From the NCBI RefSeq assembly GCF_001942405.1, contig NZ_MKKA01000016.1, positions 1 to 52,967 on the forward strand: a DNA stretch of 52,967 nucleotides, read 5' to 3'. The notes beneath the pieces were generated by a model. It did not search any database, was not told where the DNA came from, and saw nothing but the letters and a program-made list of their open reading frames with translations. Shown here piece after piece: positions 1-52,967 of this stretch. Position numbers and translations under genes: made by a program. Every line of letters starts with the position of its first letter. Within the stretch, counting starts at the first letter, position 1. The stretch is from Ornithinimicrobium sp. CNJ-824. GTDB lineage: Bacteria; Actinomycetota; Actinomycetes; Actinomycetales; Dermatophilaceae.

Positions 1-1
1 G

Positions 2-115
2 ATCCCGGCCCGGATCGCCAACCGGGCCCGACGACTGCACCTGCACCTACCCACCAACTGGCCCTGGCAGGACGCCTGGGCAGGCATGTACGCCGGCGCC
101 TACGCCCCCGCCTGA
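2..115 (+). mobile_element. C-terminal end of an IS1380-like transposase (5' truncated by window edge)
   Basis: An open frame enters from the window edge and stops at TGA 113-115, giving 37 residues. The segment LHLPTNWPWQDAW resembles the C-terminus I remember for IS1380-family DDE transposases, where a basic stretch is followed by a Leu-rich then Trp-Pro-Trp segment. Catalytic residues would lie upstream of the window, so nothing can be said about activity. The short 3' flank (116-149) probably includes the element end, but I could not identify a terminal inverted repeat with only one end visible. The family call rests on a short tail and could be wrong. Confidence 0.5.
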
Positions 116-149
116 CACCCACTCCTGCCCCGACGAGGAACGACCCCAA

Positions 150-950
150 GTGGAAAAGCCGGGCAGACCGGCGGCTCCCGCGCGCCCCGACGCCGAACTC
201 GCTCAGCAAATCCTCTCAGCCCGCATCTCAATTCCCCCCAGGAACCCGCTCGGCGGATCGAGGTTCAGTGACAAGCCCTTCCCCGAGATGCCGACGAGCC
301 CTGTGAGGTTCACCGAGGAGTACGGCTCTCGCACCGCCTCTTTTGAACTGTCGAACACCCTCGACACGGCGCTGAAGAATCCCAGGGTCAGCCTGCTGTG
401 CCGAGACGATTCGGGATCCATCGTGGGTGGGGGAAGCACGTACCCGGAGCTGGTCCCAGCACAGGGGAGGATCAAGGTTGACGCGCATCTCCTTGCGTCC
501 GAGGAGCCAGAGGACTGCTCCGTCTTTGTTGGTGCACCCAGCGACTGGGAAGGCGTTGACGAGGAGCAGTCCACCTCCGAAGCGGCACCTGAGAGTGGAA
601 CGCCTGAAGAGGCATTCAAGATCTGGGTGGAGCAGTTCGGCGCCAAGGACTGGCAAGCGCATTACGAGACCCTGGTCAGTGCTCAGCGCGAGATCATTTC
701 CGAGGACGCCTACGTCGCCTGCAGGTCCGCCGAGAGCCCCCCTGTCATTGAGTGGGGCAAGATCCTCAGCGTTCAGGACGTGGGCGAGCTGATGATCCCC
801 GGTACGGATGATTCTCTACCGGCCACCAAGGTCAGCGCCGAAGTGTCCGCTGAGGGTCTGTCGCTTCCGGTCGACGCCCATATGTTGCTCGAGGACGGCG
901 AGTGGAAGTGGTCCATGACCCAGGAGAACGTCGACAACTGCTCCAGCTGA
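150..950 (+). CDS. Hypothetical protein, probable 5'-truncated lipoprotein with FxLYD-like and NTF2-like segments
   Basis: 266 residues from GTG 150, preceded by a weak GAGGAA at 135-140. I do not recognise a family with confidence. Residues about 50-135 look like an FxLYD-type extracytoplasmic beta domain (a GGGSTYPELVPAQG segment followed by an acidic SVFVG strand). Residues about 150-262 resemble an NTF2-like or DUF4878 fold. Such proteins are normally lipoproteins, yet no signal peptide or lipobox is present. The first roughly 45 residues are Pro/Arg-rich and look like read-through of non-coding DNA. The gene lies right after the transposase end, so it was probably decapitated by insertion. 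Its base composition is visibly lower in GC than its neighbours. Confidence 0.55.
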   Translation: MEKPGRPAAPARPDAELAQQILSARISIPPRNPLGGSRFSDKPFPEMPTSPVRFTEEYGSRTASFELSNTLDTALKNPRVSLLCRDDSGSIVGGGSTYPELVPAQGRIKVDAHLLASEEPEDCSVFVGAPSDWEGVDEEQSTSEAAPESGTPEEAFKIWVEQFGAKDWQAHYETLVSAQREIISEDAYVACRSAESPPVIEWGKILSVQDVGELMIPGTDDSLPATKVSAEVSAEGLSLPVDAHMLLEDGEWKWSMTQENVDNCSS

Positions 951-1196
951 CGAAGCCGTTGCCACCGCGGCCGAGCTCATCGGACGCGAGTGGTGTGGAC
1001 AAACGCCTCCGTGACGGCCGGGCAGCACGGTCATGTAGGTGGCCACTCGCCTGACCGAGCTAGCGGTGCTCCGCGGGGCACTCCCTCGTTGCGGATCGCA
1101 AGTCGCTGACTCGCCCAGTCGACGCGCACGTCCGCGATGGGACGCGACCGCGGGCTTCTCCCGGCCTCCCGAGGTGCCGGAACGGCATACCCGTCC

Positions 1197-1202
1197 TAGC
1201 GT
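1197..1202 (+). promoter_or_regulatory. -10 box TAGCGT, leaderless start
   Basis: TAGCGT ends 7 nt before ATG 1210, so transcription should begin at or next to the start codon. No Shine-Dalgarno sequence is present. This supports ATG 1210 over the longer upstream GTG frame. Confidence 0.55.
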
Positions 1203-1209
1203 GGGCCTC

Positions 1210-2391
1210 ATGCGAGCACTCACCTGGCAAGGACTTCAGGACGTCGAGGTCAAGGACGTGCCGGACCCCGTCATCGAGCAGCCGACGGACGCCGTCATCC
1301 GCGTGACCTCCACCGCCATCTGCGGGTCGGACCTGCACCTCTACAACGTGCTGGCCGCCTACCTCACGCCCGGCGACATCCTCGGCCACGAGTTCATGGG
1401 GATCGTCGAGCAGGTCGGCAGCGCCGTGGAGAACCTGCAGGTCGGTGACCGCGTCGTCATCCCCTTCAACATCTCCTGCGGCCGCTGCTGGATGTGCGAG
1501 CGCGGCCTGTACGCCCAGTGCGAGACCACGCAGAACTACGACCAGGGCAAGGGCGCGAGCCTGTTCGGCTACACCTCGCTCTACGGGGCGGTCCCCGGTG
1601 GGCAGGCCGAGCTGGTGCGCGTCCCGTTCGCCGACTTCCTGCCGATCAAGGTCGACTCCGACCTGCCCGACGAGCGGGTGCTCTACCTCTCCGACATCCT
1701 GCCCACCGCCTGGCAGGCCCTGGAGTATGCCGACGTGCCCGAGGGCGGGACCCTCGCCGTGCTCGGGCTCGGCCCGGTCGGGCAGCTGGCCGTGCGGTCG
1801 GCCCGGCACAAGGGCATCCGCGTGGTCGGCGTCGACCGGGTCCCCGAGCGCAACGAGCTGGCCCGCGGCTTCGGTGCGGAGGTCGTCGACCTCAGCTCCG
1901 TCAAGGACGTCGGCGACGCCCTGCGCGAGCTGACCGACGGACGGGGGCCGGACAGCGTCATCGACGCCGTCGGCATGGAGGCGCACGGCAGCCCGTTCCT
2001 CGGCGCCGCCGTCGGTGCGGCCAAGCGCCTGCCCAAGCCGATCGCCCGCAAGGCGATCGAGACCGCCGGCGTCGACCGGCTGGCCGCGCTGCACACCGCG
2101 ATCGACGCGGTCCGCCGCGGCGGGACCGTCTCGATCAGCGGCGTCTACGGCGGGATGGCCGACCCGATGCCGATGATGCAGCTCTTCGACAAGGGCGTGC
2201 AGGTGCGGATGGGCCAGTGCCACGTCAAGCGCTGGACCGACGAGCTCTACGACCTGGTCAGCGGGGCCGAGGACGTCCTCGACCTGGAGAACCTCGCCAC
2301 CCACCGCGTGCCGCTGGAGCAGGCGCCGGAGATGTACAAGACGTTCAACGACAAGGCGGACGGCTGCATCAAGGTGGTCCTCCAGCCGTGA
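1210..2391 (+). CDS. Zinc-dependent alcohol dehydrogenase (formaldehyde-dehydrogenase-like)
   Basis: A 393-residue MDR-superfamily enzyme. Catalytic zinc ligands are visible as Cys38 (in AICGSD) and His60-Glu61 (in GHEF). The structural zinc lobe is Cys90, Cys93, Cys96 and Cys104. GLGPVGQLA is the Rossmann glycine motif for NAD(P). The long insert after the GxGxxG region and the overall length fit the glutathione-independent formaldehyde dehydrogenase / threonine-dehydrogenase-like branch, though the substrate cannot be read from sequence. The downstream gene starts at GTG 2388 inside this stop codon, so the two are translationally coupled. Confidence 0.85.
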   Translation: MRALTWQGLQDVEVKDVPDPVIEQPTDAVIRVTSTAICGSDLHLYNVLAAYLTPGDILGHEFMGIVEQVGSAVENLQVGDRVVIPFNISCGRCWMCERGLYAQCETTQNYDQGKGASLFGYTSLYGAVPGGQAELVRVPFADFLPIKVDSDLPDERVLYLSDILPTAWQALEYADVPEGGTLAVLGLGPVGQLAVRSARHKGIRVVGVDRVPERNELARGFGAEVVDLSSVKDVGDALRELTDGRGPDSVIDAVGMEAHGSPFLGAAVGAAKRLPKPIARKAIETAGVDRLAALHTAIDAVRRGGTVSISGVYGGMADPMPMMQLFDKGVQVRMGQCHVKRWTDELYDLVSGAEDVLDLENLATHRVPLEQAPEMYKTFNDKADGCIKVVLQP

Positions 2392-3125
2392 CCGGTGCGC
2401 ATCGCGAGCGCGTGTCGACACCGGCCAACCTGGCGGCCGAGACGGTGGGCCGGGCAGGGGGAGCGGTGGTCGCCGCCGGCTTCGGGCTGACCGCGCGGCT
2501 GCGCGGGACCCGCGCCCTCCACCCGGTCGGGGTATGCGGCACGGGCGCCATCACGGTCACGCCCGGTCGGCGCAGCGGCGTCGTGCTGCTCGACGACCCC
2601 GGCCCGCACCCCTGCCTCGTCCGCTGGTCGCGGGCGACCGGGAAGCGGGAGGGGCGGGACCTCGAGGGGCTGGCCCTGCGGGTCGACGGGCCGGCGTCCG
2701 GCGACGTCCTGCTCGCCTCCACCGGCACCGGGACGGTGGGCCGGCACGTGCTCACCGTGCGCGACCGGCACGAGCACGGCCCCGTGACGACGCTGCTGCC
2801 GCTGAGCACGGAGCGCGGCCCGCTGCTGCTGCGGCTGGATCCCGCCGCCGACGCCCGCCCGCCCGAGCCCGCCCCCGACCGGGGCGACGACGTGGACGAC
2901 CCGCCCACGGCATACCGGCTCCTCGTGGCCGCCCCCGGGCGGCCCTGGCACGAGCGCGGCCGCCTGGAGATCACCTGGACCGACCGGGACTGCGCCCGGC
3001 GGCACGACCCCGTCGGGCACCCGCCCACCGGGGCCTGGACGCACCCGCTGTGGGCGCGGCTGCGCGACCCTGCGTACGCCGCGAGCCAGCAGGTCGAGGC
3101 CAGGACCGTCGAACCGAAGGAGTAG
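2388..3125 (+). CDS. Small catalase-like (catalase-superfamily) protein
   Basis: 245 residues from GTG 2388, overlapping the preceding stop by GTGA. GTG 2412 is an alternative start. The order of motifs mirrors the heme catalase core in miniature. RALHPVGVCGTG aligns with the catalase segment carrying the distal His, followed by LVRWSRATG for the VRFS region and GLALRV for the GFALKF region. A C-terminal stretch with HPLWARLRDPAYAAS resembles the end of the catalase barrel. The distal Asn motif and the proximal Tyr motif are not visible. It is therefore either a diverged heme protein or a non-catalytic relative. Coupling to an alcohol dehydrogenase suggests oxidative or aldehyde stress, but this is inference. 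Confidence 0.5.
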   Translation: MTGAHRERVSTPANLAAETVGRAGGAVVAAGFGLTARLRGTRALHPVGVCGTGAITVTPGRRSGVVLLDDPGPHPCLVRWSRATGKREGRDLEGLALRVDGPASGDVLLASTGTGTVGRHVLTVRDRHEHGPVTTLLPLSTERGPLLLRLDPAADARPPEPAPDRGDDVDDPPTAYRLLVAAPGRPWHERGRLEITWTDRDCARRHDPVGHPPTGAWTHPLWARLRDPAYAASQQVEARTVEPKE

Positions 3126-3128
3126 GAC

Positions 3129-3662
3129 ATGACCGAGCACCACGACAGCAGCCCCGCCGACCCGGTGAACGTCAGCGACGACCCCGAGGAGGTGCGCAAG
3201 GTCCACGAGCTCATCGAGAGCATGGACATCGCCATGCTGACGACGGTGGACTCCAGCTCCTCTCACGGGCGGTTGACCAGCCGTCCGCTGTCGACGCAGG
3301 TGGCCGAGGAGGACGGCGACGTGATCTTCCTCGTGCGCGACAGCAGCGCGGTCGTACGCGACGTGGAGGCCAACCCGCAGGTCAACGTGGCCTACTCGTC
3401 GATGAAGGCGTGGGTCTCCCTCGCCGGGCACGCGACGGTCGTGCGCGACCGCGCCCTCGTCGAGAAGCTGTGGAACAAGGGCGCCTCGGCCTTCATGGAC
3501 GGCGGGCCGGAGAACCCGGACAACGTCGTGCTGCGCGTGGACGGCGACACGGCGGAGTACTGGGGTGGCGAGTCGCTCGTCGGCACCGTCGTCGGGACCG
3601 TGAAGGCAGCGACCGGCAAGGAGGACGACGACGAGGGCGCCACCGTGGTGGAGCTGCCCTGA
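3129..3662 (+). CDS. Pyridoxamine 5'-phosphate oxidase family protein (general stress protein 26-like)
   Basis: 177 residues, starting 3 bp after the catalase-like stop with GAAGGAG just upstream as ribosome-binding site. The segment around residues 30-110 fits the split beta-barrel flavin-binding fold: an AMLTTVDSSS strand, SRPLSTQV, then VIFLVRDSS and VNVAYSS. This arrangement is typical of the general-stress-protein-26 subgroup of PNPOx-like proteins, which bind FMN or F420. The Asp/Glu-rich tail is common in actinobacterial members. It is probably the third gene of an operon with the dehydrogenase and the catalase-like gene. Confidence 0.8.
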   Translation: MTEHHDSSPADPVNVSDDPEEVRKVHELIESMDIAMLTTVDSSSSHGRLTSRPLSTQVAEEDGDVIFLVRDSSAVVRDVEANPQVNVAYSSMKAWVSLAGHATVVRDRALVEKLWNKGASAFMDGGPENPDNVVLRVDGDTAEYWGGESLVGTVVGTVKAATGKEDDDEGATVVELP

Positions 3663-3694
3663 CGGGGGTGCGCCGGCGGCACGGGCCGGCTGGC

Positions 3695-3700
3695 TAGGGT
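3695..3700 (+). promoter_or_regulatory. -10 box TAGGGT, leaderless start
   Basis: TAGGGT lies 6 nt upstream of GTG 3707, with no Shine-Dalgarno sequence. The spacing implies that the mRNA starts at the GTG. Confidence 0.5.
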
Positions 3701-3706
3701 CGTGCC

Positions 3707-4390
3707 GTGCGTCTCCTCCAGATCCGTCACGGCCAGACCCCCAACAACGTCGTCGGCGCGCTCGACACCGCCGTGCCCGGAGCAGGCCTGACCGGGCTCG
3801 GGCGCGCCCAGGCGCAGGCGGTCCCGACGCAGCTGCGGCACGAGCCGATCACGGCGATCTACGTCACCGCCCTCACGCGCACCCAGCTGACCGCCGGCCC
3901 GCTCGCGCGGGCCAGGGACCTGCCCGTCCAGGTGCGGATGGGCCTGGAGGAGGTCCCGGCGGGCGGCTACGAGATGCGCTCCGACGAGGAGGCGGTGCAC
4001 GGCTACGCCGCGACCCTCTTCGCCTGGATGCGAGGACGGCTGGACGTCGCCATGCCGGGTGGTCAGGACGGGCACACCTTCCTGGCGCGGTATGCCGCCG
4101 CCGTCCGGTCCATCGCCGAGCTCCACGGGCCGGACGAGACCGTCGCGGTCGTCGGGCACGGCGCGGCGATCCGGGTGTTCACCGCGGTCGCGACGGGGAT
4201 GGACCCGGACCGGGCGACCGAGCTGCGGATCAGCAACACCGGGCTGGGGGTGCTGGAGGGCGACCCGGACGCGGGGTGGCGGCTCGTCCGCTGGCACAGC
4301 GAACCGCTCGGCGGGACCGGCCTGCGGGACGAGGACGCCCACGACGTCACCGGGGAGAGCGCCGCGGAGGAGGCCGAGGAGCACGGCTGA
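3707..4390 (+). CDS. Histidine phosphatase family protein (phosphoglycerate-mutase-like)
   Basis: 227 residues. RHGQTPNN at residues 7-14 is the RHG motif of the branch-1 histidine phosphatases, with His8 as the phospho-acceptor. VVGHGAAIR near residue 149 carries the second catalytic His, and a Glu in LEEVPAGGYE fits the general acid position. The last 25 residues are a Glu/Asp-rich tail. Such enzymes remove phosphate from small metabolites, but the substrate is not predictable. The gene is monocistronic and convergent with the gluconate genes. Confidence 0.85.
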   Translation: MRLLQIRHGQTPNNVVGALDTAVPGAGLTGLGRAQAQAVPTQLRHEPITAIYVTALTRTQLTAGPLARARDLPVQVRMGLEEVPAGGYEMRSDEEAVHGYAATLFAWMRGRLDVAMPGGQDGHTFLARYAAAVRSIAELHGPDETVAVVGHGAAIRVFTAVATGMDPDRATELRISNTGLGVLEGDPDAGWRLVRWHSEPLGGTGLRDEDAHDVTGESAAEEAEEHG

Positions 4391-4419
4391 GGCCCGCCGG
4401 CCGCCCCCGGTCGACGCCG

Positions 4420-4928
4420 TCAGTCGTCGGCCCGGATGACCCGCATCGACTCCTCGACGACCTCCTCGACCGTGCCGCCGACGTCGACGAGCGCGCCCTG
4501 CTCGTCCTCCTCGAGCATCTCCAGGGTGTCGAACTGCGACTGCAGCAGGGAGGGCGGCATGAAGTGCTCCCGCTTCTCCATCCGCTCCAGCAGGACGTCC
4601 TGGTCGCCGTGCAGGTGCAGGAAGAAGATGTCCGCGCCGCTCTCGCGCAGCCAGTCGCGGTACATCCGCTTCAGGGCCGAGCACCCGGTGACCGAGACCT
4701 CGCCCTGCTCGTCGAGCTCGCGGATGCGGTCGGCCAGCGCCCTCAGCCAAGGCCGGCGGTCGTCGTCGTCGAGGGGGATCCCCGCCGACATCTTCTCGAC
4801 GTTGGCCCGGGGGTGGTAGCTGTCGCCCTCGACGAAGACGCCGCCCAGCCGTTCGGCGACGGCCTCGCCGATGGTCGTCTTGCCGGTGCTGGTCACGCCC
4901 ATCACCACGACGTGTCGGGGGGCGGCCA

Positions 4929-4929
<1 letters not shown>
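4420..4929 (-). CDS. gntK: Gluconokinase (GntK-type, P-loop carbohydrate kinase)
   Basis: 169 residues from GTG 4929-4927. It phosphorylates D-gluconate to 6-phosphogluconate for the pentose-phosphate pathway. The Walker A loop GVTSTGKTT is at about residues 11-19. FVEGDSYHPRANVEKM is the substrate-binding signature of the GntK/IdnK family, and GCSALKRMYRDWLR follows in the expected place. Length matches the family. The start overlaps the stop of the permease by one base (TAGTG), so the two are translationally coupled and form a gluconate uptake and activation operon read on the minus strand. Confidence 0.92.
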
Positions 4930-6344
<1,415 letters not shown>

Positions 6345-6424
6345 GGCGACCTCCTCGTCGATGGGCAGGGTCCACAGCAGACCCTCCAGTCACTGTAGGA
6401 CCGCCCAGCAACCCCCGCGCGCCG

Positions 6425-6430
6425 TAACGT
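6425..6430 (+). promoter_or_regulatory. -10 box TAACGT upstream of the streptomycin-kinase-like gene
   Basis: TAACGT ends 9 nt before ATG 6440. This is slightly longer than other leaderless spacings in the window. No ribosome-binding site is visible. Confidence 0.4.
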
Positions 6431-6439
6431 GACGACCCC

Positions 6440-7360
6440 ATGGCAGCACCGATCCCCGACAGCTTCCGCCGTGCCGTGACCGGCCGTGCCCCGGACGCCC
6501 CCGGCGACCCGGACGGCGACACCTGGCTCGACCGGCTGCCGCGCCTGGTGGACGACCACCTCGACCGGTGGGCCCTCACCGTCGACGGCGCCCCGTGGCA
6601 TGGGGAGAACGCCCTCGTGCTTCCGGTGCGGCGGGGCCGGGAGCAGGCCGTCCTCAAGCTCACCTGGCCCCACACGGAGGCCCGGCACGAGCACCTGGCG
6701 CTGCGGCTGTGGGACGGGGACGGGGCGGTGCGGCTCCTGGCCGCCGACCCCGCGGCATACGCCCTGCTCCTGGAGCGCCTCGACGGCGACCGCGACCTGA
6801 CCGCGCTCCCGTTCCTCGACGCCTGCGAGGTGATCGGCGGCCTGTTCGGCCGGCTCGACCGTCCGGCCACCCCCCAGCTCGACACGCTGCAGGGGCGGGC
6901 GGTCCGGTGGCGCGATCAGCTCGCGGAGCCGACCCCGCTCGTCCCGCGCCGGTTCACCGAGCAGGCGCTCGCGGCCCTGCCCGACCTGCTCGCCGACGCC
7001 CCCGCCCCGCGCCTGGTCCACGAGGACCTGCACGACCTCAACGTCCTCGCCCCGCTCGACCCCGCCCGTGGGGACTGGCTCGCGATCGACCCCAAGCCCG
7101 TCGCGGGGGAGTGGGCGTATGCCGTCGCCCCCGTCGTCTGGAACCGTCCGGACGAGCTGGCGCGGGCGAGCAACCTGCGGGCCCACGTGCAGCTGCGGGC
7201 CGCCGTCGTGGGAGAGACGGCCGGGCTGGATCCTGATCGCGTGCGGGCGTGGACGTTCGTGCGGCTGGTCCTCAACGCCGTGCAGACGACGGGCGGCTCG
7301 GAGCGGGCGGAGGAGTTCCGGTCGCGGGTGATCGCCCTGGCGAAGGCCTTCGCGGACTGA
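6440..7360 (+). CDS. Aminoglycoside/hydroxyurea antibiotic resistance kinase family protein (APH(6)-like)
   Basis: 306 residues with the protein-kinase-like phosphotransferase fold. AVLKLTW (Lys73) fits the ATP-binding lysine. HEDLHDLN (194-201) is the catalytic loop, and AIDPKPVAGE (215-224) provides the metal-binding Asp217. These motifs belong to the streptomycin 6-kinase / hydroxyurea kinase family. Actinobacterial chromosomes carry many members with unknown natural substrates, so resistance should not be assumed. The catalytic loop reads HEDLH rather than the more common HGDLH. Divergent from the gluconate operon. Confidence 0.8.
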   Translation: MAAPIPDSFRRAVTGRAPDAPGDPDGDTWLDRLPRLVDDHLDRWALTVDGAPWHGENALVLPVRRGREQAVLKLTWPHTEARHEHLALRLWDGDGAVRLLAADPAAYALLLERLDGDRDLTALPFLDACEVIGGLFGRLDRPATPQLDTLQGRAVRWRDQLAEPTPLVPRRFTEQALAALPDLLADAPAPRLVHEDLHDLNVLAPLDPARGDWLAIDPKPVAGEWAYAVAPVVWNRPDELARASNLRAHVQLRAAVVGETAGLDPDRVRAWTFVRLVLNAVQTTGGSERAEEFRSRVIALAKAFAD

Positions 7361-7428
7361 GGGCGGGGTCGTCTCCGTCGGCGCGCGTGGGCGGGCGAGA
7401 CCGGTCCTGGTCCGACTTCGATCGGCAT

Positions 7429-7481
7429 CCGGCTCCTGCAGCGGGTTCTTACCCGCTCCAAGAGCCGGTTCCCGCTGCAGG
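7429..7481. terminator. Nested, mutually exclusive inverted repeats between convergent genes
   Basis: Three perfect inverted repeats interlock here. CCTGCAGCGGG (7435-7445) pairs with 7471-7481. GCGGGT (7441-7446) pairs with ACCCGC (7451-7456) across a 4-nt loop. CCGGCTC (7429-7435) pairs with GAGCCGG (7462-7468). The first cannot coexist fully with the other two. The site lies between the convergent kinase-like gene and the monooxygenase gene, so a two-way terminator is the simplest reading. Confidence 0.5.
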
Positions 7482-7505
7482 TCCTCCGGCTAGCCGCCGC
7501 CGACC

Positions 7506-7808
7506 TCACTCCCGCAGCGGCGACCCCGCCACCTCGAACCGGTAGCCGCCCATCTCACCCGTCAGCAACGGCCGGGCCTCGCCGATCGCAGCCTGCACCG
7601 ACGGCAGCTGCAGCGAGGCCCGGTGCGCCTCGGCCGACTCCCACAGCTCCACGACGCAGACGGTGTCCGGCTCCTCCTGGCTCATTCCCACCTCGTAGAC
7701 CAGGCAGCCCGCCTGCTCCATCTCCGGGTTGCGCCGGGTCAGGATCGCCACGAGATCCTCGGCCTTGCCCGGCTGCACGCCGAGCGTCCCCACGTTCGCG
7801 AAGGTCAT
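7506..7808 (-). CDS. Antibiotic biosynthesis monooxygenase (ABM) domain protein, YgiN/LsrG-like
   Basis: 100 residues with the dimeric alpha/beta ABM ferredoxin-like fold. It begins MTFANVGTLGVQPGKAEDL, has a Cys-Leu-Val-Tyr-Glu strand and VVELWESAEAHRAS, and ends in a typical tail. Known members are quinol monooxygenases or cofactor-free oxidases acting in the cytoplasm. ATG 7808 is chosen over TTG 7817 because the -10 box TAGGTT sits exactly 7 nt upstream. Monocistronic. Confidence 0.8.
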   Translation of the reverse strand: MTFANVGTLGVQPGKAEDLVAILTRRNPEMEQAGCLVYEVGMSQEEPDTVCVVELWESAEAHRASLQLPSVQAAIGEARPLLTGEMGGYRFEVAGSPLRE

Positions 7809-7815
7809 GGTGGCC

Positions 7816-7821
7816 AACCTA
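7816..7821 (-). promoter_or_regulatory. -10 box TAGGTT, leaderless start
   Basis: On the minus strand TAGGTT ends 7 nt before ATG 7808. This decides the start of the monooxygenase gene. Confidence 0.5.
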
Positions 7822-7917
7822 CGGACAGGAGGTGCGGCTGCATACCCCCTCGGCGGACGCCGGTGGGCGCGCCCGGCCCAACCGCCCGGCCCAACCGCCC
7901 CGGCCCAGCCGCCCGGC

Positions 7918-9278
7918 TCAGCCCCTCGCCGCCTTGTACCTCGCCAGCGCCTCCTTGCGCTCCTCGGCGTGGTCGACGATCCGCCGCGGGTAGCCGTGGG
8001 CGTAGCCGTCCTCGTGGTCCCACGGCTGGTGCACCGCCTTGCCCGGCAGGTGCGCCAGCTCGGGCACCCAGCGACGGACGTACTCCCCGCGCGGGTCGAA
8101 CTTCTCGCCCTGCAGCACCGGGTTGAACACGCGGAAGTAGGGCGCGGCGTCGGTCCCGGTGCCGGCGACCCATTGCCAGTTGTGGTTGTTGGACGCCAGG
8201 TCGCCGTCGAGGAGCCGGTCCAGGAACCACCGCGCGCCGACCGGCCACCACACGTGCAGGTCCTTGGTGAGGAAGCTGGCGGTGATCATCCGCACCCGGT
8301 TGTGCATCCAGCCCGTCGCCAGCAGCTGCCGCATCCCCGCGTCGACGATCGGGTAGCCGGTCCGACCCTGCTGCCAGGCCTCGATCGCGTCCTCGGGGTC
8401 GTCGTAGCGCAGCCCCGCCAGCTCCTGCCGCAGGTCCGCCCACCCGGTCCGCGGCCGGTGGTGCAGCACGTCGGCGTAGAACTCCCGCCACGCGAGCTCG
8501 CCCACGAACCGCTCGACGCTCGCCCCGCCCTGCCCGGCCAGGTCGGCCAGCAGCGTCCGGGGGTGGACGGCGCCGACCTTGATGTAGGCGGACATGAAGC
8601 TCGTCGACTCCTCCGCCGGCCGGTCGCGCCCCCGCTCGTAGCCGGCCAGGTCGTCGGCGACGAACTCCCCCCACCGCGCCAGCGCCGCCCGTTCGCCGGC
8701 CGGTGGCAGCTGCGGCACGTCGTCGGCGGCCAGCGCCTCCTCGACGAGCCGGTCCGCGTCGGCGTCCCGTCCGAGGTCGGTCGGCGCCAACCCCTCGGGG
8801 TATGCCGCGGGCGCGGGCCACCCGTGCGCGCGCCAGGCTTGGAGAACGGGGTGAACACCTTGTACGGGTCGCCGGAGCCGTTGCGGACGAGGCCGGGGCC
8901 GACGGCGTAGGGCGTGCCGGTCTCGACCCAGTCGACGTCGCCGGGCAGGGCGTCCTGGACCTGCTGGTCTCGACGGACGCCGTAGGGCGTGGTCTCCCGG
9001 GTGACGTGCACGCCGGTGGCGGCGGTCTCCCGGGCGACGGCGGGCACGACGACGGCCGGGTCGCCGACGCGGAGGGTGAGCCGGCCGTCGAGGTCCTCGT
9101 CGAGGGCCTTGAGGGTGGCGGCCAGCCAGGCGGTGCGCACGGGCCCGACCTTCGCCCACAGCGCCGGGTCGACGACGAAGAGGACGGTCAGGTCGCCGTC
9201 GGCGTCCTCGCGCGCCCTCAGCAGGGCGGGGTGGTCGCCCAGGCGCAGGTCACGCCGGAGCCAGAGCAGGCTGGACAT
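7918..9278 (-). pseudogene. phrB: Deoxyribodipyrimidine photolyase, frameshifted in this sequence
   Basis: Full span about 453 codons in two frames. The N-terminal part (9278 down to about 8840) begins SSLLWLRRDLRLGDHPALL, the Rossmann antenna domain of photolyases. The rest carries the FAD domain: WREFYADVLHHRP, GYPIVDAGMRQLLATGWMHN and NNHNWQWVAGTGTDAAPYFR. Near 8838 the frame breaks, where AAGCCTGG is found but AAGGCCTGG would restore FSKAWRAHGW. One missing base therefore explains everything, and both halves are otherwise fully conserved. A sequencing deletion is more likely than decay. The enzyme repairs UV-induced cyclobutane dimers using light. The gene is divergent from heliorhodopsin and has a leaderless -10 box. 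Confidence 0.85.
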
Positions 9279-9284
9279 GGCGCG

Positions 9285-9290
9285 AGTCTA
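9285..9290 (-). promoter_or_regulatory. -10 box TAGACT of the photolyase gene
   Basis: Minus-strand TAGACT ends 6 nt before ATG 9278, again implying a leaderless mRNA. It lies in the 157-bp gap shared with the divergent heliorhodopsin gene. Confidence 0.5.
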
Positions 9291-9394
9291 GGTGGGCGCC
9301 GGCGGGCCCACTCGCGTGACGACCTGTGGCCCCTCCAGGGGCCATGACTGGTCACGCCGGGTCGGGCGGCGCCCGGGGCTGCTGCTGCGGGCAG

Positions 9395-9400
9395 TACGTT
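9395..9400 (+). promoter_or_regulatory. Candidate -10 box TACGTT of the heliorhodopsin gene
   Basis: TACGTT lies 35 nt upstream of GTG 9436 and would leave a short leader containing the ACGGAG ribosome-binding site at 9425-9430. No clear -35 element is visible. Confidence 0.35.
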
Positions 9401-9435
9401 GGGATCCCAGACCGGGTCGACGAGACGGAGAGCCC

Positions 9436-10224
9436 GTGAGCAGCACCCAGACCAGCAGGACCCAGGACGACCCGTCGCGGTACGCGCGGCTGCGGACGTT
9501 CAACTGGATCGCCGCGGTGGTGCACGCCGCGCAGGCCGTGGCCGTCGTGGTCCTGGCGACGGACTTCACCCTGCCGGTCACCGCGACCTACCTGTCCGGG
9601 CCGCCCGGGACCCCGCCGGGGGACCAGGTCACCCTGTGGGACGTGCCGACCGCCCTGGCGATCGCCGCGTTCCTGGCGCTGTCGGCGGTCTTCCACGTCC
9701 TCGTCGCCTCGCCGGGGCTGTTCGAACGCTACCGGGCCGGGCTGGCGCAGGAGCACAACTACTTCCGGTGGGTGGAGTACTCCCTGTCCAGCTCGTTGAT
9801 GATCGTCATCATCGCCCAGCTGGTGGGGATCTCCGACGTGGTGGCGCTGCTGGCGCTGTTCGGCGTGAACGCCTCGATGATCCTCTTCGGCTGGCTGCAG
9901 GAGAAGTACCACCAGCCCGGGGACGGCGGGTGGCTGCCGTTCGTCTTCGGGTGCTTCGCCGGGGCCGTGCCGTGGATCGGGGTGGTGCTCTACACGATCG
10001 CGCCCGGGTCGACGAGCGGGGCCGAGCCGCCCGGGTTCGTCTACGGGATCATCGTCTCGCTGTTCCTCTTCTTCAACGTCTTCGCGCTGGTCCAGTGGCT
10101 GCAGTACAAGCCGGTCGGCCGGTTCCGGGACTACCTCACCGGCGAGACCGCATACATCGTGCTCAGCCTGACCGCGAAGTCGGCGCTGGCCTGGCAGATC
10201 TTCGTCGGCACCCTCATGGGTTGA
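9436..10224 (+). CDS. Heliorhodopsin
   Basis: 262 residues with seven hydrophobic helices. Diagnostic heliorhodopsin segments are present. RWVEYSLSSSLMIVI in helix 3 carries Glu114, the expected Schiff-base counterion. LFGVNASMILFGWLQE is in helix 4, and LSLTAKSALAWQIF in helix 7 carries Lys248, the retinal attachment site. The N-terminus is taken as cytoplasmic, as in the family. GTG 9436 is chosen because GGAG lies five bases upstream and the N-terminus then has the usual length. Heliorhodopsins are slow-photocycle, probably sensory retinal proteins. No retinal biosynthesis gene is in the window. It sits back to back with a photolyase gene. Confidence 0.93.
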   Translation: MSSTQTSRTQDDPSRYARLRTFNWIAAVVHAAQAVAVVVLATDFTLPVTATYLSGPPGTPPGDQVTLWDVPTALAIAAFLALSAVFHVLVASPGLFERYRAGLAQEHNYFRWVEYSLSSSLMIVIIAQLVGISDVVALLALFGVNASMILFGWLQEKYHQPGDGGWLPFVFGCFAGAVPWIGVVLYTIAPGSTSGAEPPGFVYGIIVSLFLFFNVFALVQWLQYKPVGRFRDYLTGETAYIVLSLTAKSALAWQIFVGTLMG

Positions 10225-10233
10225 GCCCCGCAC

Positions 10234-10239
10234 TAGCGT
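10234..10239 (+). promoter_or_regulatory. -10 box TAGCGT, leaderless start
   Basis: TAGCGT ends 7 nt before ATG 10247 and only 10 nt after the heliorhodopsin stop. The next gene may therefore have its own promoter. It favours ATG 10247 over GTG 10238. Confidence 0.5.
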
Positions 10240-10246
10240 GGGCCCC

Positions 10247-11094
10247 ATGGACACCGACCGAGCCCCGGACCCGCACCTCGCCGAGCCCCCGGCCACGCTG
10301 ACGCGCGACCGCTGGTGGGTGACCGTCGCGGCCGTGGTCTGGATCGTCGGCAGCCTGTTCGGGACCGGCGTCATCGGTGGCGGGGTGGAGCAGCAGGGCG
10401 ACGGGCTGTTCTCCGACAGCGCCACCCTCATCGCCCCGATGGGCCCGGCGTTCTCGATCTGGTCGGTGATCTACCTAGGCCTGGCGGCCTACGTCGTGTG
10501 GCAGTGGCTGCCGTCGACCGCCCGGTCGCGGTGGTCGGCGCGCACCCGCATCCCCGCCGGTGTCGCGATCGCGCTCAACGGCCTGTGGCTGCTCGTCGTC
10601 CAGGCCGACCTGATCTGGCTGTCCGTGGTCGTCATGGTCGGCATCGTCGTCAGCCTGGGCCTGGTCCTGCGCGCCACGGCCCACCTGCCCCGCGAGGGGT
10701 GGGGCGCGACCTGACCGTGTCGGCCACGCACGGGCTCTACCTCGGCTGGATCTGCGTGGCCACCTGCGCCAACGTCGCGCTCTTCCTCGTCGACCTGGGC
10801 GTCCCGGAGACGGGCACTGCCTCCGAGCTGGTCACCGCGGCCGTGATCGCCGTCGTCGTCGTTCTCGCCGCCTGGCTGCTCGCCCGGACCGGCCAGCGCA
10901 TCTTCGCCGGCGGGATTGCGGCCGCCGTCGTGTGGGGCCTGGCCTGGGTGGCCGCCGGTCGGCTCACCGCCGAGCCGGAGTCGACCACGGTCGGGCTCGC
11001 CGCCGCCGTGGCCGCCGTCGGTGTCGCGGCCCTGGCCGTCGTGCTCATCGTGAAGAAGGGAACGGACCCTGGCCGGACCCGCGTGGCGGCCTGA
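10247..11094 (+). pseudogene. TspO/MBR-like tryptophan-rich membrane protein, frameshifted in this sequence
   Basis: The first half from ATG 10247 has WWVTVAAVVWIVGSLFG and APMGPAFSIWSVIYLGLAAYVVWQWLP. This is like actinobacterial tryptophan-rich (TspO-type) membrane proteins with five or more helices. That frame stops at 10712-10714. The -1 shifted frame continues at once with ATHGLYLGWICVATCANVA, the expected next conserved segment, and four more hydrophobic stretches to TGA 11094. One missing C near 10706 would restore a protein of about 280 residues. Known TspO proteins bind tetrapyrroles and influence light, oxygen or stress responses. Whether this longer relative does so is unknown. Confidence 0.6.
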
Positions 11095-11097
11095 CCC

Positions 11098-11433
11098 GTG
11101 ACCGGCCCTGGGCGTGAAGCCGGCCTGCCGTCGGAGCGGGGGTGGTCGCCGCGGTGGGCCGTGGTGGCCTCGGTCGTCGCGGCAGTGTCCACCCTGCCGC
11201 CCCTCGCCGCCGGGCTGATGCTGGTCTGGAGCGACCTGCAGACCTCGGGGGAGAAGTTCGACGGCCTCGGTCTGGCGCTGGGTGGCGCGCTCCTCGTGCC
11301 CGTGGCGGTCGTCCTCCTGGTGCTGGTCCTGTTCTGGGTGCGGGGCGGCCGCGTCGCGTTCTGGACCGCGACCGCCGCCGCGGCCGTGCTGGCCCTTGGC
11401 CTGCTGTGGTCCGGGTTCTCGTTCCCGTCGTGA
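11098..11433 (+). CDS. Small three-helix membrane protein, function unknown
   Basis: 111 residues from GTG 11098, three bases after the preceding stop, so probably co-transcribed with the TspO-like gene. It has three hydrophobic stretches (about residues 20-42, 58-80, 88-107) and a short Arg/Gly-rich N-terminus. I recognise no domain. Codon use is like the neighbours, which supports a real gene. Confidence 0.55.
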   Translation: MTGPGREAGLPSERGWSPRWAVVASVVAAVSTLPPLAAGLMLVWSDLQTSGEKFDGLGLALGGALLVPVAVVLLVLVLFWVRGGRVAFWTATAAAAVLALGLLWSGFSFPS

Positions 11434-11445
11434 GCGGGTCGCTGC

Positions 11446-12444
11446 TCACTCGGTCGTGGACGCCCCCCGGCCGCGCTGGTTGAGCCGCTCGGCGGCGCGT
11501 TGCCCCAGCACCGTGAGCTTGTCGACGACCCCGGTGCTCAGCTGACGGGCGGCGACCCGTCCCTTGACCGGCCGGGACGCGTCTTGGTCCGGGGGCGCGC
11601 CGGGCAGGAGCCGGTTGGCCAGCCCCATCACCCGCACCGTCGTCGACGGCATCAGGCCGTGCACCCGGATGCCGATCTTGGCCATCGGCGTCAGCACGAC
11701 GTGCGGCCGACCGGCCAGCACGCCGTCGACCATCTTGCGGGCGGCCCGCCGCGCGTCCATCGTCAGCAGCGGCAGCGAGGCCGCCGGGCCGAACCAGGCG
11801 AACTCCGCGGCCCGGTCGCCGGTGAACAGGGCGTTCTCGTGCGACCCGGTGCGCATGAGCCCGGGCACGATCGTCGTCGCGGTGACGCCGGTGCCCTGCA
11901 GCTCGGACGACAGCCCCTCGGTGAAGCCCACCGCGCCGAACTTGGCCGTCGCGTAGGGCAGCAGGTGCGGTGGCGACACCTTCCCGCCGATGCTCGTCAC
12001 CACGCCGATCCGGCCGTGGCCGCGCTCGCGCATCCCCGGCAGCACCGACCAGACGGTGTTCACCGGGCCCATGAGCATGACCCCCACGGCGTCGTCGAAG
12101 TGCCCGAAGGTCATCGTCTCGGCGGGGCCCACCTGGATGATGCCCGCGACGTGGATCAGCACCTCGACCGGCCCGAGGTCCTGCTCGACCTGCCGGACCA
12201 GCGCCTGCACCCCCTCGCGGTCGGAGACGTCGCAGGCGTAGGGGACCACCCGCCCGGCGCCCGCCCCCTGCGCCGACCGGGCCTCCGACTCCGCCTGCTG
12301 CGCACCCCGCCGCGTCTCCTCCAGGTTGCGCGCGCAGACCGCGACGTCGTGGCCCTGCTCGGCGAGGTTCTCGGCGACGAGCAGGCCCAGCCCCCGGGAC
12401 GCGCCGGCGACCAGGGCGACAGGACGTGCTGACGTGGGTTCCAT
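11446..12444 (-). CDS. Short-chain dehydrogenase/reductase (SDR) family protein
   Basis: 332 residues. VAGASRGLGL near residue 12 is the TGxxxGxG cofactor motif, HVAGI matches the NAG motif, and TSIGG with YATAK gives the Ser and the YxxxK catalytic residues. The C-terminal extension of about 80 residues beyond the Rossmann core, rich in Arg and Pro, is longer than in classical SDRs. It resembles actinobacterial SDRs annotated only as oxidoreductases. ATG 12444 is favoured by a -10 box 6 nt upstream. Substrate unknown. Confidence 0.85.
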   Translation of the reverse strand: MEPTSARPVALVAGASRGLGLLVAENLAEQGHDVAVCARNLEETRRGAQQAESEARSAQGAGAGRVVPYACDVSDREGVQALVRQVEQDLGPVEVLIHVAGIIQVGPAETMTFGHFDDAVGVMLMGPVNTVWSVLPGMRERGHGRIGVVTSIGGKVSPPHLLPYATAKFGAVGFTEGLSSELQGTGVTATTIVPGLMRTGSHENALFTGDRAAEFAWFGPAASLPLLTMDARRAARKMVDGVLAGRPHVVLTPMAKIGIRVHGLMPSTTVRVMGLANRLLPGAPPDQDASRPVKGRVAARQLSTGVVDKLTVLGQRAAERLNQRGRGASTTE

Positions 12445-12450
12445 CCCTCG

Positions 12451-12456
12451 ACGGTA
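12451..12456 (-). promoter_or_regulatory. -10 box TACCGT, leaderless start of the SDR gene
   Basis: Minus-strand TACCGT ends 6 nt before ATG 12444. Confidence 0.45.
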
Positions 12457-12551
12457 GGAGCCTGTCGCCCGTCCCGCGACCGGGCGCGGACCGGTGGCGC
12501 ACGTCATACCCCCCTCACCCCTTCAGGGTGGCGGGCCCCCCCACCCCGGCC

Positions 12552-12557
12552 TAGGGT
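12552..12557 (+). promoter_or_regulatory. Candidate -10 box TAGGGT of the glycosyltransferase operon
   Basis: TAGGGT lies 75 bp upstream of the first glycosyltransferase start in the divergent intergenic region. This would give a leader of about 70 nt with an AGGAGG ribosome-binding site at 12622-12627. No clear -35 is seen. Confidence 0.35.
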
Positions 12558-12632
12558 GCGAGGACGACCTCCTCGTCGACGTGCCAGGGGCGGTCGGGGA
12601 CCGATCGCCCGCGGCACGGACAGGAGGTGCCG

Positions 12633-13724
12633 GTGCACGTCGTCGTCGTGGCGCACACCCGCTTCGCCCTCGCCCGGCCGTTCGCCGGCGGGCTGGAGTC
12701 GGTGACCTGGCACCTCGTGCGGGCCCTCGTGGCCCGCGGCCACCGGGTGAGCGTCTTCGCCGCGGCGGGCAGCGAGCCGATCGACGGGGTGGACTACCTC
12801 GAGCCGGAGACCATCGAGCTGAGCGAGGCCGCCAGGGCCGACGTCTCGATGCCCGACGAGGGCAACCTGCAGCGCCACCACGCCTACCTCGCGCTCATGC
12901 TCGACCTGGCGGCGCGCACCGACGTCGACGTCGTCCACGTGCACGCGCTGCACTACCTGCCCACCGCCATGGCGCCCACGCTGCGGGTGCCGACCGTGCT
13001 GACCCTGCACACCCCGCCGACCCCCTGGCTGGAGTCGGCGCTCCAGGTCGCCGGCCGGTCCGCCGCGCGGGGCGTCGGCCGGATGCCGCACGTCACCGCC
13101 GTCAGCGCGCACACCGCCCGGGCCTGGCGGCACGCCGTCGAGGCCGAGGTCGTGCGCAACGGCGTCGACACCGACGAGTGGACGCCCGGCCCCGGCGGCG
13201 ACCGGCTCGTCTGGACCGGTCGGATCACCCCGGAGAAGGCCCCGCACACGGCGGTCCAGATCGCCCGGGCCGCGGGCATGCCGCTCGTGCTCGCCGGGCC
13301 GCTGTCCGACGCCCGCTACGCCCGGGAGCGGCTGATGCCGATGCTCGGCGACGGCGTCGAGTACGCCGGCCACCTGCACGACACCGAGCTCGTCGACCTC
13401 GTCGGCGGCAGCGCGGCGGCCCTGGTCACCCCCGACTGGGACGAGCCCTACGGCCTGGTCGCCGCCGAGGCGCTCGCCTGCGGGACCCCGGTGCTCGGGC
13501 TCTCCCGCGGGGGGCTGCGCGAGATCGTCCGCGACGAGGTCGGCGCGCTCGTCGTGCCCGACGACCGGCTGGTCGGCCGGGCCGCCGCCGCCCTGCCGCG
13601 GGTGCTGGAGATCCCCCGCGAGCGGTGCCGCCGCTACGCCGAGGACCACCTGGGGATGGCCGCGATGGTGGACGGCTACCTGGAGGTCTACGAGCGCGCG
13701 CTGCGGGTGGCGGAGATCGCGTGA
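12633..13724 (+). CDS. Glycosyltransferase family 4 protein
   Basis: 363 residues, GT-B fold. The N-terminal lobe includes VVVVAHTRF and FAGGLESVTWHL, the glycine-rich acceptor loop of GT4 enzymes. The C-terminal lobe has RLVWTGRITPEKAPH and WDEPYGLVAAEALACGTPVLG, the EPYGxxxxEAxxxG nucleotide-sugar motif with Glu at both ends. GTG 12633 is chosen because AGGAGG ends five bases upstream, whereas GTG 12627 lies inside it. First gene of a tightly coupled run of six glycan genes. Donor and acceptor are unknown. Confidence 0.85.
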   Translation: MHVVVVAHTRFALARPFAGGLESVTWHLVRALVARGHRVSVFAAAGSEPIDGVDYLEPETIELSEAARADVSMPDEGNLQRHHAYLALMLDLAARTDVDVVHVHALHYLPTAMAPTLRVPTVLTLHTPPTPWLESALQVAGRSAARGVGRMPHVTAVSAHTARAWRHAVEAEVVRNGVDTDEWTPGPGGDRLVWTGRITPEKAPHTAVQIARAAGMPLVLAGPLSDARYARERLMPMLGDGVEYAGHLHDTELVDLVGGSAAALVTPDWDEPYGLVAAEALACGTPVLGLSRGGLREIVRDEVGALVVPDDRLVGRAAAALPRVLEIPRERCRRYAEDHLGMAAMVDGYLEVYERALRVAEIA

Positions 13725-14803
13725 TCGGCTACTACGTCCACCACCAGGGGTCCGGCCACGTCCGCCGGGCGGCCGCGGTGGCCCGGCGCATGCAGCACGA
13801 CGTCGTCGGCCTGGGGTCGGGCCCCCGGCCGCCGGAGTGGGACGGCGCCTGGGTCGCGCTGCCCCGGGACGACGACCCGCCGGTGACCGACCCGGAGGGG
13901 GCCGACGTCACCGCAGGCGGTGTCCTGCACTGGGTCCCGCGCCACCACCCCGGGCTGCGGACCCGGCACCGGGTGATCGCCGACTGGATCGAGGAGGAGC
14001 GGCCGGCCTTGGTCGTCGTCGACGTCTCCGTCGAGGTCACCCTGCTCGTCCGGCTCTGCGGGGTGCCGGTCGTCGTCGGTGCCATGCCCGGCGACCGCAC
14101 CGACCGCCCCCACCGCCTGGCCTACGACGTCGCCGAGGCGCTGCTGGCGCCCTGGCCCGCGCAGGCCCACCCGGACAACGGGTGGCCGCAGGCCTGGACC
14201 GACAAGACCTGGCACGTCGGGGGGATCAGTGCGCTCGACCTGGGGTCCGGGGACGACCCGGGAGGTATGCCGTCGCGCCCCGCCGGCGCGGGCGCCTCCG
14301 TGCCCCGCGACGTCCTCGTCCTCTGGGGGACCGGTGGCGACGACCCCGACCAGGGCGGGTACGCCGAGGCCCAGCGGGCCACGCCCGGCTGGCGGTGGAC
14401 CTTCCGCGGGGGCCGGCTGCCCGCCGCGGACGGCGCGGTCCTCGCCGCCGAGCTGAGCGCCGCCGACGTCGTCGTCTGCCACGCCGGGCAGGGGTCGGTC
14501 GCCGACGTGGCCCTGCTCCGCCGCCCGGCCGTCGTGCTCGCCCAGCCCCGGCCGCACGCCGAGCAGGAGGCGACGGTGCGGGCCATCGCGCGGATGGGCA
14601 TCGCCGCCACCGGGGTCGGCTGGCCGTCGGCGCAGGAGTGGCCGGGCCTGCTGGAGGAGGCGCTGGCGACCGGCGGCGCCGGCTGGCAGCGGTGGGGCGG
14701 CGACGGGGCGGTCGCCGCGGCCGCCCACCTGGACGGGCTGGCCGACCGGTTCTCGGCCGAGGTCACGGGGGCGCCGCAGGGGACGACGGAAGGACCGGCA
14801 TGA
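13721..14803 (+). CDS. MurG-like GT-B glycosyltransferase
   Basis: 360 residues from GTG 13721, overlapping the previous stop (GTGA). It begins IGYYVHHQGSGHVRRA, the GxGHxxR acceptor loop of the MurG/GT28 type. The C-terminal half contains VVCHAGQGSVADVALLRRPAVVLAQPRPHAEQ arranged like the nucleotide-sugar site of MurG, where HxGxxS is followed by a P-rich loop and an Glu-Gln pair. It probably transfers a sugar at the cytoplasmic side. It is not MurG itself, because the division cluster is absent. Confidence 0.8.
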   Translation: MIGYYVHHQGSGHVRRAAAVARRMQHDVVGLGSGPRPPEWDGAWVALPRDDDPPVTDPEGADVTAGGVLHWVPRHHPGLRTRHRVIADWIEEERPALVVVDVSVEVTLLVRLCGVPVVVGAMPGDRTDRPHRLAYDVAEALLAPWPAQAHPDNGWPQAWTDKTWHVGGISALDLGSGDDPGGMPSRPAGAGASVPRDVLVLWGTGGDDPDQGGYAEAQRATPGWRWTFRGGRLPAADGAVLAAELSAADVVVCHAGQGSVADVALLRRPAVVLAQPRPHAEQEATVRAIARMGIAATGVGWPSAQEWPGLLEEALATGGAGWQRWGGDGAVAAAAHLDGLADRFSAEVTGAPQGTTEGPA

Positions 14804-15660
14804 CGTCCGCACCGGCACGCGTCGCCGTGCTCACCATCGTCGCCGGCCGCCACGACCACCTCCGCGGGCAGGTCGCCGGCCTGACGCTCTCCCGCCGGCT
14901 GCCGGACCTGCACGTCATCGCCTCCATGGGCGACGACGACATCACCGCCGGCCGGGTCGAGGGACTCACCGGTCCCTGGCGGACCGAGGTCGTGCCGGTG
15001 GACGTCGGCGAGCTCGGCCTGCCCCTGGCGCAGGCCCGCAACGTCGCTGCGGCCCGTGCGGAGGAGCTGGGCGCCGACCTGCTCGTTCTCCTCGACGTGG
15101 ACTGCATCCCCGGCCCGGACCTCGTCGGCACCTACGCGACCCACGCGCTGGGCCCCGACCGGCCGCCCTCCCCGGCGATCTGGTGCGGCGACGTGGCCTA
15201 CCTGCCGCCGCTGGAGCCCGGGGAACGCCTGGACCTGGACCGGCTCGCCGAGCGCGGCCGCCACCGCGAGGACCGGGTGCTGCTCGGGCCCGGCGAGACG
15301 CTGCGCGAGGACGACCTGCGGATGTTCTGGTCGCTGTCGTTCGCGATGACGCCCGACGACTTCCGGGCGGCCGGCGGCTTCTGCGCCGACTACGTCGGCT
15401 ACGGCGGTGAGGACACCGACTTCGCCCAGGCCGTCGCCGCGGCCGGGGGGAGCCTGACCTGGGTGGGCGGCGCGACGGCATACCACCAGCACCACGAGAG
15501 CACCTCCCCGCCGGTGCAGCACCTGGAGGCGGTCGTGCGCAACGCCGGCGTCTTCCACGACCGGTGGGGGTGGTGGCCGATGGAGGGGTGGCTGACGGCG
15601 TTCGAGGAGCGCGGGCTCGCGCGGGTCGGCGCCGACGGGCGCTGGGAGGTGGCGCGGTGA
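14800..15660 (+). CDS. Glycosyltransferase family 2-like protein with galactosyltransferase C-terminal domain
   Basis: 286 residues, ATGA overlap with the previous gene. GT-A fold: AVLTIVAGRHDHL opens the domain, LVLLDVDCIPGPDL carries the DxD metal motif, and GGFCADYVGYGGEDTDFAQ is the C-terminal GGED segment with the catalytic Glu/Asp. A His-rich AYHQHHES follows. The combination resembles actinobacterial GT2 proteins with the GT7 C-terminal domain. Cytoplasmic, third of six coupled genes. Confidence 0.85.
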   Translation: MTSAPARVAVLTIVAGRHDHLRGQVAGLTLSRRLPDLHVIASMGDDDITAGRVEGLTGPWRTEVVPVDVGELGLPLAQARNVAAARAEELGADLLVLLDVDCIPGPDLVGTYATHALGPDRPPSPAIWCGDVAYLPPLEPGERLDLDRLAERGRHREDRVLLGPGETLREDDLRMFWSLSFAMTPDDFRAAGGFCADYVGYGGEDTDFAQAVAAAGGSLTWVGGATAYHQHHESTSPPVQHLEAVVRNAGVFHDRWGWWPMEGWLTAFEERGLARVGADGRWEVAR

Positions 15661-16796
15661 GGCCCCGCCCGGTGCGGGTGCTGTCGGTGCCGTCGGACCA
15701 CAGCTACGTCCAGCACCTGCTCGACCCCGACCCGGCGGCCGGGCAGGGGTTCGTCCTGCTGCCGGACCCGCCGGTGCCCGGGGCCGCGCCGGGCGTGTGG
15801 TGGCCCCACCCGGGCCTGGACGCCGCCTGGGTGCTCGAGCACGCCGGGGAGTTCGACGTCGTCCACGTGCACTTCGGCACCGAGTCGAAGACGGTCGAGG
15901 AGCTCGTGGAGTGGCTGGCCGCCCTGCGCCGGACCCGGGTGCCGCTGGTGCTCACCGTGCACGACATCTCGCACCCGCACCTGCGCGACCAGACGAGCTA
16001 CCACGAGCAGCTCGACGTGCTCGTGCCCGCGGCGGACGCGCTGCTGACCCTCACCGAGGGGGCTGCCGACGTCGTCGAGCGGCGGTGGGGCCGGCGGCCG
16101 GAGGTGGTCCGCCACCCGCACGTCGTGCCGCTGCCGCTCGTCGGGGCGCCCCGGCCCCGGCACGAGGGGTTCCGCGTCGGGCTGCACCTGAAGAGCCTGC
16201 GCACCAACCTCGACCCGGTCCCGGTGATCGACCCGCTGCGGGAGGCGGTCCGTCGGGTGGACGGCGCGCGGCTGCACGTGCACGCCCATCCCGAGCTGCT
16301 CGACGAGGACTTCGGCCGCTACGACCCGCGGGTGGCCGACGCGCTGCGGACGCTGGAGGAGGACCCGGTCGCCGAGGTCCACGTGCAGCCGCGGATGAGC
16401 GACCCGCAGCTGTGGGACTACCTGCGCTGCATCGACGTCTCCGTGCTGACCTACGCCTGGGCGACCCACTCCGGCTGGGTCGAGGCCTGCCGCGACGTCG
16501 GCACCTGGGTGCTGGCCCCGGACGTCGGCCACCTGCTCGAGCAGGGCGGGGTGCTGGCCTGGGGCCGGGCCGACGAGCCCCCCTCGGTCGACCGGCTGCA
16601 CGACCTGCTCGAGGTCGCCAGGGACCGTCGGCCGCAGACGATCTCCTCGCAGGACCGGTTCGACCAGCGACGGCTGCTGGCGGCCCGGCACACGGAGGTC
16701 TACCGTCAGGTCATCCGGGAGCGGGCCGGCGGTGCGCGCGTGGTCGACGGGCCGTGGGCCGGGGCCGCCCGGGAGGACGATCCGAGGAGACGCTGA
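15657..16796 (+). CDS. Glycosyltransferase (GT-B, GT4-like)
   Basis: 379 residues from GTG 15657 (GTGA overlap with the previous stop). FDVVHVHFGTESK and LVLTVHDISHPH are the N-terminal lobe of a GT4-like enzyme. The C-terminal lobe is less canonical: VLTYAWATHSGWVEACRDVGTWVLAP replaces the usual EPYG motif. The protein can be placed in the GT-B class with fair confidence but not in a precise family. The stop shares a base with the next ATG (TGATG). Confidence 0.75.
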   Translation: MRPRPVRVLSVPSDHSYVQHLLDPDPAAGQGFVLLPDPPVPGAAPGVWWPHPGLDAAWVLEHAGEFDVVHVHFGTESKTVEELVEWLAALRRTRVPLVLTVHDISHPHLRDQTSYHEQLDVLVPAADALLTLTEGAADVVERRWGRRPEVVRHPHVVPLPLVGAPRPRHEGFRVGLHLKSLRTNLDPVPVIDPLREAVRRVDGARLHVHAHPELLDEDFGRYDPRVADALRTLEEDPVAEVHVQPRMSDPQLWDYLRCIDVSVLTYAWATHSGWVEACRDVGTWVLAPDVGHLLEQGGVLAWGRADEPPSVDRLHDLLEVARDRRPQTISSQDRFDQRRLLAARHTEVYRQVIRERAGGARVVDGPWAGAAREDDPRRR

Positions 16797-17733
16797 TGGG
16801 GCAGGACGAGGGGCGCCGGCGGCACTACGGCGCGTTCTACGGGCTCGAGGAGCTGCCCGGCACGGGACGCCCGCGGGTGCTGGTCCACGGCAACTGCCAG
16901 GCCGAGGCGCTCCGCGTGGGGCTGGGGACGGCGGACGCGCTCGACACGGTCCGCGTGCCCCCGGTGCACGAGCTCGAGGAGGAGGACCTGCCGCACCTGC
17001 AGCGGGTGCTGGACTGGGCCGACGTCGTGCTCGCCCAGGCGGTCCAGGACGACTACCGGGGTATGCCGGTCGGCACCGCCCAGGTCGCCGCCCGGTCGGG
17101 GGGCGCCCGGCTGGTGGCGCTGCCGAACTACTTCTCGCGCCGGCTCTTCCCCCAGCAGGTGCTCGTCCGCGGGGAGGGGATCGACGACCCGCCGCTCGTG
17201 CCCTACCAGGACGTGCGGCGGATCGGCCGGGCCGCCGGGTGGTCCGGCCCGTGGGAGCCGTCGCACGAGCTGGTCGTGGCCCGGGCCCGGGCCGGGCAGG
17301 AGGAGCTGCGGCGGCGGGAGCGCGAGCAGGGCTCGCTCGTGATCAGCGACGCCGTCGAGGCGGCCGGGGCCGAGGCCGGCTGGACGGTCGACCACCCGGG
17401 CAACCCGGTGCTGCTCGTGCTGGCCCAGCGGGTGCTCGACCACCTCGTCGAGGACGGGGTGCTGGACCGGCGGGAGGGCGGCGTCCCGCAGGTGGCCGAC
17501 CCGGGGCGGGTCCTGCTGGCGTCGGTGCAGACGCCGTTGTCGCCGGTGGTGCTGGACGCCTGGGCCTGGACGTGGTGCACGCCCGCAGCGCCTGGGTCGT
17601 CGGCGGGCGCACCGTGCCGGACGAGGAGGTGGACGAGGAGCACGCGGCGTTCTACGCCGAGCACCCCCTCGTCGTGGAGACCGGGATGCGCAAGTACGCC
17701 GACCTGCTCACCGCGTGGGGCTGGGAGGAGTGA
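16796..17733 (+). pseudogene. WcbI-type polysaccharide biosynthesis protein, frameshifted in this sequence
   Basis: ATG 16796 opens a frame with VLVHGNCQAEALRVGL near residue 27, the hallmark of the WcbI family. WcbI proteins bind CoA and act on capsular glycans, probably as acyltransferases. VVLAQAVQDDYRGMPVGT and LPNYFSRRLFPQQV fit the family. The frame runs off at about 17560. The -1 frame continues with GLDVVHARSAWVVGGRTV and ends at TGA 17733, where the next gene starts. Observed GACGCCTGGG would be GACGCCCTGGG without the shift. A single missing C in a C run is the likely cause. Confidence 0.75.
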
Positions 17734-20168
17734 GCGCCGGGCCCTCGCCCGCGTCCGACGGGACCGCCGGCGTGCCGCCGGTCGTCCACGTCGTGGCCGG
17801 GCCGGACGCCCACGGGGTGGTCCTGCACGGGCTGCGGATCCGGGCGGCGACCCGGGCCAGGACCGACCTCGTCCGCGCCGACCTGCTGTCCGACGTCGAC
17901 CCGGCCCTGCTGCGGGACCGGCGGGTCGTCGTCCAGGTCACCGACCGGGTGCTGGCCGCCCGCCGCGAGGACGCCCTGGCCGCCTGGCGCCGGGCGACCG
18001 CCGGGGCCGTCCGCCTCACCGTCGTCCTGCACGACCTGCCGCAGGCCTCCGACGGTCGCCACCGCGGTCCGCGCAGCGAGCTCTACGCGGCCCTCTGTGC
18101 CGACGCCGACGACGTCGTGGTCGCCAGCCGGCACGAGAAGCTCCTGCTCGCGGCCGTCCTGCGGCTCGCCTTCCCCGGCCCCCGGGCGCGGGCGCTGCTC
18201 GACCGGACCCACGTCATACCCCTGCCCGTGGTGGGTGGTCCCGCCGGTGGCGCCGCGGCCGGTGGTGCGGCCGGTGGCGCCGCGGCCGCGGACAGGTCGG
18301 AGCCGTCCTCGCCCCCGACCGTGGCCACGCTGGGGTTCCTCTACCCCGGCAAGGGGGTCGAGGAGGTCGTCGACGCCGCGGCCGAGGCCGGGCTGGACGC
18401 CGTGAACATCGGCGGGGTCTCTGCCGGCCACGACGACCTCGTCGACCAGCTCGCCGGCCGGGCCGCCGCGGCCGGCACCCGGTGGTCGGTGACGGGGTGG
18501 GTCGACGACGCCGACCTGCCCGCCGCGCTGGCCGCCGCCGGCATCCCCGTGGCCGCGCACCGCCACCTGTCGGCCTCCGGGTCGATCAACAGCTGGCTGG
18601 CCGCGGGCCGGCGGCCGGTCGTCGTGGCGTCGCGCTACACCCGCGAGCTGGCCGACCGGATGCCCGGCGCCGTCCGGCTGGTCGGGCCGACGCACGCGGA
18701 GCTCGTCGCGGCGCTGCGGGAGGCGGCCGACGACCCGGCCTCGACCTGGCTGGGTGAGGACGTCGTGCTCGGGCCGGACGAGGAGGAGGCGGCGGCGCTG
18801 CTGCACGAGGTCGCCGACCGGCCGGCGGTGTCGGTGGTCGTGCCGTACTACCGCGGCCAGGCGATGCTCGACGTGATCCTGGCCCAGCTGGACGCGCAGG
18901 ACGGGGTCGTCGGCGGCCTCGAGGTCGTCGTGGCCGACGACGGGTCGCCCGAGCCGCCGACGGTGCACGGGACCCGGGCCGGCGCCGAGGTCGGCGGGGA
19001 CGGGACGGTCGTCACGGCCGGCCGGTGGCCCGTGCGGGTCGTCCGGCAGGGCCGCGACGGGTTCCGCGCGGGGGCGGCGCGCAACCTGGGCGCCCGGCAC
19101 GGGGCGGGGCGGGTGGTCGTCTTCGTCGACGGCGACACCGTGCCGGCGACCGGGACCGTCGTGGACCTCCAGAAGGCCTGCCGCACACCGGGTTCCACCC
19201 TGGCCGTCGGCCACCGTCGGCACGCCATGCTGACCGGCCCGGACGGCGCCGTGACGTGGCCGCCGCAGGACGAGCTGCCCGAGCCGGAGTGGCTGGCGCA
19301 GGGGTTCGCCGCGACCGCCGACCTGGCGGAGGCCGACGACGGCGGGTTCCGCTGGATCATCTCCGCGGTGATGGCGGTCGACCGGGCGCTGTGGGACGTC
19401 CTGGGCGGGTTCGACGAACGGCTCAGGGGCTACGGCGGCGAGGACTGGGAACTGGCCTGGCGCGCCTGGCTCGCCGGCGCCGACCTGGCCCACGTGCCGG
19501 ACGCCGTCGCCTGGCACGACGGGCCCGACCTCAAGGGCCGGGAGGGCGAGGAGGCCGAGCACCTGGCCCGCACGAAGAACGCCGAGACCGGCCGCCTGGC
19601 CCCCCTGCTGCCGCACCCGCTCGTCCGCGGCCGCGGCTGGACGCACCCCTGCCCCGACGTGGTGGCGCTCGTGGAGGCGACGGGCTGGACCCCGGGCCAG
19701 GTGGAGGTCGTCGTCGAGACGCTGCTGGACCACGGGGACGTCGGCGTGTGGGTGCGCGGGGGCGAGCACGTGCCGGCCGACCCACGGGTGCACGACGGGC
19801 TGCCCGGGCACGACGTCCTCGCCCGGGCACGGGCCCAGGTCGTCGTGCGTGAGCCGGTGGAGGTGCTGCGGCTGCCGTGGGGGCGGTGGCCGGAGGAGCT
19901 GACGTCCGTGGTGGCCGGGATGGCGGGGGGTGCGACGGCAGGGGGTGCGACGGCGGGGGGTGCGACGGCAGGGGACGCGACGCCGCAGGACCCGCCGGGA
20001 CCCGTCAGCGTCGCGGCCACCCGGCTCGCCGCGAGGGGTTCCCGTCCGGTCGCTCTGGGAGCAGACTGGACGAGGCCCGTGCCACGGGACGTCGTGGTCG
20101 AGCACTGGCGCCAACGGAGGCTGAACGATGAGCGACGACGCAGGCAGGACGGACGCACCGACGGCTGA
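17730..20168 (+). CDS. Two-domain glycosyltransferase (GT-B-like N-terminus, GT2/GT7 C-terminus)
   Basis: About 812 residues from GTG 17730, overlapping the previous stop, with GGGAGG at 17723-17728. The first roughly 350 residues look like a diverged GT-B protein (TLGFLYPGKGVEEVVDAA, ASGSINSWLAAGRRPVV). From about residue 370, VSVVVPYYRGQAML starts a GT2 domain with VVVADDGS, VFVDGDT as the DxD motif, and GGFDERLRGYGGEDWELAWRA as the GT7-type C-terminal segment. Low-complexity Ala/Gly/Thr runs occur at about residues 170-190 and 730-750, the second a 15-bp tandem repeat. Probably a bifunctional transferase adding two residues. Confidence 0.8.
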   Translation: MSAGPSPASDGTAGVPPVVHVVAGPDAHGVVLHGLRIRAATRARTDLVRADLLSDVDPALLRDRRVVVQVTDRVLAARREDALAAWRRATAGAVRLTVVLHDLPQASDGRHRGPRSELYAALCADADDVVVASRHEKLLLAAVLRLAFPGPRARALLDRTHVIPLPVVGGPAGGAAAGGAAGGAAAADRSEPSSPPTVATLGFLYPGKGVEEVVDAAAEAGLDAVNIGGVSAGHDDLVDQLAGRAAAAGTRWSVTGWVDDADLPAALAAAGIPVAAHRHLSASGSINSWLAAGRRPVVVASRYTRELADRMPGAVRLVGPTHAELVAALREAADDPASTWLGEDVVLGPDEEEAAALLHEVADRPAVSVVVPYYRGQAMLDVILAQLDAQDGVVGGLEVVVADDGSPEPPTVHGTRAGAEVGGDGTVVTAGRWPVRVVRQGRDGFRAGAARNLGARHGAGRVVVFVDGDTVPATGTVVDLQKACRTPGSTLAVGHRRHAMLTGPDGAVTWPPQDELPEPEWLAQGFAATADLAEADDGGFRWIISAVMAVDRALWDVLGGFDERLRGYGGEDWELAWRAWLAGADLAHVPDAVAWHDGPDLKGREGEEAEHLARTKNAETGRLAPLLPHPLVRGRGWTHPCPDVVALVEATGWTPGQVEVVVETLLDHGDVGVWVRGGEHVPADPRVHDGLPGHDVLARARAQVVVREPVEVLRLPWGRWPEELTSVVAGMAGGATAGGATAGGATAGDATPQDPPGPVSVAATRLAARGSRPVALGADWTRPVPRDVVVEHWRQRRLNDERRRRQDGRTDG
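19929..19973 (+). repeat. 15-bp tandem repeat inside the two-domain glycosyltransferase gene
   Basis: Three near-identical copies of GGTGCGACGGCAGGG follow head to tail, with one base differing in the second copy and a degenerate fourth. They encode a repeated Gly-Ala-Thr-Ala-Gly pentapeptide in a linker. The length is a multiple of three, so copy-number changes would keep the frame. Confidence 0.85.
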
Positions 20169-20763
20169 GCAGCGTCGGGTGGACGACGGACGTACGAGCG
20201 AAGACCCGCCCTGGGAGCCGCCGCTGACGGGCGACGAGGCGGGCCACCTCCTCGGCAGCCTGGACCGGATGCGGATGACCTTCCGCTGGAAGGCCGACGG
20301 GCTCGATGCCGCGGCGCTCGCGTCCCGGACCGGCGCCTCGCAGCTGACCATGGGCGGGCTGCTCAAGCATCTGGCCAGCGTCGAGACGATCGGGTCGACC
20401 TTCCGGCTGGACGGCTCCAACCCGGGCAGCCCGTGGGCCGAGGCCGACTGGGAGGGCGACCCCGGCTGGACCTTCACGACCGCGGCCGACGACCCGCCCG
20501 AGGAGCTCTACCGGCTCTACGACGAGGAGGTCGCCCGCGCTCGGGAACGCTTCCGGGCGGCCGTCGCCGACGGCGGGCTCGACCGGGCCGTGGCCCTCGG
20601 CGGGGACGACGTCACGGTCAGCCTGCGCCGGCTGCTGTTCGACCTGCTCGAGGAGTACGGCCGGCACACCGGCCACGCCGACTTCATCCGGGAGGCCCTC
20701 GACGGCCGGGTCGGCGAGGACCCGCCGCCCGACTGGTCGCCGCCGCCGTCCTGGCTGACCTGA
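20128..20763 (+). CDS. DinB family protein (DUF664, mycothiol-transferase-like)
   Basis: 211 residues; ATG 20128 has GGAGG seven bases upstream and lies inside the last 41 bp of the glycosyltransferase gene. The four-helix-bundle DinB fold is shown by LLKHLASVETIGS (first metal His) and LLFDLLEEYGRHTGHADFIREALDG (second and third His). This is the DUF664 signature common in actinobacteria. Family members are thought to be mycothiol-dependent S-transferases. Coupling to the glycan operon may be positional only. Confidence 0.85.
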   Translation: MSDDAGRTDAPTAEQRRVDDGRTSEDPPWEPPLTGDEAGHLLGSLDRMRMTFRWKADGLDAAALASRTGASQLTMGGLLKHLASVETIGSTFRLDGSNPGSPWAEADWEGDPGWTFTTAADDPPEELYRLYDEEVARARERFRAAVADGGLDRAVALGGDDVTVSLRRLLFDLLEEYGRHTGHADFIREALDGRVGEDPPPDWSPPPSWLT

Positions 20764-20832
20764 GCGAGCGCCGACGCGCGCCGGCGGAGCACGGGGCCTG
20801 GCGGAGCGCTGACGTGAGACCCCCCTTGCTGC

Positions 20833-20884
20833 GGCGAGACCCCCCAAATATCCGGGGGCTCACCGGTGTTCCGGGGGTCTCGCC
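20833..20884. terminator. Hairpin GGCGAGACCCCC / GGGGGTCTCGCC between convergent genes
   Basis: Perfect 12-bp arms (20833-20844 and 20873-20884) enclose a 28-nt segment that contains a smaller CCCCC/GGGGG pairing around AAATATCC. A third copy of the GAGACCCCC word lies just upstream (20816-20825). It follows the DinB stop and faces the convergent phosphatidyltransferase gene, so it can stop transcription both ways. Confidence 0.6.
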
Positions 20885-20943
20885 CGACGGCGCGTCAGGA
20901 CCGGACGTCGACACGTGCCGCGGCAGCCCGGCCGACGGGCCTC

Positions 20944-21495
20944 TCACGCCCCCACCACCTGACGCTCCAGCCACCGGACGTCCACCGCGAACGACCACGT
21001 CACGAGCACCACCGCGAGGGCGACCGCCACCTGCACCAGCACCTCGGGCCACACCGGTGCCATGCCGATGACGAGCGTCCCCGTCGTCGTCCCGCCCGCG
21101 ATCCGGCGCCACGGCCGCGGCGGCAGCGGGCGCCGCCACGCCGGACGGACGACCTGCACCGCGAGGAAGACCGGGAGCAGCAGCCCGCCGACCAGCGCCC
21201 ACGGCGCGAGCGGGACGACCGCCACCGACAGGACGAGCACGAGCAGCCCGTCGACGCCCGAGTCCAGCCGCGCCCCACGGTCGGTGACCGACCCGGTCCG
21301 GCGCGCGACATACCCGTCGAGGGCGTCCAGCGCCCAGGCCGGCACGGCCAGCGCCACCAGCGTCCACGCCCACGCGCCCCGACCGTCGCCCACGTCCCAC
21401 GCGTCGCCGTCGACGAACCCGCGCAGGACGACCACCGCGAGGACGAGCACCAGCACGCCACGTCCGGCGGTGATCAGGTCGGCGGGCCGGGTCAC
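20944..21495 (-). CDS. CDP-alcohol phosphatidyltransferase family protein
   Basis: 183 residues with about five to six membrane helices. DALDGYVARRTGSVTDRGAR plus the following LDSGVD contains the complete family signature D-x2-DG-x2-AR-x8-G-x3-D-x3-D, with all four Asp and the Gly in place. The enzyme transfers a phosphoalcohol from a CDP-alcohol, but its acceptor is unknown. GTG 21495 is chosen because TAGCGT sits exactly 7 nt upstream. The longer ATG frame would overlap the divergent gene. Divergent from the pterin-like operon. Confidence 0.85.
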   Translation of the reverse strand: MTRPADLITAGRGVLVLVLAVVVLRGFVDGDAWDVGDGRGAWAWTLVALAVPAWALDALDGYVARRTGSVTDRGARLDSGVDGLLVLVLSVAVVPLAPWALVGGLLLPVFLAVQVVRPAWRRPLPPRPWRRIAGGTTTGTLVIGMAPVWPEVLVQVAVALAVVLVTWSFAVDVRWLERQVVGA

Positions 21496-21502
21496 CTCCG
21501 GC

Positions 21503-21508
21503 ACGCTA
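21503..21508 (-). promoter_or_regulatory. -10 box TAGCGT, leaderless start of the phosphatidyltransferase gene
   Basis: Minus-strand TAGCGT ends 7 nt before GTG 21495 and decides that start. Confidence 0.5.
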
Positions 21509-21546
21509 CCGGGGGCGTCCGCCCGGCGCGGCCCGCGACGACCGGC

Positions 21547-21552
21547 CACAAT
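21547..21552 (+). promoter_or_regulatory. -10-like box CACAAT, leaderless start
   Basis: CACAAT ends 7 nt before ATG 21560. The same box recurs at 29809, 6 nt before another start. ATG 21551 overlaps the box and is therefore disfavoured. Confidence 0.4.
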
Positions 21553-21559
21553 GGCGGGC

Positions 21560-22525
21560 ATGGAGGCACGGGCGTACTGGACGGTCCCGCCGGGTCACGG
21601 CGAGGTCCGCACGGAGCAGATCGCCCCGCCGGGGCCGGGCGAGGCGCTGGTGCGGGCGAGGCTGTCCGCCGTCAGCCGCGGCACCGAGCTGCTCGTGCAC
21701 CGCGGCGGCGTGCCCGAGGCCGTCGCGGAGCGGATGCGGGCGCCGTTCCAGGTGGGCGACCTGCCCGGGCCGGTCAAGTACGGCTACCTCTCCGTCGGCG
21801 TCGTCGAGGACGGGGAGCCGGACTGGGTCGGGCGGCGCGTCTTCTGCCTGCACCCCCACCAGGACCGGTATGTCGTGCCCGTCTCCACCCTCACGCCCCT
21901 GCCCGAGGACCTGCCGGACCGGCGGGCCGTCCTGCTCGGCACCCTGGAGACGGCCGTCAACGCGCTGTGGGACGGGCGGCCGCTCTACGGCGACCGGGTC
22001 GCCGTCGTCGGCGGCGGCATGGTCGGGGCCTGCGTGACCGCGCTGCTGGGCCGGATGCCGCTGACCCGGCTCGAGCTCGTCGACCCGGACCCGGAGCGGC
22101 GGGCGCTCGCGGCCGGCCTGGGCGCCGTCGGCGTGACGCCGGAGGAGGCGTCCGGCGACTGCGACCTCGTCCTCCACGTCTCCGCCACGTCCGCCGGGCT
22201 GCAGCGGTCGCTGGAGCTGCTCGGCGACGAGGGGGAGGTCGTCGAGCTGTCCTGGTACGGCGACCGGACCGTCGCCGTCGACCTCGGCGCCGACTTCCAC
22301 GCCCGTCGGCTCTCCGTCCGCGCCAGCCAGGTCAGCCGGGTCAGCCCGCACCGGGCCGCCCGGCGCGACCACGCCGACCGGCGGCAGGTGGCGGTCCGGG
22401 CCGCGGCCGACGAACGGCTCGACGCGCTGCTCGCCGGGCCGACGCCGCTGGACGAGCTGCCCGCCCTCATGGACAGGCTCGCCGACGGGGCGCCCGGCCT
22501 GTGCCACCTGGTGTCCTACCCCTGA
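21560..22525 (+). CDS. Zinc-binding-type alcohol dehydrogenase-like protein (MDR superfamily)
   Basis: 321 residues. VRARLSAVSRGTELLVHRG opens a GroES-like domain, but the catalytic Cys and the structural four-Cys lobe of true zinc dehydrogenases are missing. VAVVGGGMVGACV is the Rossmann motif. It therefore belongs to the metal-poor MDR branch that includes BchC-like and sorbitol-like reductases. It opens a plus-strand run with a PTPS homologue, a glycosyltransferase and a methyltransferase, so it probably oxidises or reduces an intermediate of the same pathway. That link is inference from position. Confidence 0.75.
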   Translation: MEARAYWTVPPGHGEVRTEQIAPPGPGEALVRARLSAVSRGTELLVHRGGVPEAVAERMRAPFQVGDLPGPVKYGYLSVGVVEDGEPDWVGRRVFCLHPHQDRYVVPVSTLTPLPEDLPDRRAVLLGTLETAVNALWDGRPLYGDRVAVVGGGMVGACVTALLGRMPLTRLELVDPDPERRALAAGLGAVGVTPEEASGDCDLVLHVSATSAGLQRSLELLGDEGEVVELSWYGDRTVAVDLGADFHARRLSVRASQVSRVSPHRAARRDHADRRQVAVRAAADERLDALLAGPTPLDELPALMDRLADGAPGLCHLVSYP

Positions 22526-22574
22526 GCCCGCGCGCACGGCATACCCCCCGACCCCCGACCGCTAGGAGCCCGCG

Positions 22575-22957
22575 TTGTTCACCCTCACCGTCCGCGACCA
22601 CGTCATGCTGGCCCACTCGCTGCCCGTCCCGTTCTTCGGCCCGGCGCAGGGGTTGCACGGGGTGACCTACGTCGTCGAGGCGACCTTCGAGCGGCCCGAC
22701 CTCGACGAGCACGGGTGGTGATGGACATCGGCGCGGCGACCGAGGCGCTCAAGGGCGTGCTGGGGCGGATCGCCTACGGCAACCTCGACGAGATGGCGGA
22801 GTTCGCCGGGATGCTCACCACGACCGAGGTGATGGCCCGGTGGGTGGCCGACCGGCTGGCCGAGGCCGTCGACACCACGGGGCTCGAGGCGCTGACGGTG
22901 ACGCTGCGGGAGCACCCGGACGCGTGGGCGAGCTACCGGCGGGACCTGACGGGGTGA
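22575..22957 (+). pseudogene. 6-pyruvoyl-tetrahydropterin / 6-carboxytetrahydropterin synthase homologue, frameshifted in this sequence
   Basis: TTG 22575 has AGGAG six bases upstream and opens [15 protein letters not shown], then [19 protein letters not shown], the first half of a PTPS/QueD fold. That frame stops at 22716. The -1 frame continues MDIGAATEALKGVLGRIAYGNLDE and NTTTE-like LTTTEVMARWVADRLAEAV to TGA 22957. One missing base near 22712 would give one protein of about 127 residues. The zinc site is unusual: the first His (AHSL) and LHG are present, but the second His of the HxH pair is Val. Known enzymes convert dihydroneopterin triphosphate. This subgroup may do something else. Confidence 0.72.
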
Positions 22958-24111
22958 GTCCCGGACGCGCGGCGCCGCTGACCTTCGTCGTGCCCGCGCG
23001 GCCGGCGGGGGAGCCCAGCGGCGGGGACCGGTATGACGCGCTCCTCGCCGCCGCGTGGCGGGCCCGGGGCCGCGAGGTGCACGTGGAGGCGGTGCCCGGG
23101 TCGTGGCCGCGGCCGACGGGGGAGGACCTGGCCGGGCTGGCGGACGTGCTGCTCGGGGCTCCCTCCGCTCCTGTGACTCATCGGTCGTCCCGACGACCGA
23201 TGTGTCACGACAGCGGGGAGGGCGGCGGGCCCGTGCTGCTCGACGGGCTGGTCGGGTGCGCGGCGCCGGAGGTCGTGGAGCGGTGCGCCGCCCGGCGGCC
23301 GACGGCGGTGCTCGTGCACGCCGTGCTGTCGGAGGGGGCCGGGGCGAGCGGGGAGGACGCCGCGGCGATGGACCGGTCGGAGGCCCGGGCGCTGCGGGCC
23401 GCAGGCGCGGTCGTGGCGACGAGCCGCTTCGCGGCGGAGGACCTGCGGGGGCGCTACGGGCTGGAGGAGGTGGCGGTCGCCGAGCCCGGCGCGGAGCCGG
23501 CCCCGCTCGCCGGGGGCACGCCGCCGCCGCGCGGTCCGCAGCTGCTGGCCCTGGGGGCGGTCACGCCGGGAAAGAACCACGGCGTGCTGCTCGAGGCGCT
23601 GGCCCGGGTGCGTGACCTGCCGTGGGCCGCGCGGTGCGTCGGCCCCGCCCCCGACCCCGAGCAGCTCGACCGGCTGCTCCGGCTGGCCGAGGGGCTCGGG
23701 CTGGCCGACCGGGTCGACTGGCCCGGGCCGATGACCGGCGAGGCGCTGGAGCGCACGTGGGCGGCGACCGACCTGCTCGTGCACCCCTCGAGGAGCGAGA
23801 CCTACGGGATGGTCGTGGTCGAGGCGCACGCGCACGGCATACCCACGGTGGTGGCGGCCGGGACGGGCGCGGTCGAGGCGCTGGCGGGGGAGGCAGGCGT
23901 GGCGGGGCACCCGCCGGCGGGCGGTGCTCCCGGAGCGGCCGTCGACGTTACCGGGCCGGGGCCGTTGGCGGAGGTGCTGCGGGAGTGGCTGACCAGCGCG
24001 GACCTGCGACGGGCGTGGCGCGAGGCGGCGGTGTCGCGCCGGGGACGGCTGTGCGGATGGGACCGGACCGCCGAGCGGATGGACGCCGCACTCGCCAGAC
24101 TGGGGCGATGA
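22954..24111 (+). CDS. Glycosyltransferase family 4-like protein
   Basis: 385 residues from GTG 22954, overlapping the PTPS stop (GTGA). The N-lobe starts LTFVVPARPAGEPSGGDRYD, with a Gly-rich acceptor loop. The C-lobe has LLALGAVTPGKNHGVLLEAL and HPSRSETYGMVVVEAHAHGIPTVV, the E(x)7E nucleotide-sugar motif. A 36-bp palindromic element at 23173-23208 lies in frame inside the N-lobe, adding about 12 residues. Position between a PTPS homologue and a methyltransferase suggests glycosylation of a pterin- or pyrimidine-like product, an inference. Confidence 0.82.
   Translation: MSPGRAAPLTFVVPARPAGEPSGGDRYDALLAAAWRARGREVHVEAVPGSWPRPTGEDLAGLADVLLGAPSAPVTHRSSRRPMCHDSGEGGGPVLLDGLVGCAAPEVVERCAARRPTAVLVHAVLSEGAGASGEDAAAMDRSEARALRAAGAVVATSRFAAEDLRGRYGLEEVAVAEPGAEPAPLAGGTPPPRGPQLLALGAVTPGKNHGVLLEALARVRDLPWAARCVGPAPDPEQLDRLLRLAEGLGLADRVDWPGPMTGEALERTWAATDLLVHPSRSETYGMVVVEAHAHGIPTVVAAGTGAVEALAGEAGVAGHPPAGGAPGAAVDVTGPGPLAEVLREWLTSADLRRAWREAAVSRRGRLCGWDRTAERMDAALARLGR
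23173..23208. repeat. REP-like palindrome, copy 1, inside a glycosyltransferase gene
   Basis: Arms of 17 bp (23173-23189 and 23192-23208) pair with a single mismatch around a CC loop. The core is CATCGGTCGTC then GACGACCGATG. A second element with the same arms, length and loop lies at 41510-41545 in an intergenic region. The insert keeps the reading frame open. Confidence 0.75.
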
Positions 24112-24968
24112 CGACCGAGCCGGCGCAGCGGGCCAGCCCCGACTGGCTGGACCTGCGGTGGGCCGCCGACGCGGAGGCGCGGGACCGGGGGGCCGCCGAC
24201 CTGCTGGAGCGGCTGGTCTCCCACCTGCGCGGACCGGGCCGCGACCAGGGGCCGGTGCGGATCGTCGACGTCGGGGCCGGGACGGGGGCGAACCGGAGGT
24301 ACCTGTCGCCGCGGCTGCCGGTCGAGCAGGAGTGGGTCTGCGTCGACCACGACCGGGAGCTGCTGGACCACCCCCGGCACGACGGCGCGCGCCGCATCCA
24401 CTGCGGGCTGGCGGACCTGCCCGCGGCGGTGGCAGGGCTCGGGGGTCCGGCCGACCCTGCCGCGGTCGTGGTGGCCAACGCCGTGCTCGACGTGCTGACG
24501 ACGGCCGACCTGGCCGCCCTCGCGGACTGCGTCGCCGCGACCGGAGGGCTGGCGCTGCTGTCGCTGTCGGTCACCGGGCAGGTGCGCTGGGAGCCGTCCG
24601 ACCCGGTCGACGACGTGCTGGCGCGGGCGTTCGACGACCACCAGCGGCGGGACGGACGTCCCGGGCCGGACGCCCCGACGGTCCTGACGGGGATGCTGCA
24701 GGAACGGGGGCTGCGGGTGGTGGCCGCGCGGACGCCGTGGGACCTGCCGGGGCCGGACGGCCGGCACCGCGAGCTGCTGGTGCGCTGGCTCCAGGAGCGG
24801 GTCGGGGACGCCGCCGGGCAGGAGCCCGCGTCCGCCGAGGCGCTGCGCGAGTGGCAGGCCCGACGTGCCCCGCAGATGGAGTCAGGCGCCCTGCGGGTCC
24901 GGGTCGACCACGTGGACCTGCTCGTCCTCGGCCGGGACGTGGCCGACGGAGCGCAGCGGGGGGCGTGA
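24108..24968 (+). CDS. Class I SAM-dependent methyltransferase
   Basis: 286 residues from ATG 24108 (ATGA overlap with the previous stop). VRIVDVGAGTGANRRYL is motif I of the Rossmann methyltransferases, WVCVDHDRELL carries the acidic residue that binds the ribose, and VVVANAVLDVL fits motif IV. The extended C-terminal part with LLQERGLRVVAARTPWDL is not family-diagnostic. The last 87 bp overlap the 3' end of the convergent RibA-RibD gene. The substrate is unknown; context suggests the same pathway as the PTPS homologue. Confidence 0.82.
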   Translation: MTTEPAQRASPDWLDLRWAADAEARDRGAADLLERLVSHLRGPGRDQGPVRIVDVGAGTGANRRYLSPRLPVEQEWVCVDHDRELLDHPRHDGARRIHCGLADLPAAVAGLGGPADPAAVVVANAVLDVLTTADLAALADCVAATGGLALLSLSVTGQVRWEPSDPVDDVLARAFDDHQRRDGRPGPDAPTVLTGMLQERGLRVVAARTPWDLPGPDGRHRELLVRWLQERVGDAAGQEPASAEALREWQARRAPQMESGALRVRVDHVDLLVLGRDVADGAQRGA

Positions 24969-26361
24969 GGTCACGCCCCGCCCCGTGGCCCCGCCCTCGG
25001 GCGCGCCGTCCCTCAGCACGAACTCGGTGACGACGTCCTCGCCCAGCACCCACCGACGGGCGGCCGGCCGCAGCGCGTCGGCCAGCCGGTCGGTCCCGCC
25101 GACCCGCAGGCCGGGGACGCCGTCCCCGATGAGCACGGGGGCCGTGGTGAGGAACAGCCGGTCGACGGCACCCGCCTCGACGAACGCCGAGACCAGGCGC
25201 CCGCCCCCCTCGACGAGCACCCGGGTCAGCCCGCGAGCCGCGAGCAGGTCCAGGACCTGGTGGGGAGCCATCGGACCGTCGTCCTCCCAGCGGACGACCT
25301 CGACGTGGTCGGCGAGCCCGTCGGGGACCTCGACCTCCGGCCCGACCACCCACAGGGTCGCGGCGGCGCCGTCGGTGAGGGTGGCGGTGTCCTGCGGCAG
25401 GACGCCCCGCGGGTCGAGCACGACGCGGACGGGGTTGTCGCCGGGGACCGCCCGGACGGTGAGCCGGGCGTCGTCCGCGGCCACGGTGGCGGCGCCCACG
25501 ACGACGGCGTCCACGAGCGCGCGCAGACGGTGGAGGTGCTCGCGGTCGGCGTCGCCGGTGACGTACTCCGCGTCGCCGGTCCGGCTGGCGATGAACCCGT
25601 CGATGCTCTGCCCGAGCTGGGCCAGCACCAGGGGCGCCGCGCGCCGCCCGCGACCAGCGGGCCGTAGCGGTCGGCCAGCACCCCGTCGGAGGCACCCGGC
25701 CGGCCAGGAGCAGCTGCCACTCGTCGAGGGCGTCCCGGTCGTGCCCCATCCGCTCGCGCTTGGTCTCCAGGTAGCGCTCGTTCTCCGGCCGCGTCGGCAC
25801 GATGAGCGGCCGCCGCTCCTCGATGGTGATGCCGAGGCCGGTCAGCGCCTGCTCCTTGGCCGGGTTGGACGACAGCAGGCGCACCGACCGCACGCCGAGG
25901 TCGGCGAGCATCGCGGCGGACTGGTCGTAGGTCCGGGCGTCGGCCGGGTGCCCGAGGCGCAGGTTGGCGTCGACGGTGTCGACCCCGGCGTCCTGCAGCT
26001 CGTAGGCACGCAGCTTCTCGGCCAGGCCGATGCCGCGCCCCTCGTGCCCGCGGACGTAGACCACCGCGCCGCGGCCCTCCTGCGCGATGAGGTGCAGCGC
26101 GTGCTGGAGCTGCTCGCCGCAGTCGCACCGCCGCGAGCCCAGGGCGTCCCCGGTGAGGCACTCGGAGTGGACGCGCACGAGCGGGGCCGGGGCGTCCACG
26201 GGGTCGTCGTCGTGGATGCCGACGCTGACGACGACGTGCTCCTCGCCGGTGTCGTCCCGGTAGGCCGTCATCCGGAAGGTCCCGTGCCGGGTGGGCAGCA
26301 CGGTGTCCGCCATGCGCTCGATCATGGCGAAGCGGTCCTCGGAGACGGGATCCATCGACAT
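24882..26361 (-). pseudogene. GTP cyclohydrolase II fused to RibD-type reductase, two frameshifts in this sequence
   Basis: From ATG 26361 the N-terminal ~215 residues are GTP cyclohydrolase II. VRVHSECLTGDALGS then the CDC zinc Cys residues, YVRGHEGRGIGL, DTVDANLRLG and LLSSNPAKEQAL are all present. Near 25691 and again near 25640 one base is missing. Across both, the frame resumes with LVLAQLGQSIDGFIASRTG, the start of a RibD C-terminal (dihydrofolate-reductase-like) domain ending near LVEGGGRLVSAF and VGGTDRL. Together they would open GTP and reduce the pyrimidine product, the first steps toward riboflavin or a related compound. The tail overlaps the convergent methyltransferase gene. Confidence 0.75.
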
Positions 26362-26367
26362 CCGGCC

Positions 26368-26373
26368 AGTATC
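26368..26373 (-). promoter_or_regulatory. Candidate -10 box GATACT, leaderless start of the RibA-RibD gene
   Basis: Minus-strand GATACT ends 6 nt before ATG 26361. It matches the consensus less well than its peers but sits at the same distance. Confidence 0.35.
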
Positions 26374-26392
26374 TCGCGAGGCCGGGGGCCGC

Positions 26393-27100
26393 TCACGCCG
26401 GACCGTCCCCCGGGGTATGCAGCAGCTCCCCCAGGTCGGCGACCACGGCCCGGGCCCCGGCCGCCAGGAGGTCGTCGCGTCGCTGCGCGTCCTGGGCCAC
26501 GCCGACGACCGGGACACCGGCGGCGTCGCCGGCCAGGACGTCGGTGACCGAGTCGCCGAGGAAGACGGAGGGCAGCTGCACCGTGACCTGGGCCAGCGCC
26601 CGCAGGAGCAGGTCGGGGGCGGGCTTGAGGTCGTCGGTGCGGCCGGCCGTGCGGCCGTGCACCCCGTCGAGCCGGGCGGTCAGCCCCGGCACGTGCCGGT
26701 CGAGCACGGCGGGAACGACGCCCGGGTCGTTGTTGGTGACGACGAAGACACGGGCCGACCGGGCCAGCGCCTCGTCGAGGAACTCCAGGGCCCCCGGCTG
26801 GAGCGGGGCCGTCCGCGCGGCCTCGAGCTCGATGCGGGTCACCACGTCGGCGGCGTCGCCAGCGACCTGCGGCGCGTGCTCGCCGATCATCCGCAGCACC
26901 TGCACGTGGTCCGGCTCGTCCCCCAGCACCGGGGCGAGGTGGGCACCGGCGCGCTCCACGGCATACCGGCGCAGGTCCGCCGACACCTCCAGCCAGGTGG
27001 TGCCGGGGAAGATCCGGGCGAGGGGCCCGTCGAAGTCGACGAGCAGCACGTCGGCGCCGTCGACGACGGCCCTGGCACGGTCGTTCTGGGGGTTCGTCAC
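26393..27100 (-). CDS. HAD family hydrolase (phosphatase-like)
   Basis: 235 residues from GTG 27100. DVLLVDFDGPLARIFPG is motif I (DxDGP), FVVTNND motif II, DDLKPAPDLLL motif III with Lys, and FLGDSVTDVLAG motif IV. This is a complete Cof/PGP-like HAD active site with a helical cap. Substrate unknown. GTG 27100 is supported by TAGTCT 7 nt upstream. It lies 31 bp downstream of the RibA-RibD start on the same strand but is read from its own promoter. Confidence 0.82.
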   Translation of the reverse strand: MTNPQNDRARAVVDGADVLLVDFDGPLARIFPGTTWLEVSADLRRYAVERAGAHLAPVLGDEPDHVQVLRMIGEHAPQVAGDAADVVTRIELEAARTAPLQPGALEFLDEALARSARVFVVTNNDPGVVPAVLDRHVPGLTARLDGVHGRTAGRTDDLKPAPDLLLRALAQVTVQLPSVFLGDSVTDVLAGDAAGVPVVGVAQDAQRRDDLLAAGARAVVADLGELLHTPGDGPA

Positions 27101-27107
27101 CCCGCCG

Positions 27108-27113
27108 AGACTA
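27108..27113 (-). promoter_or_regulatory. -10 box TAGTCT, leaderless start of the HAD gene
   Basis: Minus-strand TAGTCT ends 7 nt before GTG 27100 and decides that start. Confidence 0.5.
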
Positions 27114-27152
27114 GACGGGCGGGCTCGGGTGGCTCGGCCCACGTCCTGTGCG

Positions 27153-27344
27153 TGACACGCCGGGACGGCCTGTGCAAGAACCGTGCCCCAGCACGCGACA
27201 CGCCGCAGCGCCGGCTGCACGGTGCGCGACACGCCGGGACGGGGGTGGCAGACGCCCGAGCGCCGGCTGCACGGTGCGCGACACGCCGGGACGGGGGTGG
27301 CAGACGCCCGAGCGCCGGCTGCACAGTGCGCGACACGCCGGGAG
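27153..27344. repeat. 52-bp tandem repeat array upstream of the osmoprotectant transporter operon
   Basis: Units begin at 27207, 27259 and 27311 (exact 52-bp period). The first two are identical over nearly the whole unit and the third diverges after 27343. Two further partial units lie to the left. The word GACACGCCG occurs five times (27154, 27197, 27228, 27280, 27332). Each unit also carries GCCGGCTGCAC. The array fills the divergent region between a HAD gene and the ABC operon, ending about 20 bp before the -10 box. Confidence 0.85.
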
Positions 27345-27365
27345 GCCGGAGGGCGACCCAGCCGA

Positions 27366-27371
27366 TAGCGT
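27366..27371 (+). promoter_or_regulatory. -10 box TAGCGT of the osmoprotectant operon
   Basis: TAGCGT ends 8 nt before ATG 27380, with no Shine-Dalgarno sequence. The repeat array lies directly upstream, so regulators bound there would touch the promoter. Confidence 0.5.
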
Positions 27372-27379
27372 CTGACCCC

Positions 27380-28483
27380 ATGATCCGGTTCGAGGACGTC
27401 ACCAAGAGGTATGCCGACGGCACCGTCGCCGTCGACGACCTGTCGCTGGAGGTGCCGCGCGGCGGGATCACCGTCCTCGTCGGGCCCTCCGGCTGCGGCA
27501 AGACGACCAGCCTGCGGATGATCAACCGGATGGTCGAGCCGACGTCCGGCCGGATCCTGCTCGAGGGCGAGGACATCTCCCAGCGCCCGGCGGCCCAGCT
27601 GAGGCGGCACATCGGCTACGTCATCCAGCACGCCGGCCTCTTCCCCCACCGCACCGTGCTGGCCAACGTCATGACCGTGCCGCGGCTGCTCGGCTGGGAC
27701 CGCGGGAAGGCGCGCGCGGCGGCGATCGAGGCGATCGAGAAGGTCGGCCTCACCCAGGACCAGGCCAAGCGCTACCCCGCGCAGCTCTCCGGCGGCCAGC
27801 AGCAGCGGGTCGGGGTGGCGCGGGCGCTCGCCGGCGACCCCACCGTGGTGCTCATGGACGAGCCGTTCAGCGCGGTCGACCCGATCGTCCGCGGCGACCT
27901 GCAGGCCGAGGTCCGCCGCCTGCAGCAGGACCTGGGCATCACGATCGTCATGGTGACCCACGACATCGACGAGGCGCTCACGCTGGGCGACAAGATCGCG
28001 GTGATGGGCTACGGCGGGCACCTGGCCCAGTTCGCCTCCCCGGCCGAGCTGCTGGCCGAGCCGGCCGACGACTTCGTCGCGGACTTCGTGGGCAAGGACC
28101 GCGGCTACCGGGCGCTGAGCTTCGCCGCCCCCGACGTGGCCGTGCGTCCGGAGCGGACCGTGCGCGTGGGCGAGAACGTGGCGGCCGGGTCCGGCTGGGT
28201 GCTGGTCGCCGACGACGAGGGTATGCCGCAGGGCTGGGTCGACGTCGCCGGCTGGGGCGGTCCGGTGCCGGCCGAGAAGGTCCGGCGGTTCGGCACCGTC
28301 GCCGAGGCCGGCGCGAGCGCCCGGACGCTGCTGGACGCGGCGCTGTCCTCGCCGAGCGGGCGGGGCGTGGTCGTCGAGGACGGGCACCTCGTGGGCACCG
28401 TTACCGCGGACCAGGTGCTCGCCGCGATGCGTCGCGAGGGCCACGTGGCCACCCCGCCGGGCAGCCCGGAGGAGGCCCCGTGA
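27380..28483 (+). CDS. opuCA: Glycine betaine/osmoprotectant ABC transporter ATP-binding protein
   Basis: 367 residues. Walker A GPSGCGKTT (about residues 35-43), LSGGQQQRVGVARAL as signature motif, VVLMDEPFSAVD as Walker B, and THD as the H-loop. The N-terminus and the 100-residue C-terminal extension with CBS-like segments (VVVEDGHLVGTVTADQVL) are typical of the OpuCA/ProV type. It energises import of compatible solutes. The next gene starts inside the stop codon (GTGA), so the first three genes are coupled. Confidence 0.92.
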   Translation: MIRFEDVTKRYADGTVAVDDLSLEVPRGGITVLVGPSGCGKTTSLRMINRMVEPTSGRILLEGEDISQRPAAQLRRHIGYVIQHAGLFPHRTVLANVMTVPRLLGWDRGKARAAAIEAIEKVGLTQDQAKRYPAQLSGGQQQRVGVARALAGDPTVVLMDEPFSAVDPIVRGDLQAEVRRLQQDLGITIVMVTHDIDEALTLGDKIAVMGYGGHLAQFASPAELLAEPADDFVADFVGKDRGYRALSFAAPDVAVRPERTVRVGENVAAGSGWVLVADDEGMPQGWVDVAGWGGPVPAEKVRRFGTVAEAGASARTLLDAALSSPSGRGVVVEDGHLVGTVTADQVLAAMRREGHVATPPGSPEEAP

Positions 28484-29121
28484 TCGGCGGCGTCGCCTGG
28501 GAGACGCTGGGCGAGCTGACGCTGCGTCACCTCTACCTGGCGGGGGTGCCGCTGCTGCTGGGGCTGCTCGTCAGCCTGCCCCTGGGGTGGCTGGCCGCGC
28601 GCAGCCGCTGGCTGCAGACCCCTGTCGTGGCCGGCACCTCGCTGCTCTACACGATCCCCTCGCTGGCGCTGTTCATCATGCTGCCGCTGATCCTGGGCAC
28701 CCGGATCCTCGACGACGCCAACGTGCTGGTCGCGATGACCCTCTACACGGTCGCCCTGCTGACCCGCACGGTCGCCGACGGGTTCGGCTCGGTGCCGGGG
28801 CACGTGCGTCAGGCCGCGACCGCGATGGGCTACGGCGAGCTGCGCCGGGTCGTGTCGGTCGACCTGCCGCTGGCGGTGCCGGTCATCACCGCGGGCCTGC
28901 GGGTCGCCGCGGTCAGCAACGTCTCGATCGTCTCCATCGCCGCCCTCATCGGCGTCAGCCAGCTGGGGATGCTGTTCACCGACGGGTTCAACCGCAACGC
29001 GATGGGCCCGATCGTCGTCGGGGTGCTCGCCTGCGTGGTGCTAGCGGTGACCCTCGACGCGGCGATCGCCGGTCTGTCCAAGGTGCTGACCCCCTGGCTG
29101 CGGAGCGGGGCGGGCGCATGA
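28480..29121 (+). CDS. opuCB: Osmoprotectant ABC transporter permease
   Basis: 213 residues from GTG 28480. Five to six membrane helices; TAMGYGELRRVVSVDLPLAVP is the EAA-loop that contacts the ATPase. LLYTIPSLALFIMLPLIL is a conserved helix of OpuCB-type permeases. It starts in the stop of the ATPase gene and overlaps the next permease by ATGA. It forms a heterodimeric channel with that protein. Confidence 0.9.
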   Translation: MIGGVAWETLGELTLRHLYLAGVPLLLGLLVSLPLGWLAARSRWLQTPVVAGTSLLYTIPSLALFIMLPLILGTRILDDANVLVAMTLYTVALLTRTVADGFGSVPGHVRQAATAMGYGELRRVVSVDLPLAVPVITAGLRVAAVSNVSIVSIAALIGVSQLGMLFTDGFNRNAMGPIVVGVLACVVLAVTLDAAIAGLSKVLTPWLRSGAGA

Positions 29122-29807
29122 TCGGCCAGACCTTCCAGTGGCTCCTGGACCCGGCGAACTGGACCGGCCAGGGCGGCATCCTCGCCCAGTCGCTGGCCCA
29201 CCTGCGCTACTCCTTCCTCGCCCTCCTGGCGGCCGCGGCCGTCGCCGTCCCGATCGGCCTGTGGGTCGGGCACACCGGGCGGCTGCGCTGGCTGGCCGTC
29301 AACCTCACCGGCGCCTTCCGGGCCATCCCCTCGCTCGGTGTGCTGTTCATCGCCGTGCTGCTCCTCCTGCCCCGTCTGCGCGGGGAGTGGGCCTACGAGG
29401 CGCCCGCGCTCATCGTCCTCGTGCTCCTGGCGATCCCGCCGATCCTGTCGGGCACCTACGCCGGCGTCCAGGCCACCGACCCGGCGGCCCGGGACGCAGC
29501 CCGCGGGATGGGGATGACCGGCGCCCAGGTGCTCCGCCAGGTCGAGGTGCCCGGCGCGCTGCCGCTCATCATGTCCGGGCTGCGGTCGGCGATGCTGCAG
29601 ATCATCGGCACGGCCACCATCGCCGCGATCGTGGGGCTGGGCGGGCTGGGCCGGTTCCTCATCGACGGCCAGGCCAGCCGCGACTACGCGATGATGGCCG
29701 GCGGCTCGATCGCCGTCGCCGCCCTGGCGCTCCTCGTCGACCAGGTCCTGGCGCTCGTCCAGCGGGCCGCCGTCTCGCCGGGGCTGCGCCACGCCTCCGC
29801 CGGGTAG
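29118..29807 (+). CDS. opuCD: Osmoprotectant ABC transporter permease
   Basis: 229 residues with about six helices; ATG 29118 overlaps the previous stop. FRAIPSLGVLFIAVLLL and the EAA-loop ARGMGMTGAQVLRQVEVPGALP mark the second OpuC-type permease. TATIAAIVGLGGLGRFL follows as in the family. The operon then continues with a HAD gene that has its own -10 box, before the substrate-binding protein. Confidence 0.9.
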   Translation: MIGQTFQWLLDPANWTGQGGILAQSLAHLRYSFLALLAAAAVAVPIGLWVGHTGRLRWLAVNLTGAFRAIPSLGVLFIAVLLLLPRLRGEWAYEAPALIVLVLLAIPPILSGTYAGVQATDPAARDAARGMGMTGAQVLRQVEVPGALPLIMSGLRSAMLQIIGTATIAAIVGLGGLGRFLIDGQASRDYAMMAGGSIAVAALALLVDQVLALVQRAAVSPGLRHASAG

Positions 29808-29808
29808 C

Positions 29809-29814
29809 CACAAT
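29809..29814 (+). promoter_or_regulatory. -10-like box CACAAT, leaderless start
   Basis: CACAAT ends 6 nt before ATG 29821. It is the same hexamer as upstream of ATG 21560. Confidence 0.4.
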
Positions 29815-29820
29815 GGCCCC

Positions 29821-30453
29821 ATGAGATCTGTCATCTGGGACCTCGGCGGCACCCTCGTCGACAGCTACCCCGACGTCGACCGGGCGCTGGCCGTCGCCGT
29901 CCACGGCGAGGACGCGGTGGGCGAGGACGAGCTGCGCGAGGTCGCCGGGCTCACCCGCGTCTCCAGCGGCCACGCGATCGAGACGCTGGCCCGCCGGCAC
30001 GGCGTCCCCGAGACCCGGCTGCGCACGGCATACGAGAGGACCAAGGAGACCTGGCGCACCGACCCCCCTCCCGCCGTGGCCGGGGCGCACGAGGTGCTGG
30101 CGGCGGTGACGGCGGCGGGCGGGCTCAACCTCGTCGCGACCCACCGCGACCGGGAGAGCGCGACGCAGCTGCTGCGCACCCTCGACCTGGACGTGGACGA
30201 CATGGTTTGCGCCCCCGACGGCTTCGCCCGCAAGCCCGACCCGGAGATGCCGCTGGAGCTGCTGCGCCGACACGGGCTCGACGCCGCCGACGTCCTGGCC
30301 GTCGGCGACCGCCCCGGCGACGTGGCGGCGGCGCTCGCGGCCGGGATCCCCGGCGTCCTGCTGGAGACGCCCGGGATCCCGCTGGACGCCCCCGACGCCC
30401 GCCGGATCACCGACCTGCGCGAGGTCCTCGGGATCCTGGGGCTCCCCGCCTGA
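29821..30453 (+). CDS. HAD family hydrolase with a DLGGT motif, inside the osmoprotectant locus
   Basis: 210 residues. Motif I reads WDLGGTLVDS: the nucleophile Asp is present, but the second Asp (general acid) is Gly. VATHRD stands for motif II, ARKPDPEMP gives the motif III Lys, and LAVGDRPGDVAAAL gives motif IV. This DxGGT variant recurs in a phosphoglycolate-phosphatase-like subgroup and may alter activity. It lies between the transporter permease and the substrate-binding protein and has its own leaderless start. Confidence 0.8.
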   Translation: MRSVIWDLGGTLVDSYPDVDRALAVAVHGEDAVGEDELREVAGLTRVSSGHAIETLARRHGVPETRLRTAYERTKETWRTDPPPAVAGAHEVLAAVTAAGGLNLVATHRDRESATQLLRTLDLDVDDMVCAPDGFARKPDPEMPLELLRRHGLDAADVLAVGDRPGDVAAALAAGIPGVLLETPGIPLDAPDARRITDLREVLGILGLPA

Positions 30454-30517
30454 GGAGCCGCGCGGAGCCTGCTGTGGCACGCTGGTCCCCGACATCCACC
30501 ACCGCGGAGGAACCCTG

Positions 30518-31492
30518 ATGAAGCGCAGCTCGATCCTGGCCCTGACCGTCGCCGCCCTGGTCCCGCTGAGCGCCTGCGGCGGCGGCGGAGACCCGCTGGA
30601 CGCCGAGACCCCCGAGAGCGAGGGCTCGGCCGAGGACGGCGGCTCCACCGACGACGACGGCTCGACCGACGACGCGGCTGCGGGGGGTGGTGACGTCGGC
30701 GAGGTCGTCGTCGGCTCGGCCAACTTCCCCGAGAACGTCCTGCTCGCGGAGATCTACGCCGGCGCGCTCTCCGACGCCGGCGTCGAGGTGTCCACCACGC
30801 TCAACATCGGCAGCCGCGAGACCTACATGGCCGGCCTGGAGGACGGGTCGATCGACCTCATCCCGGAGTACACCGGCGGCCTGGCCACCTACCTCAACCC
30901 CGAGATCACCGTGACCTCCTCCGAGGAGGTCCTCGCCGAGGCGCAGGAGAACCTGCCGGACGGGCTGCAGCTGCTGCAGATCAGCGAGGCCGAGGACAAG
31001 GACTCCCTCGTCGTCACCAGCGAGACCGCCGACGAGCTCGGGCTGACCTCCATCGCCGACCTCGAGCCGCACGCCGGGGAGCTGGTCCTCGGCGGGCCGC
31101 CGGAGTTCGAGTCACGTCCCAACGGCGTCGACGGCCTGCGCGAGGTCTACGGGCTGGAGTTCGCGCAGTTCCGCTCGCTGTCGGCCGGGGCCACCCTGAC
31201 CGTCCAGTCGCTGGTCAACGGCCAGGTCGACGTGGCCAACATCTTCACCACCGACCCGGCGATCGAGGAGAACGACCTCGTCGTGCTCGAGGACCCCGAG
31301 TCGCTCTTCGCCGCGCAGAACGTCGTGCCGCTCATCAGCACCGAGAAGGTCAACGGCACGGTGGAGGAGGCGCTCAACGAGGTCTCCGACGCGCTGACGA
31401 CCGAGAACCTCACCGAGATGATGGTCCAGGTCGTCACCGATGGCCAGGACCCGGCAGAGGTGGCCCGCGAGTTCCTCGACGAGAACCTCTGA
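30518..31492 (+). CDS. opuCC: Osmoprotectant ABC transporter substrate-binding lipoprotein
   Basis: 324 residues. Signal peptide with lipobox LSAC (Cys about 20), then an acidic Ser/Gly/Asp linker to about residue 58. GSANFPENVLLAEIYAGAL and IGSRETYMAGLEDGSIDLIPEYTG are the ligand-binding signature of OpuAC/OsmF-type proteins. QSLVNGQVDVANIFTTDPAIEEN follows. It captures betaine-like solutes outside the membrane. ATG 30518 has GGAGG six bases upstream. It is separated from the permeases by the HAD gene, an unusual order. Confidence 0.9.
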   Translation: MKRSSILALTVAALVPLSACGGGGDPLDAETPESEGSAEDGGSTDDDGSTDDAAAGGGDVGEVVVGSANFPENVLLAEIYAGALSDAGVEVSTTLNIGSRETYMAGLEDGSIDLIPEYTGGLATYLNPEITVTSSEEVLAEAQENLPDGLQLLQISEAEDKDSLVVTSETADELGLTSIADLEPHAGELVLGGPPEFESRPNGVDGLREVYGLEFAQFRSLSAGATLTVQSLVNGQVDVANIFTTDPAIEENDLVVLEDPESLFAAQNVVPLISTEKVNGTVEEALNEVSDALTTENLTEMMVQVVTDGQDPAEVAREFLDENL

Positions 31493-31499
31493 CCCGACG

Positions 31500-32234
31500 G
31501 TGAACCCGGTTCGTGAGGTCGCCGACGAGCTCCGCGACTTCGTCGAGGCGGCGCTGGTCAAGCCGGTCCCCGGCCGGTCCGAGGACCCGCCGGAGGTCGT
31601 CCGGCGCCGCCGCGTGGTCGTCGTCCTCACCCTGGCCGTCGGCGCCGTGCTGCTGTGGTGGTCGCTGTCGCTGCCCCCGGGCGACCCGACGTTCTACTAC
31701 GGCACGGCGGTCCTCGCGGTCGTGTGGGCCGGGGGAGCCTTCGCCTCGGGCCCGCTGCGCCGCGGCCGCGCCAACACCCGCGAGGGCACCCACTACGTCG
31801 TCCCGGTCGTACAGCCCATCGCCCTGGGCGTGCTGCTGCTGGCGTTCTTCCTCGCCGGGGCGCTGCTCGTCTCGCGGGTCCCCCTGCTGGCCGAGCCCGT
31901 CGAGGGCCTGCTCGACCACGCCCGCGCCGGGGTGCTGTGGGTGGTCCTGGTCATCACCGTCTTCAACGGGGTCGCCGAGGAGCTCTTCTTCCGCGGGGCC
32001 CTCTACGCCGCCCTGCCCCGGCACTGGGCGGTCGTCGGCAACGTCGTCGTGTATGCCGTGGTGACGGTCGCCGTCGGCGTGCCCCTCCTCGTCTTCGCCG
32101 CCGTGCTCATCGGGGTCGTCTGCTCCCTGCAGCGCCGGGTCACCGGCGGCGTGCTGGCCCCGATCATCACCCACATCACCTGGTCCGCCGGCATGCTGCT
32201 CCTCCTGCCACCCCTGATGTCCCTGCTGCGCTGA
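31500..32234 (+). CDS. CPBP family intramembrane metalloprotease (CAAX protease-like)
   Basis: 244 residues from GTG 31500, eight bases after the previous stop. About six helices. VAEELFFRGALYAAL carries the EExxxR motif and LAPIITHITWSAG the HxxxN/H-type second motif of CPBP (Abi) proteases, which lie in the membrane. The N-terminal 50 residues are soluble and basic. Possible roles include protein processing. The link to the osmoprotectant operon is only positional. Confidence 0.85.
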   Translation: MNPVREVADELRDFVEAALVKPVPGRSEDPPEVVRRRRVVVVLTLAVGAVLLWWSLSLPPGDPTFYYGTAVLAVVWAGGAFASGPLRRGRANTREGTHYVVPVVQPIALGVLLLAFFLAGALLVSRVPLLAEPVEGLLDHARAGVLWVVLVITVFNGVAEELFFRGALYAALPRHWAVVGNVVVYAVVTVAVGVPLLVFAAVLIGVVCSLQRRVTGGVLAPIITHITWSAGMLLLLPPLMSLLR

Positions 32235-32268
32235 CACCGCATACTCCCTCCTCCCACCTGGAGTCCCG

Positions 32269-33339
32269 ATGACCGAGCACGCCGCACCCGCCCCGACCGA
32301 CCTCGACGCCGACCTGCTCGGCGGACCGCCCGGACCCGGCTCCCTCGCGCTCGTCACGGGGGCGACCGGCTACATCGGCGGCCTGCTCGTGCCGCGGCTG
32401 CTCGACGCCGGCTACCGGGTGCGCGTGCTGACCCGCTCGGCCGGCCGGCTGACCGAGGACTGGGCCGACCGGGTCGAGGTCGTCGAGGGCGACGCCCAGG
32501 ACGCCGACGACGTGCGCCGGGCGATGGAGGGGGTGGCGGTCGCCTACTACCTGCTCCACTCGATGGACGGGGAGGGTGACTTCCGGGAGCGGGACCGGCG
32601 GATGGCCCGCACGTTCGCCTCGGCGGCGCTGGCCGCGGGCGTCTCGCGGCTGGTCTACCTCTCCGGCCTGCACCCCGACGGCGAGCTGTCCTCGCACCTG
32701 GCCTCGCGGGTCGAGGTCGGGGACATCCTGCTCGACTCCGGCGTCCCGACCGCCGTGCTGCAGGCGGCCGTGGTCATCGGCGAGGGGTCGGTGAGCTTCC
32801 AGATGCTGCGCTACCTCACCGGTCGGCTGCCGGCCATGGTCGCGCCGAAGTGGCTGCACAACCGCATCCAGCCGATCGCGATCGACGACGTCCTGCACTA
32901 CCTCGTCGGCGCGGCCTCCCTGCCGGCGGACGTCGACCGGACCTTCGACATCGGCGGGCCCGACGTGCTGACCTACGAGGAGATGATGCAGGCCTTCGCC
33001 GAGGTCACCGGCATGCGCCGGCGGTTCATCGTCACGCTGCCCGTGCTGACGCCGTGGCTGGCGGGGCACTGGGTCGGCCTGGTGACCCCGGTGGCCTCGG
33101 GGGTGGCCAAGCCGCTCGTCGGGTCGCTCGTGCACGAGGTGGTGTGCAAGGAGGACGACATCGTCGAGCTGGTCGGCGAGCCCGAGGGTGGGCGCACGCC
33201 CTACCGCGAGGCGGTGCGGCTGGCGATGGCCGACGCCTCGCCGGACCCGGTCCGCGAGATCGGCCCGAAGGTCGCGGCCGGCGTGGGTGCGGGTATGGGG
33301 CTGCTCGCCCTCGGGAAGGCGCTCGCCCGGAGGCGGTGA
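32269..33339 (+). CDS. NAD(P)H-binding, NmrA/YbjT-like atypical SDR protein
   Basis: 356 residues. ALVTGATGYIGGLLVPRLL near residue 27 is the TGxxGxxG motif of the atypical SDRs. LLHSMDGEGDF and RLVYLSGLHP fit the YbjT/NmrA-like subgroup, which lacks the YxxxK catalytic pair. The C-terminal part (MRRRFIVTLPVLTPWLAGHW) may associate with the membrane. ATG 32269 has GGAG six bases upstream. Convergent with the B12-type regulator. Such proteins often occur near light- or redox-response genes, but the role here is unknown. Confidence 0.8.
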   Translation: MTEHAAPAPTDLDADLLGGPPGPGSLALVTGATGYIGGLLVPRLLDAGYRVRVLTRSAGRLTEDWADRVEVVEGDAQDADDVRRAMEGVAVAYYLLHSMDGEGDFRERDRRMARTFASAALAAGVSRLVYLSGLHPDGELSSHLASRVEVGDILLDSGVPTAVLQAAVVIGEGSVSFQMLRYLTGRLPAMVAPKWLHNRIQPIAIDDVLHYLVGAASLPADVDRTFDIGGPDVLTYEEMMQAFAEVTGMRRRFIVTLPVLTPWLAGHWVGLVTPVASGVAKPLVGSLVHEVVCKEDDIVELVGEPEGGRTPYREAVRLAMADASPDPVREIGPKVAAGVGAGMGLLALGKALARRR

Positions 33340-33373
33340 CGCCCCGAAGGGCGGTGACGCCGGGGCCGGCGGG

Positions 33374-34402
33374 TCAGCGCAGCTCGGCGACCATTGCCCG
33401 GGCGGCCTCGACGACGCCGCCCTCGAGACGGGTCACGCCGAGCTCCTCTGGCCAGTCCGTCCCGCAGCCACGGCCGCCGACGTAGATCGCCGGGGGTTCC
33501 GGGGTGCGGGCGAGCACCTCGACGAGGACCTGGGCGCTCGCGTCGTCGCTGGTGACCGGGACCGACACGGTGACCGCGGCCGGCCGCAGCTGCTCGACCG
33601 CGTGCGTCCAGCTGGTGACCGGCAGGTCCCGGCCGAGGTAGCGCACGTCGGCGCCCAGGCGGCGCAGGCAGGTGGCCAGGGCGAGAGAGCCCAGCTCGTG
33701 CATGGCGCCGGGTGGCAGGCCGATGATGACGACGGGGCCGCCGTCCTGGGGGCCGGCCGCCTCGAAGGCCCTGCTCAGCCGCCGGTGGACGGCGGCGCTG
33801 ACGAAGTGCTCGCCGCCCACGTCGATGAGGCCGTCCGCCCAGGCCTTGCCCAGGCGGGCGAGCGCCGGGGTCAGCCAGCGCTCGAAGACGAGCTCGAAGG
33901 AGCCGACGGAGAAGGCCTGGTCGAGCGTCCGGTCCAGGCTGATGCGGTCGAGGGAGCGGGCGGGCGGGATGAGCGCCTCGACCGGGGGCAGGCCGGTGGA
34001 GGACAGGTCCAGGGTGACCCATCCGTCCCGGCGGGACGCGCCGCCCTCGGACGTCGGCGCCGGAGTCTGCCCGTCGTCGGAGCGTGGGGCCCCGTCGCGA
34101 CCGGTGGACCGTTCGCCGCCGCGGCCGGGGGAGCCCGCGCGGACGAGGGAGACGGTGCCGTCGCGGCCGGTGATGGCCCGGAGGTCGCGGACCTGCTCGG
34201 CGGCGAGGGAGGCCGGGGTGCCGGCCTGGACCAGCTCGGCCATCTTGCGGAGACGGGCCACGTCCACGTCGTCGTAGAGGCGGTAGCGCGACTCGCTGCG
34301 CCCCGGCTCGACGACGCCGTATCGACGCTCCCACGCGCGGAGCCGGTCGGCCGCGACGCCGGTGAGTCCGCTGACCTGCTTGACCGTGTAGCGGACCGTC
34401 AT
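33374..34402 (-). CDS. MerR-family regulator with cobalamin-binding domain (CarH/LitR-like)
   Basis: 342 residues; ATG 34402 with AGGAGG four bases upstream. VRYTVKQVSGLTGVAADRLRAW is the MerR winged-helix start, with ERRYG in the wing. After a Ser/Gly-rich linker (about 85-125), a four-helix cap contains W..LGKAWADG and GEHFVSAAVHRRLS. A Rossmann B12 domain with GAMHELGSLAL (His as lower axial ligand of the usual xxHxxG) and VGGRGCG follows. In CarH and LitR, adenosylcobalamin makes the repressor light-labile, and it controls carotenoid, photolyase or stress genes. Light control here is inference. Confidence 0.85.
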   Translation of the reverse strand: MTVRYTVKQVSGLTGVAADRLRAWERRYGVVEPGRSESRYRLYDDVDVARLRKMAELVQAGTPASLAAEQVRDLRAITGRDGTVSLVRAGSPGRGGERSTGRDGAPRSDDGQTPAPTSEGGASRRDGWVTLDLSSTGLPPVEALIPPARSLDRISLDRTLDQAFSVGSFELVFERWLTPALARLGKAWADGLIDVGGEHFVSAAVHRRLSRAFEAAGPQDGGPVVIIGLPPGAMHELGSLALATCLRRLGADVRYLGRDLPVTSWTHAVEQLRPAAVTVSVPVTSDDASAQVLVEVLARTPEPPAIYVGGRGCGTDWPEELGVTRLEGGVVEAARAMVAELR

Positions 34403-34453
34403 GGCACCTCCTGGGTTCGGGTTCGGGGTCGACCTGCGGGGTGGTGGTGCCCC

Positions 34454-34485
34454 AGCCTAGCCCGAGGGTTGGACGGAGGCTGGAC
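34454..34485 (-). promoter_or_regulatory. Candidate promoter and 11-bp direct repeats upstream of the CarH-like gene
   Basis: Minus-strand -10-like TAGGCT lies at 34454-34459. Behind it TTGGAC (34469-34474) and CTGGAC (34480-34485) recur with an exact 11-bp step. CarH-type repressors use direct repeats of about 11 bp, so this may be an autoregulatory operator. The word itself does not match known CarH sites. Confidence 0.3.
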
Positions 34486-34519
34486 AGTCAGGTCGGTCGT
34501 GCGGGGCGGAACGCACCGG

Positions 34520-34546
34520 GGGCCCGGAGCATGGTGCTCCGGGCCC
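34520..34546 (-). terminator. Rho-independent-type hairpin, 12-bp perfect stem
   Basis: GGGCCCGGAGCA pairs perfectly with TGCTCCGGGCCC across a TGG loop. It sits about 35 nt after the stop of the small secreted protein on the minus strand. As usual in high-GC actinobacteria no U tract follows. Confidence 0.7.
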
Positions 34547-34580
34547 TGGGCGCGGACCGTGCGGGGATCGGTAGCAGGCT

Positions 34581-34897
34581 TCAGTTGCACCAGGGGTAGA
34601 CGAAGAGGCTGTCGTCGCCGGCGCGGTGGTCGGCAAGGACGACCGACAGGGGCAGGACCTCGGGCAGGCCGGAGATGTCGGCGCCCTCACGGACGGTGGC
34701 GCCCGCGGTGACGGCCGTCGCGATGGGCAGGCCCTCCTTGGCCACGGTGGAGAACAGGCCCACCTCCTTGAGGGTGGCGATCCCGGCCTGCATGCAGGCG
34801 GTGTCGGGCTTGCCCGCGGGGGCGGCGCTGGCGGCGGGCGCGCCAGGGCGGTGAGGGCGAGGGCGGTGGCGGTCGCGAGGCCGGCGATCTTCTTCAT
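34581..34897 (-). pseudogene. Small secreted protein, function unknown, frameshifted in this sequence
   Basis: ATG 34897 has AGGAGG seven bases upstream and starts MKKIAGLATATALALTALA, a signal peptide. Near 34841 the frame shifts by one base (a G seems missing in CTGGCGCG). The shifted frame continues PAASAAPAGKPDTACMQAGI to GDDSLFVYPWCN. The mature part would have about 78 residues with one Cys near each end, likely a disulfide. I recognise no family. A strong hairpin follows. Confidence 0.6.
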
Positions 34898-35097
34898 GGG
34901 GTTCCTCCTGGTGGGTGGGGGTCGGCGTCGACCCGGTGATCTCAGAATGAACCTCTCCACGAAGGTTTGGCAAGTGTTTGTCTAAAGACGGTCGAATGAC
35001 TGGGGCCGCAGACCGGGAACCGTCGGTGTCGCCCGGATGAACGCAGGGGGAAGACAAGCGGGCGGTCGGCGGGTACGGTCGTCGGTGGCTCGGGGAC

Positions 35098-35119
35098 GGG
35101 GTACCGTGCGACGGTCCCC
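35098..35119 (+). other. Hairpin in the leader of the 5'-nucleotidase gene
   Basis: GGGG-ACCGT and ACGGT-CCCC pair around a GCG loop with one bulged T. It ends 30 nt before the start codon. Regulatory role unknown; it may be chance in GC-rich DNA. Confidence 0.3.
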
Positions 35120-35149
35120 CACGAACAGCATCAGGGAGAAGATCCAGCA

Positions 35150-36967
35150 ATGAAGCGAACTCTCGCCCTCGCGCTCGCCGCGGTGACGGCCACCTCCATG
35201 GTCGGCGCCACCGCGGTCGCAGCGCCCAGCGACAAGGCCAACGAGAAGGCCCACACCGCCCCCCACGGCAAGGCCAAGGGGCACGACAAGGCCGACAACC
35301 CCAACAAGGGCCGGGGCAACAACAGCGGCAAGAAGGGCACGCCCCCCGGGCAGCAGCCGGTCGACGTCCAGCTCCTGCAGTTCAGCGATTTCCACGGGCA
35401 CCTGCAACCGATGGACCTCTACAAGGAGCTCGACGACGAGACTGAGGTCTACCTCGGAACCTACGGTGGTGCTGCCTATCTCGCCGGTCTGGTCAACGAC
35501 CTGCGTGGAGACTTCGAGGGGACGACGTTCACGGTGTCGTCCGGCGACAGCATCGGAGGGTCGACCTTCGACTCCGGTCTCTTCCAGGACGAGCCGACGG
35601 TCGAGATCCTCAACGCCATGGGTCTGGATGCTTCGGCTGTCGGTAACCACGAGTTCGACGAAGGCGTCACCGAGCTCATGCGCATGGTCGAGGGTGGAAA
35701 CCACCCCGAGCTCGGGCAGTTCGGGGAGACCGCCTACGCCGGCGCCGACTTCCCCTACCTGGCGGCCAACGTCGTGTGGAACGACAGCAGGGAGCCGATC
35801 CTGCCTCCGTACACGATCGAGAACATCAGGGGTGTCAAGGTCGGTTTCATCGGCGTCGTGACCGACGAGACCCCCACGCTGGTTTCGCCCAGCGGCGTCG
35901 CGGACGTGACCTTCCTGGACGAGGCCGAGGCCATGAACAGGTACGCGGCAGAGCTCCAGAGACGGGGGGTCGAAGCCATCGTCGGGTTGGTCCACGAGGG
36001 AGGCTACGACGACGGGGTCTACGCCGACGCGATCACGTCGGAGGACGTCAATGCCGGTTGTGAGGATCTGACCGGCCCCATCGTCGACATCAACGCCGCA
36101 ACCTCCTCCGAGGTGGACGTGCTGCTCACCGGGCACACGCACAGCGGATTTGCCTGCATGCTGCCGGATGGCTCCGGTGGGCAGCGTGCAGTGGCCGGGC
36201 CTGGCGACTGGGGCCGCGTCCTGAGCCAGACGACCTTCCAGGTGGATCGCAGGACCAAGGACGTGATCCGGGAGAGCCTCACCGTCGCCAACCACGTGGT
36301 GGACACCGCCGAGGTGACCCCTGACCCCGAGGTCGCCGCCATAGTGGAGTACTGGACCGCCCAGGCCGACTATGTCGGCAGCCAGCCCGTCGGCTCGGCG
36401 GCGGAGCCGATCACCGGTGATGCAGGCGGGGACCGCGGCATCGAGACCCCGATGGCCGACCTGGTCGCCGACTCCATCCACTGGTGGGGCGAGGAGGCGG
36501 CCGGTGGTGACATCGCCTTCATGAACGTCGGTGGCGTTCGCGCCAGCCTCGACGAAGGCCCGATCACCTACCGCGAGGCCTACGCTGTGATGCCTTTCGG
36601 CAACTACCTCGTCACCATCGACATGACCGGGCAGCAGATCATGGACGTGCTGAACCAGCAGTACAACCCGGACCGCAGCAGGACCATGCTGGCGCTCGGC
36701 GTGTCCGAGGGGTTCACCTACACGTGGGACCCCTCGACCAACTCGGTCGTCCCCGGATCCATGGAGCTGAACGGCACCTCGATCGACCTGACCGCGACCT
36801 ATCAGGTGTCGACGCTCAACTTCCTCGCCGAGGGCGGTGACAGCTTCAGTGCCTTCACCGAGGGCACCAACCTCGTCGGCGGGCCCGAGGACCTGGCGAA
36901 CTTCGTCAACTACCTCGACGCCCACCCCAACCTCGAGGCACCGGAGGACCGCGTCAACGGGCTGTGA
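35150..36967 (+). CDS. Secreted bifunctional metallophosphatase/5'-nucleotidase
   Basis: 605 residues. Signal peptide to about residue 24, then a Lys/Gly/Asn-rich basic linker (about 26-72). The metallophosphoesterase domain shows FSDFHGH, SSGDSIGGS, GNHEFDEG and LTGHTHSG, all dinuclear-metal motifs. The 5'-nucleotidase C-terminal domain has NVGGVRASLDEGPITYREAY and NFLAEGGDSFSAF. It releases phosphate from extracellular nucleotides. GGGAGAAG precedes ATG 35150. The gene has more A/T at third positions than its neighbours, TAT codons in ordinary contexts, and no copy of the GTATGC word, suggesting later acquisition. Confidence 0.9.
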   Translation: MKRTLALALAAVTATSMVGATAVAAPSDKANEKAHTAPHGKAKGHDKADNPNKGRGNNSGKKGTPPGQQPVDVQLLQFSDFHGHLQPMDLYKELDDETEVYLGTYGGAAYLAGLVNDLRGDFEGTTFTVSSGDSIGGSTFDSGLFQDEPTVEILNAMGLDASAVGNHEFDEGVTELMRMVEGGNHPELGQFGETAYAGADFPYLAANVVWNDSREPILPPYTIENIRGVKVGFIGVVTDETPTLVSPSGVADVTFLDEAEAMNRYAAELQRRGVEAIVGLVHEGGYDDGVYADAITSEDVNAGCEDLTGPIVDINAATSSEVDVLLTGHTHSGFACMLPDGSGGQRAVAGPGDWGRVLSQTTFQVDRRTKDVIRESLTVANHVVDTAEVTPDPEVAAIVEYWTAQADYVGSQPVGSAAEPITGDAGGDRGIETPMADLVADSIHWWGEEAAGGDIAFMNVGGVRASLDEGPITYREAYAVMPFGNYLVTIDMTGQQIMDVLNQQYNPDRSRTMLALGVSEGFTYTWDPSTNSVVPGSMELNGTSIDLTATYQVSTLNFLAEGGDSFSAFTEGTNLVGGPEDLANFVNYLDAHPNLEAPEDRVNGL

Positions 36968-37005
36968 CCCGCTGAGCGGCCGCCGGCCGAAGTAACGCAC
37001 GACGA

Positions 37006-37039
37006 CGGACGGGCCATCCCCTCGGGGGTGGCCCGTCCG
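37006..37039 (+). terminator. Strong hairpin after the 5'-nucleotidase gene
   Basis: CGGACGGGCCATCCCC pairs with the arm at 37024-37039 along 16 bp with one G-U, leaving a very short loop. It starts 39 nt after the stop. No U tract follows. Confidence 0.75.
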
Positions 37040-37119
37040 CCGTGTCCGGGGAGCCCTGAATGGGGCCCATGTGGCAGGTGGGACGCACGCCCCGTGACTG
37101 GTTGGTCACAGGAGGGCAA

Positions 37120-37165
37120 AGAGGGTGCGAACCCTCTGGTCAGGGGGCCGACGGCGGCATAGAGT
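37120..37165 (+). promoter_or_regulatory. Promoter region with GNRA-loop hairpin upstream of the peptidoglycan-binding protein gene
   Basis: TGGTCA (37137-37142) and TAGAGT (37160-37165) are 17 bp apart, an acceptable -35/-10 pair. AGAGGGT-GCGA-ACCCTCT (37120-37137) forms a 7-bp hairpin overlapping the -35. The leader would be about 60 nt, with only a weak AGGAAG. Confidence 0.4.
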
Positions 37166-37233
37166 TGCCTCGACGCGGGCCCCCGTGACGGGTCTCGTGC
37201 AGGTCGTCAGTGGTGACAGGAAGCAGAGCAGCG

Positions 37234-39041
37234 ATGTCAGCAGCAGGGGGATCCCGCCGGAGCACGGTGGCCGCAGCCGCCCGGTGGAGCGCGACGGCCC
37301 TGCTCGCCGGCGCCTGGCCCTCGGGGGTTCGCCGGCCCTGGCCAACCCCGAGCCGGTGCCCGTCGACCCTCAGGGCGGTGTCCCCGCCCAGCCGGTCGAC
37401 CCGGCCGTGGAACCCGCCGACCCCGCCGTCCCGCCTGCTGACCAGGGCACGACCGAGCCCGCCCCCGCTCCGGCGCCCGTCTCCCCGCCACCGACGGCGA
37501 CCGGCTACGTGCCCAACGGCAACGCGGGCGGGCCGGCCGTCTTCTCCCCGGTCCCGGCCGACCCGGCCGTGGTCCCGCAGCCGCCGGTCAACGAGGCCCT
37601 GCCGGTCGAGGTCGACGAGCGCGGTCCGTTCGCCCAGCAGGTCTCCTGCGACCCGGTCGACCGCCCCGGGGTGGTCGCCTTCGCGCTGCTCGTGACCGGC
37701 CACTACGACCGGCCCACGTGGTTCGGCTCCCGGCCCTGCATCGACTACGCCAGCTTCCACCACGACGGCCGCGGCCTGGACTGGCCGCTCAACGCCTTCG
37801 ACCCCGCCGACCGGCAGATCGCCGACTCGGTCATCGTGTGGCTCACCGACAACGACGGCGAGATGGCCGACCGGTTCGGCCTGGAGTACCTCATCTGGAA
37901 CGGCCTCATCTGGCACGGCGACGGCCGCGGATGGCAGTTCTACACCGGCACCCCGCACACCGACCACATCCACTTCTCGTTCACCTGGGACGGTGCCCAG
38001 ATGCGCACCTCGTGGTGGACGGGCGTCGCCGTGACCGAGCCCGACCTGGGCCCGTGCGACGTGGTCCCGGGCCAGTACGCCCCGCTGCACCAGCTGCCCC
38101 GCGTCACCGCGTGCGAGCAGGCGGCGTTGGCGGCGGCCCCGGCCACGGGTATGCAGCGCGTGCGCCCCGGGGAGTCCGGCGGCGGCGTGGCGATGCTCCA
38201 GGAGCAGCTCGGGCTGCCGGTCAGCGGCGTGCTCGACGACCGCACCCGGACCGAGCTCATCACCTGGCAGACCGAGCACGACCTTCCCGTGACCGGCATC
38301 GCCGACGACTTCACCTACGCCGCGCTGCTCGGCTGGGAGCTGGGCGAGCTGCCCGCGACGGTCCGACCCCCCGAGCGGGCCGACTGGCAGACCACGGCCT
38401 TCACGCCCCACCTGCGCACCACCCGCGCCCAGGGGGACACCGGCGAGGCCGTCAAGGTCCTCCAGGAGTTCCTCGGCGTCGAGACGGACGGCAGCTTCGG
38501 CCCGATCACCGCGGCCGCGCTGGCCGAGTGGGAGGCGACCGTGCCCGTGCTGCAGGCACAGGCCGACCGCCGGGCCGAGGATGCCGCCGTGGTCACCCCG
38601 CTGACCTGGCTGACCGCCGAGCGCGCCGCCCACCCGACCTCCGCCGTGCGGGACGTGGCGCTGGAGCAGGGCGACCTCGACCGGGTCGCCGACCCGGACG
38701 GCGCCCTCCGGCCCGACGGCGACCACGCCGGCGGCGCCGTGGCGCTGCTCCAGCGGCTGCTCGACCTGGAGACCGACGGCAGCTTCGGCCCGATGACCGC
38801 CGAGGCGGTCCGGCAGGTCCAGCAGGCGGCCGGCCTGGAGGTCACCGGCGTCGTCGACGGTCCCACCTGGGTCGCGGTCGAGCAGGTCGCCCTGGAGGCC
38901 GGCACCGTCGAGGGTGCGCCCGGTGCCGCGGCGGCCCGCGAGCGGCGGGAGGCCGAGCGCGCCGCCGAGGAGCAGGCGGCGGCCGAGGAGGCCGCCCGGC
39001 AGGAGGCCGAGCACGACGCCTCCGTCGCCGCGGCCGACTGA
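37234..39041 (+). pseudogene. Secreted peptidoglycan-binding protein with ARB-07466-like domain, frameshifted in this sequence
   Basis: ATG 37234 opens SAAGGSRRSTVAAAARWSA, a signal-peptide start. Near 37314 one C seems missing (GGCGCCTGG for GGCGCCCTGG), and the -1 frame carries on LALGGSPALANPEPV. Then follow a Pro-rich linker (to about residue 115) and a domain with HHDGRGLDWPLNAF, YLIWNGLIWHGDGRG and TDHIHFSF, the His/Asp pattern of the ARB-07466-like fold. Three peptidoglycan-binding_1 repeats come next (two with ETDGSFGP). A charged Glu/Ala-rich tail ends the protein. It probably acts in or on the cell wall. Confidence 0.75.
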
Positions 39042-39090
39042 CGCAGGCGCCGAGGCGCACGCGCGCCGCATACCTGACGGTGGGCGCCGC

Positions 39091-39096
39091 TAGTCT
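39091..39096 (+). promoter_or_regulatory. -10 box TAGTCT, leaderless start of the App1-type gene
   Basis: TAGTCT ends 7 nt before ATG 39104 with no Shine-Dalgarno sequence. Confidence 0.5.
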
Positions 39097-39103
39097 GATC
39101 CCC

Positions 39104-40233
39104 ATGGCGCGCCCCCACATCGCTGCCCGGCTGGAGGACTCCGTCCGCGCCCGGGTCGGGTCGTCCCTGGTGAAGCGCGGGTGGCAGCAGCGGCTGTTCG
39201 GCTACACCGGCTACGCCAGCACCGAGCGGGCCCGCGTGTTCGCCCGGGTCGTCCTGTCGCGCCACGACCCGCACGAACGCACCGCCCTGACCCACGCGCA
39301 GGACTCGCTGCTCGACATCGCCCAGCGGGGCTGGCGCGTCTTCCTCACCGCCCCCGAGGTCGGTGCCGAGGTCGTCGTCCGGATGGGGCGGGCCACGGTC
39401 ACCACGACCAGCGACCGGGGCGGCTACGTCGACGTCGAGGTGCCCGGCCACGGGCTGGCCCCGGGCTGGCACGACGCGAGCGTCTCCCTTCCCAACGGCG
39501 ACTCGGTCACGGTGTCCGTCCACGTCGTCGACCCCGGGGCCGAGGTGGGGCTGGTCAGCGACATCGACGACACGGTGATGATCACCCACCTTCCACGTAT
39601 CCTCATCGCCGGCTGGAACACCTTCGTCCGCTCGGAGATGGTGCGCGAGCGGGTGCCCGGGATGGGCTCGATGTACCGCGCGCTGGTCGCCGAGGACCCG
39701 CGGATGCCGCTGTTCTACCTCTCCACAGGAGCCTGGAACACGGCGCCGGCGCTGACCCGTTTCCTGCGGCGGCACGACTACCCCGTGGGCCCGATGCTGC
39801 TGACCGACTGGGGGCCGACGAACACCGGGTGGTTCCGCTCCGGGCAGGAGCACAAGGAGCGCGAGCTGCGCCGGCTGGTCGAGGAGTTCCCGCACATCCG
39901 CTGGATCCTCGTCGGCGATGACGGCCAGCACGACCCCGTCATCTACGGCACCCTGGCGGCCGAGCACCCGGACGCGGTCGAGGCGATCTGCATCCGCGAG
40001 CTGACCCCCGCCGAGCAGGTGCTCTCCAGCGGTCTGCCGGTGGCCACCGACGAGCTGCTGGGCAAGCGGGCCAAGGCCCCGATGCTCAAGGCGCCCAACG
40101 GCTACGGCCTGCACCAGCTGCTCGTCGCGGCCCGCCAGCGCCGCCGGGAGGTCGACGGGCCGGCCACGCCCGACCCGGGCAGCGGGCTGGCCGCCGTCCC
40201 GGACGCGAGGTGGAGGAGGGCGAGGATGCCTGA
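39104..40233 (+). CDS. App1-family phosphatase (DUF2183, phosphatidate-phosphatase-like)
   Basis: About 376 residues. LVSDIDDTVMITHLPR is the DxDxT catalytic motif. FYLSTGAWNTAPAL, MLLTDWGPTNTGWFRSG and WILVGDDGQHDPVIYG complete a HAD-like App1 active site. As written, the frame has no stop until 41086 and runs into the next gene. I place the end at TGA 40233 in the shifted frame, because that gives an acidic tail (EVEEGEDA) overlapping the next start by ATG...TGA. A missing C near 40206 would explain the loss of the stop. The apparent fusion is treated as an artefact. Confidence 0.7.
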
Positions 40234-41086
40234 GCTGCCCGAGGTGCAGGCCCTCGTGGACTTCCTCGGCGGTCGTGCCGTCGGCCGGGTCGTCACCGAC
40301 GTCGAGCTGGGCTCGATCGCGGTGCTCAAGACCTTCGACCCGCCGCCGGACTCGCTCGTGGGCCGCCCGGTCGACGGGGTGCACCGGCACGGCAAGTTTG
40401 TCGACCTGGACGTCGACGGCACCCACCTGGTCTTCCACCTGGCCCGGGCGGGCTGGCTGCGGTGGTACGAGCAGGTCCCCGCCACCCGCGTCCGCCCCGG
40501 GAAGTCCCCGATCGCCCTGCGCGTCCGGCTCGACGACGACTCCGGCTTCGACCTCACCGAGGCGGGCACGCGCAAGGGCCTGGCGGCGTATGTCGTGCCC
40601 GACCCCTCCGCGGTCCCCGGCATCGCCTCCCTCGGGCCGGACCCGCTGGCCGACGACTTCGGGCCCGAGCAGTTCGCCGCGCTCCTCGAGGGCCGGCGCA
40701 CCCAGGTCAAGGGGCTGCTGCGCGACCAGTCGGTGCTGGCGGGCGTGGGCAACGCCTACTCCGACGAGGTGCTGCACGCGGCCCGGCTGTCGCCGTTCGC
40801 GATCGCCGCCGCGCTCACCGAGGAGGAGGTGGCCCGGCTCTACGAGGCGCTGCGCACGACGCTGACCGCCGCGGTGATGGCGGCGGAGGGGCGGCCGGCC
40901 GCCGAGCTCAAGGACGCCAAGCGGGCCGGGATGAACGTCCACGGGCGCACCGGCGAGGCGTGCCCCGTCTGCGGGGACACGGTGCGGGAGGTCTCCTTCG
41001 CCGACCGTTCGCTGCAGTACTGCCCCACCTGCCAGACCGGTGGCAAGGAGCTGGCCGACCGGCGGATGTCCCGGCTGCTGCGGTAG
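40226..41086 (+). CDS. Fpg/Nei family DNA glycosylase
   Basis: 286 residues from ATG 40226. PELPEVQALVDFLGG is the N-terminus, with Pro2 as nucleophile and Glu3 as acid. HGKFVDLDV carries the conserved Lys. LRDQSVLAGVGNAYSDEVL is the helix-two-turn-helix, and CPVCGD with CPTCQTGG the zinc finger. It removes oxidised bases and cuts the DNA backbone. Pro2 must be N-terminal, so the gene is taken as separate from the preceding frame. GGAGGAGGGCGAGG just upstream is a rich ribosome-binding site. Confidence 0.88.
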   Translation: MPELPEVQALVDFLGGRAVGRVVTDVELGSIAVLKTFDPPPDSLVGRPVDGVHRHGKFVDLDVDGTHLVFHLARAGWLRWYEQVPATRVRPGKSPIALRVRLDDDSGFDLTEAGTRKGLAAYVVPDPSAVPGIASLGPDPLADDFGPEQFAALLEGRRTQVKGLLRDQSVLAGVGNAYSDEVLHAARLSPFAIAAALTEEEVARLYEALRTTLTAAVMAAEGRPAAELKDAKRAGMNVHGRTGEACPVCGDTVREVSFADRSLQYCPTCQTGGKELADRRMSRLLR

Positions 41087-41140
41087 CGGGGGTTCCCGCT
41101 GCGGTGGAGCCCGGTCGGTCGCGGTGGGAGGATGGCCCGC

Positions 41141-41470
41141 ATGAGCGAGATCCCCACCGTCTCCGTCGACGAGATCCCCGACGACGCCCTCGTGGTGGAC
41201 GTGCGCGAGCACGACGAGTTCGCCGCCGGGCACGCCCCCGGTGCCATCCACCTGCCCATGGGTGACGTGCCCGCGCGGCTCGACGAGGTCCCGATCACCG
41301 ACGAGTCGCTGCCCGTCATCTGCCGCACCGGCAGCCGCTCGGGCCGGACCGTGCAGTGGCTGGTCATGCAGGGGTTCGACGTGGTCAACGTCGACGGGGG
41401 CATGCAGGCCTGGAAGCGTCAGGGCAAGGCGATGGCCGCCGAGGGCGACGGGGAGCCCACCGTCCTCTGA
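41141..41470 (+). CDS. Rhodanese-like domain protein
   Basis: 109 residues. VVDVREHDEFAAGHAPGAIHLP is CH2A, and VICRTGSRSGRTVQWL carries the catalytic Cys in a CRTGSRS loop. A single-domain, cytoplasmic sulfurtransferase. ATG 41141 is chosen because the box GAGGAT lies 7 nt upstream. ATG 41132 in the same frame is possible but overlaps that box. Monocistronic. Confidence 0.87.
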   Translation: MSEIPTVSVDEIPDDALVVDVREHDEFAAGHAPGAIHLPMGDVPARLDEVPITDESLPVICRTGSRSGRTVQWLVMQGFDVVNVDGGMQAWKRQGKAMAAEGDGEPTVL

Positions 41471-41509
41471 CGGGGGAGGCGTCTCTCCCGACCGATGTAC
41501 CCAGGTGTT

Positions 41510-41545
41510 GTGTCACATCGGTCATCCCGGCGACCGCTGTGACAC
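41510..41545. repeat. REP-like palindrome, copy 2
   Basis: Arms of 17 bp (41510-41526, 41529-41545) around a CC loop, with two mismatches and one G-T pair. Core CATCGGTC and CGACCG are shared with the copy at 23173. A half-copy CGACCGATGT lies at about 41489. It sits between the convergent rhodanese and HAD genes, so it may also act as terminator. Confidence 0.7.
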
Positions 41546-41569
41546 ATCAGCCGTGCACAACGGTGCCCG

Positions 41570-42391
41570 TCAGGACGGCGGGGTGAAGATCCGGGCCTGC
41601 CAGCCGAACTCCCGGGCCGCCTCGACGTTGTGCGGCCGGTCGTCGGTGAAACGCACCTGCTCCCGGCCGACCGTGCGCCCGAGGCGACGTTCGATCTCGG
41701 CGTGCGCGACCGCATACGCCTCGGGGTCGGGCTTGGCCACGCCCAGGTCGCAGGCGTTGATCAGGGCGGGCACCAGGTGGCCCAGGCCGATGTGCTCCAG
41801 CTCCTCGGGCACCCGGTCGGTGCCGTTGGTGAAGACGAACACCGGCGTCCCGGCCGCGGACAGCCGGTCGACCAGCTCGGTCGTCGGGGCGACCGGGGTG
41901 CCCCGGTCCTCGACCCAGACGGTCATCAGCCGCTCGACCGCGGGCGGATGGTGACCGTCGTCCAGCAGCCTGGTCTCGAGGGCCTGCACCCACTCCGCGT
42001 GCGTGCAGCGCCCGGTGAGCATGGCCATCGCCTCGTCGATGCCGAAGGCAACCTCGAGCAGGCCCTCCAGGTCGGTGCCCAGCTCGGCGGCGGCGCGGCC
42101 GACGTGGCCCTCGGTGTCGAAGTCGCGCAGCACCCCGTCCAGGTCGAGCACCGCCACCTCGGCGCGCTCGAGGAAGGTGGCCACCCGCCACGGGACGGCC
42201 CGGACGACCCGCGCCACGACGACGTCCGTCAGCCGGACGACCGCCCGGCCGCGGCGCGTGTCGAGGACCAGGGTCTGCTCGTCGCGCCCCACGAGGTGCC
42301 CCACGACGTCGCTGGCCCGCCCGTCGGCCAGCTGGTGGCGGACGGTGAGGCGCTCCCCGAGCGGGACCCGGGAGAGGTCTTCTGGGCGCAT
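41570..42391 (-). CDS. HAD-family hydrolase with N-terminal Rv0428c-like SH3 domain
   Basis: 273 residues. Residues about 6-65 (LGERLTVRHQLADGRASDVV then VVRLTDVVVARVV) resemble the SH3 domain found at the N-terminus of Rv0428c-type acetyltransferases. The rest is a HAD domain: AVLDLDGVLRDFD, VFTNGT, AKPDPEAYAVA and FTDDRPHNVEAA, motifs I-IV. ATG 42391 is fixed by TAGAGT 7 nt upstream. The pairing of this SH3 with a HAD catalytic domain is unusual to me. Substrate unknown. Confidence 0.8.
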   Translation of the reverse strand: MRPEDLSRVPLGERLTVRHQLADGRASDVVGHLVGRDEQTLVLDTRRGRAVVRLTDVVVARVVRAVPWRVATFLERAEVAVLDLDGVLRDFDTEGHVGRAAAELGTDLEGLLEVAFGIDEAMAMLTGRCTHAEWVQALETRLLDDGHHPPAVERLMTVWVEDRGTPVAPTTELVDRLSAAGTPVFVFTNGTDRVPEELEHIGLGHLVPALINACDLGVAKPDPEAYAVAHAEIERRLGRTVGREQVRFTDDRPHNVEAAREFGWQARIFTPPS

Positions 42392-42398
42392 CTGTCCC

Positions 42399-42404
42399 AC
42401 TCTA
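42399..42404 (-). promoter_or_regulatory. -10 box TAGAGT, leaderless start of the SH3-HAD gene
   Basis: Minus-strand TAGAGT ends 7 nt before ATG 42391 and decides that start over GTG 42400. Confidence 0.5.
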
Positions 42405-42503
42405 GCCGGGTGCCTAGAGGGGAGGAGACGGTGCGAGCGAGCGTCGCCTCTGCTTCTCTCTGCGTGTCTCTGCCTCCCACGCTAGAGAAAGGCATACGGT
42501 CCG

Positions 42504-43715
42504 ATGGTGGATCCGATCCGAAACCCCTACGCCCCCGGCGCCGGCCAGCGCCCGCCCGAGCTCGCCGGCCGCGACGAGCAGCTCCAGCGCTTCCAGGTCG
42601 TGCTCGAACGCATCCAGCGGGGCCGTCCCGAGCGCTCGATGATCCTCACCGGGCTGCGGGGCGTGGGCAAGACCGTCCTGCTCAACGCCCTGCGCAGCAC
42701 GGCGGTGCGGGCGCGGTGGGGGACCGGCAAGTACGAGGCGCGGCCCGACCAGGGCATGCGCCGGCCGATGGCCGCCGCCCTCCACGTGGCCGTGCGTGAG
42801 CTGGGCCACCCCAGGGGAGAGGAGCTCGACCACGTCCTGGGTGTCATCAAGGCGTTCGCGCAGAAGGACCAGCCCGGCGCCAAGCTGCGCGACCGGTGGA
42901 ACCCCGGCATCGACGTCCCCGCGATCAGCGGCCGGGCCGACTCCGGCGACATCGAGATCGACCTCGTCGAGCTGTTCACCGACGTGGGCGGGCTGGCCGC
43001 GGACGTCGGCAAGGGCGTGGCCGTCTTCATCGACGAGATGCAGGACCTGGCGCCCGAGGACGTCTCGGCCGTCTGCGCGGCCTGTCACGAGCTGAGCCAG
43101 TCGGCGCTGCCGGTCATCGTCGTCGGGGCCGGGCTGCCGCACCTGCCGGCGGTGCTGTCGGCGAGCAAGTCCTACTCCGAACGGTTGTTCCGCTACAACC
43201 GGATCGACCGGCTCTCCCGCGAGGAGGCGGTCCGCGCGCTGCAGAACCCCGCCGCGGACGAGGACGCCGAGTGGGCGCAGGACGCTCTCGAGGCGATGTA
43301 TGCCGCGACCGGTGGCTACCCCTACTTCATCCAGGCCTACGGCAAGGAGGTCTGGGACCTGGCCCCGCGGTCGCCGATCACCGCCGAGGACGTGCGGGTC
43401 GCCGCGCCCGACGCCGAGGAGGAGCTGGCGGTGGGCTTCTTCGGCTCGCGCTACGAGCGGGCGACGCCGGGGGAGCGGGAGTACCTGCGGGCCATGGCCG
43501 ACCTGGCCGCCCAGCAGGTCGAGGCCGGTCAGGAGGTGGACGAGGTCGGCTCGGTGGCCACCGCCGACATCGCCGCCCACCTGGGCCGCAAGCCGCAGTC
43601 GCTGTCGCCGGCCCGGGACGCCCTGCTCAAGAAGGGGCTGATCTACAGCGGCGAGCGGGGCCGGATCGCGTTCACCGTGCCGCACTTCGGGAGGTACCTG
43701 CGGGCCCAGGCCTGA
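42504..43715 (+). CDS. AAA-type ATPase (archaeal-ATPase-like, standalone)
   Basis: 403 residues. ELAGRDEQLQRFQVVLE opens the module, ILTGLRGVGKTVLL is Walker A (about residues 47-60), and VAVFIDEMQDLAPEDV is Walker B with sensor-type Asn/Ser after it. The C-terminal 120 residues (GFFGSRYERATPGEREYLRAM, KKGLIYSGERGRIAFTVP) form a winged-helix domain. Such proteins are common, usually single, in actinobacteria, and no role is established. It might bind DNA through its winged helix. A box TACGGT lies 3 nt upstream of the start. Confidence 0.8.
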   Translation: MVDPIRNPYAPGAGQRPPELAGRDEQLQRFQVVLERIQRGRPERSMILTGLRGVGKTVLLNALRSTAVRARWGTGKYEARPDQGMRRPMAAALHVAVRELGHPRGEELDHVLGVIKAFAQKDQPGAKLRDRWNPGIDVPAISGRADSGDIEIDLVELFTDVGGLAADVGKGVAVFIDEMQDLAPEDVSAVCAACHELSQSALPVIVVGAGLPHLPAVLSASKSYSERLFRYNRIDRLSREEAVRALQNPAADEDAEWAQDALEAMYAATGGYPYFIQAYGKEVWDLAPRSPITAEDVRVAAPDAEEELAVGFFGSRYERATPGEREYLRAMADLAAQQVEAGQEVDEVGSVATADIAAHLGRKPQSLSPARDALLKKGLIYSGERGRIAFTVPHFGRYLRAQA

Positions 43716-43751
43716 GCCGCCCACACGGTGCTCGTGGCATGGGGCTGCTCC

Positions 43752-43781
43752 GCGGAGCACTCTCCGCTCGCGGTGCTCCGC
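43752..43781 (+). terminator. Hairpin GCGGAGCAC / GTGCTCCGC
   Basis: Nine-base perfect arms around a 12-nt loop, 37 nt after the ATPase stop. It probably works together with the larger structure at 43798-43867. Confidence 0.5.
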
Positions 43782-43797
43782 CGTCACCCCGGACAAA

Positions 43798-43867
43798 GGT
43801 GAGGTCGGCGAGGAAGGACCTCCATCGCCCTGTCCGGCGATGGAGGTCCGACCTACCCGACCTCACC
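43798..43867. terminator. Large nested hairpin between convergent ATPase and P-type ATPase genes
   Basis: An inner perfect 14-bp stem (GGACCTCCATCGCC, 43816-43829, with 43836-43849) has a CTGTCC loop. An outer perfect 11-bp stem (GGTGAGGTCGG, 43798-43808, with 43857-43867) encloses it. Both arms are symmetric, so transcription from either side could be stopped. Confidence 0.75.
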
Positions 43868-43888
43868 CCGTGGGGCCGGGCGGGACCG

Positions 43889-45903
43889 TCAGGCGCTGAC
43901 AGGGTTCGAGGCCTGTGCCTGCCTGACGGTGCCGGCCGACGGTGCGTCGTCCTCCGACGGGGCCACGCCGGCGGAGCGGCCCGGGCCGCGGTGGTCGTCC
44001 TGCGACCGGACGTCCGTGCCGCGGTGGCGGCGCAGCAGCCGCATCGCGTTGACGATGACGACGAGCACCGAGACCTCGTGCACGAGCATGCCGATCGCCA
44101 TGGTGACGCCGCCGAAGAGCACGCCGGCCAGGAGCGCGGCGACCGTCAGCAGCGCGACCGCGATGTTCTGCCGCATGTTGTTCACGGTGCGGCGGGCCAG
44201 CGAGACCGCTTCGGGCAGCTTGAGCAGGTCGTCCTTCATGAGCGCGATGTCGGCCGTCTCGATGGCCACCCCGGTGCCCGCGGCACCCATCGCCACGCCG
44301 ATGTCGGCGGTGGCCAGCGCAGGGGCGTCGTTGACGCCGTCGCCGACCATGGCCACGACGTAGCCCTGGCGCCGCAGGTCCTCGACCGCCTCGAGCTTGT
44401 CCTCGGGCAGCAGGCCGGCACGGACCTCGTCCACCCCGACGGCGGCGCCGACGGCACGGGCGACCGGCTCGATGTCGCCGGTCAGCATGACGACCTTCTT
44501 CACGCCGGAGGCGTGCAGGCGACGCACCATCTCGGGGGCGTCGTCCCGGACCCGGTCGGCGACGGCCACGACGCCGAGGACGCGGCCGTCGCGGGCGACG
44601 ACCATGGGGGTCCGGCCGGCGGCGGCCAGCTCCTCGACGACCTGAGCCGCGCGGGAGAGGTCGCCCCCCGGCCCGTCGGTCGCGGCGACGTCCTGCTCTC
44701 CCGCGACCAGGGCCAGGTTGCCCACGGCCACGCGCGAGCCGGCCAGCGTGGCGACGACGCCCTTGCCGGGCACCGGCTCGGTGTGCTCGGGCAGGCCGGG
44801 GACCCGCAGGCCCTCGGCCGCGGCGGCCTCCAGGACCGGGCGGGCCAGGGGGTGCTCCGACCCGGCCTCGGCGCGGGCGGCCAGCTGCAGCACGTCGTCG
44901 CGGTCGAGGTCGCCCAGGACCACCACGTCGGTCAGCCGCGGACGGCCCTCGGTGAGGGTGCCGGTCTTGTCCAGCGCGACCGCGTCGATCTTCGCGGAGG
45001 TCTCGAGGAACTCCCCGCCTTTGATGAGGATGCCGTCCTTGGCGCCGCGGCCGATGCCGGCGACGATCGAGACCGGGATGGAGATGACCAGGGCCCCGGG
45101 GCAGCCGATGACGAGCAGGGTCAGCGCGAGGACGACGTCCTGCGTCAGCAGGCCCACGCCGAGCGCGAGCACGATGATCGCGGGGGTGTACCAGGCGGAG
45201 AACCGGTCCATGAACGCCTGCGTCCGCGCCTTGGCGTCCTGGGCCTCCTCGACCCGGTGGATGATGCGGGCCAGCGTCGTGTCCGTGCCCACGCCGGTCG
45301 CGGTGACCTGGAGGAACCCGCCGGTGGCGATCGTGCCGGCGAACACCTGGTCGCCGGCCGACTTCTCGACCGGGATGGACTCGCCGGTGATGGAGGCCTC
45401 GTCGAGGGCCCCGGTGCCACCGGACACGGTGCCGTCGACCGGCACCTTGGTGCCGTTCTTGACGAGGACGGTCTCGCCGGTGCCCACCTGGGCGGCCGGC
45501 ACCTCGACCTGCTCGCCGTCGCGCAGCACGACGGCCACGTCGGGCGCGACCGCGACGAGCTCGGCCAGCGTCGACCGGGTCTTGTTGAGGGTGGCGGCCT
45601 CCAGGCCGTGGCCGACGGCGAAGAGGAAGGTGACCGCGGCCGCCTCCCAGTAGTTGCCGATGATCACGGCGCCGATCGCGGCGATCGAGACGAGCAGGTC
45701 GATGCCGACGACGCGGGCGGTCAGCGCCCGCCAGGCCTTGAGCACGACGGGGGTCCCGGCCACGACGGCGGCGAGGATCATGAGCACGTCGCCCCAGCCC
45801 GTCAGGTCCAGCACCCGGCTCAGCACGAGCGAGGCGAGGATCGCGACCCGGAGAGCGTGGGCACGGCCCACCGGCCGTGCAGCCAGGTCTGGATCTGGTG
45901 CAC
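43889..45903 (-). pseudogene. Heavy-metal translocating P1B-type ATPase, frameshifted in this sequence
   Basis: GTG 45903 starts HQIQTWLHGRWAVPTLSG. Near 45848 one G is missing (CCC for CCCC on the plus strand). The next frame resumes VAILASLVLSRVLD and runs to 43889, about 671 residues. DKTGTLTEGRP is the phosphorylation site, TGES the actuator loop, HPLARP the HP locus and MVGDGVNDAP the hinge. The membrane metal motif is CPG (VIGCPGALVIS), not CPC. There is no N-terminal HMA domain; a separate HMA protein is encoded 9 bp upstream. Probably a zinc, cadmium or copper exporter. Confidence 0.8.
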
Positions 45904-45912
45904 GCGCGGGCC

Positions 45913-46176
45913 TCAGAAGGCGGCGGGGCGGGCGGTGTAGCCGGCCTTGGCGACCGCGGCGACGAGGTCGTCCACGCTCACGCGGGTCTCGTCGTGGTCG
46001 ACCTCGATGCGGGCCGAGGCGAAGTGGACCGTGACGGCCTCCACGCCGGCGAGGCGGCCCACCTGCTTCTCGATCTTGGCCACGCAGGAGGGGCAGGAGA
46101 AGCCCTCGGCGCGCAGGGTGGTCCGGGTGGTGGCGGTCGTGGTGGTGGTCGTCCGGTCGGTGCTCGCGGTGGTCAT
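45913..46176 (-). CDS. Heavy-metal-associated (HMA) domain chaperone
   Basis: 87 residues from ATG 46176, with AAGGA eight bases upstream. A Thr-rich N-terminus (about 1-20) precedes the HMA fold: LRAEGFSCPSCVAKIEKQV has the GFSCxxC metal site, followed by VTVHFASARIEVDH and AAVAKAGYTARPA. It would deliver metal to the adjacent ATPase. The ATPase starts 9 bp after the stop. A palindrome and -10 box upstream control both genes. Confidence 0.88.
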   Translation of the reverse strand: MTTASTDRTTTTTTATTRTTLRAEGFSCPSCVAKIEKQVGRLAGVEAVTVHFASARIEVDHDETRVSVDDLVAAVAKAGYTARPAAF

Positions 46177-46226
46177 CACGGCGTCCTTTCGTGTGGTGTC
46201 ACGTCCCCGTTCGGGCTGATGACCTC

Positions 46227-46269
46227 AAGCTACGGACGTTGCGCCCCCGGTTCCTTGACCTAGGTCAAG
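46227..46269 (-). promoter_or_regulatory. CRP/FNR-type palindrome with -10 box in class II spacing
   Basis: CTTGACCTAGGTCAAG (46254-46269) is a perfect palindrome of the TTGAC-N4-GTCAA type. A -10-like TAGCTT lies at 46227-46232 on the minus strand. A start site 7 nt beyond (46220) would place the palindrome centre at -41.5, the class II activator position. Downstream genes are the HMA chaperone and P1B ATPase. Alternative readings are a MerR- or other-type operator. Confidence 0.5.
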
Positions 46270-46296
46270 TCCGGCACGACCGGGGCGTTCCTGCCC

Positions 46297-48012
46297 TCAG
46301 ATCGCCTCGACCTCCGGGTAGCGCGGCTGCCACATCCGTTCGTAGACCTGCTGGACCGGGTCCGTGAGCGGCCGCTCAGCGACGCCCTCCTTGGCGGCCT
46401 GCCTGGCCACCTCGATCGCCACCGTCGCCGACACCAGGCGCAGGTCGCCGATCCCGGGCAGCAGCGGGGCGCCCGGACGCCAGGCGTTGACGAGCCCGGC
46501 CAGCGCCTGGGAGGCGGCGGCGATCATGCCGGGCGTGATCCCGGTCGCCCGGCAGGCGGCCACGCCCAGGCCCAGCCCCGGGAAGATCAGCGCGTTGTTG
46601 GACTGGGCGATGGTGTGCCGGATGCCGTCGTGGGTGACCGGCTCGAACGGGCTCCCGGTGGCCACGAGCGCCTTGCCGTCGGTCCACCGCAGGATGTCGG
46701 CGGGCGTGGCCTCGGCGCGGCTGGTGGGGTTGGACAGCGGGAAGATGATCGGCCGGGGGTTGTGCCGGGCCATCTCCTCGACGACCTCCTGGGTGAAGGC
46801 CCCGCCCTTGGTGGAGGTGCCGATGAGGATCGTCGGCCGCACGTTGCGGATGACGTCGAGCAGGCCGATGCGCTCGGGGTCGGCCACGTCCCAGTCCGCC
46901 ACCTCCTCCCGGCGCCGGGCGTAGACCCGCTGGAAGTCGTGCAGGGTCTCGTCGTCGTCGACGTAGAGGCCCTGCAGCCCGATGGGCCAGAAGTGGCTGT
47001 AGGCCTCCTCCTCGGTCCGGGCGGTGCGGGTGCGCAGCATCTGGTCCTTGACCAGGTCGGCGATCCCGATGCCGGCGCTGCCGGCGCCGAAGATGACGAT
47101 GCGCTGCTCGTCCAGGCTGGTGCCGGTGACGTCGACGCCGGCCAGCAGGGCGGCCAGCACGACGGCCGCCGTGCCCTGGATGTCGTCGTTGAAGGTGCAC
47201 ACCTCGTCGCGGTAGCGCTCCAGGATCCGGTGGGCGTTGGCGGTGCCGATGTCCTCCCAGTGGATCATCGCGTGCGGGAAGAGCCTGGTGACCGTCTGCA
47301 CGAACTGGTCGACGAACTCGTCGTAGCGCTCGCCGCGCACCCGGGCGTGCCGCTCGCCCAGGTACATGTCGCTGGAGAGCAGACCGAGGTTGTCGGTGCC
47401 GGTGTCGAGCACGACCGGGATGGTCCGTCGCGGGTGGACGCCGGCGGCGGCGGTGTAGACGGACAGCTTGCCGATGGCGATCTGGATGCCGCCGATGCCC
47501 TGGTCGCCGATGCCGAGGATGCCCTCGGAGTCGGTGACGCACACCAGGTCCACGTCCTCCGCGTCCAGCCCGTAGTTGCGCAGCCCCTGCTCGACCTTCT
47601 CCGGGTGGTCGATCGACAGGAACACCCCGCGCGGCCGGTTGTAGGTGTGGCTGAAGCGCTCGATCGCCTCGCCGATCGTCGGGGTGTAGACGACCGGCAG
47701 CATCTCCTCCAGGTGGCCGGAGAGCAGGTGGTAGAAGAGCACCTCGTTGCGGTCGCGCAGGGCGTTGAGCGTGAGGAACTTGCCGAGCATGGTCTTGGTC
47801 GACCGGAACTGCTCGTAGACCCGCTGGGTCTGGTTCTCCAGCGTCGTGAACGCCGTCGGCATCAGGCCGTCGAGCTCGAGGGCCTCCCGCTCCGCCTCGG
47901 TGAAGGCCGTCCCCCGGTTGGTCATCGGGTTGGACAGCACCGCCCGTCCCCGGGTCCGGATCCGCAGTGGCGCGTTGCCGACGGCGGTGGCCTGCTCGTA
48001 CTCCCGCTTCAT
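46297..48012 (-). CDS. NAD-dependent malic enzyme
   Basis: 571 residues from ATG 48012, preceded by a G-rich GGTGGGG. It decarboxylates malate to pyruvate. PVVYTPTIGEAIERFSHTY opens the malic domain, HWEDIGTANAHRIL and CTFNDDIQGTAAV hold metal ligands, and VIFGAGSAGIGIADL binds NAD. ILIGTSTKGGAFTQEVV and FPLSNPTSRAEATPADIL follow. Its length fits the large SfcA/MaeA type rather than the short MaeB type. Divergent from the PEP-synthase-like gene, so both may shift carbon between malate, pyruvate and PEP. Confidence 0.92.
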   Translation of the reverse strand: MKREYEQATAVGNAPLRIRTRGRAVLSNPMTNRGTAFTEAEREALELDGLMPTAFTTLENQTQRVYEQFRSTKTMLGKFLTLNALRDRNEVLFYHLLSGHLEEMLPVVYTPTIGEAIERFSHTYNRPRGVFLSIDHPEKVEQGLRNYGLDAEDVDLVCVTDSEGILGIGDQGIGGIQIAIGKLSVYTAAAGVHPRRTIPVVLDTGTDNLGLLSSDMYLGERHARVRGERYDEFVDQFVQTVTRLFPHAMIHWEDIGTANAHRILERYRDEVCTFNDDIQGTAAVVLAALLAGVDVTGTSLDEQRIVIFGAGSAGIGIADLVKDQMLRTRTARTEEEAYSHFWPIGLQGLYVDDDETLHDFQRVYARRREEVADWDVADPERIGLLDVIRNVRPTILIGTSTKGGAFTQEVVEEMARHNPRPIIFPLSNPTSRAEATPADILRWTDGKALVATGSPFEPVTHDGIRHTIAQSNNALIFPGLGLGVAACRATGITPGMIAAASQALAGLVNAWRPGAPLLPGIGDLRLVSATVAIEVARQAAKEGVAERPLTDPVQQVYERMWQPRYPEVEAI

Positions 48013-48062
48013 GACCCCACCTTCCCACCTTCGTCGCCCCGCGCCAACGGCCCCCCGACCCC

Positions 48063-48068
48063 TAGTGT
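48063..48068 (+). promoter_or_regulatory. -10 box TAGTGT, leaderless start of the PEP-synthase-like gene
   Basis: TAGTGT ends 7 nt before ATG 48076. Confidence 0.5.
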
Positions 48069-48075
48069 CGGGGGC

Positions 48076-50317
48076 ATGACCGGCGGCCTCGTCCTCGACC
48101 TCGGGTCGGTCGGTGCGGCCGACCTGCCGCGCGTGGGCGGCAAGGCGGCCGGCCTCGGGGAGCTGCTCGGGGCGGGCGTGCGGGTGCCGCCGGGGTTCGT
48201 GGTCACCACCGACGCCTACCGGTATGCCGTGGGCGCCGCCGCGTCGGCGCCCCAGGTGCTGGACGCCCCGGTGCCGGAGGACCTCGCGGGCGCCGTGCGC
48301 ACGGCATACCGGGGCCTGGGGGGCGGGCCGGTCGCCGTCCGTTCCAGCGCGACGGCGGAGGACCTTCCGGGGGCCACCTTCGCCGGGCAGCAGGACACCT
48401 TCCTGGACGTCGAGGGTGCCGAGGCCGTCCTGGACGCCGTCCGGCGGTGCTGGGCCTCCCTGTGGTCGGAGCGCGCGGTGGACTACCGGGAGCGGCTGGG
48501 CGTCGACCCGAGGTCGGTGGCGATGGCCGTCGTCGTCCAGCGGATGGTCCCGGCCGACACCGCCGGCGTCCTCCTCACCGCCGACCCCGTCACCGGGCGA
48601 CGCGACCGGGTCGTCGTCGACGCGGCCCGCGGGCTCGGTGAGGCCGTGGTGTCGGGACGGGTGACCCCGGAGCACCTCGTCGTCGCCGAGGACGGGGCCG
48701 TGGTGGAGCGGAGGGCGGGCGGGGACGGCCAGGTGCTCACGGACGGGCAGGCGGCCCGGCTCGCCCGGGCCGGCCGGGCGGTCGCCACCTCCCTGGGCCG
48801 GCCGCAGGACGTGGAGTGGGCGTTCGCCGGCGGCGAGCTCGTCGTCCTGCAGGCCCGGCCGATGACCGCCCTGCCCCCGCCGCCCGCTGCCGCTGGAGCT
48901 CACCGCCTGGATCCGGCCGACCGTCGGCCGGCACGTGGAGGAGATGGTGCGGGGCCTGGCGGGGGTCGTGGTCCGGTTCGCCGACGTCCTCCCCGAGCAG
49001 GACGCGGTCGTCCAGGAGTTCGTCCCGGCCTCACCGCGCCCCACCGTGCGGACGCCGGTCCGGGTGCTGCGTTCCCTCGTGCGCGGGCTGCGGTCGGACC
49101 CGAGGGTGTGGGTCGAGGACCCGCGGCTGGCGGACTACCGGGCCGGGGTGGCGGCGCTGGACGCCCTCGACCCGGAGGAGCTGGCCTGGGAGGAGCTCGT
49201 GGCCGTGCCGCGGCGGGCCGCCGAGCTCGTCGACCTGGTGACGGCCGTCCGGGTCGCGCACCTGCCGGCCGGGTTCGTGGCGATCGGCCGCCTCCTCGTC
49301 GTGTCCGCGCTGACGGGTCGACGGGGAGCCGTCGCCGACCTCCTGCTCGGCGCCCCCACGCGGACGCGGGCGGCCAACGAGGAGCTGTCCGCCCTGGCCC
49401 GGGAGGCGGCGACGGTCCCCGGGCTCGTCGACCTGCTCGGGAGCGACGGGCCGGTGCAGGTCGAGGACGTCGCGGCCCTGGCGGGTGCGCAGCGGTGGGT
49501 CGACCGGCTCCGGCGGTTCCTCCAGGCCTACGGCCACCGCGAGACCACGAGCCTGCTCCTCGTGCACGACCCGACGTGGGGGCGGTCACCCGCGACCGTT
49601 CTCGGCCTGGTCCGCGCCCTCCTCCCGACCGAGGGGACTCCGGAGCCCCCGGTGGTGCCCCGGGCGCCGGGCGGCGAGCTGGTGCAGCGTGCGGCGGCCG
49701 GCACGGCCCTGCGGGAGGACACCCACTTCGAGCTGGGCAGGACGATGCCGGCGGTGCACCGGGCGCTGCAGGAGGCGGGACGTCGCCTGGCGGCCGACGG
49801 TGCGCTGGACGACCCGGAGGACGTGTGGTTCCTCGCCCTCGACGAGCTCCCGGCCGGGAGCGGTCCGCGACGGAGTGTCCTGCGGGAGGCGGCGGCCCGG
49901 CGGCGCGCGGCCTACCACGAGCTGGCCGGCAGCCCCCTCATCGCGACGACCACCCTCTACCCCCGGCGGGAGGCGTCCGGCGACGTCCTGGCGCTCGGCA
50001 CCCCGGCGGGCGGAGGCCGGGCGACCGGCCCGGTCCGGGTCGTCGCGGGACCGGCCGAGTTCGGCCGTCTGCGCCCCGGGGAGGTGCTCGTGTGCGCCTC
50101 GACCAACCCGGGGTGGACGCCCCTGTTCCAGCGGGCGGCCGCCGTCGTCGTGGACCACGGCGGGATGGCCTCGCACGCCGCGATCGTGGCGCGGGAGTAC
50201 GGGATCCCGGCGGTGATGGGCACCGGGACCGGCACGCGGGAGCTTCCCGACGGCCTGCGGGTCGTCGTCGACGGGGACCGTGGCGCGGTCTGGGCGGCCC
50301 CGTCGGACCCGGTGTGA
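48076..50317 (+). pseudogene. PEP/pyruvate-binding (PEP synthase / rifampicin phosphotransferase-like) protein, frameshifted
   Basis: ATG 48076. PRVGGKAAGLGELLGAGVRVP and AVRSSATAEDLPGATFAGQ are the N-terminal ATP-grasp half. Near 48884 an extra C (CCGCCCGCTG where CCGCCGCTG would stay in frame) ends that frame. The other frame continues LPLELTAWIRPTVGRHVEEM. The C-terminal swivelling His domain reads DHGGMASHAAIVAREYGIPA. About 746 residues in total, shorter than PEP synthase and closer to rifampicin phosphotransferases. Whether it makes PEP or phosphorylates another substrate is open. This is the only insertion among the frameshifts seen. Confidence 0.75.
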
Positions 50318-51424
<1,107 letters not shown>

Positions 51425-51514
51425 CCCGGCCCCTCCGCGCGGCGCCGTCGCGTCCCGTCCCGACGCCGCTGCATACCCCGACCCGGCACCCAGCGTGCGG
51501 GGGCGGGTCGGTCG

Positions 51515-51520
51515 TAGTCT
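51515..51520 (+). promoter_or_regulatory. -10 box TAGTCT, leaderless start
   Basis: TAGTCT ends 6 nt before ATG 51527. Confidence 0.5.
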
Positions 51521-51526
51521 GGGCAG

Positions 51527-52039
51527 ATGGGCCTGTTCGACCGCGTCCGCCGCGCCGCCTCCGACCTGTCGGAGCGGAGCAAGAACCCCACCGAGACCCG
51601 GGTGCGCACCCTGCCCGACCCGGGCGCGTCCACGACCGAGGACCTGCCGCTGACCCCCGAGTCGCGCAAGCTCGGCCCGGAGGAGCGCGAGGGGATCGAC
51701 GCCGGGCTCGCGGCGCTGGCGGACGAGGGGGTCGACGTCGACGACCTCGCCTCGATCGGCGCGGGGCTGGACCGCGCCCTGGCCCGGTGGCTGAAGGACA
51801 AGGCGGAGGACCACGACGCGGTCGTCGAGCGCTACGCCATCGCCGTGGGCGAGCACCTGCACCGGCACACCGACCTGGCCTGGGAGGTCGTCACCGACGT
51901 CTTCGGCACCGACCTGGCCGTCGCCGCGGGCGACTTCGTCGTGGTCCCCAGCAACCTCGTGGCGGTCCGCTGGATGCGTCGCGAGACCGGCTGGGTGCCG
52001 GGGGTCGTCGGGCACATCGTGGAGGTGCGCAGCCGCTGA
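51527..52039 (+). CDS. DUF3806-like domain protein
   Basis: 170 residues, cytoplasmic. The first 60 residues are polar and probably disordered. Residues about 65-165 contain YAIAVGEHLHRHTDLAWEVV and FGTDLAVAAGDFVVVPSNLVAVRW, which resemble DUF3806. No catalytic residues are evident. Monocistronic, leaderless, convergent with the deacetylase gene. Confidence 0.65.
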   Translation: MGLFDRVRRAASDLSERSKNPTETRVRTLPDPGASTTEDLPLTPESRKLGPEEREGIDAGLAALADEGVDVDDLASIGAGLDRALARWLKDKAEDHDAVVERYAIAVGEHLHRHTDLAWEVVTDVFGTDLAVAAGDFVVVPSNLVAVRWMRRETGWVPGVVGHIVEVRSR

Positions 52040-52054
52040 GGGGAGCCGCTCCGC

Positions 52055-52843
52055 TCACCGCCCCTCGGCCAGCAGCCGCGGCACCGTTGTGAAGCCGTAG
52101 CCCAGCGCCCGCAGGTCGGCGATCATCCCCGGCAGCGCGTCGGCGTCGAGCGTGGAGCCGTCCTCCGGGTGGGCGCCCACGTGCATGAGCACGACCTGGC
52201 CGGGGCGGGCGGTGTCCCGCACCCGGTCCCGGACGACGTCGGTCGTGATGCCACCGCTCGTGCCCTGCCACCCGAGGGTGTCCACCGTCCAGCGGATCGG
52301 CACGTAGCCCTCGTCGTTGACCACCTCGATGTCCAACGGCGTCCGGTCGCCGAACGGGAACCGGAACAGCGGCGCCGTCGCCCGGCCGGTCAGGGCCGAG
52401 ATGGCCCCGTCGGCGCGCACCAGCTCGTCGTGGATCTCGGCGTTGGTGGAGTCGGGGAAGGACACGTGCGTGTCGCTGTGGTTGCCGACCGGGTGGCCGG
52501 CCCGCGCGATCGCCGTGACGCCGCCGGGGTAGGCGCGGGCGAAGTCGCCGGTGACGAAGAAGGTGGCCGGCACGCCCTCCTCCCGCAGAGTCCCCAGGAT
52601 GGAGGCCAGCGCGGCGTCCGAGGCGCCGCCGTCGAAGGTCAGCGCGACGACGGCCCGGTCGGTGTCGAAGGCCTCGACGTCCAGCCCGGCCCACTCGCCC
52701 ACGGTCGTCCACGGGTCCGGCAGCGGGACGGACGGCGTCGTGGAGGTCGGCGCCGGCGTCGTCGGCGAGGGCCGCACCGTCGGGGACGGGGAGGGGTATG
52801 CCGTGGGCGCCGGTGCCGTGGTCCGGTCAGGCGAGGTGGGCAC
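52055..52843 (-). CDS. Polysaccharide deacetylase (NodB homology), 5' end uncertain
   Basis: 263 codons from GTG 52843. NodB motifs: ALTFDGGASDAAL (first Asp), GNHSDTHVSF (HxxTH zinc ligands), FRFPFGDR (RxPFG) and VVLMHVGAHPEDGS. It would de-N-acetylate a cell-surface glycan. The N-terminal 40 residues are a Pro/Thr/Ser linker without signal peptide, so the true start with a signal or anchor probably lies beyond the window. The same frame stays open to the edge. However, a different frame upstream (52860-52967) gives a better Ser/Pro/Thr linker, which hints at one more indel near 52855. Confidence 0.8.
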   Translation of the reverse strand: MPTSPDRTTAPAPTAYPSPSPTVRPSPTTPAPTSTTPSVPLPDPWTTVGEWAGLDVEAFDTDRAVVALTFDGGASDAALASILGTLREEGVPATFFVTGDFARAYPGGVTAIARAGHPVGNHSDTHVSFPDSTNAEIHDELVRADGAISALTGRATAPLFRFPFGDRTPLDIEVVNDEGYVPIRWTVDTLGWQGTSGGITTDVVRDRVRDTARPGQVVLMHVGAHPEDGSTLDADALPGMIADLRALGYGFTTVPRLLAEGR

Positions 52844-52967
52844 GAGGGGAGGTGGGGGCCGGTGGAGGTGGGCGGTGCCGTGGTCGTCGTCGCGGTCGGG
52901 GACGGGGACTGTCCGAGGGGGAGGGGGTGGGTGGTGGGTCGGTCCGTGCTGGGAGCGGGCGGCCGCG

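What the first reader, a model, noticed from the sequence alone, without database searches (positions are those of the whole stretch)
20944..26361. Possible undescribed pathway to a glycosylated, methylated pterin- or flavin-precursor compound
A metal-poor MDR reductase, a PTPS homologue, a glycosyltransferase and a SAM methyltransferase are translationally coupled on the plus strand. They face a GTP cyclohydrolase II joined to a RibD-type reductase, and a CDP-alcohol phosphatidyltransferase is divergent. GTP cyclohydrolase II and RibD chemistry gives a reduced pyrimidine, and PTPS-type enzymes act on pterins. Glycosyl- and methyltransferases would decorate a final product. This looks like a small biosynthetic locus for a cofactor or natural product; pteridine glycosides are known in cyanobacteria. 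Pathway order is inference.
Basis: inference. Interest (0 to 1): 0.72.

Follow-up and report, generated by a model that had tools for sequence, protein, structure and literature searches.

The report
Orphan GTP-derived pteridine gene cluster
A block of neighbouring genes, found together in many actinobacteria and on some proteobacterial plasmids, is predicted to turn GTP into a sugar-bearing, methylated, probably membrane-linked pteridine-like compound that no paper we could search describes, and it is likely not just a vitamin B2 pathway.

Summary
The gene set is real and at the stated coordinates, with corrections: the PTPS homologue and the GTP cyclohydrolase II (GCHII)-RibD_C gene are each broken by frame changes in this draft, whereas most relatives examined carry them intact. 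The set is conserved. Of 80 named loci chosen by the MDR reductase alone, 79 have the PTPS homologue, 77 the glycosyltransferase, 56 the CDP-alcohol transferase, 54 the methyltransferase, 50 a flippase-like protein. Versions also occur on plasmids of Microbacterium, Agrobacterium, Peteryoungia, Palleronia and Thiodictyon. The PTPS homologue matches S. coelicolor SCO6650 (PDB 3d7j) and lacks the Cys, Zn-His and triad His of working PTPS or QueD. The GCHII keeps the catalytic Tyr. In a related lineage that Tyr is Met or His, and all 34 such loci carry a creatininase-family gene, a family with a proven FAPy deformylase; this is one clade, so roughly one event. A congener without lumazine or DHBP synthase keeps the cluster GCHII intact, so riboflavin is unlikely to be its only purpose; in this genome, however, it is the only GCHII found and probably feeds both. 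Product and step order are inferred.

The parts
20944..21561 (-). CDP-alcohol phosphatidyltransferase, divergent from the MDR gene; start codons overlap
   Evidence: PF01066 52.3 bits; motif DxxDGxxARx8Gx3Dx3D complete, and in 54 of 54 counterparts of the named loci scoring over 100 bits
21560..22525 (+). MDR-superfamily oxidoreductase, BchC-like, without the catalytic-zinc Cys
   Evidence: TIGR01202 39 bits, far below its cut-off of 291; no Cys before residue 99; model pLDDT 83, nearest solved folds are threonine and polyol dehydrogenases
22575..22957 (+). PTPS-like T-fold protein (SCO6650 type), in two frames in this draft
   Evidence: both pieces hit PF01242 over its cut-off; C-terminal piece hits PDB 3d7j (SCO6650), E 3e-15; family lacks Cys, HGH and triad His
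22954..24111 (+). GT4 glycosyltransferase, overlaps PTPS stop by 4 bases
   Evidence: PF00534 73.7 bits; E-x7-E motif; closest NCBIfam MshA 57 bits, far below cut-off
23151..23230 (.). imperfect palindrome giving an in-frame insert in the glycosyltransferase
   Evidence: 39-base arms, 74% complementary; insert absent from the 7 of 8 aligned relatives that cover the place
24108..24968 (+). class I SAM methyltransferase, overlaps GT stop by 4 bases
   Evidence: PF13649/PF13489 weak, below cut-offs; generic class I methyltransferase fold, pLDDT 90
24882..25628 (-). RibD_C (pyrimidine reductase) domain, C-terminal part of the GCHII-RibD_C gene
   Evidence: PF01872 128 bits; best solved match 2,5-diamino-6-ribosylamino-4(3H)-pyrimidinone 5'-phosphate reductase 6p8c
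25702..26361 (-). GTP cyclohydrolase II domain, Tyr-type, N-terminal part of the same gene
   Evidence: PF00925 212 bits; Tyr aligned with Tyr105 of GCHII 2bz0; only PF00925 hit in G000

Best explanation
The locus is a conserved biosynthetic gene cluster that likely makes a GTP-derived, glycosylated and methylated pyrimidine or pterin compound and is predicted to attach it to a lipid. Proposed order (all steps inferred from families): the Tyr-type GCHII opens GTP and removes formate to give 2,5-diamino-6-ribosylamino-4(3H)-pyrimidinone 5'-phosphate (APy); the RibD_C partner reduces the ribose to a ribityl chain without deaminating the ring; the zinc-free PTPS-like T-fold protein and the MDR oxidoreductase shape or close the ring and side chain; the GT4 enzyme adds a sugar to a hydroxyl; the methyltransferase methylates; the CDP-alcohol transferase joins the polyol to a phospholipid. 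In related actinobacteria a GCHII with Met or His at the Tyr site, plus a creatininase-family protein, would give the same diaminopyrimidine in two steps (FAPy, then deformylation). Shown here: gene content, synteny, residues, and retention of the GCHII in a congener with no lumazine or DHBP synthase match. Not shown: any activity or the product.
For: Synteny: in 80 named loci found by MDR alone, PTPS 79, GT 77, CDP-OH 56, MT 54, LPG_TM 50, GCHII 45, creatininase 34, RibD_C 18. Cross-phylum versions on Microbacterium, Thiodictyon (gamma), Agrobacterium, Palleronia and Peteryoungia (alpha) plasmids. GCHII tied to the cluster: of 18 same-genus genomes including the own one, 13 have the MDR and 12 of those a GCHII not beside DHBP synthase; 0 of 5 without MDR have one. 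G002 lacks PF00926 and PF00885 matches (controls ring in 14 of 14) but keeps an intact 459-aa GCHII-RibD_C ORF. Tyr-type GCHII goes with RibD_C in 10 of 10 named loci, two of them weak matches of 74 and 78 bits, one ORF in 8 of 10. RibD_C is nearest the undeaminated-substrate reductase 6p8c, and an O. sediminis counterpart has Gln where B. subtilis RibD has Lys. GCHII switch residue: creatininase in 34 of 35 non-Tyr loci, 0 of 10 Tyr loci; a creatininase-family enzyme, BrbF, deformylates FAPy (PMC9478397, abstract and passages).
Against: The window's GCHII is the only one found in its own genome, which has a riboflavin operon whose RibB lacks GCHII, so a riboflavin role is likely as well; G008, G015 and G023 look the same. 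RibD_C is not seen in 29 of the 34 loci with creatininase, and 4 of 5 Streptomyces genomes searched have no cluster-type RibD_C elsewhere, so reduction by RibD_C is not universal; absence from a locus is not absence from a genome, as Kocuria L022 has a 68% identical RibD_C elsewhere. 26 of 80 loci, 22 of them Arthrobacter or Pseudarthrobacter, show no MT. All non-Tyr GCHIIs form one clade (94/89), so the creatininase coupling counts as about one event. G002 has no MT found next to its cluster. MDR rings in only 8 of 296 phylum genomes, own included. The lipid step rests on the CDP-OH family and on LPG_TM, for which the window gives no hit and which was not sought in the rest of the genome.
Confidence: 0.55

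Rival explanations
1. Split GTP cyclohydrolase I: GCHII (with or without the creatininase-family deformylase) makes the diaminopyrimidine, and the zinc-free PTPS-like T-fold protein performs the sugar rearrangement and ring closure that GTP cyclohydrolase I does alone, giving a dihydroneopterin phosphate; RibD_C, a relative of dihydrofolate reductase, would then reduce the pterin.
For: GCHI and PTPS share the T-fold (recalled); the homologue lost a Zn-His and the Cys but keeps the Thr-Thr-Glu and last Glu, recalled as pterin-anchoring; RibD_C is not seen in most creatininase-type loci, as expected if ribose must not be reduced first; the window's RibD_C also hits a dihydrofolate reductase chain, 1cz3, at E 8e-4.
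Against: Fusion of RibD_C directly to GCHII, and its closest match to the ribosylaminopyrimidinone reductase 6p8c, fit immediate reduction of the GCHII product better.
Confidence: 0.2
2. Simply riboflavin supply: the GCHII-RibD_C pair replaces a lost RibA domain of the housekeeping operon and the neighbours are unrelated.
For: Only GCHII found in this genome; RibB on C12 is without a GCHII domain; same in G008, G015 and G023.
Against: A full-length ribD ORF already exists on C12; G002 keeps the pair without PF00926 and PF00885 matches; 8 of 17 congeners have a GCHII beside DHBP synthase plus this separate copy; a GCHII lies near the MDR in 45 of 80 named loci.
Confidence: 0.12
3. The MDR-PTPS-GT trio makes a compound unrelated to GTP cyclohydrolase II (for example from a sugar nucleotide), and GCHII-RibD_C was added only in some lineages.
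For: Arthrobacter and Pseudarthrobacter loci show the trio without a neighbouring GCHII.
Against: The 6 such genomes searched have 2-5 hits to the GCHII-RibD_C query elsewhere; GCHIIs beside the trio sit on several branches of the tree, though its deep branching is poorly supported; the trio's PTPS family keeps residues recalled as pterin-anchoring.
Confidence: 0.13

Closest known systems
Streptomyces coelicolor SCO6650 (PDB 3d7j) and SCO6655 GCHII (Spoonamore et al. 2006, content recalled; PMC3227873 not held, reference seen in the list of PMC3509567)
   Same: SCO6650 is the closest solved relative of the PTPS homologue (E 3e-15 for the window piece; 209 bits to the family profile); other Streptomyces loci have the same CDP-OH/MDR/PTPS/GT/MT order.
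   Different: The window's GCHII has Tyr at the switch site and is paired with RibD_C; the 26 Met-type loci, all Streptomyces by the tree listing, have a creatininase-family gene and RibD_C in only 5. SCO6655 itself was not aligned and the S. coelicolor locus was not fetched; its FAPy product, Met120 and place near SCO6650 are recalled.
BrbF/ArfB FAPy deformylase step (S. meliloti SMc02977, PMC9478397)
   Same: Creatininase-family gene in 34 loci whose GCHII has lost the catalytic Tyr.
   Different: No hit in the window; the one Streptomyces protein tested (L035) scores better to MftE (131 bits) than to ArfB (39 bits), both below cut-off; BrbF works in riboflavin synthesis.
PTPS-II (biopterin), PTPS-I (QueD), PTPS-III subfamilies (motifs from PMC5041015, passages)
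   Same: PF01242 T-fold family.
   Different: CxxxxxHGH, CxxxHGH and ExxHGH motifs are missing; the family reads GPAQxLHGA, the window HGV.
Bacterial RibBA/RibD riboflavin operon
   Same: GCHII and RibD_C domains.
   Different: Here they stand with MDR, PTPS, GT and MT genes; ribD, ribE, ribB and ribH lie on C12.
Tetrahydrobiopterin glucoside pathway of cyanobacteria (recalled)
   Same: PTPS-like protein, a reductase and a glycosyltransferase.
   Different: Starts from GCHI there; here GCHII with RibD_C and a PTPS homologue without the catalytic residues. Not compared by sequence.

Membership tests
SCO6650-type PTPS homologue | best solved match 3d7j and motif FGPAQxLHGA...DIG...NLD...TTE | tested here: met
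   the window reads HGV rather than HGA, and its gene is in two frames
Working PTPS-II / QueD (PTPS-I) / PTPS-III | CxxxxxHGH, CxxxHGH or ExxHGH motif | tested here: not met
   Cys and third His missing in the family alignment (99 rows incl. the 2 window pieces; alignments to 1b66, 2g64, 4ntk); motifs from PMC5041015
GTP cyclohydrolase II (APy-forming) | TIGR00505 over cut-off; catalytic Tyr at E. coli 105 | tested here: met
   230 bits against cut-off 206; Tyr aligned; activity untested
FAPy-forming GCHII (SCO6655 type) | Tyr replaced (Met; recalled), creatininase-family gene in the locus | tested here: not met
   Tyr present; no creatininase hit in the window
Diaminopyrimidine (undeaminated) reductase | over NCBIfam cut-off TIGR01508 | tested here: inconclusive
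   104 bits, cut-off 186; best solved match 6p8c; Lys of B. subtilis RibD replaced by Gln in a counterpart (meaning recalled)
Zinc-dependent alcohol dehydrogenase (MDR) | catalytic zinc Cys in the first third | tested here: not met
   first Cys at residue 99; fold is MDR
CDP-alcohol phosphatidyltransferase | DxxDGxxARx8Gx3Dx3D | tested here: met
   acceptor alcohol not testable
Retaining GT4 glycosyltransferase | PF00534 over cut-off, E-x7-E | tested here: met
   donor and acceptor unknown
Riboflavin operon | ribB and ribH beside ribA | tested here: not met
   the only PF00926 and PF00885 matches of G000 lie on contig C12
Biopterin-type pathway | GTP cyclohydrolase I in the locus | not tested
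   no PF01227 search was run
Lipid-linked product pathway | flippase-like LPG_TM protein in the locus | tested here: not met
   in 50 of 80 named loci but no hit in the window at E 1e-3 with two seeds

The most novel reading that the evidence does not exclude
The cluster makes a lipid-anchored pteridine (or ribityl-diaminopyrimidine) redox cofactor: GCHII, RibD_C, the zinc-free T-fold protein and the MDR build the head group, GT and MT decorate it, the CDP-alcohol transferase ties its ribityl hydroxyl to a phospholipid, a flippase-like protein (in relatives) turns it outward, and a cytochrome b561 (in proteobacterial copies) exchanges electrons with it. That would be a membrane cofactor of a kind not known, and the purpose of the orphan FAPy-forming GCHII of Streptomyces.
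Probability: 0.15. Interest if true: 0.92.

Novelty: new variant of a known kind. Interest (0 to 1): 0.62.

Why it matters
Two S. coelicolor proteins, a PTPS homologue deposited as 'uncharacterized' (SCO6650) and a GCHII that I recall stops at FAPy (SCO6655), have as far as I know no assigned pathway. The comparison puts SCO6650-type proteins in one conserved cluster with a glycosyltransferase, methyltransferase, CDP-alcohol transferase and flippase-like protein, and shows two versions of the first steps: Tyr-type GCHII with RibD_C, or Met/His-type GCHII with a creatininase-family gene. It suggests a source of FAPy for creatininase-family deformylases; the authors of PMC9478397 wrote that the enzyme making FAPy in BrbF bacteria is yet to be discovered. 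It also predicts a compound that can be looked for by mass spectrometry in tractable Streptomyces.

Tried and rejected
Rejected: riboflavin synthesis as the sole role (G002; conserved neighbours). Rejected: a working PTPS or QueD (catalytic residues lost). Rejected: zinc alcohol dehydrogenase. Not useful: fold search of the methyltransferase gave only generic class I methyltransferases. Fisher's test of switch residue against creatininase (p 3e-9) is not used as evidence, because the tree in the same call shows one clade. The MT search in six Arthrobacter/Pseudarthrobacter genomes was empty but had no positive control. Literature: ten searches listed no paper on the cluster; the tag SCO6655 was found in one paper, as a table row of PMC2853524. 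The library holds open-licence papers only, so this does not show that nothing is in print. Automatic gene calling was too noisy and was replaced by family searches.

Rows dropped: phmmer hits overlapping a better hit; PTPS rows at or under 100 bits; GCHII rows at or under 60 bits and 2 of 81 rows (150 residues or fewer); CDP-OH rows at or under 100 bits in the motif count. RibD_C includes five weak matches of 20-78 bits (L027, L055, L061, L067, L091).
Full report
What is there. The window is a 52,967-base contig (C16) of a 3.45 Mb, 62-contig high-GC assembly, 92.5% complete; the closest named relatives are Ornithinimicrobium. In 20944-26361 I confirm a CDP-alcohol phosphatidyltransferase (-), an MDR reductase, a PTPS homologue, a GT4 glycosyltransferase and a methyltransferase (+), and a RibD_C domain and GTP cyclohydrolase II (GCHII) on the minus strand. 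The divergent start codons of the first two genes overlap. The PTPS gene and the GCHII-RibD_C gene are each broken by frame changes here. By eye, a ribE on contig C12 also looks split over two frames, so draft errors are likely, but this is inference.

Conservation. Families were assigned by phmmer with seeds from the window, the annotated plasmid clusters and loci L035, L037, L051 and L092. Of 80 loci: MDR 80, PTPS 79, GT 77, CDP-OH 56, MT 54, LPG_synthase_TM 50, GCHII 45, creatininase 34, RibD_C 18 (five of them weak, 20-78 bits), sulfatase-like 7, inositol-monophosphatase 3, FkbM methyltransferase 3. PTPS, GT, MT and LPG_TM are on the MDR strand wherever found; CDP-OH is opposite in 50 of 56. 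Twenty-six loci show no MT, 22 of them Arthrobacter or Pseudarthrobacter. In a phylum-wide draw the MDR rang in 8 of 296 genomes, own included, with at most seven candidates scored per genome, so the cluster is patchy. tblastn with RibD_C over plasmid records found 16 records; I opened 5, and all have MDR, PTPS, GT, MT and RibD_C genes: Microbacterium pSGAir0570_2, Ca. Thiodictyon pTs417, Agrobacterium pAt, Palleronia and Peteryoungia. Of these, GCHII is annotated near by in Agrobacterium, Palleronia and Peteryoungia, CDP-OH in all but Palleronia, a flippase-like protein in Microbacterium, Agrobacterium and Peteryoungia, and cytochrome b in 3 of the 4 proteobacterial ones (b561 by Pfam in the one tested).

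Riboflavin question. In the own genome PF00925 rings once, in the window. PF01872 rings three times. Contig C12 carries ribD, ribE, ribB and ribH; the DHBP synthase match ends at 14838 and the lumazine synthase match begins at 14934, leaving no room for a GCHII domain. So this GCHII probably supplies riboflavin here too; G008 (74% complete), G015 and G023 look alike. But of 18 same-genus genomes, the 13 with the MDR include all 12 that have a GCHII apart from DHBP synthase; the exception, G004, is 84% complete with the MDR at the very start of its contig. None of the 5 without MDR has such a GCHII. G002, a single-contig genome, has no PF00926 and no PF00885 match, yet an intact 459-aa GCHII-RibD_C ORF and an intact MDR-PTPS-GT trio 9 kb away; the stretch between holds other genes and no recognised MT.

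Residues. The PTPS family (99 rows; 21-sequence profile) has FGPAQxLHGA where working enzymes have Cys and HGH, and Tyr where the triad His lies; Thr-Thr-Glu and the last Glu remain. The window itself reads HGV. PMC5041015 (passages) gives the working motifs and says that the function of PTPS-V is still unclear; whether SCO6650 belongs there I did not test. PDB 3d7j is SCO6650, 'uncharacterized'. I recall, and could not read, that SCO6650 was reported to lack zinc and PTPS activity. The GCHII has Tyr at E. coli 105. Among the 45 loci with a GCHII, 26 have Met, 8 His, 1 Leu and 10 Tyr; creatininase is present in 34 of the 35 non-Tyr loci (not seen in the Leu locus L082, where the cluster runs to the end of the fetched stretch) and 0 of the 10 Tyr loci; RibD_C is present in 10 of 10 Tyr loci and 5 of 35 others. 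The non-Tyr GCHIIs form one clade (94/89), so this is about one event kept through many genera. The Tyr-type cluster GCHIIs sit on several branches, though the deep branching is poorly supported. I recall that S. coelicolor SCO6655 makes FAPy because of Met120 (Spoonamore 2006; PMC3227873 not held; PMC3509567, passages, cites it for changed GCHII activities). PMC9478397 (abstract and passages) shows that a creatininase-family protein, BrbF, turns FAPy into the diaminopyrimidine. The Streptomyces creatininase-family protein tested (L035) is not an NCBIfam ArfB or MftE by cut-off.

RibD_C best matches 6p8c, a 2,5-diamino-6-ribosylamino-4(3H)-pyrimidinone 5'-phosphate reductase, at 95 bits against 73 for the next. 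A Lys of B. subtilis RibD is Gln in the O. sediminis RibD_C and Asn in 6p8c and 2azn; that this Lys marks the deaminated substrate is recalled. This favours a product that keeps the 2-amino group, as pterins do. Four of five Streptomyces genomes tested have no cluster-type RibD_C, while Kocuria L022 has one elsewhere in its genome, so this step differs between versions and absence from a locus is not proof of absence.

MDR: no Cys in the first 98 residues, BchC-like by profile far below cut-off, threonine/polyol-dehydrogenase fold. MT: generic class I fold. CDP-OH motif complete; the weak profile hits include enzymes that I recall use phosphorylated alcohols (PgsA and archaetidylinositol phosphate synthase), and also PssA; this would fit a ribityl phosphate acceptor but proves nothing.

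Judgement. The strongest new points are the cluster's spread, its PTPS homologue of SCO6650 type, the two versions of the first steps, and the GCHII kept without lumazine and DHBP synthase. The chemistry after the diaminopyrimidine, the sugar, the methyl site and the lipid link are inferred.

Noticed in passing
window 23151-23230: An imperfect palindrome (39-base arms, 74% complementary) inside the glycosyltransferase gene adds about 20 in-frame residues absent from the 7 relatives that cover the place; its 24-base core occurs exactly only here in the assembly, with three other places at 2-3 mismatches.
   Followed up: partly
window 27200-27355: Three tandem 52-base repeats (83-100% alike) upstream of what looks, by eye, like an ABC transporter ATPase gene.
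   Followed up: no
window 22719-22721 and 25630-25700; contig C12 near 13.6-13.8 kb: Frame breaks in PTPS, in GCHII-RibD_C and, by eye, in ribE of the same assembly; draft base errors suspected.
   Followed up: partly
G002, locus L108 4546-13348: In G002 the place between GCHII-RibD_C and the glycosyltransferase holds other genes (ORFs resembling, by eye, a TetR-type regulator, a monooxygenase, a flavin reductase and an acyl-CoA synthetase), and the methyltransferase is not found there.
   Followed up: partly
G005, G009, G014: Three single-contig same-genus genomes have no match to GCHII, DHBP synthase, lumazine synthase or the cluster MDR: possible riboflavin auxotrophs.
   Followed up: no
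L037, L047, L071, L083, L084, L086, L090, L095: A GCHII variant with His at the catalytic Tyr place (KVRTHxLQ) in Actinomadura, Spirillospora, Amycolatopsis and Pseudonocardia, with a creatininase-family gene in 8 of 8 loci.
   Followed up: partly
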